47,823 bases of DNA, from the NCBI GenBank assembly GCA_021325595.1, contig JAJPGX010000030.1:1-47823 (forward strand), read 5' to 3'. Within the stretch, counting starts at the first letter, position 1; every line of letters starts with the position of its first letter. Position numbers and translations under genes: made by a program. Positions 1 through 47,823 of the stretch are shown one piece after another. This stretch comes from Nitrososphaerota archaeon. Its GTDB lineage: Archaea > Thermoproteota > Nitrososphaeria > Nitrososphaerales > Nitrosopumilaceae. Below the pieces are notes generated by a model. That model saw only the letters and a list, made by a program, of their open reading frames with translations, made no database searches and was not told where the DNA came from.

Positions 1-234
1 ATTCCTGTTTCCAATAGTAAAGTTCACCTTGACATAGGCTTGATTGGAACCACGTCTTAACAACCCCTTGGTAGATTTCCTAATATGTTCACCAAAGAGA
101 GCAAAAGTTATTGCGTCTATTATGCTAGATTTTCCTGCTCCATTCTGGCCAACAAATACAGTTACTCCTCTATCAAATGATAGTTTTGTGTTGCTGTGTG
201 ACAGAAAATTCACCAACTCAACTGACTGTAGCAT
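1..234 (-). CDS. rad50: Rad50 ATPase, N-terminal fragment (cut by window edge)
   Basis: Only the first 78 residues are inside the window. The protein begins MLQSVELVNFLSHSNTKLSF and carries the ABC/SMC-type Walker A GQNGAGKS at residues 29-36, followed by IIDAITFALFG, which is characteristic of Rad50. Rad50 is the ATP-driven DNA clamp that works with Mre11 in processing double-strand breaks. The ATG at 234 lies inside the end of mre11 (17-base overlap), so the two are probably translationally coupled at the end of the nurA-herA-mre11-rad50 operon. The reading frame is open to base 1, so the coiled coil, zinc hook and C-terminal lobe lie outside. SMC is excluded by position and by the sequence around the P-loop. 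Confidence 0.93.
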   Translation of the reverse strand, partial: MLQSVELVNFLSHSNTKLSFDRGVTVFVGQNGAGKSSIIDAITFALFGEHIRKSTKGLLRRGSNQAYVKVNFTIGNRN

Positions 235-1372
235 TTTTTACTCCTCTCTTAAATCGCATAAAGTTTTCAGAAATGATGTGATTGGCATCTGCCATGTTCC
301 CCTTTGATAGTAAAGGTAATAGTTCATTTATTGCAAAATTTGCAAATTCTTCTGTACCGAGTATTTCTTTTGCAATTTTGTGCATCTCGTCTTCTATTTT
401 CATGGGTCTTTCCATGAATACAGATCCATTTTCTTGTTCTGTTGACAGGTGTTTCCAAAAACAACGCAATGTCATTTCAGATATTTTTGATATCTGGACT
501 TGTATTGCCCCAGGATCTAATATTTCTCCTGATATTTTGATTTCTACTACTGGCTTTCTGTTGTAGGCTTGTATTTTTTTAGATAGTTCATTAATCTCAT
601 CTGATAATTTTTCAACTGTTGTCTTGACTGAGATTTGCGGTCTTGTATCTAGTTTTATCCAATTTGGCAAAGCTTCGGGTCTTGATATGTCAACTTCAAA
701 AAACCCCTTCTGAGTTTCTTTTATCATCTCACTTGAAGTAATCTCAATAGAGCCAGGATATGCTAATGGACCGCCAAGATGAGAGAATTTTTTTAGCTCT
801 TTTTCGTGAAGATGTCCCATTGCATAATATGTGAAGTTTTTTGGAAGATCCGTTGAATTTAGCTCTCCTGCAAATTTGTTTATCTCTGAAATTCCCTGAT
901 GCAATACCAATATCTTGTGCCCTTTGTGCTTTTTTGCTTCCATGTCTGCTCTTACAAATTCATCTTCAAAGGTGTGTATCTCGCTTTTTCTTTTCTTGTC
1001 AAATCCTTGAATCAATATGTCCTTGTATAGGACAGGTATGCCATTGCCGATGTATTTTGAAAATTCTAAATTGTGATAGACCCAGGGAACCGGAACGCCT
1101 CTTATTCTGCTAATGTCATGATCACCTAAGACAAAAAACGAATCAATGCTGTTTTGTTTTAGTCTCTTTAGTGCATTTGCTAGTACTATGATTGCCCTTC
1201 CGCTTGGATTTGGTACATGAAAAATATCACCTGCAAAAATTACAAAATTTACATGATCTTTTATCGAAGTATCAATTGCTTGGTTAAATGCCAAGTAGAC
1301 ATCCTCTTCTCGCTCCTCTGAATGGTATTGTACAAATCCAAGATGTGTATCAGAAATATGTGAAAAGATCAT
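218..1372 (-). CDS. mre11: Mre11 DNA repair exonuclease/endonuclease
   Basis: A 384-residue calcineurin-like metallophosphoesterase. Visible motifs are SDTHLG (7-12), AGDIFH (47-52), GDHD (83-86), LHQG (157-160) and GHLH (186-189), matching the two-metal site of archaeal Mre11. Metal-site residues appear to be D8, H10, D49, D84, H158, H187 and H189, with H85 as the catalytic histidine. Position 84 is normally Asn (GNHD) and is Asp here. Mre11 trims and nicks DNA ends with Rad50 as its ATPase partner; HerA-NurA then performs long-range resection. It starts 1 base after the herA stop and overlaps rad50, so the four genes look like one transcript. Confidence 0.96.
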   Translation of the reverse strand: MIFSHISDTHLGFVQYHSEEREEDVYLAFNQAIDTSIKDHVNFVIFAGDIFHVPNPSGRAIIVLANALKRLKQNSIDSFFVLGDHDISRIRGVPVPWVYHNLEFSKYIGNGIPVLYKDILIQGFDKKRKSEIHTFEDEFVRADMEAKKHKGHKILVLHQGISEINKFAGELNSTDLPKNFTYYAMGHLHEKELKKFSHLGGPLAYPGSIEITSSEMIKETQKGFFEVDISRPEALPNWIKLDTRPQISVKTTVEKLSDEINELSKKIQAYNRKPVVEIKISGEILDPGAIQVQISKISEMTLRCFWKHLSTEQENGSVFMERPMKIEDEMHKIAKEILGTEEFANFAINELLPLLSKGNMADANHIISENFMRFKRGVKNATVS

Positions 1373-1373
1373 C

Positions 1374-2891
1374 TCAATCTAATAAGAGGTCTTTTTGCAA
1401 AAGGCCTTGTGTTGATTCCTTTGCTATGTCTTTGAACTTGTCTGTCTGGCTCCATTCCTTTACTGCATCAAGATCAGAGCCGGTCTTTTTGCTTTTTACC
1501 TCGTCAATGTGAACTATGGCGGGGAGATTAACCCATTGTCCAATCAGTATGGCATCACCTATATTCAATGATGAGAGTTGTGAGAGTAGGTCTTTACTTA
1601 GTGATTCTGCAGCAGATGCAATTTGCTGTTGATCGTCATCTTGAACTATCTTCATTATGGCAAGTGAGCCCATCTGACTTAGTACATTTGGATCAATATT
1701 TCTTGGTCGCTGAGATACGACTCCTAATCCTATTCCAAACTTGCGTCCTTCCCTTGCAACTTTTGATGCCCAATATTTAGTATCTGTGTGTTCGCCTTTT
1801 GGAATAAAGACGTGAGCCTCCTCAATTATGATAAACACAGGTGCTACCAACCTGTTGTTTCGGTTTGATGATTTTCCTTTCTTTTCCCATACTGATTCTT
1901 TTCTTTGTTGTAGTAGCTCTTGTAAATAATATGCCAGGCCAGCGTTTGCTTGTCTTTCACTAAGCTCTGCTATGTTTAATACATTTACCCTCCCTTCTTT
2001 TATCAGATCAACTGGGTCACCACAATCAGGATCAAGTATGTCTGAGAATCTATGCTTGGCATCGTCTATCTTGTCCAAGACTCTGCTTGCGCTATCTGCA
2101 TATCCCTTTGTGGTGTGACCAAATGAAGAAACATTTTCTTCCAAGGCTGACCAAAAGTCTTTTGCCTGTTTGACTTGGTCAGTAAATGATTCTCTCAAAA
2201 CTCTTTGTTGTTTGTCTGCATTTTCACGAAGCTCTATTACTTCAGCTAGCTTGTCAGCAGGAAGTAGTCTTGGGTTTATTTTTACCATCATGTAGTTCAT
2301 CTTGGATATGTCTAGATTTTCATAGTCATTGTGGTAATCAAATATGACCAGCGTCCCGTTTAGTGATGCAACATCTTTTGCTACCAACGAAACTAGGTTG
2401 CTTTTTCCCATGCCGGTCATGGCAAGTATGGCAAAATGTCTTGAAACAATTTTGTTGATGTTTACCTTGGCCTCGATTTCTTTATTTCTTAGTAACGCAC
2501 CAATCCTTATCCATTCCTTTCCAGAAGGACCAAAGATCATGCCGAGGTCTTTTTGTGTAGCTTCAAGAATTGAGGTTCCTGGAAGTGGTGGCACTGCAGG
2601 AAGGACTACTTGTCCTTTTTGTAGTTTTTCAAGAAACCCAAGTATTCCAATCTTGACCTTGTAATTTTTGTCTCGCGAATTTAGCTCAGCGACTTCTTTA
2701 CTTTCTACAGCTTCGTCGAAATTTCTAATATCAGTGAGGGCTTCGCTTGTTATTATTGATCTTTCTACCAGTCCAAGTAATCTTCCATCTTGTGAATCTA
2801 TTATCACATACTCTCCTACAGATAGAGGTCTTGATGATTGTGCGGTAACCTCTGTTGGTTTTGATTCTCCTATTACTACACCTATTGTCAA
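1374..2891 (-). CDS. herA: HerA hexameric DNA translocase/helicase
   Basis: A 505-residue FtsK/HerA-type ATPase. An N-terminal beta-barrel (HAS) region, roughly 1-130, precedes the ATPase core. The Walker A is AMTGMGKS (157-164), the Walker B IIIEEAH (354-360), and the downstream SQRP motif (393-396) is typical of HerA. HerA forms a hexameric motor that threads duplex DNA into NurA for 5'-end resection. Its ATG overlaps the nurA stop as ATGA, and mre11 starts 1 base after its stop, the tight coupling expected of this operon. Length is normal for the family. Confidence 0.96.
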   Translation of the reverse strand: MTIGVVIGESKPTEVTAQSSRPLSVGEYVIIDSQDGRLLGLVERSIITSEALTDIRNFDEAVESKEVAELNSRDKNYKVKIGILGFLEKLQKGQVVLPAVPPLPGTSILEATQKDLGMIFGPSGKEWIRIGALLRNKEIEAKVNINKIVSRHFAILAMTGMGKSNLVSLVAKDVASLNGTLVIFDYHNDYENLDISKMNYMMVKINPRLLPADKLAEVIELRENADKQQRVLRESFTDQVKQAKDFWSALEENVSSFGHTTKGYADSASRVLDKIDDAKHRFSDILDPDCGDPVDLIKEGRVNVLNIAELSERQANAGLAYYLQELLQQRKESVWEKKGKSSNRNNRLVAPVFIIIEEAHVFIPKGEHTDTKYWASKVAREGRKFGIGLGVVSQRPRNIDPNVLSQMGSLAIMKIVQDDDQQQIASAAESLSKDLLSQLSSLNIGDAILIGQWVNLPAIVHIDEVKSKKTGSDLDAVKEWSQTDKFKDIAKESTQGLLQKDLLLD

Positions 2892-3727
2892 TTCAGTACC
2901 TCTCTTGAACTAATTTCGTTTGTTAATCCATATAGACTAACAAGTCTTGACAGATCAGAGTTGCTTATCTTGCAGTTTTCATGTGCCAGCTTTAGCGCAT
3001 AAGGATATCCACCTACACTATTCTTTGTTATTCTATCAAGCAGATTTTTGATTTCATCTTCTTTGTGGTCAGAGCCCAACATCTCTATCTTGATTAATGG
3101 TGTAGAGTCTCTGAGTCTTGCATAGACATATGTTACAATTTTTCCAGGACCCAAATCACTATCTACAAATATTTTACTAAATCCTGGCTTTTTTAATGCA
3201 TGATTATAATAAAATATGTCACCTGCAACAGAGCCCATCTTCTCAAATTGTTTTCTGGCAGACGATGTTTTTGAAATGAATATGACATTGTGCTTCTTTT
3301 TTATTGCAGACGTAATCGTACTTCCTAGAGTCGATTGCCGTGTAAGAAACTGTGAGTACAGTGATCCATCTAAAATTACAAGATCTGCCTTGTCTATTGA
3401 TTGTGTACATGCATCTACCTCCATTTTGCTTGCCTGTATCTCTAGTTCAGGTGAAGGTTGGCCTAGCCCCTGATTATGCATCTCTGTAATGATTTTACCG
3501 TCTGACTTGATTGATACTGCAGTTACAACCCATAATTCAAGTCCCTGAAACTTGGTGCTGTTATAACTACTATCTATTCCAGCGATGATCGAATCCTTCT
3601 TTTGTGGTGTATAATCTATCCAGTTCTCCTTTGCGGCTTTGATTATTTGCTCAAATCTTTCGCCTTTGAATATGGACTTTGCCTCGTCTCGTTTCTTTAA
3701 GGCATCACGATATACTGTATTGAGCAT
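2888..3727 (-). CDS. nurA: NurA 5'-3' nuclease
   Basis: A 279-residue NurA-domain nuclease, first gene of the resection operon. The expected acidic residues are visible: D52 in AGIDSSYNS, E103 in SKMEVDAC and D120 in LVILDGSLYS. Y241 and H249 near the C-terminus reproduce the eight-residue Tyr-His spacing of Sulfolobus NurA. NurA is a Mn-dependent dimer that docks on the HerA ring and degrades the 5' strand. The ATG is well placed: a TATA-like CATTTTATC lies on the minus strand at about 3745-3753, roughly 22 bases upstream. Confidence 0.94.
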   Translation of the reverse strand: MLNTVYRDALKKRDEAKSIFKGERFEQIIKAAKENWIDYTPQKKDSIIAGIDSSYNSTKFQGLELWVVTAVSIKSDGKIITEMHNQGLGQPSPELEIQASKMEVDACTQSIDKADLVILDGSLYSQFLTRQSTLGSTITSAIKKKHNVIFISKTSSARKQFEKMGSVAGDIFYYNHALKKPGFSKIFVDSDLGPGKIVTYVYARLRDSTPLIKIEMLGSDHKEDEIKNLLDRITKNSVGGYPYALKLAHENCKISNSDLSRLVSLYGLTNEISSREVLN

Positions 3728-3841
3728 AAAAATCCTTTATTTGCGAAGATAAAATGTTTCTCGTTTGAAATAGATTTGTGCCAAAGCTAACAAAAAATCA
3801 AGTCAGATAACTAATTTATGTAGTGGTCACGAAATACAGGC

Positions 3842-5407
3842 GTGTTCAATAACGAGAAAACGTGGTCAAAGTATGCAGAAAATAATTCTACAGAAGAATT
3901 TCACAAAAAATTTGATTCTGCTGTAGAACAGATACAAAAAGATTTTGGAAAAATATACCCAATGATTATCGGTGGAAAAGAGGTCTTTTCTGAAAACCAA
4001 TTTCAGGTAAGATCCCCTGCAGACAAGAACTTGGTCTTGGCTAACTTTCCGCTTGCCTCAAAAGATGATACACTACATGCAATAGAGACCGCAAAAGAGG
4101 CATTTGAGAAATGGTCACTTACACCATATCAAAAACGAGTCCAGATCTTTCGAGATGTAGCCGATATATTCTCACAAAACAAATTTTCCTTGGCTGCTAT
4201 ACTTTGCTTTGAGAATGGAAAAAACAGACTAGAGTCTATGGGAGACTTGGATGAGGCAATTGATTTTATGAGATTTTACGCAGATCAGTTAGAAATAAAC
4301 CAGGGGTTTGCAAAAGAAACCAAAAGTGCATTTCCAAACGAAAAGACACGAAGTGTTCTAAAGCCATATGGTGTCTGGGGAATAATTTCTCCATTTAATT
4401 TCCCATCGGCAATTGCAATCGGAATGACATCTGGGGCGCTAATTACTGGCAACACCGTAGTGCTAAAACCATCAAGTGACGCACCAATATCTGCATTCAA
4501 GTTTGTTGAGGCAATCTATCATAAATTGACTCCAGCTGCCATAAACTTTGTACCTGGCTCTGGAGGTGTTGTTGGAAAAACCATCCTTGAAAGTACATCT
4601 GTATCAGGAATTGCATTTACTGGTTCAAAAGAGGTAGGAATGTCCGGATTTTCTACATTTGAAACTGCACAGCCTAGACCATTTATCTCCGAGATGGGAG
4701 GTAAAAATCCAACAATCATAACAAAGTCTGCAGATTTGGAAAAAGCATCAGACGGCGTTCTTCGTGCAGCCTTTGGTTTTAGCGGACAAAAATGTAGTGC
4801 ATGCTCAAGAGTATATGTACAAAAAGAAATTGCAAACCAATTTCTTGAAAAACTTGTTAGCAAAACAAAATTGCTCAAGATTGGAAAACCATGGGAACGT
4901 GATACCTACATAAGCCCAGTCATAAACGAAGATGCAGTAAAAAAATTCCAAAAGGCAGTCGAGCTTGCAAAAAAAGATGGAAAAATTCTTGTTGGCGGTT
5001 CCGTGCTTTCCGATTCTTCTTACAAGGACGGTAATTTTGTAGAACCAACAATTGTGGTAAACTTGCCAAAAGAGCACAAGTTGATCAAGGAAGAACTCTT
5101 TTTGCCATTTTTGTGTGTAGAAACAGTAGACAGTGTTGATGAAGCAATAGATCTTGCAAATAAGAGCGAATATGGACTTACTGCAGGGATTTTCAGCCAA
5201 GACCAAAATGAAATTGAAACATTCTTTGAAAAAATTCAATCTGGTGTCACTTATGCAAATCGTACTGCTAGTGCTACAACTGGCGCTATGGTGGGGGCAC
5301 AACCGTTTGTTGGCTGGAAAAACTCTGGAATATCAGGAAAAGGTGCAGGCGGTGCATACTATTTGCTTCAATTTATGAGAGAGCAAACTCAAACACGATG
5401 TGACTGA
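3842..5407 (+). CDS. 1-pyrroline-5-carboxylate dehydrogenase (aldehyde dehydrogenase superfamily)
   Basis: A 521-residue NAD(P)-dependent aldehyde dehydrogenase. Visible are the catalytic region PFNFP (184-188, N186), K209 in VLKPSSDAP, the nucleotide-binding FTGSKEVG (259-266), the general base E284 in SEMGGKNP and the catalytic Cys318 in GQKCSACS. An N-terminal extension before the ALDH core and convergent pairing with proline dehydrogenase identify it as the P5C-to-glutamate enzyme. It starts with GTG; a TATA-like TAATTTATG lies at 3810-3818, consistent with a leaderless transcript. Its stop overlaps that of the proline dehydrogenase by 19 bases. Substrate rests on context plus overall resemblance. 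Confidence 0.88.
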   Translation: MFNNEKTWSKYAENNSTEEFHKKFDSAVEQIQKDFGKIYPMIIGGKEVFSENQFQVRSPADKNLVLANFPLASKDDTLHAIETAKEAFEKWSLTPYQKRVQIFRDVADIFSQNKFSLAAILCFENGKNRLESMGDLDEAIDFMRFYADQLEINQGFAKETKSAFPNEKTRSVLKPYGVWGIISPFNFPSAIAIGMTSGALITGNTVVLKPSSDAPISAFKFVEAIYHKLTPAAINFVPGSGGVVGKTILESTSVSGIAFTGSKEVGMSGFSTFETAQPRPFISEMGGKNPTIITKSADLEKASDGVLRAAFGFSGQKCSACSRVYVQKEIANQFLEKLVSKTKLLKIGKPWERDTYISPVINEDAVKKFQKAVELAKKDGKILVGGSVLSDSSYKDGNFVEPTIVVNLPKEHKLIKEELFLPFLCVETVDSVDEAIDLANKSEYGLTAGIFSQDQNEIETFFEKIQSGVTYANRTASATTGAMVGAQPFVGWKNSGISGKGAGGAYYLLQFMREQTQTRCD

Positions 5408-6261
5408 ATAAACGAACTTCCTAAAAGTAAGATGTTTCGTTTCCTCTCCTTTAATCTCCTAATGGAATAAGGCAACCAGTTAGTTCCATATGGTATGTAT
5501 TCTGATACTGAAAAACCTGAACGTACCAGGCTTGGTTTGAGCTCATCTCGTATGCCTTTTAACATTTGAAATTCAAATTTCCGCTCATGTTTTTTTGATA
5601 AGGTCTTTGCAAAATCAATCATTTTTGAATCATGAGTGGCAATAGCAAACTCATTTCCATCAGTAAATAAAATCTCAACTAATTTTTTGTAATTTTCATC
5701 TACTTCATGTCGTGTCTTGTACGCAACTGTTTTGTTTTCACGATATGCTCCTTTTACCAAGCGAACCTTTGCGCCTTTTTTTAGCAACATTGCCAAATCT
5801 TTACATGTTCTCTTTAGATTCGCTTGAATAGCCAATCCTACTCTTTCATACCTTTCAAAAAGGTCCAAGTAGATCTTGATGGTCTTGTCAGTGTATTCAG
5901 ATGACTCCATGTCTATCCAGATAAATGATTGAGGTGTTGAAGCCTTTTCAATTATTGATTCAAGGCGCACAAGACAGACATCTGAACTAATTGAAAGCCC
6001 TACTTGGGTTGGCTTTATTGATACACCGCCTGTTACTTTGAGCTTGCGTAAATTTGTTACAAGTGTGAGATATTCAGTAACGGTATTTTCTACTTGTTGT
6101 TCTGATGTCATGTGCTCACCTAACCTGTTTATTATTGCACCCATTCCTTCAGAGTTAGCATGTTTTGCATATTCTATGGCATCACTCATGGTGTTGCCTG
6201 CTATCCATTGTTTTGCTATCTTGAAAAGAAATTTCTCTATTAGTGGGGATTTGTCATTCAT
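5389..6261 (-). CDS. Proline dehydrogenase (FAD-dependent)
   Basis: A 290-residue single-domain PRODH. Family motifs in order are SIKPTQVG (81-88), DMES (117-120), QANLKRT (146-152), RLVKGAYRE (167-175), ATHD (208-211), FEFQMLKGIRD (229-239) and a C-terminal PYGTNWLPYSIRRL (257-270) whose arginines bind the proline carboxylate. It oxidises proline to pyrroline-5-carboxylate and passes electrons through FAD to the respiratory chain; the convergent neighbour oxidises the product to glutamate. Length fits the monofunctional bacterial/archaeal form rather than PutA. Confidence 0.92.
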   Translation of the reverse strand: MNDKSPLIEKFLFKIAKQWIAGNTMSDAIEYAKHANSEGMGAIINRLGEHMTSEQQVENTVTEYLTLVTNLRKLKVTGGVSIKPTQVGLSISSDVCLVRLESIIEKASTPQSFIWIDMESSEYTDKTIKIYLDLFERYERVGLAIQANLKRTCKDLAMLLKKGAKVRLVKGAYRENKTVAYKTRHEVDENYKKLVEILFTDGNEFAIATHDSKMIDFAKTLSKKHERKFEFQMLKGIRDELKPSLVRSGFSVSEYIPYGTNWLPYSIRRLKERKRNILLLGSSFIQSHRV

Positions 6262-6363
6262 AACTGCATCATGTAATCATCACACATAATTCAAATTTAT
6301 GTAGATTTTTGAATCTGATTTTAAAATAACAGATTTAACAAGGCAAAACAGAGGTGATCTGAT

Positions 6364-7182
6364 TTGAAAAGAGTTGGACTCTTGGGCTGCGGTGCAATTG
6401 GAACCGATATTGCACTTGCAATTGATTCAGGAAAAGTACCTGCCAAACTAACACACGTTTATGATTTTACAAAAAAATCATCAGAACTACTTGCATCAAA
6501 ATTGCAAAACAAGCCTGTAATAACAGAAAATGTAGGTCTTCTAGCTGCAGCACCTGTGGACCTCATCATTGAGGCCGCTTCTCAGGATGCAGTTCGTGAC
6601 AACGCATTGAGTATATTGCAAAACCGAAAGGATCTGATGATAATGAGTGTAGGTGCATTACTTGACGAATCAATTTATGATATTCTTTTTGATGCTTGTA
6701 AAGATTTTAACAAAAAAGTATATCTGCCGTCTGGCGCAATTCTTGGACTTGATGGTATTCGTTCGGTCAAAGAAGAACTAAATTCCATTACACTTGTAAC
6801 TACAAAAAACCCAAGAGCACTCAAAGGAGCAAAGTTTTTTGAGACATCTGAGATTGATCTTGAGAAGATATCGACCTCCACCACAATTTATGAGGGTTCA
6901 GCTCAAGAGGCAGTAAAACTATTTCCTGCAAACATCAATGTAGCCGCGCTAATAAGCCTTGCAGGTATTGGAAGTGTAGCAACCAAAGTCCGAATAGTGG
7001 CAGATCCTATGACTAACAAAAATATTCACGAAATTGAAGCAGAAGGAAAGTTTGGTAAATTTTCAATAAAGGTTGAAAACATTCCTAGTCAAAGTAACCC
7101 AAAGACAAGTCGTCTTGCAATACTTTCTGCCATCGAATGTCTGAAAAAGATTTGCGGTTCTGAAATAAACATAGGTACCTGA
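6364..7182 (+). CDS. nadX: L-aspartate dehydrogenase (NAD synthesis)
   Basis: A 272-residue enzyme with an N-terminal Rossmann fold (GCGAIG, 8-13) and the conserved segment EGSAQEAVKLFPANIN (177-192). A catalytic-type His222 lies in KNIHEIE and NPKTS (245-249) near the end. It converts aspartate to iminoaspartate using NAD(P) and replaces the oxidase NadB. The start is TTG, preceded by GAGGTGATC at about 6352-6360, a strong Shine-Dalgarno that supports this codon. nadA follows 94 bases downstream under its own TATA-like box, so the pair is functionally clustered but perhaps separately transcribed. Confidence 0.9.
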   Translation: MKRVGLLGCGAIGTDIALAIDSGKVPAKLTHVYDFTKKSSELLASKLQNKPVITENVGLLAAAPVDLIIEAASQDAVRDNALSILQNRKDLMIMSVGALLDESIYDILFDACKDFNKKVYLPSGAILGLDGIRSVKEELNSITLVTTKNPRALKGAKFFETSEIDLEKISTSTTIYEGSAQEAVKLFPANINVAALISLAGIGSVATKVRIVADPMTNKNIHEIEAEGKFGKFSIKVENIPSQSNPKTSRLAILSAIECLKKICGSEINIGT

Positions 7183-7238
7183 TTGGCAAATATTGCCGCA
7201 TCCTTCATCTAGAACAATAAATTTGTCAATAGTATTAT

Positions 7239-7248
7239 GCTTTAAATG
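7239..7248 (+). promoter_or_regulatory. TATA-like box of nadA
   Basis: GCTTTAAATG lies about 33 bases before the nadA ATG, the placement of an archaeal BRE/TATA element giving a leader of only a few bases. No other gene overlaps it. Assigned from sequence and spacing only. Confidence 0.5.
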
Positions 7249-7276
7249 ACAAGGACGGCCAATTTTACTCTGTTCA

Positions 7277-8215
7277 ATGGATCTAAAATCAGAGATACTT
7301 AAACTCAAAAAGGAAAAAAACGTGCTCATCTTAGCACATAACTACCAATTGCCAGAAGTGCAGGATGTTGCAGATTATGTAGGTGATTCATTGGGTCTGT
7401 CAAGACAAGCAGCAAAGACCAGTCAAAAAATAATTCTATTTTGTGGTGTTCATTTCATGGCAGAAACTGCAGCAATCACATGTCCAGACAAAAAAGTCTT
7501 GATTCCTGATCTTGCCGCAGGATGCTCGCTTGCTGAAACCATTACTGCAAACCAATTACGTAATTGGAAAAAAGAGCATCCTAACGCAGTCACAGTTGGG
7601 TATGTTAACACCTCTGCTGAAGTAAAGGCAGAGCTTGACTATTGCTGTACCTCATCTAATGCAGTAAACGTTGTAAGGGCAGTTCCTGAAAATAAAGAGA
7701 TATTGTTTTTGCCAGATATGTTTTTGGGCTCTTATGTGGCAAAAGTAACAAACAGAAAGAACATGTTCATCTGGGCCGGCGAATGCCATGTTCATGCAGG
7801 AATCAGATCGCAGGACGTACAAGAGAAACTGCAGAAACTAAACACCGCCGAATTTCTTGTTCATCCAGAATGTAGCTGCACCTCATCTGTAATGTATGAT
7901 ATTGCATCTGGTGATTATGGCAACAGACAGGTCCAAGTCTTGTCAACCGAAGGAATGATGAATCATGCCAAAAATTCCCAAGCCAAGAAATTTGTGGTAG
8001 CAACAGAGACAGGAATATTGTATCGCATGAGAAAACAAAACCCAAACAAGGAATTCTATCCAGTCTCAGAAAATGCAGTGTGCAAATACATGAAAATGAT
8101 AACTCTTGATAAAGTATATGCATCGCTAAAAGAAGAAAAATATCAAGTCAAGGTCCCAAAAAATATTGCAGACAAGGCACAGCTTGCAATAGAGCGAATG
8201 CTTGCAATTAGTTGA
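7277..8215 (+). CDS. nadA: Quinolinate synthase
   Basis: A 312-residue NadA with the substrate-binding HNYQ (21-24) and the three cysteines of the [4Fe-4S] cluster: C83 in AAGCSLAE, C170 in GECHVHAG and C269 in ENAVCKYMK. It condenses iminoaspartate with dihydroxyacetone phosphate to quinolinate, the step between nadX upstream and nadC downstream. Other cysteines (DYCCTSS, PECSCTSS) are also usual for the family. The last 8 bases overlap the end of the convergent nadC. The oxygen-labile cluster implies dependence on the cell's Fe-S assembly, for which an ApbC-type carrier lies about 2 kb away. Confidence 0.96.
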   Translation: MDLKSEILKLKKEKNVLILAHNYQLPEVQDVADYVGDSLGLSRQAAKTSQKIILFCGVHFMAETAAITCPDKKVLIPDLAAGCSLAETITANQLRNWKKEHPNAVTVGYVNTSAEVKAELDYCCTSSNAVNVVRAVPENKEILFLPDMFLGSYVAKVTNRKNMFIWAGECHVHAGIRSQDVQEKLQKLNTAEFLVHPECSCTSSVMYDIASGDYGNRQVQVLSTEGMMNHAKNSQAKKFVVATETGILYRMRKQNPNKEFYPVSENAVCKYMKMITLDKVYASLKEEKYQVKVPKNIADKAQLAIERMLAIS

Positions 8216-9032
8216 TCTCTAAGCTAAGATCTAACGCTTTTACAGAGTTTGTCAACTTTCCAATTGATATCATATCTATATCCATCTTTGCGTATTGTTT
8301 GATGTTGCTTGAGTCAATTCCACCAGAAGCTTCTATCTTGACACGCCTTCGAAGACCTGACTTTTCAAGTGCATCTGTGATTAGTTGAATCTGTGCAGGA
8401 GTTCTGTTGTCAAGCATGATTATATCAGCTCCTTCTCTTGCAGCAGTAAGCGCATCTCTGAGATTTTCTACTTCGACCTCGATTTTTTTGTGCTTTTTCT
8501 TTGCCATTTGAATCAAATCTACAAGCGAGCCTGATATTGCTATGTGGTTGTCTTTTATCATGACCATTTGATCAAGTGACATTCTATGCTTGTTACCTCC
8601 TCCTATCTCAACGGCTTCTTTATCAAATAGCCTTAACCCTGGAGCAGTTTTTCTCGTTGAATATAGCTGCACCTTTGAATTTATCTCATGAATTTTTTTT
8701 ACAAGTATTTTGGTTTGAGTTGCAATTCCACTCATCCTTGACATTAGATTAAGTACTGTTCGCTCACATGATAGTATTGAATAAGCATCCCCAGTTATGG
8801 TCATTATCCTGTTATTTGCAAATACTTTTTGGCCATCTTTTCTGTGAATCGTAACGCGACAGTTTCTTGATTGAAAAATTTGTTTTGCATGTCTTACCCC
8901 TGCAATGATTCCCTCCTCTCTTGTAATTATTGTAGCTGAAATTTTTTTCCTTGAAAGAAGATTACTTGTAATATCTCCTTTACCTATATCTTCTGCAAGG
9001 AACTGTTCTAATTTTTTTGCACTATCGTGCAA
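8208..9032 (-). CDS. nadC: Quinolinate phosphoribosyltransferase (nicotinate-nucleotide pyrophosphorylase)
   Basis: A 274-residue NadC with EDIGKGDIT (14-22), ERTVLN (90-95), TRKTAPGLR (126-134), GGGNKHRMSL (144-153), KDNH (160-163) and a C-terminal EASGGI loop. It converts quinolinate and PRPP to nicotinate mononucleotide, completing the pathway begun by nadX and nadA. It is on the opposite strand from those genes, starting 1 base after the spt4 stop, so it is probably transcribed from the rpo7 promoter. Length is standard. Confidence 0.96.
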   Translation of the reverse strand: MHDSAKKLEQFLAEDIGKGDITSNLLSRKKISATIITREEGIIAGVRHAKQIFQSRNCRVTIHRKDGQKVFANNRIMTITGDAYSILSCERTVLNLMSRMSGIATQTKILVKKIHEINSKVQLYSTRKTAPGLRLFDKEAVEIGGGNKHRMSLDQMVMIKDNHIAISGSLVDLIQMAKKKHKKIEVEVENLRDALTAAREGADIIMLDNRTPAQIQLITDALEKSGLRRRVKIEASGGIDSSNIKQYAKMDIDMISIGKLTNSVKALDLSLEIN

Positions 9033-9033
9033 T

Positions 9034-9222
9034 CTAAGTTACCTTTAACGCGTATTTTCCTTTTTCAGTAATGCCTAAGGACTTTGCAACCACTGAATTT
9101 ATTGGGTCAACTATCAGTACTGCGCCACTCCAGTCTGGAGTAAGATCTGATGATTTACAAACAGGACAAACCTTCCCAATTGTTATGCATTTACATTTAC
9201 GGCATGCCATTTCTCTAACCAT
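9034..9222 (-). CDS. spt4: Transcription elongation factor Spt4 (RNA polymerase subunit E'')
   Basis: A 62-residue zinc-ribbon protein. Cysteines C7/C10 (ACRKC) and C19/C22 (CPVC) bind zinc, and the following core includes SDLTPDWSGAVLIVDP, typical of archaeal RpoE''/Spt4. Spt4 pairs with Spt5 to bridge the RNA polymerase clamp and increase processivity. It starts 6 bases after rpo7 and is followed by nadC after 1 base. The rpo7-spt4 pairing is common in archaea. Confidence 0.94.
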   Translation of the reverse strand: MVREMACRKCKCITIGKVCPVCKSSDLTPDWSGAVLIVDPINSVVAKSLGITEKGKYALKVT

Positions 9223-9228
9223 ATATCA

Positions 9229-9843
9229 TCACTTTGCTTCTACTGCTTTCTTTGGCTTTTCTGCTTTTTCAGATTTGTCTTGTTGTTGTGCAGCCTTTGC
9301 ACTTTTCTTTATCTCTTCTTCAATCCACTCGTCTGCACCAAGATATGGTTGTCTGCATGTGATTCCAACTTTCATGGCAGCTGTTTTTCCAAGTGATACG
9401 GCAGTGATTCTTGCACGTAATGTAGTTCCAATCTTCATTGTTCTTCCGCTCTGGTTTGCAAGTATCAAGCCAGACTTGACATCACTTTTCAAGTAGTCAT
9501 CCATTATTTGTGATAAGTGTAACAATGCATCAGTTGAGCCAATTCTTACAAATGCACCAAAGTCCGTAATTTCCACAATCTCTCCTCTGACAATCTCTTG
9601 CAGTTTTGGATAGAATGTTAATGCAGTAAATTCTACTCTGTGATATGTTCCTCCATCTCCAGCAATCACTTTTCCCATCTTTTCCACTTTAGTATCAAGA
9701 ATCATTATGACATAACCCAATTCTGGATTTATCATGCTCTCATATTTTTCTCGCAATATTGTTGAAGCTGCTTTCTTTAGAGATTCACCAAACAATTTTG
9801 GAGGAATTCTAACTACATCAGTAAGGGTTGATATAGAAAACAT
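9229..9843 (-). CDS. rpo7: DNA-directed RNA polymerase subunit Rpo7 (E')
   Basis: A 204-residue stalk subunit. An N-terminal RNP-like domain (about 1-80) precedes an S1 RNA-binding domain beginning near GEIVEITDFGAFVRIG. Rpo7 with Rpo4 forms the stalk that helps open the promoter and grips nascent RNA. The last 30 or so residues (KKSAKAAQQQDKSEKAEKP and on) form a Lys/Glu/Ala-rich low-complexity tail. A TATA-like CATAAATTC is on the minus strand near 9866-9874, about 26 bases before the ATG, suggesting a leaderless rpo7-spt4-nadC transcript. Confidence 0.95.
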   Translation of the reverse strand: MFSISTLTDVVRIPPKLFGESLKKAASTILREKYESMINPELGYVIMILDTKVEKMGKVIAGDGGTYHRVEFTALTFYPKLQEIVRGEIVEITDFGAFVRIGSTDALLHLSQIMDDYLKSDVKSGLILANQSGRTMKIGTTLRARITAVSLGKTAAMKVGITCRQPYLGADEWIEEEIKKSAKAAQQQDKSEKAEKPKKAVEAK

Positions 9844-9908
9844 CCAAAAACTGTCATAAAATTTGAATTTATGAATCTTTGTATGACATGACTGTTATTT
9901 TTGCCTAT

Positions 9909-9917
9909 GTTTAAATA
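9909..9917 (+). promoter_or_regulatory. TATA-like box of the apbC-type gene
   Basis: GTTTAAATA is centred about 28 bases before the ATG at 9941, as expected for a leaderless archaeal transcript. The intergenic stretch is shared with the divergent rpo7 promoter. Confidence 0.6.
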
Positions 9918-9940
9918 TCGTCTTACGAATTTTTTATTGT

Positions 9941-11029
9941 ATGGTATCCGTTGATGAAGTACTTCAGACTCTAAGCACGGTAATCGATCCTGACTTGAAG
10001 AAGGATATAGTTTCTATGGGTATGATAAAAGATCTGGAAATTAATGGTAATGACATAAAATTTACACTTGAATTAACAACACCGGCATGCCCCTTCAATG
10101 ACCAAATTGAACAGGATGTACGAAAGGCAGTATCCACAATAAAGGGTGTTTCAAAGTTTGATCTAAAAGTTACTGCCAAAGTCATGGAAGGTAGAGCACT
10201 TAGCATGGATGAAATGTTGCCCAAAGTCAAAAACATAATTGGCATTGCAAGTGGCAAGGGCGGTGTCGGGAAAACAACCGTCTCAATAAATCTGGCTTTA
10301 GCTCTTGCAAAAACTGGAGCCAAGGTTGGAATACTTGATGCTGACATTTATGGTCCAAGTGTTCCATTGATGCTTGGTATGGGAAAAGCAATGCTTGAAG
10401 TAGAAGGCAATAAACTTCAACCTGCAGAATCTCATGGATTAAAAGTTGTATCCTTTGGATTTTTTGCCGAGCAAGAACACCAAGCAGCAATTTATCGAGG
10501 CCCAATCATATCTGGGATTTTAAAACAATTTCTTGTTGATACTAACTGGGACGATCTTGATTATCTTATCGTGGATTTGCCTCCGGGAACAGGAGATATA
10601 CCACTGACCTTAGCACAAACCATTCCAATTACTGGAATAGTTGTGGTTACAACACCACAAGAAGTTGCAAGCAACGTTGCAGTAAAAGCATTTGGAATGT
10701 TCCGGAAACTAAACGTTCCAATTATTGGAGTAATCGAGAACATGAGCTATTTCAAATGTCCTAATTGTAGCTCAAACCACTATATCTTTGGCAAAGAGGG
10801 CGCAAAAAGAATGAGTGAAAAATACGGACTGCAATTCCTTGGAGAAATTCCGCTTAATTCTGGCATAATGGAAGGCTCTGACAGCGGCAAGCCAGTTCTA
10901 ATCACAGATCCAAACTCGCCTTTATCTAATGCCTTTATGCTTGCAGCAAAAAATGTAGCCGCCAGATGTAGTGTTATTGCCTCTCAGCTAAGCGAAGAGA
11001 TGAAGGCCGAAGTAGCTACGCAAAAATAG
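9941..11029 (+). CDS. Mrp/NBP35/ApbC-type Fe-S cluster carrier ATPase with MIP18 domain
   Basis: A 362-residue protein. Residues 1-80 form a MIP18/DUF59 domain with a cysteine in TTPACPFND (C50). The P-loop ATPase follows, with the deviant Walker A GKGGVGKTT (105-113), LDADIYGPS (132-140), DLPPGTGD (212-219) and the cluster-binding CPNC (C273, C276) in MSYFKCPNCSS. Proteins of this family hold a [4Fe-4S] cluster at the dimer interface and pass it to apo-proteins such as NadA. Fusion of DUF59 to the ATPase is usual in bacteria and archaea. The dephospho-CoA kinase gene follows after 19 bases. Confidence 0.93.
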   Translation: MVSVDEVLQTLSTVIDPDLKKDIVSMGMIKDLEINGNDIKFTLELTTPACPFNDQIEQDVRKAVSTIKGVSKFDLKVTAKVMEGRALSMDEMLPKVKNIIGIASGKGGVGKTTVSINLALALAKTGAKVGILDADIYGPSVPLMLGMGKAMLEVEGNKLQPAESHGLKVVSFGFFAEQEHQAAIYRGPIISGILKQFLVDTNWDDLDYLIVDLPPGTGDIPLTLAQTIPITGIVVVTTPQEVASNVAVKAFGMFRKLNVPIIGVIENMSYFKCPNCSSNHYIFGKEGAKRMSEKYGLQFLGEIPLNSGIMEGSDSGKPVLITDPNSPLSNAFMLAAKNVAARCSVIASQLSEEMKAEVATQK

Positions 11030-11048
11030 AAGAAAACAAAGGTAAATT

Positions 11049-11543
11049 GTGCATCTTCCAGAAAATCTACGCGAGAAATTAAAACAGCCAATGGGGATAC
11101 TTGTAAAAGATGATAAAACAACAAAAGAAAATCTTCTCCGATTAATTCCTAAAAAAACTTTCCTGATTACAGTGGGAGATGCTACTACTGAGAAAATGAT
11201 ACGATATGGATTTGCTCCATCTCTTCAGATTGTAGACTCGCTTGAACAAAGAAGCAAGCGAGAAATACCTGAAGGACAAGTAAAGACACTTCTTCAATGT
11301 GTTAATCCTGCAGCACAAATTACAAATGAGAGTGTGGATGTAATCAAACAAGCCTTTAGTGCAAGTCCGCCTGTGCGAATAATTGTAACAGGAGAGGAAG
11401 ATTTACTTGTTATACCTGCAGTGATATATGCCCCAGAAAACTCGACTGTATTGTATGGACAACCAAACGAGGGACTGGTTATTGTTACTGTGAACTCTCA
11501 AACAAGAAAAAAGGCTGAATCTATTATGGTACAAATGTCTTGA
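11049..11543 (+). CDS. GTP-dependent dephospho-CoA kinase (DUF359)
   Basis: A 164-residue member of the archaeal DUF359 family, shown in Thermococcus to phosphorylate dephospho-CoA with GTP, the last step of CoA synthesis. Conserved pieces are TVGDATTEKM (41-50), IVDSLEQR (61-68), TGEEDLLVIP (114-123) and YGQPNEG (136-142). The GTG start is 19 bases after the upstream Fe-S carrier gene, so the two are probably co-transcribed. The kinase is not homologous to bacterial CoaE. Assignment is by motif recognition. Confidence 0.87.
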   Translation: MHLPENLREKLKQPMGILVKDDKTTKENLLRLIPKKTFLITVGDATTEKMIRYGFAPSLQIVDSLEQRSKREIPEGQVKTLLQCVNPAAQITNESVDVIKQAFSASPPVRIIVTGEEDLLVIPAVIYAPENSTVLYGQPNEGLVIVTVNSQTRKKAESIMVQMS

Positions 11544-11651
11544 TCTTTTTGATATTGTCTTGTATGAACCAAGTTCTGATTTAGTTTTCAATGTTGATAA
11601 TTTGCATTCCTGTTCATATGTAATAACATTCTATGCTTGTTATTGAATACC

Positions 11652-11753
11652 ATGTGGAAATGCTATCAGTGTAATCTTACTTTTAATGAAGAAAACACAG
11701 TAAAATTGCACAGGGACATTTCTAAGCATTATGGTAGAAAAATTGAGTTCTAG
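11652..11753 (+). CDS. 33-residue single C2H2 zinc-finger protein
   Basis: The protein is almost nothing but one finger: C4 and C7 (KCYQC), then twelve residues, then H20 and H26 (LHRDISKH), with the usual Phe at position 11 between them. This spacing is a canonical C2H2 finger apart from five residues between the histidines. Such a short protein could bind DNA or RNA weakly or act as an adaptor; no partner is evident. The zinc-ribbon gene at 11757 follows after 3 bases. A second 33-residue finger protein lies 2 kb away. The reading frame is clear, but no function is known to me. Confidence 0.75.
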   Translation: MWKCYQCNLTFNEENTVKLHRDISKHYGRKIEF

Positions 11754-11756
11754 CAT

Positions 11757-11891
11757 ATGACAACAATACATGTTCCATATGTATGTGATGATTGTAAAAA
11801 TCAATTCGATGTAACAATGAAGGCAGGAGAGCCACTAATGCCAAGAACCTGTCCTAAATGTGGTGGCATTGCAAACACCACCGTACCTTAG
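11757..11891 (+). CDS. 44-residue zinc-ribbon protein
   Basis: A tiny protein with two CxxC knuckles, C10/C13 (VCDDC) and C32/C35 (TCPKCGG), separated by 18 residues: a complete zinc ribbon with little else. The ATG is 3 bases after the stop of the 33-residue C2H2 gene, so both are likely made from one transcript. It resembles the small zinc-ribbon proteins common in archaea, but I recognise no specific family and assign no function. Confidence 0.72.
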   Translation: MTTIHVPYVCDDCKNQFDVTMKAGEPLMPRTCPKCGGIANTTVP

Positions 11892-11944
11892 ATATGTCAC
11901 AACTAAGTTGGTATTTTAGATCTAAATTTCAGTGATTATTGTGC

Positions 11945-12082
11945 CTAGTCTTTTGATTCGTTGAATTTCTCATCTTGTTCATATCCTTGTTCTAATTCTG
12001 CTTGGTGTAGTTCTTCTTTTGCTTGCTCGTGTTCAAATTCCAATTTTTCTTCCTCACTTTTTGGGCGTTTCTTGCCTTTCAT
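11945..12082 (-). CDS. 45-residue highly charged small protein
   Basis: An ATG-to-TAG frame encoding a protein with a basic start (MKGKKRPK) and then an almost wholly Glu/Lys/Gln/His stretch likely to form one amphipathic or single alpha-helix. There are no cysteines or hydrophobic segments. Composition and the clean gap around it suggest a real small gene, but I recognise no family. It could be an adaptor or a small nucleic-acid- or ribosome-associated helix; that is only a guess. Confidence 0.5.
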   Translation of the reverse strand: MKGKKRPKSEEEKLEFEHEQAKEELHQAELEQGYEQDEKFNESKD

Positions 12083-12357
12083 ACCATAAATTCATCACTT
12101 GTTTAATATTAGAACTACATAAGATTATCAGAAATGAAAATCATTATGCATGAACATGATGATAAACTCGGTCATAATTTTTATTCTCTGTAAGTAATAC
12201 AGAATTGGGTATGATGATACGGTGGCTGTATGATTTGTGATTTAAGCTACACAAGTTCTGACCCTTTACCATTTTTATGGTAAAATAGAAAAAATACACC
12301 ACTTCAAATACGATATTTGACAATCAGAATTATACCAATATTTGAGATGAAAACATC
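12083..12357. other. Gene-poor stretch containing a perfect hairpin
   Basis: No convincing gene is seen in these 275 bases. A frame of 19 codons at 12134 is too short to support. The stretch holds the 8-base inverted repeat at 12265-12284 and, at its right end, the presumed promoter of the SprT-like gene. Confidence 0.5.
12265..12284. repeat. Perfect inverted repeat (hairpin or operator)
   Basis: TTTACCAT, a TTTT loop, then ATGGTAAA: 8-base perfect arms. It lies 74 bases before the SprT-like gene and about 180 bases from the charged-peptide gene. It could be a regulator-binding site or a stem-loop in an RNA; nothing else distinguishes these. Confidence 0.45.
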
Positions 12358-12720
12358 ATGAAACTAGATCCTGATCTCAGGTTCATGATTTTAGAAAAAG
12401 TAGGAATCTATTCGGCAAGATTTGGAATAGAAGAGCCAAAAATATTGCTTACTACCAAGGAAGTACTTGATATGCCAAAAGAAATTACTCAAGGAAGGCG
12501 AACTTCTGCATACAAATATCTTGGCGTATCTTATATGCAAAATAATCTAGTTTTCATAAATGTGAGAAAGATTCCAGATGAAAAAACACTAGAAAACACA
12601 ATCGTTCACGAGCTAATTCATATGAGATTTCAATATCTCAGCCATGGGAAAAGATTCAACAAGCTTGTAAGACAAGGACTAGCAGGAAAAACATTCAAGC
12701 CATATCAGAAGAGGAGATAA
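12358..12720 (+). CDS. SprT/YgjP-like zinc metalloprotease-fold protein
   Basis: A 120-residue protein with the zincin motif HELIH at 84-88 and a third likely ligand, H96, in YLSHGKRFN, eight residues beyond. This HExxH...H arrangement plus HGKRF matches the SprT/DUF45 (YgjP) group of small metallopeptidases. E85 is the probable catalytic base. No signal peptide is seen, so it should act in the cytoplasm. Substrate is unknown; SprT relatives in eukaryotes cleave DNA-protein crosslinks, but that cannot be transferred on this evidence. Confidence 0.75.
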   Translation: MKLDPDLRFMILEKVGIYSARFGIEEPKILLTTKEVLDMPKEITQGRRTSAYKYLGVSYMQNNLVFINVRKIPDEKTLENTIVHELIHMRFQYLSHGKRFNKLVRQGLAGKTFKPYQKRR

Positions 12721-12721
12721 A

Positions 12722-12913
12722 TCAAGGTTTTTTCTCATCTACGACCAATGTCATGTCCATCTCATCAATCTGAGCCTCAATTGTCTTTTTCATGGCGTCA
12801 TTGTGTTCTTGACAGAACTTGAAGAATCCATCTACTGTCTCAAAACATCCGCAGATCCATTTTGTCTGAACATCGCCTTCTACTGTAAGTTTGCTGTATG
12901 CGTTCTTTGTCAT
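12722..12913 (-). CDS. 63-residue hypothetical protein with CxC...CxxH
   Basis: I recognise no family. The protein has a possible metal-binding cluster C21-x-C23 and C34-x2-H37 (WICGCF and FCQEH), then an acidic helix-forming C-terminus. There is no signal peptide or membrane segment. Its stop is one base from the stop of the convergent SprT-like gene, so both ends are tightly packed, which supports a real gene. Confidence 0.6.
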   Translation of the reverse strand: MTKNAYSKLTVEGDVQTKWICGCFETVDGFFKFCQEHNDAMKKTIEAQIDEMDMTLVVDEKKP

Positions 12914-12986
12914 TCATTACACATAAGCCTAGTTTACACTAAAAAGATTTTGCAAAAATAGTAAAATTGATTTAAAAATTGCTAGT

Positions 12987-13244
12987 TTATGGACAGCCTT
13001 CCATCTTTTGGATGAAATAACCCTTGTTTCGTATCTCTTTGGCAATTGGTTCTGGAGCACCTTGTGAGTGGCAAAACTGACACTCTTCTGCGCTTACCTT
13101 TGACTCCCCTTCGCCAATGGTCTTGAGCCACTCTTTTGCATATTGTATCGCCTTTTGGTGATCTTTTACTGCTGTTATCACATCAAAATGCATGGTGTGG
13201 CCATCTTTTGCTTCTACATATGTATCGTATACGTGAATTTCCAT
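12987..13244 (-). CDS. DUF2024 family protein
   Basis: An 85-residue protein beginning MEIHVYDTYVEAKDGHTMHF, the hallmark N-terminus of the DUF2024 family. Its biochemical role is unknown to me. The middle holds a CQFCHSQ segment (a CxxCH, C55-C58-H59) and the end a lone Cys (EGCP). The CxxCH lacks any export signal, so covalent heme attachment is unlikely. It stands alone, divergent from the cyclophilin-like gene at 13297. Confidence 0.8.
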   Translation of the reverse strand: MEIHVYDTYVEAKDGHTMHFDVITAVKDHQKAIQYAKEWLKTIGEGESKVSAEECQFCHSQGAPEPIAKEIRNKGYFIQKMEGCP

Positions 13245-13296
13245 AATCTAAAATCAAGATAAGGGATATTTAATCTAATTTAGACAAGTTTTTAAT

Positions 13297-13677
13297 ATGA
13301 TACACAAAGTTCGTGTAGATCTTCAACCAAGGATTTTAGAATTGGAACTGGATGAGAATTTAGCACCAAAGACTGTCCGATCCATTATTGATTTGCTGCC
13401 AATAACTGTTCCAATACATGTATGGGGGGAGGAGATCTATACGGATCCAATCCCAGTTAAAGTATCATCTGAAAACTCCAAAGATGTAGTTGATCTATAT
13501 GATGTTGCATATTGGCCTCCTGGTAATGCAATCTGCTTGTTCTTTGGCCCAACTCCAATGGGTACAAAAGATGAGATCAAACCTTATTCTCCAGTAAACG
13601 TGATAGGAAAAATTAAAGAAACTGACAAAAATCTTCTAAAAAATATAAAAGATGGAACAAAAGTAAGATTCTACTAG
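13297..13677 (+). CDS. Cyclophilin-like fold protein (DUF369)
   Basis: A 126-residue cytoplasmic protein with the pattern of the archaeal cyclophilin-like DUF369 family. It has a Thr-Val-Arg helix after LDENLAPKT, the loop HVWGEEIYTDPIPV, then VAYWPPGNAICLFFGPTPMG (about 71-90). The family has a cyclophilin-type barrel, but prolyl isomerase activity is not established for it. A TATA-like TTTAATCTAATTTAG lies about 13268-13282, just before the ATG. No operon partner is evident. Confidence 0.82.
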   Translation: MIHKVRVDLQPRILELELDENLAPKTVRSIIDLLPITVPIHVWGEEIYTDPIPVKVSSENSKDVVDLYDVAYWPPGNAICLFFGPTPMGTKDEIKPYSPVNVIGKIKETDKNLLKNIKDGTKVRFY

Positions 13678-13713
13678 CAACTCTTTTAGATAAGTTAGAA
13701 TATCTATTAGACA

Positions 13714-13815
13714 TTGTGGAATAGCAGTAAATCTCAAATTAGGTGCAAGGAATGCGATGTAACGTTTACTGACAAGGAACATTTGGAACGACATAAAAAG
13801 AATATTCACAAATGA
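13714..13815 (+). CDS. 33-residue single C2H2 zinc-finger protein (TTG start)
   Basis: A frame opening at TTG, with an in-frame TAG only 6 bases before, encodes a protein ending in one clear finger: C11/C14 (RCKECDVTF), H27 and H32 (RHKKNIH). The spacing C-x2-C-x12-H-x4-H is a canonical C2H2. A TATA-like TTTAGATAAG about 26 bases upstream supports a leaderless TTG start. Length equals the finger protein at 11652. The basic tail HKKNIHK suits nucleic-acid binding. Function unknown. Confidence 0.68.
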   Translation: MWNSSKSQIRCKECDVTFTDKEHLERHKKNIHK

Positions 13816-13817
13816 CG

Positions 13818-14231
13818 CTATGATGTCAAAATCCTAAGAGAAACAATGTCTGATTCTAAAATATAGGCATTTAACTCATTGTTTGAATTAGAATAGATTA
13901 TCCATGGTACTGGATTTGTTTCCATGAATTTTTTGTCTGTTGATGAAGGATATGCGGAGGAATCTGGGTGAGAATGAAATATTGCTATAACATCAAGTGA
14001 CCTTTTTTCTGCGGTTTCATAGGCTTTTATCAATTCTTCTGGTGATATAGTGAAACTATATGACGAGTTTTCTATATTTTTTGCAGGAAATATGTCTTTG
14101 ACTATGTACTTGTTATCTAAAATTTTTCCAAATAAAATTGCACATGATTCATTTGGTACACAACTTTTTGCATGTTTTTTTAGAATCTCTATTTGGTTTT
14201 GTAAAAGTATTATCTCTTTTTGAGTGGTCAT
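13818..14231 (-). CDS. JAMM/MPN-domain metallopeptidase
   Basis: A 137-residue protein with the full JAMM zinc signature: E28 in PNESCAILFG and HSHPDSSAYPSSTD (H86, H88, S96 or S97 region, D99). Archaeal stand-alone JAMM proteins remove ubiquitin-like modifiers (SAMPs) or process sulfur-carrier proteins. The start chosen is the ATG at 14231, which overlaps the stop of the upstream cupredoxin gene as ATGA; a longer frame to 14273 would run inside that gene. The pairing with a copper protein is unexplained. Confidence 0.87.
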   Translation of the reverse strand: MTTQKEIILLQNQIEILKKHAKSCVPNESCAILFGKILDNKYIVKDIFPAKNIENSSYSFTISPEELIKAYETAEKRSLDVIAIFHSHPDSSAYPSSTDKKFMETNPVPWIIYSNSNNELNAYILESDIVSLRILTS

Positions 14232-15349
14232 CCCACAGTAACTTTTCCGGTCATCCATGGATGTACAGTGCAATAGTATGGATTAGTTCCGACTGAATCA
14301 AATTTGTACTGAAAAGTAGCTCCTGGTTTGATTAATCCGGAATCAAATGTAGTTGTGGGTCCTGAGTTTGGGTCACCACTTGTAACCGTATGTGCTACTC
14401 CATCTTTGTTTGTCCACACAACAGTAGTTCCAACTTTTACCGAGATATCTTCTGGATCAAAATACTTTTGACCGTTTGCCTGTTTTGATGCTCCCTCTGC
14501 AATTGTTACATTAGCTATTACTGGTTTGGCAGGAGATGTTACCTCTATCTTACCTGTCATCCATGGGTGGACTGTGCATAGGTAATCGTATTCTTTTACA
14601 TCAAGTTTTGATGTATCAAGTCTGTATGTTTTTCCCGAAGAAATTATGCCTGAATCAAACAAGTTTCCATCTGGAGCGCTTGTTACTGTGTGAGCTGCAT
14701 TGTCCTTATTTGTCCATTCTATGATGTCACCTTTTGGAGCAGATACGGGATCGGGCTTGAAACTTGGATTCCCTTTTACTGATGCATTAAGAAGAATATC
14801 TACTGGTACGACTGGAGCACTAGGAGCTTGTGGTGTTGGTACTTGGCTTGTTTGATTTTCTGTTTCTGTATGAAATGAAAATTGTGCTCCTGGGCCTATG
14901 AATCCAAAGGCAGTATACGACGCAATTCCCAGTCCCATAGCAGCCAGAAATATTATTGCAATTGGCTTGAAGTATTTCTGCATCTTCATTGATGCAAACG
15001 CGATGACTATGGATGGTATGACTATTACAATTAGTATTCCTGCAAATCTTGGAAGTGAAGTTACTATTGTATTCAAACTCATGGCATACGCTCCTACCGA
15101 GCCTACAATTCCAAAAATTACCAAAGTAGTAGCTTTTGCTTTTGCACTGGTTGAAATTCCTCCATTTAATATTCCAGCTGATAAAAATATCAAGCCAATA
15201 AACATCGTTAATCCAGATAAGGCCTGCATGCCAGTAAGGAAAGTATTTGCAATGCCCATGTACGACAAAATCACACCTGCAAGACCTATTGCAGTAAGGC
15301 CCATTCCTGGCATCATTAGGTCCCAGTCACTCATTTGTGGTAGTTCCAT
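14228..15349 (-). CDS. Membrane-anchored twin cupredoxin (plastocyanin-like) protein
   Basis: A 373-residue protein with about five hydrophobic helices between residues 17 and 152, a Pro/Gln/Thr-rich linker (160-183) and two tandem type-1 copper domains. Ligands in domain 1 are H220, C258, H261 and M264; in domain 2, H320, C360, H363 and M366. Both end in the identical CTVHPWMTGK. Small blue copper proteins replace cytochromes as electron carriers in ammonia-oxidising archaea, so an outward-facing electron-transfer role is likely. Near-identical ligand loops suggest internal duplication. It is translationally coupled to the JAMM gene and divergent from heme O synthase. Confidence 0.88.
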   Translation of the reverse strand: MELPQMSDWDLMMPGMGLTAIGLAGVILSYMGIANTFLTGMQALSGLTMFIGLIFLSAGILNGGISTSAKAKATTLVIFGIVGSVGAYAMSLNTIVTSLPRFAGILIVIVIPSIVIAFASMKMQKYFKPIAIIFLAAMGLGIASYTAFGFIGPGAQFSFHTETENQTSQVPTPQAPSAPVVPVDILLNASVKGNPSFKPDPVSAPKGDIIEWTNKDNAAHTVTSAPDGNLFDSGIISSGKTYRLDTSKLDVKEYDYLCTVHPWMTGKIEVTSPAKPVIANVTIAEGASKQANGQKYFDPEDISVKVGTTVVWTNKDGVAHTVTSGDPNSGPTTTFDSGLIKPGATFQYKFDSVGTNPYYCTVHPWMTGKVTVG

Positions 15350-15429
15350 GAGGTGACATACTTAATTCTTTTGAAGCGTATGAGTGATCTTCGAAGAAAT
15401 TAAATTCCCACCAGAACCGCGTATGGCTT

Positions 15430-16311
15430 GTGGGATTAAAAGAAGTATTTGAGATATCAAAACCACGAATCGTAGTACTACTTGTTATTACTGCAATTAC
15501 ATCCATGTATGCTGCCAGTAAACTAGTCGGTCCATCTTTGAATTATGTTAGTCTTCTTCACATCATAGTTGCAGGTTCGCTTTCATCTGCTGGCTCAAGC
15601 GCTTTGAATCATTTCTATGATAAGGATATTGATCCACTTATGAAAAGAACTAGCACAAGACCTATTCCATCAGGGAGAATGTCTGCAAGGAATGTTTTGA
15701 TTTATGGATTGGTAGTAAGTAGCATTTCGGTAATCTATGCTTGGTTTACTCTAAATCCACTTTCAACACTTTTCATTGCGCTTGGAATATTTTTCTATGT
15801 TATAATATACACAGTTTGGTTGAAACGAAGCAACTCATCTAACATTGTAATTGGGGGATTTGCTGGAAGCTGTGCATCAATGGCTGGGTGGTCAGCAGCT
15901 ACTGGCTCCATGGACATACTTGGCGCACTGGTGGGGACTCTGGTATTTGTGTGGACGCCATCGCACTTTTGGTGTCTTGCAATGAAGATTAGAGATGATT
16001 ATGCAGAAGCACGAGTGCCAATGCTTCCAGTATTGATTGGAATGCAAAAGACATCAAAGTATATTCTTGTTAATACTGCCATATTGGTACCATACTCATT
16101 AGCGCTTGTTACGTTTGGTCTTGGATACGTGTATCTTGTAATTGCTGCAGTATCTGGAGGCCTGATGCTGGCATACCATTACAAACTAACAAAGACTCCT
16201 ACCTCAGATTTTGCATGGAAAGCATACAAAGTCACTGCACCATATCTGACAATAATCTTTGTCGGCATTGCACTAGACGCAGCTTTTCACTTTCCTGTAT
16301 TAGCAAAGTAA
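15430..16311 (+). CDS. ctaB: Protoheme IX farnesyltransferase (heme O synthase)
   Basis: A 293-residue UbiA-superfamily membrane prenyltransferase. The first prenyl-diphosphate motif is NHFYDKDID (60-68), followed by RTSTRPIPSG (73-82). The second acidic loop is KIRDDYAEARVPMLP. About eight or nine hydrophobic helices are visible. It attaches a farnesyl (or longer) chain to heme b for the terminal heme-copper oxidase. The GTG start is preceded by a TATA-like AAATTAAATTC near 15398-15408, about 26 bases away. Its stop is adjacent to that of the convergent winged-helix gene. Confidence 0.92.
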   Translation: MGLKEVFEISKPRIVVLLVITAITSMYAASKLVGPSLNYVSLLHIIVAGSLSSAGSSALNHFYDKDIDPLMKRTSTRPIPSGRMSARNVLIYGLVVSSISVIYAWFTLNPLSTLFIALGIFFYVIIYTVWLKRSNSSNIVIGGFAGSCASMAGWSAATGSMDILGALVGTLVFVWTPSHFWCLAMKIRDDYAEARVPMLPVLIGMQKTSKYILVNTAILVPYSLALVTFGLGYVYLVIAAVSGGLMLAYHYKLTKTPTSDFAWKAYKVTAPYLTIIFVGIALDAAFHFPVLAK

Positions 16312-16312
16312 A

Positions 16313-16624
16313 TTATTCTTGAATCTCTTCTTGGTCTATTCCAGGAAATCCGGCTTCATATTCGCGTTCTAGGTTTTCTCTATTTTGTTTTTCGATGTCA
16401 TCATCGTCTTCGATTTTTTCTACTATCTCTATTCTACGTTCATCTTTTGTAAGCCAACTCACCTTTATCAGGCCGTATATCTCCAAATTAAGTAGTGTTT
16501 TGTTGAACTCGTCCTCTGGAATTGAGATTCCTGCTTTTATCAAGGCTTTTGATAATTCAGAGTCTGTTAAAGATCCAGCGTTTTTAATTGTCTCGTATAC
16601 TTGATTTCTTAATGGAAGTGTCAT
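16313..16624 (-). CDS. Small winged-helix protein with acidic tail
   Basis: A 103-residue protein. Residues 1-70 have the pattern of a winged helix: helix-turn-helix LTDSELSKALIKAGISIPED and a wing around YGLIKVSWLTKDERRIEI. The tail (DDDDIEKQNRENLEREYEAG and on) is strongly acidic. It begins 2 bases after the cdc48 stop and is therefore likely co-transcribed with it. It may be a DNA-binding regulator or a protein-interaction winged helix; the acidic tail is unusual for a plain repressor. Conserved-archaeal flavour, function unknown. Confidence 0.7.
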   Translation of the reverse strand: MTLPLRNQVYETIKNAGSLTDSELSKALIKAGISIPEDEFNKTLLNLEIYGLIKVSWLTKDERRIEIVEKIEDDDDIEKQNRENLEREYEAGFPGIDQEEIQE

Positions 16625-16626
16625 AT

Positions 16627-18804
16627 CTAACCGTAAAATGCCTTATCCATGGGTTTTGGTATGGCGTATGTGATGTTATCTCTCACTGATGAATACCACT
16701 CATCTACGCTTTTTGTAATTGATGGTTTTACTACCTTAAGAGCTTCAGAAAAGTCCACGTTATTGATCTTTGTGGAATTGTTTCTCATTGCATGTACTGC
16801 TGATTCCCTACAAACTGCGACTAGGTCTGCACCAGTGTATCCTTTTGTTGCAAGTGCTATCTCCTTCAAATCCACATCTCCTGATAATGGCATCTGTCTA
16901 GTTAATATCTTGATTATCTCTAATCTTCCTTTTTCATCTGGTGCTGGAATGAAAAGTATTAGATCAAGTCTTCCAGGTCTCATAAGCGATGGGTCAATCA
17001 AGTCTGGCCTGTTTGATATTCCTACTACTGCTACTCTTGAAGCCCCGCCATCTTCCATCTCGGTAAGTAATTGACTAAGCAATCTCTCACCAATACCACC
17101 ATCCTCAATTGATTTGGAACGTGCAAGCGAATCGAGCTCATCAAATATTATAATACATGGTGATGACGCCTTTGCCTTGCGGAATATTTCTCTTATGGCC
17201 TTTTCAGATTCGCCTACCCATTTTGATAATATTTCAGGACCCCTGACAAAGATCATGTTTGCTCCGCTTTCTGTGGCAAGTGCTCTTGCAAGTAAAGTTT
17301 TGCCACATCCTGGTGGTCCGTACAACAAGGCTCCCTTTGGTGGTTTGATACCCATCTTTTGGAATTTTGTCGGTTCTTTTATTGCTGTTATTAGATTGTC
17401 ATCAAGTGTTCTTTTTGCATCATCTAGTCCTCCAACATCTTTCCACCACACCTTTGGACTTTCTACATAGAATTCGCGCATGGCTGTGGGAACAATTTCA
17501 TGCATGGCATCGTAAAAGTCTTGTAGTGTGATCTTCATTTTTTGTAATATTTCAGGTGATACCTTCTCTGTTTCTGTTTCAATTTCCGGAAGATAATTTC
17601 TTAGTGCTTTCATCGCAGCTTCCCTGCAAAGGGATTTGATATCAGCACCAGTATATCCATGAAGCTCTGATGCAAGTATTTTCAAATCAACATTTGAAAG
17701 AGGCATACCGCGTGTGTGAATTTGTAATATCTCTAATCTACCATCTGCGTTTGGAACAGCTATCTCGATTTCCCTGTCAAACCTTCCCGGTCTTCTAAGC
17801 GCAGGATCTACGCTTTCTGGTCTGTTGGTAGCTCCTAAAACTATGACATTTCCTCTGTCATTGAGACCATCCATCAAGGCTAAAAGCTGAGCTACGACTC
17901 GTTTTTCTACATCGCCATATGCTTCTTCTCTTTTTGGAGCTATTGCATCTATCTCATCTATGAAAATAACACTTGGTGCATTGTCTTTTGCTTCTTTGAA
18001 AATATCTCTTAACCTTGCTTCTGTTTCTCCATAATACTTGTTCATTATCTCCGGTCCGTTAATTGAGTAAAAGTTTGCCTCTGATTCACTTGCTAGCACT
18101 TTGGCGATTAGTGTCTTGCCACACCCTGGAGGTCCATAGAGAAGTATTCCACTGTGTGGTTCTATGTTTAACTGAGTGAATACCTCTGGGTGCTTGAGAG
18201 GAAGCTCTACTATCTCTCTCATACGTTTTGTTTGATTCTTGAGTCCGCCGATTTCTTCAAAAGTTACTCTGATCTTTTTGTCAACTGTAGTATCAGTAAG
18301 AATTGTAACTGCGGTTGCACGTTCTATCTTTACAACGGCCTTTGGAGAAATTTTATGAATTTTAAAGTCCATAGAATTTCCTAATATCATCACTGAAATT
18401 TCATCTCCTTCAGCCAATGGTAATCCTTTTAGTCTATTTTTTACAAAATCTGTAAATTCCTTGTCCACTGTGACATTCCCGTTTACAGGCATTAGCACTA
18501 CACTTTTGGCAGGCTTGGCAGTCACCTTCCTTACATCTACTAGATCATTTATTCCAACGCCGGCATTTTTCCTGGTTTGGCCATCTATTCGTATCACATC
18601 TGGTGCTTTGTTGTCATCGTCAGCTGGCCATACTATTGCACAACTTGATCTCTTTCCGATTATCTCTATCATGTCACCAGGTTCGACTTTTAGAAATTCC
18701 ATTGCTTCTGGTTCTATTCTTGCCCTTCTTTTGCCAACATCTCTTTGCTTAGCTTCTCCAACACGCATTTGGAGTAACTCGTCTTTTTTTACCAAGATGT
18801 ACAC
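16627..18804 (-). CDS. cdc48: Cdc48/p97-type AAA+ ATPase (VAT)
   Basis: A 725-residue unfoldase with an N-domain (1-180, double-psi barrel) and two AAA modules. D1 has GPPGCGKT (224-231) and FIDEID (281-286); D2 has GPPGCGKT (496-503) and IFDELD (553-558). The C-terminus is ...KAFYG, a hydrophobic-Tyr-X (HbYX) ending used by proteasomal ATPases to dock on the 20S core. The start is GTG at 18804, directly after the aEF1B stop; an in-frame ATG 12 codons in ([12 protein letters not shown]) is an alternative. It sits in a zinc ribbon-aEF1B-cdc48-winged-helix operon. Confidence 0.95.
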
Positions 18805-19086
18805 CTATTTTGCATCAACAGAAGCTCGGCTTACTCCTAAGACTTCAAACTCTCCAACACCTTCGATTGAGCGAACCGCGTTTTCAAGTGAGTCCATCTG
18901 ACCTTCTTTGTCATCTAGGGAGAATTCGGCGTTTATGAAATACAATCCAAACGCAAGTGGTTCTTTTGTATATTTTGATAATACGATTCCGTCCTTTAAG
19001 GAAGAACCAATTTTTTTAGCAATATTATCCAGATTTACTTCAGTTCCTGTAGGCAAAATTTTTGCTCTTAGCGAAAGTCGTGCCAT
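18805..19086 (-). CDS. Elongation factor 1-beta (aEF1B)
   Basis: A 93-residue guanine-nucleotide exchange factor for EF-1alpha. The start chosen is the ATG giving MARLSLRAKILPTGTEVNL, because this is where the family begins and because a longer frame would run into the zinc-ribbon gene ending at 19091. The body includes EPLAFGLYFINAEFSLDD and the C-terminal SIEGVGEFEVLGVSR, both conserved in archaeal aEF1B. The gap to the zinc-ribbon stop is 4 bases, and cdc48 follows immediately, so translation and protein quality control genes are co-transcribed. Confidence 0.92.
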   Translation of the reverse strand: MARLSLRAKILPTGTEVNLDNIAKKIGSSLKDGIVLSKYTKEPLAFGLYFINAEFSLDDKEGQMDSLENAVRSIEGVGEFEVLGVSRASVDAK

Positions 19087-19090
19087 TTTT

Positions 19091-19270
19091 CTATGGTCCT
19101 TCAAAATTGCATGAACTGCACTTGTATGCTCTTGCGGCCTCTCTACAGCTCTCACATCTCCAGAGCAGCACTGAACCACATTCTGGGCAGTTGAATTTTA
19201 CACACTTATCATTAGGCATTATTGGTCTGTGGCATGAACTGCATACAGGTAATGCAATGGATGATGACAT
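19091..19270 (-). CDS. Zinc-ribbon protein with four CxxC motifs
   Basis: A 59-residue protein with four CxxC/CxxCG knuckles (CSSC, CPECGS, CESC, CSSC), enough for two zinc sites. This matches the small archaeal zinc-ribbon (DUF1610-like) protein often encoded directly before aEF1B. The ATG at 19270 was chosen over an upstream TTG at 19276 because a TATA-like AGATATAAAT lies on the minus strand near 19293-19302, about 26 bases away. It leads the aEF1B-cdc48 operon. Probably binds RNA or the ribosome; that is inference from context. Confidence 0.85.
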   Translation of the reverse strand: MSSSIALPVCSSCHRPIMPNDKCVKFNCPECGSVLLWRCESCREAARAYKCSSCNFEGP

Positions 19271-19316
19271 GTTCAAAACTCTATTTCTACCGAATTTATA
19301 TCTTGCTTATCATTTT

Positions 19317-20453
19317 TCAATCTAATAAACGGCGCAATTCATTTCCTAAAATGGCTTGGATAGTTTTTACCGATCCTTTCACGCCAAGCAACTTTGCAAT
19401 AGATCCAGTGTGAAAATCAAAATTTCCTTCTTTTGAAATTTCTTCAATCATTTTTGGTGTAACCGAACCAAAGATTGATTCTATTGTTTTGTTGTCAAGC
19501 CTTTCAAGCAATGACCTTGCAAGTAACATACGTTCAAATTCTTTTCCAAATTTTGCAGTCCATTTTTTTTGATATTCTAAAAGATCTGCTTCATTGCCTG
19601 ATTTTAAGAAATTGGAAATTGCCATACCTGCCATCATGCCTCCCATTCCAGATGAATAAATTCCGCCAGCAGTTGTTGGTTTTGATTGGCCTGCCGCATC
19701 TCCGATTGTGACTATATTTTTATTCACAAATTTTTCTATTGGACCTTTCACCCATATAGGTGCAAATATCTTTCTAATGGCTGAATACTTGCCCTTCTTT
19801 TTTAGAAAATCCTCGATTGCATTTGTTACACTAATTCCCTTTCCTGCCACTCCTACCTTTGCCTCATCACTTCTGGTGGGAATTACCCACGCAAAAAAAC
19901 CAGGATATTTTTCTTGGTCTAGGTACACTTCGATTTGGTCCTTGTCAACCCAATCTGCAATGATCTCATACTGGGCTGATTGCAATATTCCGGTTCTATC
20001 TTTTTGAATGAGTGATGCTACTCCTCTTGCATCTACTATGACTTTGCATTTTATTTCGCCATTGTTTGTTTTTACTCCGTTCCTTGTTATTTCTCTAAGC
20101 GATGATTTGACTTGGATCTCTGCTCCACTAGTTTGAGCTTGATGTGCAATTTGTTTATCAAACTCACGTCTATCTAGTACAATGACCTGTTGAGGTCTTG
20201 CATCTATGGTGAAACTTTTTCCAGACGGGGAGACAATTGTTGCAGTTCGTATCTTGTTGTCTAGAGTTGATCTAACTGGGATTATTCCAAGCTCATCTAT
20301 TGCTGATACGCTAACCACGCCACCGCAGTGCTCTGGTGTACCTATCTCAAAATCTTCTTCAATTACAAGTACACTGTGGTTTCGTTTTGCAATCTCACGT
20401 GCACATAAAAGACCGGCAACACTTCCACCAGCTATTACGACATCATAATCCAT
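19317..20453 (-). CDS. Geranylgeranyl reductase family flavoprotein
   Basis: A 378-residue FAD protein with the N-terminal dinucleotide fold VVIAGGSVAGLLCAREI (5-21), the GGR-type loop TPEHCGGVVSVSAIDELG and the second FAD motif VTIGDAAGQSKPTTAGGIYSSG. Such enzymes saturate isoprenoid chains of archaeal ether lipids, or the side chains of quinones and carotenoids. The substrate cannot be read from sequence, and archaea usually carry several paralogues. It stands upstream of the zinc-ribbon gene with a 40-base gap holding a separate promoter. Confidence 0.88.
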   Translation of the reverse strand: MDYDVVIAGGSVAGLLCAREIAKRNHSVLVIEEDFEIGTPEHCGGVVSVSAIDELGIIPVRSTLDNKIRTATIVSPSGKSFTIDARPQQVIVLDRREFDKQIAHQAQTSGAEIQVKSSLREITRNGVKTNNGEIKCKVIVDARGVASLIQKDRTGILQSAQYEIIADWVDKDQIEVYLDQEKYPGFFAWVIPTRSDEAKVGVAGKGISVTNAIEDFLKKKGKYSAIRKIFAPIWVKGPIEKFVNKNIVTIGDAAGQSKPTTAGGIYSSGMGGMMAGMAISNFLKSGNEADLLEYQKKWTAKFGKEFERMLLARSLLERLDNKTIESIFGSVTPKMIEEISKEGNFDFHTGSIAKLLGVKGSVKTIQAILGNELRRLLD

Positions 20454-20513
20454 GCTGATGTATTATGCAACAATAATTTATTTCAAACAGTGTTGTTATG
20501 AGTGAATATCAAA

Positions 20514-20600
20514 TTAATTTCCGCTAGACCAATTGCGGTATGGCATTATTCCTTTTTCTAGAGCTGAAAACATCGCTTTGGAAGACTCAATTCCCATCAT
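20514..20600 (-). CDS. Possible 28-residue peptide
   Basis: A short frame starting MMGIESSKAMFSALEKGIMP and ending in NWSSGN, with an in-frame stop just before the start. A TATA-like AAAAATAAAATG lies on the minus strand about 28 bases upstream, as for leaderless genes here. I recognise no family. It could be a chance frame; the promoter placement and non-random amphipathic sequence are the only support. Confidence 0.3.
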   Translation of the reverse strand: MMGIESSKAMFSALEKGIMPYRNWSSGN

Positions 20601-20612
20601 GCGTTACAGTTT

Positions 20613-20810
20613 ATGATATCTCAACATTTTATTTTTATTCAAAATACTCCAACAAGTACCACTTCCCCTACAGGAAGCATACCGCATTGGGTGAAAAATA
20701 ATGCAGGATGGTGGGCAGATAGTAGTATTGATGATCAAACCTATATTTCAAGCATAACATACTTGATAGAAAGGGGATACATCATCCTAACATCACCCGG
20801 TGCTAGTTAG
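20613..20810 (+). CDS. 65-residue protein with one 'IPxWIKxxAxWW' module
   Basis: After a Thr/Ser-rich start (NTPTSTTSPTG) residues 23-60 form one copy of the module IPHWVKNNAGWWADSSIDDQ followed by a YLIERGYIIL helix. This module recurs in exported thaumarchaeal proteins and occurs twice in the PEBP protein at 25234. Here there is no signal peptide and no clear TATA box, so this may be a decayed fragment of a longer exported protein rather than an intact gene. The gene-poor stretch 20454-20892 otherwise holds only the small minus-strand frame and the pth2 promoter (CGTATTAACC near 20871). Confidence 0.5.
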   Translation: MISQHFIFIQNTPTSTTSPTGSIPHWVKNNAGWWADSSIDDQTYISSITYLIERGYIILTSPGAS

Positions 20811-20892
20811 ATGCCATGATCTTGATTGTGTATTAAATTAACAAACATATGTCTACTAAAGTTTAACAGATACGTATTAACCAAACATTAAC

Positions 20893-21249
20893 ATGAGTTC
20901 TATAAAACAAGTAATAGTAGTAAGAAAAGATTTGGGTATGGGAACAGGAAAGATTGCTGCCCAAGTAGGTCATGCATGCGTACTTGGTGCTGAACATGTA
21001 AGAAAATCAAAAAAGGAATGGTTTGACGAATGGGAAAGATATGGTCAAGAAAAAGTTGTACTCAAAGTATCAAGTCTTGATGAATTAGAGCAAGTAAAAA
21101 AACATGCAATATCGCTTAATCTTCCTTGGTCGGAAGTAACTGATGCAGGGCACACACAAATTGAGCCTGGAACTGTTACTTGCATCTCAATTGGTCCTGC
21201 ACCTGAGGATATTATCGATAAAGTAACTAAAGACCTAAAGCTTCTCTAA
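20893..21249 (+). CDS. pth2: Peptidyl-tRNA hydrolase, archaeal/eukaryotic type (Pth2)
   Basis: A 118-residue Pth2. The conserved KQVIVVRKDLGMGTGKIAAQ (5-24), QVGHACV, VTDAGHTQIEPGT and the closing ISIGPAPEDIID are all present. It releases stalled peptides from peptidyl-tRNA so that tRNA can be reused. Unlike bacterial Pth1 it lacks the catalytic His-Asp arrangement. Length is normal. Its stop overlaps by 4 bases the stop of the convergent 85-residue membrane protein. Confidence 0.95.
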   Translation: MSSIKQVIVVRKDLGMGTGKIAAQVGHACVLGAEHVRKSKKEWFDEWERYGQEKVVLKVSSLDELEQVKKHAISLNLPWSEVTDAGHTQIEPGTVTCISIGPAPEDIIDKVTKDLKLL

Positions 21250-21503
21250 ATTTTACGTTCTCTGTCCTTTACTTTAACATCATAAGATGCAGTGATGTTG
21301 TCACCTACCTTGGCATCGCATGGTATGTTGCGTATGATGTATCCATCACTTGTTTCTGCAGTACATTTGCCGTTCTCTACATAAACGACTCTGAGTTTCT
21401 CAGTCACCATGTCTGGTATTAAATTCCAAAAGGGAAATATGACGGTGGACATTACAATTACTGCAGCCGCAATACCTCCTAATATCATAAGTTTCTCATT
21501 CAT
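21246..21503 (-). CDS. 85-residue membrane-anchored hypothetical protein
   Basis: One hydrophobic helix near the N-terminus (LMILGGIAAAVIVMSTVIF, 5-23) followed by a roughly 60-residue domain with two cysteines (GKCTAETSDG and NIPCDAKVG) that could form a disulfide outside the cell. The C-terminal half (VGDNITASYDVKVKDRE) reads as beta strands. I recognise no family. Convergent with pth2. Confidence 0.65.
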   Translation of the reverse strand: MNEKLMILGGIAAAVIVMSTVIFPFWNLIPDMVTEKLRVVYVENGKCTAETSDGYIIRNIPCDAKVGDNITASYDVKVKDRERKI

Positions 21504-21595
21504 GTCTGTAATCGATTCAATCCCGTATTTAGAATTATTGAAAAATTTTGGAAATCTTGGAAATCTTCTTAAATCCTATGACACCGCACAATCTT

Positions 21596-21880
21596 ATGTT
21601 TGTTGCAATAGTTGAAATTCAGATAAAAAAAGGACAAGAAAATGAATTCAAAAACTGGTTCAACGAATCAAACCAAGAACTATCCAAGTTTGATGGGTTT
21701 GTAAACCGTAGACTGCTTGAATCAAACAACGGAAAGAATATCGTACTTGTAGAGTTTGAAACCAAGGAAAAATTCGAAAAAATGCATCAAACCCCTGAGC
21801 ATATGAGAATACAGTCAAAAGGACATTCTATGATGGATTCTCCACCAAAACCTGCATTCTACAACGTGATATCCAAATAA
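21596..21880 (+). CDS. Antibiotic-biosynthesis-monooxygenase (ABM) domain protein
   Basis: A 94-residue ferredoxin-like-fold protein: MFVAIVEIQIKKGQENEFKN, then SKFDGFVNRRLLE, FETKEKFEKMHQ and a closing PPKPAFYNVISK. ABM-domain proteins include heme-degrading and quinone-modifying oxygenases, but many are of unknown function. The ATG at 21596 is preferred over in-frame ATGs at 21578 and 21548 because a TATA-like CTTAAATCC sits at about 21568-21576, 26 bases upstream, and because the family begins at this point. Confidence 0.75.
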   Translation: MFVAIVEIQIKKGQENEFKNWFNESNQELSKFDGFVNRRLLESNNGKNIVLVEFETKEKFEKMHQTPEHMRIQSKGHSMMDSPPKPAFYNVISK

Positions 21881-22246
21881 TCAAAGATAGTGTATCTTCA
21901 TATGGGTATTGTGTACTGGTTCATAAGGGGTTACGTGACCGCAATGCACGCATGAAAAGAATTGATCAGTAGGACCAGATTTTATTTCTAAATTGTAATC
22001 ATCTATTGATACTACTGATATTGTATCTTCTTTTCTAATTACTGCAAAATGTTTGTCTATTGCAATGGATTCTAGGAAAATTTTAATTGCCTGTATTACC
22101 TCTGCTGGATCAATATCTTCGTCTTCTATTGATGAAAGGACAAACTCGTTTATTTTTAATGCAGGAATAGCACCCACTCTGTCGGATGTGAATATGGCCA
22201 AGGGTGATTTCAAAGAAGGTACATCTCTACAATTTACTGTTATCAC
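21881..22246 (-). CDS. Hypothetical protein with C-terminal C2H2-type zinc site
   Basis: A 121-residue protein starting at GTG. Residues 1-90 form an alpha/beta domain I do not recognise (SSIEDEDIDPAEVIQAIKIF, then HFAVIRKEDTISVVSIDDY). The end carries C99/C102 (SCVHCGH) and H115/H119 (THMKIH), spacing C-x2-C-x12-H-x3-H, a C2H2-like site at the extreme C-terminus. An imperfect 10-base inverted repeat overlaps its presumed TATA box at 22257-22283, so it may be controlled by a repressor. Function unknown. Confidence 0.65.
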   Translation of the reverse strand: MITVNCRDVPSLKSPLAIFTSDRVGAIPALKINEFVLSSIEDEDIDPAEVIQAIKIFLESIAIDKHFAVIRKEDTISVVSIDDYNLEIKSGPTDQFFSCVHCGHVTPYEPVHNTHMKIHYL

Positions 22247-22256
22247 GTCTTTGGTT

Positions 22257-22283
22257 TTACTAGACTGTATTTTAGTCTACTAA
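22257..22283. promoter_or_regulatory. Inverted repeat over the promoter of the 22246 gene
   Basis: Arms TTACTAGACT and AGTCTACTAA (one mismatch) flank a 7-base centre. Read on the minus strand, the element contains CTAAAATAC about 20-28 bases before the GTG at 22246, where a TATA box belongs. Geometry suggests an operator, possibly autoregulatory. Confidence 0.45.
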
Positions 22284-22390
22284 ATTAGCCATATACGCCA
22301 GTAACCATTTTACAATCCAGCCAAAAAACACGAAGAAAGTTCTAGTGTAACTCACGCAAGATTTAGATTAATAACTAAAAAAACAACCAT

Positions 22391-23191
22391 GTGACAACAA
22401 TATATGAAAATGCCGCAAATGATTTTCTAGAGTTAGCAAGCGAACAGCGACTCAATATCATCTTTAAACTGCTAGAGAAAAAATCAAAGATATCTAATAT
22501 GGCAAAAGAACTGCACGCCACCGTACAAGAAGTACATAGGAATTTTGAAAGACTAACAGATGCTGGTCTTATTGCAAAAGACAAAGATGGCTTCTATGAT
22601 CTAACAACTTATGGTAAGACAATGTGTACTCAAGTGCCCTCCTTGTTATTTCTCTCAAAAAACAGGAAATATTTTGAAAACCATGATTTCGGTGATGTGC
22701 CTATGAAATTCATCCAAAGGATTGGAGCATTAGCAGGAGGACAACAAATTAAGGGATTTGTAAAGGTACTGGAGCTTTGGAAATCAATCTACAAAAATGC
22801 AGACGAATACATCTATCAAATCTTTACCGAAGTTCCACTAGACCTTATCCAACCATTATTGACACGAGTCAAGCAAGGCATAGTACTCAATTACATATTT
22901 TCGGAATCTGTGATAGTTCCAAAGGGAAGAAAAGAGCTACTCGCAAAACTTGGTATGAAGGAACTACTTGATAGAGGGATGGTAGACAGAAGGATGAAAG
23001 AAAATACCAATGTTATAGTTGTGTTAAATGAAAAGGAGGCATGTGTTGTGTTTCCTACGCTTGATGGAGAGTCAGACATGAGAGAGATGTTCTACAGCAA
23101 AGATACGTTATTTCATGAGTGGTGCCTTGATTATTTTAGATACTGCTGGTATAACTCTGGACCATTTCAGGAAAGTAAGATAAAAGAATAG
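22391..23191 (+). CDS. Winged-helix transcriptional regulator with FilR1-like domain
   Basis: A 266-residue protein. Residues 8-75 form an ArsR-type winged helix (ASEQRLNIIFKLLEKKSKIS, then MAKELHATVQEVHRNFERL and a wing at KDGFYDLTTYG). Residues about 90-260 resemble the DUF1724/FilR1 domain of methanogen regulators, ending HEWCLDYFRYCW. The start is GTG; a TATA-like GATTAATAAC lies about 26 bases upstream and there is no in-frame ATG nearby. Its effector and targets are unknown; no enzyme gene is clearly linked. Confidence 0.8.
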   Translation: MTTIYENAANDFLELASEQRLNIIFKLLEKKSKISNMAKELHATVQEVHRNFERLTDAGLIAKDKDGFYDLTTYGKTMCTQVPSLLFLSKNRKYFENHDFGDVPMKFIQRIGALAGGQQIKGFVKVLELWKSIYKNADEYIYQIFTEVPLDLIQPLLTRVKQGIVLNYIFSESVIVPKGRKELLAKLGMKELLDRGMVDRRMKENTNVIVVLNEKEACVVFPTLDGESDMREMFYSKDTLFHEWCLDYFRYCWYNSGPFQESKIKE

Positions 23192-23228
23192 CTACAGATT
23201 TAATCTCTATCTTACTTGGCTTAACTTA

Positions 23229-24098
23229 TTGCATCAATCAAGTCTTGATTATCTAAGGTGCGTTCATTGTCAATCTCCGTTAGACATTGTAATTTTTGAT
23301 CAAACGGATGAAATCAATGAAGGTATTCTTAAGTGCATTCAGTGTAAAAAACAATATCCAGTAATCTCATCAATTCCTATTATTCTGCAAGATTTTTTGG
23401 CATATTTCTCAATACGTACAAAACTTGGAGGTGATCTTTTATTAAAGGCAAAAAGTATGGTGTTAAAGAATTTTGTAAAAAATATATTACAAAAAATTAA
23501 AGCGCAAGATGATACAAGCAAGTTAGAAGAAAACTGGGTAAAAATATACAAGCAAAGTAAAGATTCTGTTTTTTATTCCAAGATTGCAAATCTGATTAAA
23601 ACACTCCCAAAATCCAGAATAACAATCGAGCATGGCTGTTCTATTGGAATAGTTGCACATCAACTAGCAAGAAAAAGCGATTACACTTTTGGAATTGACA
23701 AGTCATTTTATGCAATAGAACAGGCAAAAAAGAACAGAATTCAAAACTGTGATTTTCTTGTAGCAGATTCACTATGTCACCCATTTGGAAAAACTAAATT
23801 TGATACCGTTGTGGGCTTGAACCTACTTGAATTGATTGAACCTAAAGAACTACTGGATATTTTATCAAAACAAACCAAAAGATTTCTGATTATGTCTGAT
23901 CCATATGACTATGAGCGAGGAAAAAAATCAGTAAAAGAAAAATGGAATGAAAAGATGATAAGAAAAAACATTATCATGAAAGGATTCAAAATATTGGCAA
24001 AAACCAAAAAACCTAGTCATCTTGATTGGAATTTAACCGTAAACCCAAGACTTGAACTACGATATAAAGTCGATGTCATTGTAGCTAAAAAGTACTAA
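23229..24098 (+). CDS. Trm112-like zinc ribbon fused to SAM-dependent methyltransferase
   Basis: A 289-residue protein starting at TTG. The N-terminus has two zinc knuckles, CVHC (C11/C14) and CIQC (near 36-39), followed by KQYPVISSIPIIL, as in Trm112-like domains. The C-terminal half is a class I methyltransferase: motif I ITIEHGCSIGIVAHQLA with an acidic residue after FGID, then DFLVADSLCHPFG and FDTVVGLNLLELIEP. The substrate is unknown. It converges on and overlaps by 4 bases the radical SAM gene. Fusion of an activator-type ribbon to its enzyme is seen in other small-molecule methyltransferases. Confidence 0.78.
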   Translation: MHQSSLDYLRCVHCQSPLDIVIFDQTDEINEGILKCIQCKKQYPVISSIPIILQDFLAYFSIRTKLGGDLLLKAKSMVLKNFVKNILQKIKAQDDTSKLEENWVKIYKQSKDSVFYSKIANLIKTLPKSRITIEHGCSIGIVAHQLARKSDYTFGIDKSFYAIEQAKKNRIQNCDFLVADSLCHPFGKTKFDTVVGLNLLELIEPKELLDILSKQTKRFLIMSDPYDYERGKKSVKEKWNEKMIRKNIIMKGFKILAKTKKPSHLDWNLTVNPRLELRYKVDVIVAKKY

Positions 24099-25171
24099 AT
24101 TTGTTGAGCCATCTCAGGTGAACGCTGGCTAATCATTTTTGAAAGCCCTCTCATGTAATTTTGTGCAAATGTAGTGGTAGGCTGAGAAGAGTACCATATG
24201 CATCCCAGTACTTGACAGTCATGACAAGTTTTTGCAATGTCCCACTGTGGCGCATTCCAAATGTCGGCAATGCTTTGCTCAAGTAAGTTGTAGGTGTTTT
24301 TAGGATCATTGTATTTCCAGCATGGTACCATGACAGTGCCATTTCCGTTGACAAAAATGCTCTTCCATACACCACATTCATCATAGATTCCACGGCCATG
24401 CTCTAGTATCTGTTCAAAATATTGCGAAGGTAACATTATCTGTGGATCTTTTTTTGATTTTATATGATCAAGTACAGATTTACAAATCTCATTTATGGTA
24501 TTTCTTTCTGGAAGCAATGAATAATTTACATCTGATCTGTCTTCCACAAATGTAAGTGATACTGCGTTTACTCCAAGTTCTTTTGCTTTCTCAAAATACG
24601 AACCATCCGCAAATTCTTTTGTGTTAAATTTTGTGATGACTGAATTAAAGTAATGTGGTACTTTGTGCTCTGTTAACATGTGTAGGTTTTGCATCACGCG
24701 TTGATATGTTTGAGTGGTTACTCCACGCACTTTACAATATGATTCCTCAAAAACCGAATCTATACTACACGTGATAAACTGTAGGTATTGCTTGAGCTCG
24801 TCAATGTCAATTGTATGCAATAATGAGCAATTTGTAATCAGAGTTATTGGCATCTTTAATCCATACAAGTATCTTACAAGTTCCATGAAATCTGGTCTGC
24901 TTGTAGGTTCGCCACCCTCTATTATGGACCAAATACAATACTCTGAAACTTTGTCAAATATTTTTTTCCACTGGTCTGTAGTCAAGTCGTTCTTGCTTGC
25001 TAATTTCATTTGCCCTTGTTTGTCTGGGTCTCCAAAGGGACACATTGGGCAAAAATAATTACAATAATGAGTAAGACTAAAGACTGCCACAAGAGGTCTT
25101 CTTTTTCCTATTGCTCTGTTAAGAGACCATCTGCCAACCTTGTTAATTGTTCTAACTAGATCCACTGGCAT
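24095..25171 (-). CDS. Radical SAM protein with SPASM-like C-terminal domain
   Basis: A 358-residue enzyme with the cluster motif CNYFCPMC (C37, C41, C44), EGGEPTSRPDF in the SAM-binding region and FITCSIDS further on. The C-terminus has CGVWKSIFVNGNGTVMVPCW and CHDCQVLGC, the cysteine pattern of a SPASM/twitch region holding auxiliary Fe-S clusters. Substrates of such enzymes range from peptides to lipids. No precursor-peptide gene is evident next to it; the neighbouring methyltransferase could act in the same pathway, which is inference. Confidence 0.83.
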   Translation of the reverse strand: MPVDLVRTINKVGRWSLNRAIGKRRPLVAVFSLTHYCNYFCPMCPFGDPDKQGQMKLASKNDLTTDQWKKIFDKVSEYCIWSIIEGGEPTSRPDFMELVRYLYGLKMPITLITNCSLLHTIDIDELKQYLQFITCSIDSVFEESYCKVRGVTTQTYQRVMQNLHMLTEHKVPHYFNSVITKFNTKEFADGSYFEKAKELGVNAVSLTFVEDRSDVNYSLLPERNTINEICKSVLDHIKSKKDPQIMLPSQYFEQILEHGRGIYDECGVWKSIFVNGNGTVMVPCWKYNDPKNTYNLLEQSIADIWNAPQWDIAKTCHDCQVLGCIWYSSQPTTTFAQNYMRGLSKMISQRSPEMAQQI

Positions 25172-25233
25172 GCAGTAAACTGATGTGATAAAATTATTAA
25201 AATTTTGGATTATGACTGTTTTTTTGTGACATT

Positions 25234-26055
25234 ATGTATGATCCGAAATTTTATTTGAAACCAAAGCCAATCTCTGTTGTGAAAACCACACTGTTGCTTG
25301 TTCTGGGGCTTGTTATGTTGATTGTATCCCAGACTGCTTATGCTGATCATATTCCATCTTGGATTAAAAATAATGCAAAATGGTGGTCACAAAACCAAAT
25401 ATCAGATGATGATTTTGTTAAAGGCATACAGTTTCTGATTGATAATAATATAATCAAAATTACAGATACGCCTGTAGCATCAAATTCTGATTCCCATATT
25501 CCTTCATGGATAAAAAAAACTGCTGGCTGGTGGTCAGATGGTTCCATAGGTGATTCGGATTTTATCCAAGGTATTCAATATCTTATTCAAATTCAAGTGA
25601 TCAAGATAACGCAAGGTACATTTGCACTAACCAGCCCTGCATTTGAAAACAATGGTACTATCCCAGTTGAATACACCTGTGATGGAGATAATACATCGCC
25701 ACCACTTGTTATCTCTGGAATGCCACAAAATACAACCAGCCTTGCACTTGTAATGGACGATCCAGATGCAACACATGGAACTTTTGTGCACTGGACCATG
25801 TTCAATATCTCACCAGAAAAAACTCAGTTTACAAAAGGTGATGTTTCTTCACCACAGGGACTAAACGGTATCAATAAACAAGGATATTTTGGACCATGCC
25901 CTCCTTCTGGAAATCATCATTATTTTTTCAAATTATATGCACTTGATACCAATCTGAATTTCCCAAGTCCTCCAACTAAATCTGATTTGGAACAGGCCAT
26001 GACGGGACACATCTTGGCAAAGGCAACCTTACTTGGAAGATATTCACGAGGGTAA
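25234..26055 (+). CDS. Exported protein: two 'IPxWIKxxAxWW' modules plus PEBP domain
   Basis: A 273-residue protein. Residues 1-37 are a signal peptide with a 15-residue hydrophobic core and a probable cut after AYA (35-37). Two homologous modules follow at 40-76 and 89-126, each with IPSWIK, a WW pair and a YLI/FLI helix. Residues 131-272 are a YbhB/YbcL-type phosphatidylethanolamine-binding domain: DPDAT (176-180), HWTMFNI (186-192) and GYFGPCPPSGNHHYFFKLYA. The modules are common in exported thaumarchaeal proteins and may bind the S-layer or cell surface. Joining them to PEBP places this ligand-binding fold outside the cell. Confidence 0.82.
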   Translation: MYDPKFYLKPKPISVVKTTLLLVLGLVMLIVSQTAYADHIPSWIKNNAKWWSQNQISDDDFVKGIQFLIDNNIIKITDTPVASNSDSHIPSWIKKTAGWWSDGSIGDSDFIQGIQYLIQIQVIKITQGTFALTSPAFENNGTIPVEYTCDGDNTSPPLVISGMPQNTTSLALVMDDPDATHGTFVHWTMFNISPEKTQFTKGDVSSPQGLNGINKQGYFGPCPPSGNHHYFFKLYALDTNLNFPSPPTKSDLEQAMTGHILAKATLLGRYSRG

Positions 26056-26066
26056 TACTACCAAAA

Positions 26067-26075
26067 GATTAAATT
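26067..26075 (+). promoter_or_regulatory. TATA-like box of the crcB transcript
   Basis: GATTAAATT lies about 30 bases before the first base of the riboswitch and about 115 bases before crcB, so this transcript, unlike most here, should carry a long leader. Confidence 0.5.
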
Positions 26076-26097
26076 CTCAAAATCATTTTCATTCGGT

Positions 26098-26184
26098 ATC
26101 AGGCTATGACATTAGCCTTGGCCAAAGCCAGAACCGCGTAAAGTCGCTAATAATGTCTACCAAAACAAAAAATGAGGTAGACAA
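26098..26184 (+). ncRNA. Fluoride riboswitch (crcB motif) with RBS-sequestering alternative hairpin
   Basis: The aptamer fits the known crcB motif. P2 is GGCT (26102-26105) with AGCC (26114-26117); between them ATGACATT provides the P1 5' strand. P1 is GACATT (26108-26113) with AATGTC (26152-26157). The conserved 3' segment reads GCTAATAATGTCTAC, aligning with the GCTGATGGCCTCTAC of the Thermotoga petrophila aptamer. Downstream, TGTCTACC (26154-26161) is perfectly complementary to GGTAGACA (26176-26183), which includes the Shine-Dalgarno GAGGT of crcB. The two pairings are mutually exclusive, so fluoride binding should free the ribosome-binding site. Confidence 0.92.
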
Positions 26185-26574
26185 ATGAAACCAATTGATT
26201 TAATCTTATTGGCAGTAGGAGGGCTTGTAGGCACATTTCTAAGATACAAAATTACCTCATCCTCTCTTCTTATTGGTAGCCTGTCAGTCAACGTTTTGTT
26301 GGTAAATGTTATTGGAAGTTTTATTCTTGGGGTGTTTGCTGTAATGTCACAACAATGGAATCTTGATCAAAAATATGCATTAATGATTGCAATTGGATTT
26401 TGTGGTGCTTTGACTACAATGTCATCGTTTGCATTGGAAACCAGTAATCTGGCAGAAAATAGGCAATTTGTTCTAGTGGCAATTAATATAATCACAAATG
26501 TGGGATTATCATTAGGTGCTATATTTGGAGGAAAAACGCTTATGACTGTTATTCTGGAAGGAGGGCTCCGATAA
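26185..26574 (+). CDS. crcB: Fluoride channel CrcB/Fluc
   Basis: A 129-residue, four-helix membrane protein: GGLVGTFLRYKI near the start (13-24), VNVIGSFILGVF with the conserved Asn, and the central GFCGALTTMSSFALET. These are the Fluc pore and break motifs. Fluc dimers let fluoride leak out of the cell along its gradient. The ATG has a proper Shine-Dalgarno (GAGGT at 26174-26178), unusual here and expected since the transcript has a riboswitch leader. The DUF190 gene follows with no gap. Confidence 0.94.
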   Translation: MKPIDLILLAVGGLVGTFLRYKITSSSLLIGSLSVNVLLVNVIGSFILGVFAVMSQQWNLDQKYALMIAIGFCGALTTMSSFALETSNLAENRQFVLVAINIITNVGLSLGAIFGGKTLMTVILEGGLR

Positions 26575-26889
26575 ATGAAACCCATGAAGATGCACTGTTT
26601 AATGATTAGAATAAAAAAGAATGATACCGTTGACGGAAAACGAACCCATCTTGTCATACTTGAAATATTGAAAAAATCAAAAATTAGTGGTGCCACGGCA
26701 TGGACAGGAGTTGAAGGATACGGAAAACGTGGAACATCTAACTTTCAAATTGAAGGCATATCAGTTAACATGCCCATCGTTATTGAAGCAATTGATGAAA
26801 TTTCAAAAATAGAGTCAGCATTACCTGATATCAAAAAAGTAGTTGGGGACAATGGACTTGTAACCATCCATGAAGTTGGGCTGGTCTAA
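26575..26889 (+). CDS. DUF190 protein (PII-like) linked to crcB
   Basis: A 104-residue DUF190 family protein: MHCLMIRIKKNDTVDGKRTH, LKKSKISGATAWTGVEGYGK and a closing VTIHEVGLV. The fold is ferredoxin-like and resembles PII signalling proteins. DUF190 genes are repeatedly found beside crcB. Its ATG directly follows the crcB stop, so it shares the fluoride-controlled transcript. It might regulate the channel; that is inference from linkage. Confidence 0.9.
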   Translation: MKPMKMHCLMIRIKKNDTVDGKRTHLVILEILKKSKISGATAWTGVEGYGKRGTSNFQIEGISVNMPIVIEAIDEISKIESALPDIKKVVGDNGLVTIHEVGLV

Positions 26890-26939
26890 CTTCTTGATTT
26901 CATAAGATATTTTACTGGTCTCAAGTCTACAAAAATAAA

Positions 26940-27857
26940 ATGAAGTCAATTAACTATACACTGCTTGGAGATGAGGCGCTTGCAAAGGAATATGGCAAAA
27001 AGGGAACTGCTACTGATATTACAATTTATGATAAGAAGGAATCTGATACGTTACGAACATGGACTGTGCCTACAACATTTCCAGACAAGATACAGCCTCT
27101 CTTTCAGTCCATTAACATGGGCGAATACGTTATTTTTCATGTCTCAAAGCTTGACAAGTTTACTGGCGAACAAATAGTTGCGCTAGATGTTTTAGGCAAG
27201 AAAAAAGGATTGTTATCACATTCTTTTGAAGTTGACAGAAACACGCTTCTTTCCATGATAAAAGGAACAGCAGTTGAACAGTACAAAATTGTGGAACAGA
27301 CTGATCTCAAAAAAGAAATGGATCTTTTAGAGCCTACATCAAACGACGGCAAGCTAAAGATTATCGTAGATCACTGTTTTGATGTCAAAGGTGTTGGAAC
27401 TGTTATTCTGGGAAAAGTGGCACAAGGTAAGATCAAAGTCTATGATAACTTGAAACTTTATCCTGCTGGAAAAGATGTCTTGGTAAAATCAATTCAGATG
27501 CATGATGATACCGTGGAAGAGGCATCATTTCCCGCAAGAGTTGGACTGGCAGTAAAAGGCATAGGGCCAGATGATGTACAGAGAGGTGACATATTGTGCA
27601 TGCCTGATACAGTGGTGGTATCACAAGAAATTGAACTTGATTATACTCAAAGCAAGTTCTTCAAGGATAATCTTGGAGAAGGTCAGATGTTTCTTGTAAA
27701 CATTGGACTCCAGATAAGACCTGTAAAGATAATTTCTCTTAGCCCTATGAAATTATCTCTTGGAAAACCAACTGCATTTGAAAAAGGTGATACATGTGTG
27801 ATACTAAAACCAGAATCGCAATCAATTAGAATAGTTGGTAGTGGAAAGATAAAATAA
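26940..27857 (+). CDS. EF-Tu/SelB-like protein lacking the GTPase domain
   Basis: A 305-residue protein. The middle (about 131-205) matches translational-factor domain II: IVDHCFDVKGVGTVILGKVA, GKIKVYDNLKLYP, RVGLAVKGIGPDDVQRGDIL. Residues about 210-305 look like domain III (ELDYTQSKFF, QIRPVKIISL, CVILKP). No P-loop (GxxxxGKS/T), DxxG or NKxD is present anywhere; residues 1-110 form a different domain. Related archaeal proteins are annotated as EF-Tu- or SelB-like. It probably binds an RNA or ribosomal partner without hydrolysing GTP. A stand-alone gene with ordinary length and no sign of truncation. Confidence 0.75.
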   Translation: MKSINYTLLGDEALAKEYGKKGTATDITIYDKKESDTLRTWTVPTTFPDKIQPLFQSINMGEYVIFHVSKLDKFTGEQIVALDVLGKKKGLLSHSFEVDRNTLLSMIKGTAVEQYKIVEQTDLKKEMDLLEPTSNDGKLKIIVDHCFDVKGVGTVILGKVAQGKIKVYDNLKLYPAGKDVLVKSIQMHDDTVEEASFPARVGLAVKGIGPDDVQRGDILCMPDTVVVSQEIELDYTQSKFFKDNLGEGQMFLVNIGLQIRPVKIISLSPMKLSLGKPTAFEKGDTCVILKPESQSIRIVGSGKIK

Positions 27858-27908
27858 TTCATTTTACATTTGAATATGTTAAATAACAGTTTGTTATTAT
27901 TTTGATAA

Positions 27909-28028
27909 TTGGCAAACGTAGATCCAATCGGTATTATCTCATGGTCAGTAATAACCGCAATATGTGTGGTAATAATTGGCCTAGTTTACAAGAAAGTAAC
28001 AAATAAAAATGAATCACATCCATCTTGA
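27909..28028 (+). CDS. 39-residue single-pass membrane peptide (TTG start)
   Basis: A frame opening at TTG encodes a peptide with one hydrophobic helix (about residues 8-26, IGIISWSVITAICVVIIGLV), then YKKVTNKNE: positive residues after the helix predict the N-terminus outside. It overlaps the start of the DUF99 gene by 20 bases. A TATA-like GTTAAATAAC lies about 15-24 bases upstream. Too short for family recognition; membrane composition and spacing argue for a real gene. Confidence 0.5.
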   Translation: MANVDPIGIISWSVITAICVVIIGLVYKKVTNKNESHPS

Positions 28029-28572
28029 AAAAAAGGGTCTACGTGGACTGGGAATTGCTGAAAGTTTTCATCAAAATGACAAATATTCGAGCCTTGCTGG
28101 AATAGTGATAAGACGTGACTTTATCATTGATGGCTTTGTCTTTGGTAAATGTACTGTAGAAGGCGACGATGCAACTGATTCTATACTTGAAATGTATAAA
28201 AAACTAGAGCGTGATGACATTAGTTTCATCATGATCTCTGGCCTGATAATCTCAATGTATAATATTATAGATATTCATAAAATCTCTGAAAATCTAGGAC
28301 TGCCAGTAATTGGTGTAACTTATGAGGATTCCAAAGGAATAGAAGAATCTATCAAAAAACACTTTCCAAATTCATACAAAGATAAAATTGACAAATACAG
28401 ACACCTAGAGGAAAGAACAAAAATTTCACTTCATACAGGATATGATGTCTATATTCGGACATCGGGATGTATAACAAGTGAAGCAAAAAAACTACTTGAT
28501 GTATTTACGCTACAAGGATCAATTCCAGAACCACTCAGGGTTGCACAACTTCTTGCAAAGACAAAAACTTGA
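28009..28572 (+). CDS. DUF99 family protein (endonuclease V-like fold)
   Basis: A 187-residue protein beginning with LEKKGLRGLGIAESF and containing IIDGFVFGKCTVEGDDATDSI, both typical of archaeal DUF99, then the conserved GLPVIGVTYED and C-terminal SIPEPLRVAQLLA. The family is related by fold to endonuclease V, but its activity is not established. Start chosen at the ATG; the preceding small membrane-peptide frame overlaps it by 20 bases. Converges with the unknown basic protein gene. Confidence 0.83.
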   Translation: MNHIHLEKKGLRGLGIAESFHQNDKYSSLAGIVIRRDFIIDGFVFGKCTVEGDDATDSILEMYKKLERDDISFIMISGLIISMYNIIDIHKISENLGLPVIGVTYEDSKGIEESIKKHFPNSYKDKIDKYRHLEERTKISLHTGYDVYIRTSGCITSEAKKLLDVFTLQGSIPEPLRVAQLLAKTKT

Positions 28573-28578
28573 AAGGGT

Positions 28579-28959
28579 CTATTTTCGTTCTTCTTTTGTT
28601 ACGGTCCACTTGCTTCCAAATCTTGATGCTGTAAACTCAATTTGTCCAATCACTCTGTCACCTTTTCGTACCATGCCGTATTCATTTTTTGATATCTTCA
28701 TGATGAACTGTTTTGTCTTGTACCCGCCCTCGATTACCTTTATCTTGAATCGTTTACTTGCTCGAATTGTAATCTCTCTTGCTATCTTTGCATCTCCAAT
28801 CCAAGAAAACATCTCAAATGACCCAAAACTCTTCGTCTCTATCTCATGATTGTATAGTCTGGCTTCAAACTTCAAGCCTTCCTTCTTTGCTTCCTCATTC
28901 ATCCACTCTATAGCTTTTGAACCGTATCCTTTCTCAATTCCAAACGACTCTGCATCCAT
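28579..28959 (-). CDS. 126-residue basic hypothetical protein
   Basis: I recognise no family. The protein has a helical start (GYGSKAIEWMNEEAKKEG), a beta-rich middle (FEARLYNHEIETKSFGSFEM) and a basic C-terminal half (REITIRASKRFKIKVIEGGY, then GMVRKGDRVIGQIEF and KWTVTKEERK). The last part reads like a small barrel, possibly OB- or SH3-like, suited to nucleic acid binding. No cysteines or membrane segments. It is divergent from the Nre-type repair gene. Confidence 0.62.
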   Translation of the reverse strand: MDAESFGIEKGYGSKAIEWMNEEAKKEGLKFEARLYNHEIETKSFGSFEMFSWIGDAKIAREITIRASKRFKIKVIEGGYKTKQFIMKISKNEYGMVRKGDRVIGQIEFTASRFGSKWTVTKEERK

Positions 28960-29031
28960 TACTTTTGTTGTGTTTTAGGTGAATATAACTTCAAACAAAA
29001 ATAATATTATGAATTGATATGACACAAAACC

Positions 29032-30192
29032 GTGGTGCGTACATCTGCTGATATTAGAAAAGCAATAGAATCAAACTGGAAAGAATATCTGTCAAGATAT
29101 GGCAACTTGTTTTCTTCTGATTACATAGATGGTTCTAGTCCCCCTTCTGTATTTGTTGGTTCATATGGATATCCCAAAGTCTTGGTTGGTCCAATGTTAC
29201 CACCAATTCATGGTGATACTTCAATCCTGGACTTGCCTGAACATTGGACTGGAAAAAAACTTGAGGATATTGTAAACTATCGCCTAAGTCTAGTGAGAGG
29301 AATAAAACCAGTCAAGATAACTGACACTAGTCAAAACTATATTGAAAATCTACAAGAAATGTCTATGGCAACAAAAGCTACAGATACAGAACTAGAACTT
29401 GTCAAGAACGCATCACCTGTAGTATCTATTGATGGGAACAGCTCAATTTTTGGACCAGTAGGTGAGGTCAAATCTGCCAAATTTGCAGTTTCGTCATCAG
29501 ATAAATCAATCCAAAAAATGTATTATGATAAAGATCTCCTAGCGCAAGATGCAGTAATTGACTTGTATAATCGGGGAATAGAGGTATCCCGAATCCAAAA
29601 ATGTCTAAGTATTGGAATGTTTGGAAAAGATAGACGACTAGTTCCTACTAAGTGGAGTATCACTGCTACCGATGACATGATATCAAAATCGCTTGTAGAA
29701 AAAATTATTGATTATGACTTGATTGATGCTACCTATGTTTTTTCATATAACCACCTTGGAAATTTCTTCTCTGTAATATTATTTCCATCTCGTTGGATGT
29801 TTGAGATGCAAGAGGCATGGTATGATGAGAAAGGAGATGTTGGATTTGGGTCTGACTTTGAAGATGCACGCGGACTTGATCATTATCCTGAAACTTCTGG
29901 AGCACATTTTGCCTCACGATTAGCCGTCTCAGAATATCTTGAAAAAAAACAATCCCAAGCAGGAGTTATGGTATTGCGTGAAATTCGTCCTGAATATGCA
30001 GTTCCTGTAGGTGTATGGCAAGTTAGAGAAGGAGTAAGGATGGCATTAAAACAAAACCCTGTAATCGTATCAAACTTTACAGAGGGCCTCGATCTGGCAT
30101 GTAAGGGATTGAGTGTAGGCAAAAATGAATGGCTTGCAAAAAGTAAACTAAAAACTGAATTGAAGCAAAAATCTATATCTGATTTTTTCTAG
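29032..30192 (+). CDS. Nre-type DNA repair protein with C-terminal PIP box
   Basis: A 386-residue member of the archaeal Nre family: VFVGSYGYPKVLVGPM near the start, then IHGDTSILDLPEHW, a middle region with EVKSAKFAVSSSDKSIQK, and REIRPEYAVPVGVWQVREGV toward the end. The final residues QKSISDFF (379-386) form a PCNA-interacting peptide (QxxIxxFF), the feature by which haloarchaeal NreA works with PCNA in repair of DNA damage. GTG start at 29032 (a second GTG follows at once). No N-terminal cysteine cluster is present, unlike some Nre proteins. Confidence 0.87.
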   Translation: MVRTSADIRKAIESNWKEYLSRYGNLFSSDYIDGSSPPSVFVGSYGYPKVLVGPMLPPIHGDTSILDLPEHWTGKKLEDIVNYRLSLVRGIKPVKITDTSQNYIENLQEMSMATKATDTELELVKNASPVVSIDGNSSIFGPVGEVKSAKFAVSSSDKSIQKMYYDKDLLAQDAVIDLYNRGIEVSRIQKCLSIGMFGKDRRLVPTKWSITATDDMISKSLVEKIIDYDLIDATYVFSYNHLGNFFSVILFPSRWMFEMQEAWYDEKGDVGFGSDFEDARGLDHYPETSGAHFASRLAVSEYLEKKQSQAGVMVLREIRPEYAVPVGVWQVREGVRMALKQNPVIVSNFTEGLDLACKGLSVGKNEWLAKSKLKTELKQKSISDFF

Positions 30193-30227
30193 CTACTGGT
30201 TTTTATTTAACGCATATTGCAGTTATC

Positions 30228-31163
30228 TTGTTGCAAAACAAGAGTGTCATGATCGCACTGGGCATAATTGCCGTACCTATTCTTTATGCACTTGTAGCAT
30301 ATCCTGATACATTTAGCTTAGGATGGAATCAAGGAAGGGGAGGATTTCTTTTTGCATTAGCATTTATTGGTGCAGAAATTATGGGAATACAATTTAGAAT
30401 ACCAAAGAAAAAATTACTTGCAGTGATTCCACTTGCTGCTGCAGTAATTGTGTATTTGACAACTCTTCAATTTGGTTTGAGGGACTATATAGTGTCTATC
30501 GCACCACAATATCATATCCAAGTAGTATACTCATGGGAATGGATGTGGGATTTTGTAGTTATTGCAGCCTTCTTTATAGCAAGTTTGACCATATTTTTTG
30601 GTAAAAAATGGATAAGAATATCACCAGCTGGTCCAATTTATGCTGCAGGTACTGCAATAATACTGTCACTTGACGCATTTTTCCCATATGACTCACTTGG
30701 ACCTTTGCAATACGTAGTTCCGTATCTAGTAAAAATAGACGTCTTTTTGATTAATCTCTTCAATCTTGGAATAGCAAATGGTCATGATAACATTATGTTT
30801 CTAAAAGGTGATCATGGACCATTTGCATTGCAAGTCTTTTGGCCATCTGCTGGAGTGCATAGTATGATCATCTATTCGCTTGTTATGATGGCATTTCTAT
30901 TGAAGATGAATATTCCACGAAACAGAAAAGCAGCATATTTTGCAATGGGTGTGATTGGTACCATAGGTGTTAATATTATCAGGATACTCTCACTTTCTAT
31001 TTTTGTTCTCAAAGTTTCAACTAATGTTAACGAATTCGAGTCTTTCCATGGTATTGCAGGTGAGATAATGTTTCTACCATGGCTCTTTGCGTTCCTACTT
31101 ATAGTAACCTTTGTAGAATCAAGACGATTGAAAAAACAAGGTGAACAAACACGAATAGCCTAA
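30228..31163 (+). CDS. Archaeosortase/exosortase-family membrane protein without cysteine
   Basis: A 311-residue protein with about eight hydrophobic helices. The sortase-like active-site blocks can be aligned: WPSAGVHS (205-212), where exosortases have Cys-Ser/Thr-Gly; NIIRIL with R252; and SFHGIAGE with H274. The nucleophile position is Ser207, and the whole protein contains no cysteine. The family cleaves C-terminal sorting tags (in thaumarchaea probably PEFG-CTERM) of exported proteins and may transfer them to lipid. The start is TTG (30228 or 30231) with a TATA-like TTATTTAAC about 24 bases upstream. No tagged substrate is in the window. Confidence 0.8.
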   Translation: MLQNKSVMIALGIIAVPILYALVAYPDTFSLGWNQGRGGFLFALAFIGAEIMGIQFRIPKKKLLAVIPLAAAVIVYLTTLQFGLRDYIVSIAPQYHIQVVYSWEWMWDFVVIAAFFIASLTIFFGKKWIRISPAGPIYAAGTAIILSLDAFFPYDSLGPLQYVVPYLVKIDVFLINLFNLGIANGHDNIMFLKGDHGPFALQVFWPSAGVHSMIIYSLVMMAFLLKMNIPRNRKAAYFAMGVIGTIGVNIIRILSLSIFVLKVSTNVNEFESFHGIAGEIMFLPWLFAFLLIVTFVESRRLKKQGEQTRIA

Positions 31164-31645
31164 TGATTAACAGAAAAGCCACCTCTGGCATCTATTCACT
31201 CTCAGAAATATTTCCAGGTCTTAAGCAAGAAGAAGTCATTTTACAAATATTTGAAACCAAGGCAAACGTAGATGATGTATTTGAAAAAACTAGAGTCATA
31301 ATAGATGAAAATAGCAAATACATGCATGTTGACAATAACGATGCGTCAATCGTAATAGGGAAAAGTCATTTACAAGAATCAGAAAAAATAATATTGTATC
31401 TTGATATCGTGCATGAACTGGTTCACGTTAAACAACAACATGATGGACTTGATCTTTATAACAAGGCGTATTCATATGTTGACAGGCCAACTGAGATTGA
31501 GGCATATGAAGTTGCTGTCCAGGAAGCAAAAAAACTTGGAATGCAAGATAAGGAGATTTTTGATTATCTCTCGGTAGACTGGATAACCGATGAGGAACAC
31601 CAAAGACTTGCTTCAAGAGTTGGCGTTTTTTCTAAAAAAACCTAG
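31163..31645 (+). CDS. HExxH zincin-fold protein coupled to the archaeosortase gene
   Basis: A 160-residue protein with HELVH (84-88) and a likely third zinc ligand in RPTEIEAYEVAV (E111 or E113), i.e. a gluzincin-like HExxH...E arrangement. No signal peptide or membrane helix is seen, so it should face the cytoplasm. Its ATG shares one base with the archaeosortase stop (TAATG), so translation is coupled. The last 14 bases overlap the end of the convergent dinB. Peptidase activity is likely from the motif but untested; a link to sortase substrates is inference. Confidence 0.75.
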   Translation: MINRKATSGIYSLSEIFPGLKQEEVILQIFETKANVDDVFEKTRVIIDENSKYMHVDNNDASIVIGKSHLQESEKIILYLDIVHELVHVKQQHDGLDLYNKAYSYVDRPTEIEAYEVAVQEAKKLGMQDKEIFDYLSVDWITDEEHQRLASRVGVFSKKT

Positions 31646-32723
31646 TGATATCTGCTTGTCCTTGTACCTGTGACAAGTCAGATACCTTAATTCCAAGTCT
31701 CCTGATGGGCATTTTTTGATCCTCTAGTGATTCTCTAAGTAATGAAACTGCATTTTTCTTTAGCTCATCTAAGCTTGACGTGGGATTTTTCAGTGTCCTT
31801 GACTTGCTTTTGTTTGAAAGATCTGATTGAACAAATTGTATCCCTACTGATTTGAAGAGTAGAGAATCTTCTATGATTGATTGATGTAGGTCTTCGCATA
31901 ATTTCTCTAAATCAATTATTAGAAAATTAAAATCTGATGAATCTTGTTTTAAAGTGACTATTCTGCTATATTGTACAGGATCGTGATGTGGGGAGACTGG
32001 CTCTTCATCTATTCCACGCGACGCATTGTAAATGTAGGCGCCAATTTTTCTTCCAAATAATTCATTGAGCTTGAACACATCTAATGTGCGTAATTGAACA
32101 ATGGTTTGTAAGCCTATTTCGGTAAACTTTTCTTCAGTTTTTTTACCTATGCCAGGAATTGTTCGTATGGGTAAATCAGACAAAAACAACTCTATTCTTT
32201 CTGGTTCTACAACGGTCAACCCATCTGGTTTCTTGTACCCTGATGCAATCTTTGCAACAAGTTTGTTTGATGATACTCCTATTGTAGTTGATAATTTAGT
32301 TGAAGTTCTTATGGCATTTTTTAATTGTTGTGCATGATGTGATGCTTTTTGAAAGTCAGATTCAGTACGCTTTGTCACATCTAGATATGCCTCATCTTTT
32401 CCAACATACTCGAAAATATCGGCATGTTCTCTGATTATGTTCATTGTTTTTTCAGAAATATCAGTATAATAATCAAAATCAGTTGGCAAAAAAACTGATT
32501 CTGGTATGCTTTCTAAACGTTTTTTTGCAAATTTTATCGGCATTCCTGATTTTACCCCATATTTACGCGCAAGATAATTTGCAGTAGCAATTGCTCCGCT
32601 GTCTCCCCCTCTATCTGAATAAACACAAACAGCAACAGGTTTTGTCCGTAATTCCGGATTGCGTAATTCTTCACATTGTGCAAAAAAGTAATCAAAATCT
32701 ATGTGAAATATTATTCTGGTCAT
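31632..32723 (-). CDS. dinB: DNA polymerase IV, Y family (Dpo4/DinB)
   Basis: A 363-residue translesion polymerase closely resembling Sulfolobus Dpo4. Motifs are FHIDFDYFFAQCEE (6-19, D9 catalytic, F14 at the steric gate), DSGAIATANYLARKYG (41-56), KDEAYLD (109-115, D110 and E111) and the HhH region RTIPGIGKKTEEKF. The C-terminal QADITRFF (356-363) is a PCNA-binding PIP box. It copies past lesions with low fidelity. Together with the nearby Nre protein this gives two PCNA-dependent repair factors within 4 kb. Confidence 0.95.
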   Translation of the reverse strand: MTRIIFHIDFDYFFAQCEELRNPELRTKPVAVCVYSDRGGDSGAIATANYLARKYGVKSGMPIKFAKKRLESIPESVFLPTDFDYYTDISEKTMNIIREHADIFEYVGKDEAYLDVTKRTESDFQKASHHAQQLKNAIRTSTKLSTTIGVSSNKLVAKIASGYKKPDGLTVVEPERIELFLSDLPIRTIPGIGKKTEEKFTEIGLQTIVQLRTLDVFKLNELFGRKIGAYIYNASRGIDEEPVSPHHDPVQYSRIVTLKQDSSDFNFLIIDLEKLCEDLHQSIIEDSLLFKSVGIQFVQSDLSNKSKSRTLKNPTSSLDELKKNAVSLLRESLEDQKMPIRRLGIKVSDLSQVQGQADITRFF

Positions 32724-32806
32724 GTAAATGACATTCTTGTAAAATCCTTATTACGTTTGCTTGTCACGGTAATATCGTCTAAATAGTGTATGTACAAAAA
32801 ACTTTC

Positions 32807-33043
32807 ATGGATTATCCAGTGGAGGTTGATTCTGAAGGAATCAAATTAAAACCCGATAAAATGGAGATTGAAAAGCTCTATTATTGTATATATCAAGAAA
32901 AAGTAATGCTATTCTATAAAGATCAAAATGATATGCTCAACTGTTATGAGATCGCAGAAAAAAGCATTGTTGATGAAGTAAAACAATCAAAACCAGGTGA
33001 AATAGAAAATATTTTGGAAAAATACCTGTCTCAAAAATCTTAA
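32807..33043 (+). CDS. 78-residue hypothetical protein
   Basis: I recognise no family. The small acidic protein begins MDYPVEVDSEGIKLKPDKME and contains a tyrosine-rich strand pair (KLYYCIYQEKVMLFYKDQND) and a C-terminal helix (PGEIENILEKYL). It may be a single beta-alpha domain. The ATG at 32807 is preferred over an upstream GTG at 32786 because the GTG lies inside the TATA-like TCTAAATAG (32778-32786), which is 21-29 bases from the ATG. The Alba gene follows after 26 bases. Confidence 0.62.
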   Translation: MDYPVEVDSEGIKLKPDKMEIEKLYYCIYQEKVMLFYKDQNDMLNCYEIAEKSIVDEVKQSKPGEIENILEKYLSQKS

Positions 33044-33069
33044 CTATTAAATAAAACACGGCAAGAGAT

Positions 33070-33354
33070 GTGGCTGTGACAAGGCCGCCAAACATTGTGT
33101 TCATAGGAAAAAAACCAATTCTTACCTATGTTAATGCCACATTGACGCTGTTATCAAATGAGCCTGTTGTAACTATCAAAGCCAGAGGTAAGAGTATTAC
33201 AGCGGCTGTTGATGTATCGCAAATGATAGTAAAAAGAATGAATGCTGTAGGATACAAAGTAAGCGGAGTCAGGATATTTTCTGAGAGAATGGAATCAAAA
33301 GATGGAAAAGAAAGAAACGTCTCAACCATTGAGGTAGACGTTTCCAAGCCATAG
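33070..33354 (+). CDS. alba: Alba chromatin / nucleic-acid-binding protein
   Basis: A 94-residue Alba-fold protein: NIVFIGKKPILTYVNATLTL, then VVTIKARGKSITAAVDVSQM and VGYKVSGVRIFSE, closing with STIEVDV. The GKKP lysine at K14/K15 corresponds to the acetylatable DNA-contacting lysine of Sulfolobus Alba, and KARGKSI is the usual second contact. Alba dimers coat DNA and RNA. The start is GTG (33070 or 33076) with a TATA-like ATTAAATAAA at about 33045-33054. The exported four-cysteine protein follows after 1 base. Confidence 0.95.
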   Translation: MAVTRPPNIVFIGKKPILTYVNATLTLLSNEPVVTIKARGKSITAAVDVSQMIVKRMNAVGYKVSGVRIFSERMESKDGKERNVSTIEVDVSKP

Positions 33355-33355
33355 T

Positions 33356-33589
33356 ATGGTTGGTAAAAAATTTGCAGTAATTATTGTAATTATACTGGCT
33401 ATCATATCGACCACATTTCTATATGAATCAGGACTTAATACTTGTAAATTACAACAACTTGATTTGGAATCAAAGATTGACAAATATGCCAAAACAAAAG
33501 ATCCATCATTCTGTGATTCATTAAATACAGAAATATCCCAATTTAACGCAGAATGCAAATCCGATATTGAAATACAAGACTGCGGTTAG
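33356..33589 (+). CDS. 77-residue exported or anchored four-cysteine protein
   Basis: A signal-anchor-like N-terminus (KKFAVIIVIILAIISTTFLY, 4-23) is followed by about 54 residues with four cysteines (NTCKLQQ, PSFCDSL, AECKSD, QDCG), which could make two disulfides outside the membrane. The rest is helical and charged. It starts 1 base after alba stops, an odd pairing of a cytosolic chromatin protein and an exported one. I recognise no family. Confidence 0.62.
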   Translation: MVGKKFAVIIVIILAIISTTFLYESGLNTCKLQQLDLESKIDKYAKTKDPSFCDSLNTEISQFNAECKSDIEIQDCG

Positions 33590-33834
33590 TAGGCAAATAT
33601 TTTTGAATGATTTTCTATGTTATTTTTTAAAAAATTTAATGCCTCTACAGGTTCATAAAAATAGAAAAATTCATCATATCCATTTTTTGTTACTAGTATG
33701 GTGTACCTACGTGCTATCTTGTTAACAAAAATTTTGCCATCAGGGTTATCGATTCTAACGCCCTCGTCAGAATCTAGTCGTTCTATGTATTTTTGAAGGT
33801 CGGCAAATTCTATACTGTGTTCCTGGTAACTCAT
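33586..33834 (-). CDS. 82-residue hypothetical protein coupled to PAC2 chaperone
   Basis: I recognise no family. The protein has a helical start (EFADLQKYIERLDSDEG), a beta-rich middle (VRIDNPDGKIFVNKIARRYT) and an aromatic segment (NGYDEFFYFYEPVEALNFL). The ATG overlaps the stop of the PAC2-family gene as ATGA, so it is very likely translated with it and may share its role in proteasome biology; that is inference from coupling only. Confidence 0.65.
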   Translation of the reverse strand: MSYQEHSIEFADLQKYIERLDSDEGVRIDNPDGKIFVNKIARRYTILVTKNGYDEFFYFYEPVEALNFLKNNIENHSKIFAY

Positions 33835-34547
33835 CCATAAATCGCATCTTTTAATGGGCCTGTTTCTTGTTCTGTTTGTTTTAGGTGCCGTTCTATATCT
33901 TCTGCCTCACTTAACAATGTCTTGAGATCACATGAAGCTCCTGGAACTAATTTTGACATGGCCATGCAAATTTCGGCACCTGCTCTAAAGTCAGGTCCTG
34001 TTTCTTTTCCTTTGTAGAGTATGACTATTACATTGGTATTAGAAAGAACTCCTTCATTTAGTAATATTCCAGGGATGCCAGGGACAGTTCCATTCTTTAA
34101 TATTGGTATGCCTGCATCTTGGAGTTTTTTTCTTGCCTCCTTGGTGCTTCCTACTCCTATTAGAAGTGGGGCATCATCATCGGTTTTTACAGCAGAACTG
34201 CTTAGTATGAAAGAACATTTGTGTTCATTTGCCCAATCAAGCATCATCCTTGCAACGTCACGATGCAAGGATTCATGTGGTGTCATATACGATGAAAAGA
34301 CTGCAACTTTCAGATCTGGATTGACAAATATTCTAGCTGGAAAATTTGGTTCTTCTTCACGCACTATGCTTACTGGTGGAAATAATTCTGAATCAAGTAC
34401 TCCTGCCAGCTCAAACTGTGTTGTTGTATTGATAAGAGATTCAGTTGCTATCGCATTTGCCAAACCTGCATATGGAAAACCATCTATCAGGTATCCACCT
34501 GTTATGTTAACAGGTTTTAATTCGCGAATTATTATATTGTTATCCAA
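33831..34547 (-). CDS. PAC2-family proteasome assembly chaperone with HbYX-type end
   Basis: A 238-residue PAC2 protein: GGYLIDGFPYAGLANAIATE near the start, then VAVFSSYMTPHESLHRDVAR, a glycine-rich VPGIPGILLNEGV, and a C-terminal helix ending LKDAIYG. Archaeal PbaA/PbaB and eukaryotic PAC1-PAC2 belong here. The closing Ile-Tyr-Gly fits the hydrophobic-Tyr-X motif that inserts between 20S alpha subunits, so this protein probably binds the proteasome core directly. An 82-residue protein is translationally coupled downstream. Confidence 0.87.
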   Translation of the reverse strand: MDNNIIIRELKPVNITGGYLIDGFPYAGLANAIATESLINTTTQFELAGVLDSELFPPVSIVREEEPNFPARIFVNPDLKVAVFSSYMTPHESLHRDVARMMLDWANEHKCSFILSSSAVKTDDDAPLLIGVGSTKEARKKLQDAGIPILKNGTVPGIPGILLNEGVLSNTNVIVILYKGKETGPDFRAGAEICMAMSKLVPGASCDLKTLLSEAEDIERHLKQTEQETGPLKDAIYG

Positions 34548-34618
34548 TATGATTCTGGTACATGTACGTACTTTTAAATCATGGATATCGTTTTAACTAA
34601 CATAAGGAAAGAAAAGCT

Positions 34619-34864
34619 ATGGAATCAGTATACATTCTTCTTAACTGTGATCTGGGCTCTGAAGTAGATATCATAAACGAGCTTACAAAAATACCTGAAG
34701 TAAAAGAGGTGCGAGGTACTTATGGTATCTATGACATCTTTGTCAAACTAGAAGCTGATTCTACTCAAGTCTTGGAAAATGTGATCACACATAAAATTAG
34801 ACGAATTCCAAAAATTCGTTCCACGGTGACTTTAACTCCTATCCTGTCTCAGGGTGGACGCTAA
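34619..34864 (+). CDS. Stand-alone Lrp/AsnC ligand-binding (RAM) domain
   Basis: An 81-residue protein consisting only of the RAM effector-binding domain: ESVYILLNCDLGSEVDIINE, VKEVRGTYGIYDIFVKLEA and RSTVTLTPI. There is no helix-turn-helix, so it cannot bind DNA by itself; such proteins form amino-acid-binding oligomers or modulate full-length Lrp. The gene directly precedes the CysRS-like gene (7 bases from its preferred ATG), so it may sense the amino acid that enzyme uses. That link is inference. Confidence 0.85.
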   Translation: MESVYILLNCDLGSEVDIINELTKIPEVKEVRGTYGIYDIFVKLEADSTQVLENVITHKIRRIPKIRSTVTLTPILSQGGR

Positions 34865-34871
34865 ACATAAA

Positions 34872-36032
34872 ATGCTAAAGATTTTTAATTCTTTTTCTAG
34901 TAACAAGGAAGACTTCAAACCCTTTGAATCTAATCTTGTAAAAATATTCATCTGTGGTCCAACTCTTTATGATTATACGCACGTAGGACATGCTAGGATA
35001 TTTCTCACATATGATCTATTGTGTAGGATCCTACATCAAGAGGGTATACAGACCGATGTTCTTGTAAATATGACTGATATTAATCAAAATGTATTCAGTA
35101 AGGCAAAAGAAGGATCACGAAGTTACAAAGATGTTTCAACATATTATGCAAAACAATTTGTTACAGATTTATTTGGTCTTAACATAAAATCTGTTAATAG
35201 ACTAGCGTTTGTTTCAGACTATGTTCCATTTATAGAAAAATACATAGATAAACTAGTACAAAAAAATCAAGCATACATTGCTCGCGGCAATGTCTACCTT
35301 GATACTGAAAACATGGGTGATTATGGAAAAATTTCAGGCCAGACTCAATTGCAACTATCTTTACATTACTTAGATATTGGTCCAAACAAGAAAAATCAGA
35401 AAGACATCATGCTGTGGAACTGTTCTGATAATTTTGATGTGTCATGGGACAGTAAGTTTGGAAAAGGAATTCCTTGGTGGCATATTCAAGATACAGCAGT
35501 TGCACTAGAAAATTTTGGTAATAATTATGATATACATGGGGGAGCACGAGAGCTAGTATTTCCTCATCACGAAGCTCATTTGGTACAATATGCATTACTA
35601 TCTGGTTCCTCAGTACCTGTAAAAACATGGATGTATGTGGGTCTAGTCTTGAGTAGAAATCAAAAAATGTCAAAATCATTTGGTAATGTAACATGGATAC
35701 GAGATCTGTTACAAAAATATGGTCAAAACCTTGTTAGGCTGTATATTTTTTCATATCATTATAGAAACGATATTGAATTTTCAGAAGATGATCTGATGTC
35801 AAAAAAACCTATTTTAGATTTGATATTGATAACTAAACCCAAAACTGGTTCCAAGACTGATAAAGAGATAGAATCTCTATTGGATGATTTCATACATGCG
35901 TTACACGATGATCTGAATTCTCCACTTGCTTTAGAATATGTTAACAAAATTTGTAATCAAATCAACGAAGGAAAGAAAATAAGCACTGAAAATTTTGATA
36001 TGATGTGTAACATACTTGGGATTACTATATGA
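34872..36032 (+). CDS. Short cysteinyl-tRNA-synthetase-like enzyme with altered zinc site
   Basis: A 386-residue class I synthetase-type protein. It has FICGPTLYDYTHVGHAR (26-42, HIGH-like HVGH 37-40) and KMSKS (265-269), so the adenylation core is intact. CysRS zinc ligands C28, C209, H234 and E238 of E. coli align with C28, D207, H232 and H236. The protein stops after the start of the helical domain, lacking the anticodon-binding end; MshC-type ligases have this size. The ATG at 34872 is preferred because CysRS proteins begin MLKI; a GTG at 34854 is in frame. Its stop overlaps the GNAT start as ATGA. It could be the cell's CysRS or a cysteine (or other) ligase. Confidence 0.8.
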   Translation: MLKIFNSFSSNKEDFKPFESNLVKIFICGPTLYDYTHVGHARIFLTYDLLCRILHQEGIQTDVLVNMTDINQNVFSKAKEGSRSYKDVSTYYAKQFVTDLFGLNIKSVNRLAFVSDYVPFIEKYIDKLVQKNQAYIARGNVYLDTENMGDYGKISGQTQLQLSLHYLDIGPNKKNQKDIMLWNCSDNFDVSWDSKFGKGIPWWHIQDTAVALENFGNNYDIHGGARELVFPHHEAHLVQYALLSGSSVPVKTWMYVGLVLSRNQKMSKSFGNVTWIRDLLQKYGQNLVRLYIFSYHYRNDIEFSEDDLMSKKPILDLILITKPKTGSKTDKEIESLLDDFIHALHDDLNSPLALEYVNKICNQINEGKKISTENFDMMCNILGITI

Positions 36033-36730
36033 ATTCCAAAATAGAAGAAATCGATTCTATCTTTAGTGGAATTTGGAGTACGAGAAAAAAAATGGAATGT
36101 GGCGATTTATTTCTAAATTCTAATCTTTTAGATGATGTTTTTTTCAACAAGTTGACAAATATCACATGTATTAGTGAATCTATGATAACTGACACCATTG
36201 ATGAATTTAAAAAATATAATTCCAAAGTATTTGTTTATTCGTTAAACTATTCTGAACTTGACAAATTTTTACTGGAAAAAAATTTTACTCATTATGACAC
36301 TCAACACGTCTTAAAAAAGAACTCTTACTCTTCTACAAAAAATGATCTTGAAAAAATATCACCTACAAAATCAATGATTTGGGCTAACATTTTCTGTAAT
36401 TCTTATGACTGTATGGATTGGCTAGAAACTGTTAATTCTATTGTAAAAAACTCAACATCGCAAATAGAGTACTATGTGGATACAACACATAGTGCTTGTA
36501 TGGCACTAATTGAGAAATCTTCGATTTTAGGATTGTACTGTCTTGGAACGCTTCCTGAAAAAAGAAAACAAGGTCTTGCTTCCTTGCTTATTGATTTTGC
36601 ATCATGGAAAGTAAAACAAGAGAAATTAGACTTTCTCATGCTTGAAACTTATGAAAAAGATGATCTCTTAAAATTTTATGAAAAACTAGGGTTTGAAAAT
36701 CTGTACCACAAGACAGTTTATACTATCTGA
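36029..36730 (+). CDS. GNAT-family acetyltransferase coupled to the CysRS-like gene
   Basis: A 233-residue protein. The C-terminal 90 residues hold the GNAT acetyl-CoA site, LGTLPEKRKQGLASLLI (172-188), with R179-x-x-G182-x-A184 and the closing LLKFYEKLGFENL. The N-terminal 130 residues are unlike GNAT consensus and may be a degenerate second copy or a substrate domain. Its ATG overlaps the upstream stop, so the two proteins are produced together. In mycothiol synthesis a CysRS-like ligase (MshC) is followed in the pathway by a GNAT (MshD); whether that analogy holds here is unknown. Confidence 0.78.
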   Translation: MNSKIEEIDSIFSGIWSTRKKMECGDLFLNSNLLDDVFFNKLTNITCISESMITDTIDEFKKYNSKVFVYSLNYSELDKFLLEKNFTHYDTQHVLKKNSYSSTKNDLEKISPTKSMIWANIFCNSYDCMDWLETVNSIVKNSTSQIEYYVDTTHSACMALIEKSSILGLYCLGTLPEKRKQGLASLLIDFASWKVKQEKLDFLMLETYEKDDLLKFYEKLGFENLYHKTVYTI

Positions 36731-37661
36731 TTTTTGATAGAAGCGCAGAATAAAGAAATGGCAATATTGTTGTTGCTTCTGCATGGATGGTAGTCTGCAT
36801 AGCGTTTTGTGTTACTTTTCCCCATGATATGGCCTCTCTTACTAGTGCACCACTTAAACTTCCGTCAAATTCTTGAGCGGTTGTTATGTACACTGCATAG
36901 TCCAATCCTTCTCGATATTGATTCCACCAAAGAGTGTGATGTTTTGATATTCCACCTCCTAGCATCAGTGCGCCAGATTTTTTTGCTTTGAAAATTAATT
37001 CAGATAATAAATTACCATCAGCAGTAATGTTTAATCTAAAATCAGTGTGTTTTTGTGTAAACATCCAAATCTGGCTGCCTACAGCTCCATCCATAATTCC
37101 CGGAACTATTACTGGAATGTTATTTTTACTTGCCCAGTAAAGAAATGAATCTTCACCCAAGTTCTCACCTATCATTTTTGATATGTCACTGGTTGACATT
37201 TCTTTTTTACCGCTATCATATGATTTCTTTAGAAAGATTTGCATTTTTTCTTCTATCAATGGACCATAGCTTTGTAGTGGAACCAAAACATTTCCTAATC
37301 TGTGTATGTCGTTTTCTGCAAGCTCGGTATCATCAAGTGTAAATGAACCTTCAAGATAATTGGAGTAGTGTCTTGCAATATCGTGATCTAATGCACCACA
37401 TGTTGTAATCACTACATCGAACATTTTGTTTTTTATCATGTCTTTTATTATTCCCCTAAGTCCAGTTGAGACAACTGCTCCTACATATGATAGAAATTTT
37501 AGACAATCTCTGTCCTGTATCATGGAAGTTAGAATGTTGAGTCCATCAACAAGATTTCTTGATTCAAATCCTCCAGATTTTGACATCTGATCAAATATGG
37601 CATCAATTTTGTCATCTTTGTTAATTGAGATATCTTTAACCGGTCTTCCGGGCTTTATCAC
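36723..37661 (-). CDS. dys: Deoxyhypusine synthase
   Basis: A 312-residue enzyme that transfers the butylamine part of spermidine to a lysine of aIF5A. It has the NAD-binding VVITTCGALDHDIAR, VPGIMDGAVGSQIW, GGGISKHH, DYAVYITTAQEFDGSLSGA and EAISWGKVT, whose Lys corresponds to the catalytic lysine of human DHS. The start is GTG at 37661 with a minus-strand TATA-like TTTTATACC about 26 bases upstream. Its end overlaps that of the convergent GNAT gene by 8 bases. Length is normal. Confidence 0.94.
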   Translation of the reverse strand: MIKPGRPVKDISINKDDKIDAIFDQMSKSGGFESRNLVDGLNILTSMIQDRDCLKFLSYVGAVVSTGLRGIIKDMIKNKMFDVVITTCGALDHDIARHYSNYLEGSFTLDDTELAENDIHRLGNVLVPLQSYGPLIEEKMQIFLKKSYDSGKKEMSTSDISKMIGENLGEDSFLYWASKNNIPVIVPGIMDGAVGSQIWMFTQKHTDFRLNITADGNLLSELIFKAKKSGALMLGGGISKHHTLWWNQYREGLDYAVYITTAQEFDGSLSGALVREAISWGKVTQNAMQTTIHAEATTILPFLYSALLSKIR

Positions 37662-37732
37662 AGGTTTCGAATCATTTGTGGGGTATAAAATCCTCTGCTC
37701 ATGATCACAAATAATTAATATGCTGGCATAAT

Positions 37733-38815
37733 TTGGTAGCTATCAAATTGGGTAAGAAGATAAAGATTGCAATAGCAGGTGTTGGCAACTGTGCTTCCGC
37801 ACTTATACAAGGATCCAAGTATTATGCAAAAAATCCTAATGATACTGTGGGTTTAACTGCTTACAATATCGGTGGCTATGAACCTGGAGATATTGAGGTA
37901 GTGGCAGCTTTTGATGTGGCTGATACAAAGGTAGGAAAAGATGTATCTGAAGCAATTTTTGCAAGACCAAATAACACTGTAACCGTAGCAGAGGTTCCTA
38001 ATCTGGGTGTAACAGTACAGAAAGGCCCTACAATGGACGGTATTGGAAGGCACTTGAGCCAAATAATTACACCTTCCAAAGATTCTGATGTTAATGTAAA
38101 AAAGATCTTGATGGACAGTGGCGCAGAAATGCTATTGAATTATTTGCCTGTCGGAAGTACTAACGCTGTAAAACATTATGCCTCGCAAGCCCTTGAGGCC
38201 GGAATTGGATTTCTTAATGCTATCCCTGTCTTTATTGCCTCTGAACCAAAATGGCAACAAGCTTTTGCAGACAAGAAAATACCGCTTGCGGGAGATGATG
38301 TGATGAGTCAGCTTGGGGCTACTGTTGTACATAAGACACTGGTCAAGTTATTTGTTGATCGAGGTGTTTTGATTGACGGTACGTATCAGCTTAACATTGG
38401 AGGAGATATGGACTTTTACAACATGTTGGATGAGGAAAGACTTGAGGATAAGCGCATTAGCAAGACAAGTGCAGTCAAAGCCATGGCTGACTATGATATT
38501 CCAATGAGAATTGGACCAAGTGATTATGTGGATTTTATTGATAATGAAAAGATATGTTACATCAACATTGAAGGAAAATACTTTGGTAAGATACCAGTAA
38601 AATTAGATCTTAAACTCAAAGTGATTGATGCCTATAACAGTGCAGGCATTATGATTGATGCAATAAGAGGATTAAAAGTAGCACTTGACAGAAAACTCTA
38701 CGGCCCAATGACTAGTATATCATCATATTGTTTCAAGCACCCTCCTATTCAGATGCCATACACTGAGGCAAAGAAGGCATTTACAGAATTTGTAGAAGGC
38801 AAAAGAGACAAGTAG
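37733..38815 (+). CDS. Inositol-1-phosphate synthase (myo-inositol synthesis)
   Basis: A 360-residue MIPS of the archaeal/actinobacterial short type. It has a Rossmann start IAIAGVGNCASALIQG, the central LLNYLPVGSTNAVKHYA, KIPLAGDDVMSQLGATVVH and the catalytic-region SKTSAVKAMADYDIPMRIGPSDYV. It converts glucose-6-phosphate to L-myo-inositol-1-phosphate, used for archaeal inositol lipids and compatible solutes. The start is TTG with a TATA-like ATAATTAATA about 20 bases upstream. It is divergent from deoxyhypusine synthase and lies 1 kb from the CysRS-like/GNAT pair. Confidence 0.93.
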   Translation: MVAIKLGKKIKIAIAGVGNCASALIQGSKYYAKNPNDTVGLTAYNIGGYEPGDIEVVAAFDVADTKVGKDVSEAIFARPNNTVTVAEVPNLGVTVQKGPTMDGIGRHLSQIITPSKDSDVNVKKILMDSGAEMLLNYLPVGSTNAVKHYASQALEAGIGFLNAIPVFIASEPKWQQAFADKKIPLAGDDVMSQLGATVVHKTLVKLFVDRGVLIDGTYQLNIGGDMDFYNMLDEERLEDKRISKTSAVKAMADYDIPMRIGPSDYVDFIDNEKICYINIEGKYFGKIPVKLDLKLKVIDAYNSAGIMIDAIRGLKVALDRKLYGPMTSISSYCFKHPPIQMPYTEAKKAFTEFVEGKRDK

Positions 38816-38900
38816 CAACTTTCGCATTGTAATTATTGTTAGCATAGTCAAGGAAACTTGTCAATATTCGGTTATTTCGTTTGGGACCACATCCGCTTTA

Positions 38901-41900
38901 TTGGTCCATATACGCAAGTTGGAGATCTTTGGATTCAAATCATTTGGTTACAAAAACACCATCGTTAATTTAGAGACTGGATTGGTTGCTATCTCTGGAT
39001 CTAATGGATCTGGTAAGAGTAACATTTTAGATGCAATTTCCTTTGCCTTGGGTGAAAACTCTCCAAAAGTTATGAGAGTGGACAAACTTCGTTCCTTGTT
39101 GCATGATGTAGATAATGCCCGCCATGGTGCAAAAATCGCTCGTGTGAGCTGCCACTTTGACAATACCGACAGAAAGATACCGGTAGATTCTAACGTTGTA
39201 ACAATTACTCGTGAGATGGACGAGACTGGGGAAAACATATACTATTTAAATCAAAAAAAAGTACTCAGAAACCATATTCTAGATCTGCTTGAAGTAGCAA
39301 ACTGCGGTATCCATAAACTCAACATCGTACAGCAGGGTACAATCACAAGAATATCCGAGTTTAACGCCGAGGAAAGAAGGAAGATAATTGAGGATATAAT
39401 CGGTCTTGCGTACTTTGATGAGAAAAAAACAGAGGCACTAAAACAACTAGATGAGGCAGACAGGCGTCTTGAAATCGCCCTTGCTAGGATGGACGAAATA
39501 AAAAAGCGTATCGATGAACTAGAAGAGGAAAGAAACAACCAATTAAGATATGATTTTCTTGATAGAGAACTTAGACGACTTTATGCTATCCAGGCATCTA
39601 ACAAGCTACGAGATATTGAAGAAACCAAAATATCAAAAGAAAAGAGTCTTCATGCAATACAATCAGAATCAAAGAAGGCAGAAGAACAGCGTACTCTTTT
39701 ACGTGAAGAAATAAAAAAACTTGAAGATGAAAAACAAAAATTCATGGATGAAGTAAATGCTTACAACCAAGCAAAGGCAGCAATTGACTCTGAACTTGCA
39801 TCTGCAATGCATCAATCAGAAGAAGCAAATAGTAAATTAGCTACTAATTCAAGAAGAATCTCGCAAATTGATTTACGACTACCTGAAATACAGACAGAAT
39901 TGGCATCATTACATGAACGTCGTTCCCTTTTGGAATCCCAAATAACTGAATTAAAAAATTTGATTAATAATATCAACGAATCAAAAAAGAATACAAACAC
40001 AGAGCTTGCTACTGTTGATTCCGAGATTAACCAAGTGATGCGACAGCAATCACAAATTGCAACAAACAAGCTAAAAGTTGATGAAAAGATACGTAATCTA
40101 ACAAACTTACTAAACGAAACAAAACTATCCTTATCAAAACTAGAACAAGAAAAAACAGATATACAAAACAAAATAGAGCAAAACACATCAAAGATAAAAT
40201 CTCTTCTTGAGGAAAAACAACGGCTGTTGATGCTTGAACAAAAACTGCGTGCAGTCAGAGCAGTCCATGAAGTAGCTATGAATGATATCAAGACAAGATT
40301 GGGAAACTTGCGTGAGAAAAGGGCAAAAATTGAACATGACATTGATGAAACTACTCTAATATTTGAAAAAGCAAGTAAAGCTGCAGCTCAATATGAAGCA
40401 AAGATCAAAGTAGTCAAAGAAGTGATGCATGAAGATTATTCCATTGCAAAACTCAAGGAAGATTCCAAGAGATTGGGAATCCAGGGTCTTGTCTACGAAA
40501 TTCTTTCATGGGATAAACAATATGAAAGACCAATTCTTGCAGTTGGTTCTGACTGGCTCAAGGGACTGGTAGTAAATGATTTTGCTACGCTGCTTGGATT
40601 GGCTGAATTTGCACAACAAAAAAAATTGCCTAAGATAAGGATTATCCCACTAGATGCAATTTCTAATTCTAAAGTATCTATTAAAAAAGAACAAGGTGTA
40701 CTTGGGACATTATCTGAGTTTGTAAAATGTGATCAAAGATTTGACGCATTAAAGAATTTTATTTTCGGAAGTATTGTTCTAGTTGATTCTAAAGAAAAAG
40801 CATACGAATTATCAAAGCAAGGATATAGAGCAGTTACTGTAGATGGACAATTTTTTGAAGCAGACGCAAACGCTGTAGTCGTTGACGTGAATTCTAAAGT
40901 CTCACACTTGACAAAAATCATTCTCCTTAGTACTTCGGTAGATGGACTGGTTGAATCACTTGAACTATTGAAAAGATTCATACAAAACAAAAAGAACCAA
41001 ATCAAGAAATTAGAGCGCATAACTAAAAGTCTTGAAAACAGATACATCTCATCAGAAACAGGTCTTGCAAACGTAGACCTTGGTCTATCTGATATAAAGA
41101 CAAAACTAAAAGCATTAGGACTTTCAGACGATCAACTTTCATCACGAATAGTTCAGCTCAAAAAAAGAGAGGAAAGCATTACAGTTGCACTTTCCAAGAT
41201 GGAGTCATATGTGGCATCGCTTGAGGAGCGTGTATCTCTTACAAAAGAAAATTATGCAGAAGAAGAACAGGCACGAATTGCAAGTGTTTTGTCTTCACTG
41301 AACGAAAAGCGTTCTACTTTACTTAGTACTCAAACTAGTATATCTACCCAATTTAGAGATCTTACTACTAACCTTACTGAATTGATAAACCAAGAGAGCT
41401 CTTTGAAGACAAATATGCGATTGTTATCTCAAGAACAATCCTCCCTAAACCATGAAAAACATGAACTCGAGGTACAATCAAGATCCTTATCAAAAGAAAA
41501 AGAGACTCTGGATTCATCGCTGGTTGCCCTCAGGGAAAAAGAACAGCAGCTTATCTCAACTTCAGGCACATCAGTCACTACGCTAAAAGAATATGACTCC
41601 AAATTAAAAAATCTCTATGAATCTGAGCGAACATTTAGCAAAGAGATTAACGGAATTGAAAGACAGTCTGATTCGATCTCTCGCGATATCAAAGACTTGG
41701 CTGAAAATGAAGATCGAATAAGAAAAACATTGCATTCCTATGGATACGATTCACTTCTGGAATCATTTGATGTAGATCATCTTTTACTTGAACTAGAATC
41801 TGAAAAGAAAAAGCTGACAGGCTCACTAAACACCAAGTCTCCTGAAACATACGTTGAGATATCAAACGGATATCGTTCCATGTCTTCAAGAAAGAATGAA

Positions 41901-42425
41901 CTTGAAGCTGAACGAAACTCCATTGTAAAATTCATCGAGGAAATTGATAAGGACAAACGTCAAACATTCTTGGAATCATACGATAAAGTAGACAAGGACA
42001 TACGAGAAATATTCAACAAGATGACTGGTGGAAATGCTTGGCTTGAAATACAAAACGAGGATGATCTATTCTCATCTGGAATTTCGTATCTAGTACAATT
42101 TCCAAACAAACCAAAAAGAGAATCTACATCAATCAGTGGTGGAGAAAAGACACTAGCGGCAATCACTTTCTTGCTTGCATTACAGAAATTAAAACCATCG
42201 CCATTTTATTTGCTTGATGAAGTTGATGCTCATCTTGATGCCTTGAACACAGAACGACTTTCACGAATATTGGAAGATAGAGCAGCTGGAAGTCAAATAA
42301 TCATGGTTTCGTTGAAAGATTCAGTAGTACAAAAAGCAAAACTGATTTACGGTGTATTTCCAAGAAATGGTGTATCGCATGTTGTGTCCCACAAAATATC
42401 TGGCACACCACAACTGGCAAATTAG
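38901..42425 (+). CDS. smc: SMC chromosome-segregation/condensation ATPase
   Basis: A 1174-residue SMC. It has an N-terminal lobe with GSNGSGKS (33-40) and two long coiled coils rich in Lys/Glu/Leu flanking a hinge near 510-650 (RLGIQGLVYEILSW to KVSHLTKIIL). The C-terminal lobe has SISGGEK (about 1079) and the Walker B FYLLDEVDAHLD (about 1102-1113). SMC rings entrap and extrude DNA with kleisin partners, none of which are next to it. The start is TTG, giving MVHIRKLEIFGFKSFGYKNT, exactly where the family begins. The stop overlaps the end of the convergent ABC ATPase gene. Confidence 0.96.
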   Translation: MVHIRKLEIFGFKSFGYKNTIVNLETGLVAISGSNGSGKSNILDAISFALGENSPKVMRVDKLRSLLHDVDNARHGAKIARVSCHFDNTDRKIPVDSNVVTITREMDETGENIYYLNQKKVLRNHILDLLEVANCGIHKLNIVQQGTITRISEFNAEERRKIIEDIIGLAYFDEKKTEALKQLDEADRRLEIALARMDEIKKRIDELEEERNNQLRYDFLDRELRRLYAIQASNKLRDIEETKISKEKSLHAIQSESKKAEEQRTLLREEIKKLEDEKQKFMDEVNAYNQAKAAIDSELASAMHQSEEANSKLATNSRRISQIDLRLPEIQTELASLHERRSLLESQITELKNLINNINESKKNTNTELATVDSEINQVMRQQSQIATNKLKVDEKIRNLTNLLNETKLSLSKLEQEKTDIQNKIEQNTSKIKSLLEEKQRLLMLEQKLRAVRAVHEVAMNDIKTRLGNLREKRAKIEHDIDETTLIFEKASKAAAQYEAKIKVVKEVMHEDYSIAKLKEDSKRLGIQGLVYEILSWDKQYERPILAVGSDWLKGLVVNDFATLLGLAEFAQQKKLPKIRIIPLDAISNSKVSIKKEQGVLGTLSEFVKCDQRFDALKNFIFGSIVLVDSKEKAYELSKQGYRAVTVDGQFFEADANAVVVDVNSKVSHLTKIILLSTSVDGLVESLELLKRFIQNKKNQIKKLERITKSLENRYISSETGLANVDLGLSDIKTKLKALGLSDDQLSSRIVQLKKREESITVALSKMESYVASLEERVSLTKENYAEEEQARIASVLSSLNEKRSTLLSTQTSISTQFRDLTTNLTELINQESSLKTNMRLLSQEQSSLNHEKHELEVQSRSLSKEKETLDSSLVALREKEQQLISTSGTSVTTLKEYDSKLKNLYESERTFSKEINGIERQSDSISRDIKDLAENEDRIRKTLHSYGYDSLLESFDVDHLLLELESEKKKLTGSLNTKSPETYVEISNGYRSMSSRKNELEAERNSIVKFIEEIDKDKRQTFLESYDKVDKDIREIFNKMTGGNAWLEIQNEDDLFSSGISYLVQFPNKPKRESTSISGGEKTLAAITFLLALQKLKPSPFYLLDEVDAHLDALNTERLSRILEDRAAGSQIIMVSLKDSVVQKAKLIYGVFPRNGVSHVVSHKISGTPQLAN

Positions 42426-43387
42426 TTTATTTTTATATAACAAGCAGAAAATCTGTTTTCTTGAACTTTCTCAAGTTCAGGTTCTTGTTTACATTTGTCA
42501 ATGGCATAGGGACATTTTGCCCTGAACCTACATCCCTGGTAGGTGTTTTCATTGGTAGATTCGTTTATGCGGATTTGTTTATTCTTATGAAGATTGTCTG
42601 GGTCTGGTTCTGAAACTGAATCTAAAAGAGCTTGTGTGTATGGATGCATGGGCTTTGATAGTACGTCATTAATTGGTCCCACCTCTACAATTTTTCCAAG
42701 ATACATTATTGCAATTTGATGCCCAACATATTTTGAAGTTGTAAGATCATGAGTAATGTAAAGAAATGAAATACCATGTTTTTCTTGTAATTCTTTCATC
42801 AAATCTAACACTCCAACTCTAACTGAAACATCAAGCATGGAGACAGGTTCATCTGCTATGATTAATTTTGGCTTGGTTACAATAGCGCGAGCGAGTGCAA
42901 CTCTTTGCCTTTGGCCGCCTGATAACATATGTGGGTGTTTTTTTACAATTTCCTCTATTGGTTCTAGTTTTACTTCTGCTAACGCTTGACGCACTATCTT
43001 ATTTTGTTCTAATTTGTTACCAATGTGATGAATCTCAAGTGGCTCCTTGATTATGTCAAGAACTGTCATTCTTGGATTAATTGATGCATAAGGATCCTGA
43101 TGCACCATTTGACACTCCATTCTTATTTTTTTGAGATGCTCACTTTTATCTGAGATTTTTATTCCGTCAAAAACTATCTTGCCTGCATCTTGTTCTAATG
43201 CTCCTAGTATCAGTCTGGCTATTGTCGTTTTTCCTGACCCTGATTCTCCGGCTAGTACCAACGTCTCTCCTTTTTTGATGGAAAGTGTAACGTCATCTAC
43301 TGCTCTTACCACTTCCTTCCTGCCAAAGAGGCCTTTTTTTACAAAATACTTCTTTAATCCCGTAATGGATAGGATCTCTTCCATCAT
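42422..43387 (-). CDS. Peptide/nickel-type ABC transporter ATPase (DppF/OppF-like)
   Basis: A 321-residue ATPase with GESGSGKTT (Walker A), LSGGQRQR (signature), IIADEPVSMLD (Walker B) and a C-terminal oligopeptide-transporter domain with cysteines in GCRFRAKCPYAIDKC and FSACYIK. The ATG at 43387 is preferred to an upstream TTG at 43414 because the latter lies inside a TATA-like GATATATTTGG. It would pair with the similar ATPase at 44415-45350, yet no permease or binding-protein gene is present between 38.9 kb and 47.8 kb. Substrate unknown (peptides or metals likely). Confidence 0.87.
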   Translation of the reverse strand: MMEEILSITGLKKYFVKKGLFGRKEVVRAVDDVTLSIKKGETLVLAGESGSGKTTIARLILGALEQDAGKIVFDGIKISDKSEHLKKIRMECQMVHQDPYASINPRMTVLDIIKEPLEIHHIGNKLEQNKIVRQALAEVKLEPIEEIVKKHPHMLSGGQRQRVALARAIVTKPKLIIADEPVSMLDVSVRVGVLDLMKELQEKHGISFLYITHDLTTSKYVGHQIAIMYLGKIVEVGPINDVLSKPMHPYTQALLDSVSEPDPDNLHKNKQIRINESTNENTYQGCRFRAKCPYAIDKCKQEPELEKVQENRFSACYIKIN

Positions 43388-43448
43388 TGCTTCATCGGAT
43401 CCCAAATATATCAAGCGATCACTGGGTCAAAATCTTACCATCGCAAAG

Positions 43449-43456
43449 TTTTAAAA
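43449..43456 (+). promoter_or_regulatory. TATA-like box of the exported repeat-protein gene
   Basis: TTTTAAAA is centred about 27 bases before the GTG at 43480, supporting a leaderless transcript. It shares a 92-base intergenic region with the divergent ABC ATPase promoter. Confidence 0.6.
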
Positions 43457-43479
43457 GCCATACTATATGAGAGAGAATC

Positions 43480-44409
43480 GTGAATTCAAAGGTATATGCT
43501 ATCCTGATGATTGCAGGTTTATTGGTTAGCACAAGTACAGTGTACCTGAATAGCGTGTTTGCAGATGATAATTGGTCTGATATTGTAAAAAGACAGCAAG
43601 CAGCAGAGGAGAAAGCAATGTTGACCTATGCATCAAAATACCAATTTACAGACATGGATCAAACCAAGAGAAACTGGTCTGGTCTTACCAGTGTTACAAC
43701 TGATGAAACTAGCAGAGGCAGACCAATTGAACAGCAAGCCCAAGTATCATTAGAAAATGCTTTGGCTCAGTTCGATCAAATTCATGTTAAACAATTAATG
43801 GACTTGCAGAGAAATTACACCGGTCTTACAAATACTCCAACCGATGAACAGGGACGAAGCAGAACTGTAATGATTGCTGACGCCCAAAACTCATCTGATG
43901 TTCAAGCTAATGCTATAATAAGCCAATTAAGAGGAATCCAATCTCAAACCTATGTTGGTTTTGAAACAGGACCTACTACAGAAGGATATGGTTATGATAG
44001 ACAAGCTGCAATAGAGCAAAAATGGAATACGGCAGAATCTCAAGCAGCTGACTTGGTGAATCAATTGGCAAAGATTGATGGTGTGTACATCGATTTATCA
44101 CAATACAAGGACACTACATCAAAATTTGTGTATAACTCTGGTTATACTACAAACGAGAATACGGTTGGTAGACAATTGAGTCCAGCTCAACAATATGCTC
44201 TAGAAAAAGCAATAGTTATTTTCGAACAGATTCACCAAAAACATTTGGCTGAACTAAAATCCAGTTACTATGGTCTGTGGAATACTCAAACCACTGACGA
44301 GACCGGCAGAGATAGAAACGCAATGCTGCAACAAGCACAAGCATCATCTATCGCAAATGCAATGCGAGTCTATGATGCCTATTATGGCGGTACTGGTGTA
44401 AATCCATAA
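43480..44409 (+). CDS. Exported protein with five ~24-residue repeats
   Basis: A 309-residue protein starting at GTG. Residues 1-28 are a signal peptide (hydrophobic 6-24, probable cut after VFA). The mature part has five copies of a motif that reads YxGLxxxxTTDExGRxR followed by Ala/Gln: at 65-88, 112-136, 157-180, 215-238 and 262-287. Stretches such as AQFDQIHVKQLMDLQ and VIFEQIHQKHLAELK form helices between copies 1-2 and 4-5. There is no sorting tag or transmembrane anchor at the end (GGTGVNP). I know no family. It lies between two ABC ATPase genes read on the other strand. Confidence 0.7.
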   Translation: MNSKVYAILMIAGLLVSTSTVYLNSVFADDNWSDIVKRQQAAEEKAMLTYASKYQFTDMDQTKRNWSGLTSVTTDETSRGRPIEQQAQVSLENALAQFDQIHVKQLMDLQRNYTGLTNTPTDEQGRSRTVMIADAQNSSDVQANAIISQLRGIQSQTYVGFETGPTTEGYGYDRQAAIEQKWNTAESQAADLVNQLAKIDGVYIDLSQYKDTTSKFVYNSGYTTNENTVGRQLSPAQQYALEKAIVIFEQIHQKHLAELKSSYYGLWNTQTTDETGRDRNAMLQQAQASSIANAMRVYDAYYGGTGVNP

Positions 44410-44414
44410 ACTAG

Positions 44415-45350
44415 TCATTCATACAGCCAGCACATTACATAGCCTGACTTTGTATTTATCTTGGCTGGATTTTTTCTACATTTGTCCATTGCATGAGGAC
44501 ACCTATCATAGAACTTGCAGCCTTCTGGAAGATTGATCATGCTTGGAGGAGCTCCTTCAAGAACTGTTATTTTGGATTCTGTTTTCAACTTGGGTGTCGA
44601 ATTCAATAACGCAACTGTATAGGGATGCATTGGGTTCCTGTAAATCTCATCTAAATTCCCAAATTCTACAATTTCGCCTGCATACATTATGGCTATTTTT
44701 TCTGCAATTTCGGATATGATGCCTATGTCATGTGAGATGAGTACTATTGAAAGGCCTTGTTTTTTTAGTTCTTTTAATACGTTAATGATCTGTGCTTGCA
44801 CTAGGACATCTAAAGCAGTAGTTGGCTCATCTGCAATCACAATCTTTGGTCTTAATAGCAAAGCCATGGCTATTACTACACGTTGCTTCATTCCTCCGCT
44901 AAGTTCGTGTGGAAATCTATCTAGGACTGATTCTGAAAGGCCTACTTGTAATATTGTGTGTTCGATTATTTGATGAGCATCACCTTGGAATTTGTGCTTT
45001 TTTAGAATCTCTACAAATTGTTGCCTTATGGTAAATACAGGGTCCAATGAATTCATGGCACCTTGAAAAATCATTGAAATTTCTTTCCATCTTATATTTT
45101 CTGTAAAGTCCTTTGGTGACATGTCTAGGATTGATTTGCCATCGAAAATTATTTTTCCAGATATGCTGGTTTTCTCTTGATGGGCCCTGATGATTGATAA
45201 ACCAAGAGTGCTTTTCCCACATCCACTTTCACCGACTATCCCTAGTGACTCGTTTTTAGGTAAAACAAATGAGACATTATTTACTGCATGAACACTAGTC
45301 CCTTGGCTGGCATATTTTACTTCTAATCCTTCGATCACAAGTGTGTCCAT
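44415..45350 (-). CDS. Peptide/nickel-type ABC transporter ATPase (DppD/OppD-like)
   Basis: A 311-residue ATPase with GESGCGKST (Walker A), MIFQGAMNSLDPVFTI (Q-loop), LSGGMKQRV (signature), IVIADEPTTALD (Walker B) and a C-terminal domain with GCKFYDRCPHAMDKC and a late YVMCW, the pattern of the oligopeptide-transport family. It is the natural partner of the ATPase at 42422-43387, from which it is separated by the opposite-strand repeat-protein gene. Permeases must be encoded elsewhere. Confidence 0.88.
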   Translation of the reverse strand: MDTLVIEGLEVKYASQGTSVHAVNNVSFVLPKNESLGIVGESGCGKSTLGLSIIRAHQEKTSISGKIIFDGKSILDMSPKDFTENIRWKEISMIFQGAMNSLDPVFTIRQQFVEILKKHKFQGDAHQIIEHTILQVGLSESVLDRFPHELSGGMKQRVVIAMALLLRPKIVIADEPTTALDVLVQAQIINVLKELKKQGLSIVLISHDIGIISEIAEKIAIMYAGEIVEFGNLDEIYRNPMHPYTVALLNSTPKLKTESKITVLEGAPPSMINLPEGCKFYDRCPHAMDKCRKNPAKINTKSGYVMCWLYE

Positions 45351-45393
45351 TATATTGTCTATATTGACTACACTTTTGAGCTTTTTTTAGGAC

Positions 45394-45408
45394 CGATCAT
45401 TTTGATCG
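45394..45408. repeat. Palindrome in ABC ATPase / DUF47 promoter region
   Basis: CGATCA, TTT, TGATCG: perfect 6-base arms in the 136-base divergent intergenic region, about 44 bases before the ABC ATPase start and 50 bases upstream of the DUF47 TATA-like box (CATTTAAC, 45457-45464). It may be an operator for either gene. Confidence 0.4.
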
Positions 45409-45486
45409 CAATTTTGGTATGTTTCTATATAGATCATATGTCCTATATTGGTCAGACATTTAACCATGTAGTTTCAGAAACACAAC

Positions 45487-46119
45487 ATGACACAATGGAT
45501 GTCTTGGATAAAGTCAAACGAAAAAGAGATTTTATCTATACTAAATGATCTTGCATGCAAGGCTGAAGAAGCCGCGAGTCTGCTTACCGAACTTTTGGAT
45601 GATTTTAGTAAATTAAATGAAAACCACGCAAAGATCAAAAAATTAGAGAGAGAGGCAGACAAGCTCACGCACTCTATATTTGAAGAACTAAACAAGACCT
45701 TCATCACACCACTTGATAGGGAAGATATCTCAAGAATAGCGTCAAAGACAGATGATATTATAGACTACATTGAAGGAATATCTGGCAGAATAATAAATTT
45801 CAAAATAAAATCTTCACCACCATACATGTTTGAAATTTCAAAAGAACTCCACAAAGCAACACAAGAAATTAACTTTATGATAACACGACTCAATAATGTG
45901 AAAGCTGACAAATCAATAATTGATCATTGCCGAACAATAAGTGAAATTGAACACAAGGCAGATGACATTTACAGAAAAGCAGTTGGCGAATTATTTGATA
46001 CGACTGATATAATAAATATTATAAAAACGAAAGATATCTATGAAGCGCTTGAAGAAGCATCAGACAGATGCCTTGATGTTGCTGATTCTATTGAAGATAT
46101 CGTATTAAAATACACGTAG
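45487..46119 (+). CDS. DUF47/PhoU-like accessory protein of Pit transporter
   Basis: A 210-residue, all-helical protein of the DUF47 (PhoU-related) family: KKLEREADKLTHSIFEELNK (about 50-69), FITPLDREDISRIASKTDDI and ISEIEHKADDIYRKAVGELF. The E/D-x3-D-x2 patterns in these helices are the metal-binding repeats of PhoU. Such genes usually sit directly before pit, as here (7-base gap), and modulate phosphate uptake. A TATA-like CATTTAAC lies about 26 bases before the ATG. Confidence 0.9.
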   Translation: MTQWMSWIKSNEKEILSILNDLACKAEEAASLLTELLDDFSKLNENHAKIKKLEREADKLTHSIFEELNKTFITPLDREDISRIASKTDDIIDYIEGISGRIINFKIKSSPPYMFEISKELHKATQEINFMITRLNNVKADKSIIDHCRTISEIEHKADDIYRKAVGELFDTTDIINIIKTKDIYEALEEASDRCLDVADSIEDIVLKYT

Positions 46120-46126
46120 ATGTATT

Positions 46127-47113
46127 ATGATTGAACTAGCTATAGGAGCAATAATAGCTGCACTAGTGTTTGATTTTCTCAATGGCTTTCATGATGCAGC
46201 AAACTCCATTGCTACAATTATTGGCACTAGAATTCTAAGGCCACTTCCTGCTGTTGCTATTGCAGGAGCTGCAAATTTTGCTGGCCCCTTTCTATTTGGG
46301 GTGGCAGTGGCAACAACTATTGGAAAAGGAATCATAGATCCAAGTTATGTGACATTAAACATTATCATTGGAGCTTTGATAGGTGCCATAGTTTGGGATT
46401 TCATTACATGGATTTTAGGTCTCCCGACATCTAGTAGTCACGCTCTAGTTGGTGGAATATTAGGTGCAGGCATAGCAGGAGCTGGCATACATGCCATAAT
46501 TTTTGACGGAATAGGAAAAACTCTGATGGGCATAATAATTTCGCCAATAGTTGGTTTGTTAATAGGATTTCATATCGCACTGGTAATAATGTGGTTGTTT
46601 GCTAAAACAAAACCGCACAAAGTTAATTCTGTTTTTGGTAAATTGCAATTAGTGTCCTCGACCTATTTTTCATTAACACATGGTGCAAATGATGGACAAA
46701 AAACAATGGGAATTATCGCACTTATTTTGTTAACTCAAGGTGTAATTACAAAATTTGAAATTCCGTACTATGTAATATTGATGGCAGCCATCGTGATGAG
46801 CCTTGGAACCTTCTTTGGCGGGTGGAGGATAGTAAAAACTATGGCAGTAAAAATCACACAACTAAGGCCGTATCAAGGATTTTCTGCAGAAACTGGTGCC
46901 GCAACAATTCTTGCAGTTCTTGCATGGCTTGGAATTCCGGCAAGTACAACTCATGCAATATCTGGTTCAATCATGGGGGTCGGAGCTGTAAGAAGACTTT
47001 CAGCAGTACGTTGGGGTGTGGGCAGAAGAATTGTCTGGGCCTGGATAATAACGATCCCTGCAAGTGCTGTAGTATCTTATATGATAATGATGATCATAAA
47101 GGCAATTTCCTAG
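46127..47113 (+). CDS. pit: Inorganic phosphate transporter, PiT family
   Basis: A 328-residue membrane protein with about ten helices. The two PiT signature repeats are visible: FLNGFHDAANSIATIIGTR (18-36) and SLTHGANDGQKTMGIIA in the second half, plus GLPTSSSHALVGG and GIPASTTHAISGS, the paired internal repeats. It takes up phosphate driven by H+ or Na+, perhaps as a metal-phosphate complex. It is co-transcribed with the DUF47 regulator. Length is at the short end for the family, as usual in archaea. Confidence 0.94.
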   Translation: MIELAIGAIIAALVFDFLNGFHDAANSIATIIGTRILRPLPAVAIAGAANFAGPFLFGVAVATTIGKGIIDPSYVTLNIIIGALIGAIVWDFITWILGLPTSSSHALVGGILGAGIAGAGIHAIIFDGIGKTLMGIIISPIVGLLIGFHIALVIMWLFAKTKPHKVNSVFGKLQLVSSTYFSLTHGANDGQKTMGIIALILLTQGVITKFEIPYYVILMAAIVMSLGTFFGGWRIVKTMAVKITQLRPYQGFSAETGAATILAVLAWLGIPASTTHAISGSIMGVGAVRRLSAVRWGVGRRIVWAWIITIPASAVVSYMIMMIIKAIS

Positions 47114-47175
47114 AAAACCATAGAAAATTCCGTATGATTTATTTTTTAGTCTAATTAAGCAAAAAACCGATTTCC

Positions 47176-47685
47176 TTGCGAACGCCCATCTGTAATTTTG
47201 ACGCCATGAATGGTATACTGTGCCCCCAATGTGAATCAAAACTAGATCAGGGAAAACTAACCAAAGCAGATGTGGACGCCTCAATAAAACTAGTCCAACT
47301 GTCACAAAAAATACCACAACTGGAAAAATTCACGCTTGGTGCGTGTCGAGAATCTCATGGAAGTTACGTATTATATCTGAATAGCTCTGATATAATGACA
47401 ATACGTCAAAGTAGAGAACTTTATCGTATATTACAAAACGAATTTCCAGGAAAACTCTGGCTGGTACAAGAAGGTGCTGATTATAAAAAACTCATCGAAG
47501 ATCTGTTCTTTCCTATCAAGATTTTGGCAATAAACCAAGTATGGGCTCCTGGAGGTATACAAAAGACCAAAGTTGTGGTATCTGGAAGAAAAACTCCTAG
47601 ATTTCCAATTGATGTAGAGAAGGTCATAGCCGTAGCAAAGGATCTTAGAAAGATAGAACTAGTAGTTGAATTTGAGAGAAAGTGA
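47176..47685 (+). CDS. Archaeal NusA-like KH-domain protein with N-terminal zinc knuckle
   Basis: A 169-residue protein. The N-terminus MRTPICNFDAMNGILCPQCE has three cysteines (C6, C16, C19) as in archaeal NusA-related proteins that begin M-x-x-P-I-C...G-I-L-C-x-x-C. The rest holds KH-like segments (GSYVLYLNSSD, NQVWAPGGIQKTKVVVSG). The TTG at 47176 was chosen over the ATG at 47206 because it restores this conserved start, and a TATA-like CTAATTAAG sits about 20 bases upstream. It is followed after 4 bases by aspS. Likely RNA-binding; role in transcription or translation is inferred from family. Confidence 0.75.
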   Translation: MRTPICNFDAMNGILCPQCESKLDQGKLTKADVDASIKLVQLSQKIPQLEKFTLGACRESHGSYVLYLNSSDIMTIRQSRELYRILQNEFPGKLWLVQEGADYKKLIEDLFFPIKILAINQVWAPGGIQKTKVVVSGRKTPRFPIDVEKVIAVAKDLRKIELVVEFERK

Positions 47686-47689
47686 TAAC

Positions 47690-47823
47690 TTGGAACTAAA
47701 AAAAACTCATTATATCGGAACTCTTGCCCTATCTATGAAGGGACAACAAGTAGTCGTAGGTGGATGGGTAGAAGACCTGAGAGAACTAGGTAAACTAACA
47801 TTTATCACATTGCGAGATATCAC
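47690..47823 (+). CDS. aspS: Aspartyl-tRNA synthetase, N-terminal fragment (cut by window edge)
   Basis: The first 44 codons start at TTG and read ELKKTHYIGTLALSMKGQQ, then VVVGGWVEDLRELGKLTFIT and LRDI, the OB-fold anticodon-binding domain of archaeal AspRS (GWV...D.R..GKL.FI.LRD). The frame is open to the window end, so the catalytic domain is outside. It begins 4 bases after the NusA-like gene and is presumably co-transcribed. LysRS and AsnRS share this fold, so discrimination rests on the archaeal AspRS-like pattern. Confidence 0.82.
   Translation, partial: MELKKTHYIGTLALSMKGQQVVVGGWVEDLRELGKLTFITLRDI

Follow-up and report, generated by a model that had tools for sequence, protein, structure and literature searches.

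The window analysed here, a contig stretch of 47,823 nucleotides from an ammonia-oxidising archaeon, contains a gene whose product an earlier note had described as an exported protein built from five degenerate copies of an unfamiliar motif, which raises the question of what this repeat array is and what its conserved residues are for. The open reading frame occupies positions 43480-44409 of the forward strand including the stop codon (coding to 44406), with a GTG start and 309 residues, just as the note had it. Its hydrophobic N-terminus, kept in the orthologs, reads as a signal peptide (residues 1-28, ...VFA/DD; 43480-43563, forward strand) with a probable cleavage site after VFA and before DD that was placed by eye; the protein is predicted to be exported, and its mature form is about 31 kDa. 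The protein contains no Cys, is rich in Gln, Ala, Thr and Ser (pI 4.9) and ends in YDAYY, with no C-terminal membrane anchor. Orthologs were found in 32 of the 37 genomes of the window's genus (g1), normally as one gene per genome, and one further genus of the same family (g5) carries the gene, the proteins of the two genera being about 30% identical.

Five contiguous copies of one repeat unit

The reading frame carries five contiguous copies of one undescribed unit of about 47 residues, and the five segments singled out earlier thus proved to be real repeats. Self-comparison of the protein gave ungapped 24-residue matches with BLOSUM62 scores of 66 (offset 150), 54 (offset 47) and 52; none of 200 shuffles exceeded 45. 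With a unit HMM, almost every ortholog showed five copies in a row, and when one copy at a time was left out of the model, the omitted copy was recovered in 32 of 32 orthologs in every case; the scores of the window copies c1-c5 were 44.4, 37.6, 24.9, 32.8 and 45.2 bits, respectively, compared with 9.5 bits for the best of 1000 shuffled proteins. The segments are also equivalent to one another, since each precedes one predicted helix and the leave-one-out models find all five. The array covers residues ~66-303 with a period of ~47; the 45-58 residues that had been taken to separate the segments correspond to this period and not to a gap.

Each unit comprises a loop of about 15 residues, Y/W-x-G-L-x-x-T-x-T-[DN]-x-x-x-x-x-R, followed by a single predicted helix of about 30 residues. 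The array is preceded by an N-terminal helix 0 (residues 29-65; 43564-43674, forward strand, like all the segments that follow), which has no recognisable motif loop, is missed by the repeat HMM and is predicted as helix at residues 31-53 with low confidence. Repeat 1 (type A, residues 66-112; 43675-43815) combines a WSGLTSVTTDETSRGR loop with a helix ending in IHVKQL, repeat 2 (type B, residues 113-157; 43816-43950) and repeat 5 (residues 263-306; 44266-44397) are recovered by the repeat HMM, repeat 3 (type C, residues 158-204; 43951-44091) has the weakest motif with T167 and R174 invariant, and the helix of repeat 4 (type A, residues 216-262; 44125-44265) contains IHQKHL. Helices with IHxKxL had been reported between most of the segments; the sequence is indeed present as a helix end, in genus g1 at copies 1 and 4 only. 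An 11-residue insertion (residues 205-215; 44092-44124) gives a period of 57/58 where it is present; roughly half the orthologs lack it and have 45 instead. Measured between motifs, the spacing runs 47-46-57-48 in the window protein, and orthologs lacking the insertion typically show 48-45-45-48.

In a tree of the units, copies 1 and 4 grouped together (97/94), as did copies 2, 3 and 5 (97/94), the units being short and single branches uncertain. The order of the array is A-B-C-A-B in genus g1, and copies 4 and 5 are C-like in g5. Internal duplication has rebuilt the array, the copy number staying constant at five.

Motif conservation and the predicted fold

The residues of the motif were counted in aligned columns across 32 orthologous sequences. 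The motif Thr is present in every copy of 32 of 32 sequences, Arg at T+7 is present in 30, 32, 32, 29 and 32 of 32 (copies 1-5), and aromatic-x-Gly-Leu is fixed in most copies. The TTDE-GR string had been called invariant; only its Thr is fixed everywhere, the Arg being kept in 29-32 of 32. The acidic positions are variable, Asn standing at T+1 in 27 of 32 orthologs (copy 4) and in 10 of 32 (copy 5); T+2 carries Thr in 17 of 32 (copy 2) and one of Ser, Thr and Gly in 20 of 32 (copy 3).

These counts bear directly on the proposal, made on the strength of the supposed invariance, that every copy holds a site for a ligand or metal. The repeated polar, partly acidic T-D-E-x-G-R-x-R motif would suit five metal- or ligand-binding modules, one in each repeat, and the T-D-E of copy 1 is nearly fixed across orthologs. 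Copies 2-5, however, lose the acidic residues, which drift to Asn, Ser, Thr or Gly, and keep Thr and Arg alone; EF-hand-like and RTX-like repeats have coordinating residues in each copy, which copies 2-5 here do not retain. The protein lacks Cys, the motif lacks His, and none of the metal-repeat families of Pfam, EF-hand-like ones included, matched. A site in each copy is therefore not supported and was rejected on the column counts over 32 sequences, variation that a loop staple could accommodate and a coordination site in every copy could not, and we regard the five-module explanation as distinctly improbable. Because Thr, Arg and aromatic-x-Gly-Leu are the fixed elements, a structural loop fits better than a coordination site.

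Structure prediction, which the earlier note had recommended, was carried out with AlphaFold2 in two runs on two orthologs, using an input of three sequences only (pLDDT 44 and 46; pTM 0.40-0.42). The two low-confidence models agree on six helices, the first ahead of copy 1 and one more behind each motif. The contiguous and equivalent units would suit the helical tandem-repeat class, with which the helix prediction agrees at low confidence, and the fold may be helical.

Our preferred reading, which we hold with about even confidence, is that the protein is exported and serves the cell envelope as a helical tandem-repeat scaffold, with the Thr/Arg loop as one of its structural elements. The mature protein would be all-helical, with a leading helix and then five loop-and-helix units; the Thr/Arg pair (T-x6-R in the window protein) together with aromatic-x-Gly-Leu would most likely staple the loop, setting each helix against the next. 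The protein would most likely work on the outer side of the membrane, either at the S-layer or in the pseudoperiplasm, and could provide there a rod- or bundle-like scaffold or binding surface that is peculiar to this lineage of archaea. The remodelling of the array between g1 and g5 at a constant five copies is expected for such a scaffold, because its overall shape and not one catalytic copy would matter. Against the scaffold stand the low confidence of the models, the half-conserved acidic residues, with T-D-E nearly fixed in copy 1, which would allow a site in certain copies, and the lack of a conserved domain that hints at a partner.

The low AlphaFold2 confidence and a composition rich in Gln, Thr, Ser and Asn would also be compatible with a protein that is largely disordered, or helical only with a partner, with the motif as a linear motif that binds a partner in the envelope. 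However, the three-sequence folding input alone may explain the low confidence, the aromatic-G-L and the helix core positions (Leu, Ala, Ile, Phe) are conserved, and the periods are constant (48-45-45/57-48); we consider a disordered protein unlikely. Extending the scaffold reading to a new helical repeat fold, a one-helix unit with a Thr/Arg (T-x6-R) staple forming a dedicated structure in the envelope of acid-soil ammonia oxidisers and perhaps aiding their acid tolerance, is a step that we view as doubtful.

Locus, distribution and inheritance

The repeat gene lies between two ATPase genes of a peptide ABC transporter, namely its divergent neighbour oppF (oppF-like; 42422-43414, reverse strand), the same in all loci compared, and its convergent neighbour oppD (oppD-like; 44415-45350, reverse strand), with 5 bp between the stop codons. 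The gene order SMC, oppF, repeat gene, oppD was found in all loci compared of both genera. In three other genera, oppF-SMC and oppD are apart and neither has a repeat gene beside it, and the repeat gene therefore sits at a rearrangement junction. The flanking of the gene by oppD and oppF (window 42422-45350) in g1 and g5, and their wide separation in other genera of the family (L107-L112), point to a lineage-specific rearrangement.

This setting invites the idea that the protein is an extracytoplasmic accessory of the flanking Opp/Dpp transporter, a chaperone or peptide collector, since the gene stays between oppF and oppD in every locus compared even though the protein has diverged to the extent given above between the two genera. 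The gene is, however, on the strand opposite both ATPase genes and therefore outside their operon. Furthermore, an SBP_bac_5 substrate-binding protein is encoded elsewhere in the genomes, also in related genera without the repeat gene; the window genome's own SBP_bac_5 gene lies on another contig, and the repeat protein has no such domain (no PF00496 match in the Pfam search). Finally, related genera that lack the repeat gene have oppF-SMC and oppD-47176-type gene as two separate pairs, and the present arrangement can therefore reflect one rearrangement. A transporter accessory seems quite unlikely on these grounds.

Upstream of the gene, a BRE/TATA-like element, CGCAAAGTTTTAAA (43442-43455, forward strand), precedes the GTG by ~26 nt. 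It is near-identical and at the same distance from the GTG in 17 of the 17 orthologs compared, from two genera, and the string occurs once in the whole window; it probably acts as the promoter, and its distance from the GTG suggests a leaderless transcript. A TCGC sequence (window 43418-43446) occurs just upstream of the TATA boxes of both oppF and the repeat gene, which point apart, and recurs in orthologs; co-regulation of the two genes is not claimed, because, within the window, the upstream TCGC is no rarer than expected by chance.

Other genes of the window were noted in passing. A multi-membrane-helix protein that is archaeosortase/exosortase-like in appearance is encoded at 30228-31163 (forward strand), with a small gene next to it. 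The product of 25234-26055 (forward strand) appears to be exported and has two copies of a (H)IPSWIK(N/K)xAxWW...DxDFxxGIQ(F/Y)LI motif followed by a YbhB/PEBP-like domain. By eye, two plastocyanin-like (blue copper) domains can be recognised in the membrane protein encoded at 14228-15349 (reverse strand).

Archaeal AmoA was found with PF12942 in the genomes tested, where PF02461, the wrong family for archaea, had no match; the window's genus is probably Nitrosotalea. The search of archaeal genomes with a repeat profile that the earlier note had called for returned matches confined to g1 and g5, and neither whole-protein nor unit profiles found another homolog in 398 genomes sampled across the phylum. 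Four of the five g1 genomes without the gene are incomplete (54-79%), and in genome G033 the gene has probably not been lost, as the oppF of this genome is found at the edge of a contig. Close ortholog pairs have dN/dS values of 0.08-0.23, and the gene is under purifying selection and vertically inherited with fixed synteny. That synteny speaks against derivation from a virus or plasmid, which a taxonomically restricted orphan at a point of genome rearrangement might otherwise call to mind; viral, phage, plasmid and IMG/VR collections gave no match and PHROG matches were marginal (E 0.001 over 24 residues), and we find such an origin scarcely credible.

Comparison with known families

Family membership was taken to require a profile hit that passes the curated cut-off or reaches E<1e-3 across a domain. 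Pfam, NCBIfam and PHROG yielded nothing above cut-off, the best PHROG match being the one just cited. PDB sequences (phmmer and profile) gave no significant domain match, consistent with the view that this putatively exported protein stands outside known families. A Foldseek search of PDB folds with a low-confidence model gave no match at E<=0.001 and was given no weight. Two database matches were set aside, namely one in Prevotellaceae (L035; 30 residues, E 6e-5 relative to the candidates only), treated as chance, and one in genome G610 (L117), where the likeness is in the signal peptide and low complexity and the motif is absent.

Taken together, the repeat family is undescribed and marks one ammonia-oxidising archaeal lineage, with one locus and one putative promoter in essentially every member. 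A lineage-restricted core gene for a probably exported protein is a concrete candidate for what sets the envelope of these archaea apart, and the protein is small enough for expression and structure solution.

The closest likeness is a paralog in one genome of the same genus (G031; L044:1459-1959, reverse strand, 166 residues), which likewise has a putative signal peptide and carries the repeat unit in two degenerate copies (E 1e-5 with the family profile; two repeat matches, 4e-6 and 1.5e-4). It differs in having two copies only, in its unrelated surroundings (L093) and in its occurrence in a single genome. Designed pentatricopeptide repeats (6een) have one helix segment with weak profile resemblance to the protein; the pentatricopeptide repeat is a 35-residue, two-helix, RNA-binding unit, unlike the unit described here, and kinship was rejected as chance or compositional, all domain i-Evalues being >500. 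In distribution, the gene resembles the Nitrosotalea-specific core families, which are genus-restricted and have no homology elsewhere; 103 Nitrosotalea-specific families have been described, 38 of them with little or no homology and 62 confirmed by proteomics (Herbold et al. 2017, PMC5767755). The repeat gene differs from these in being found in a neighbouring genus as well, and it may nevertheless be among them.
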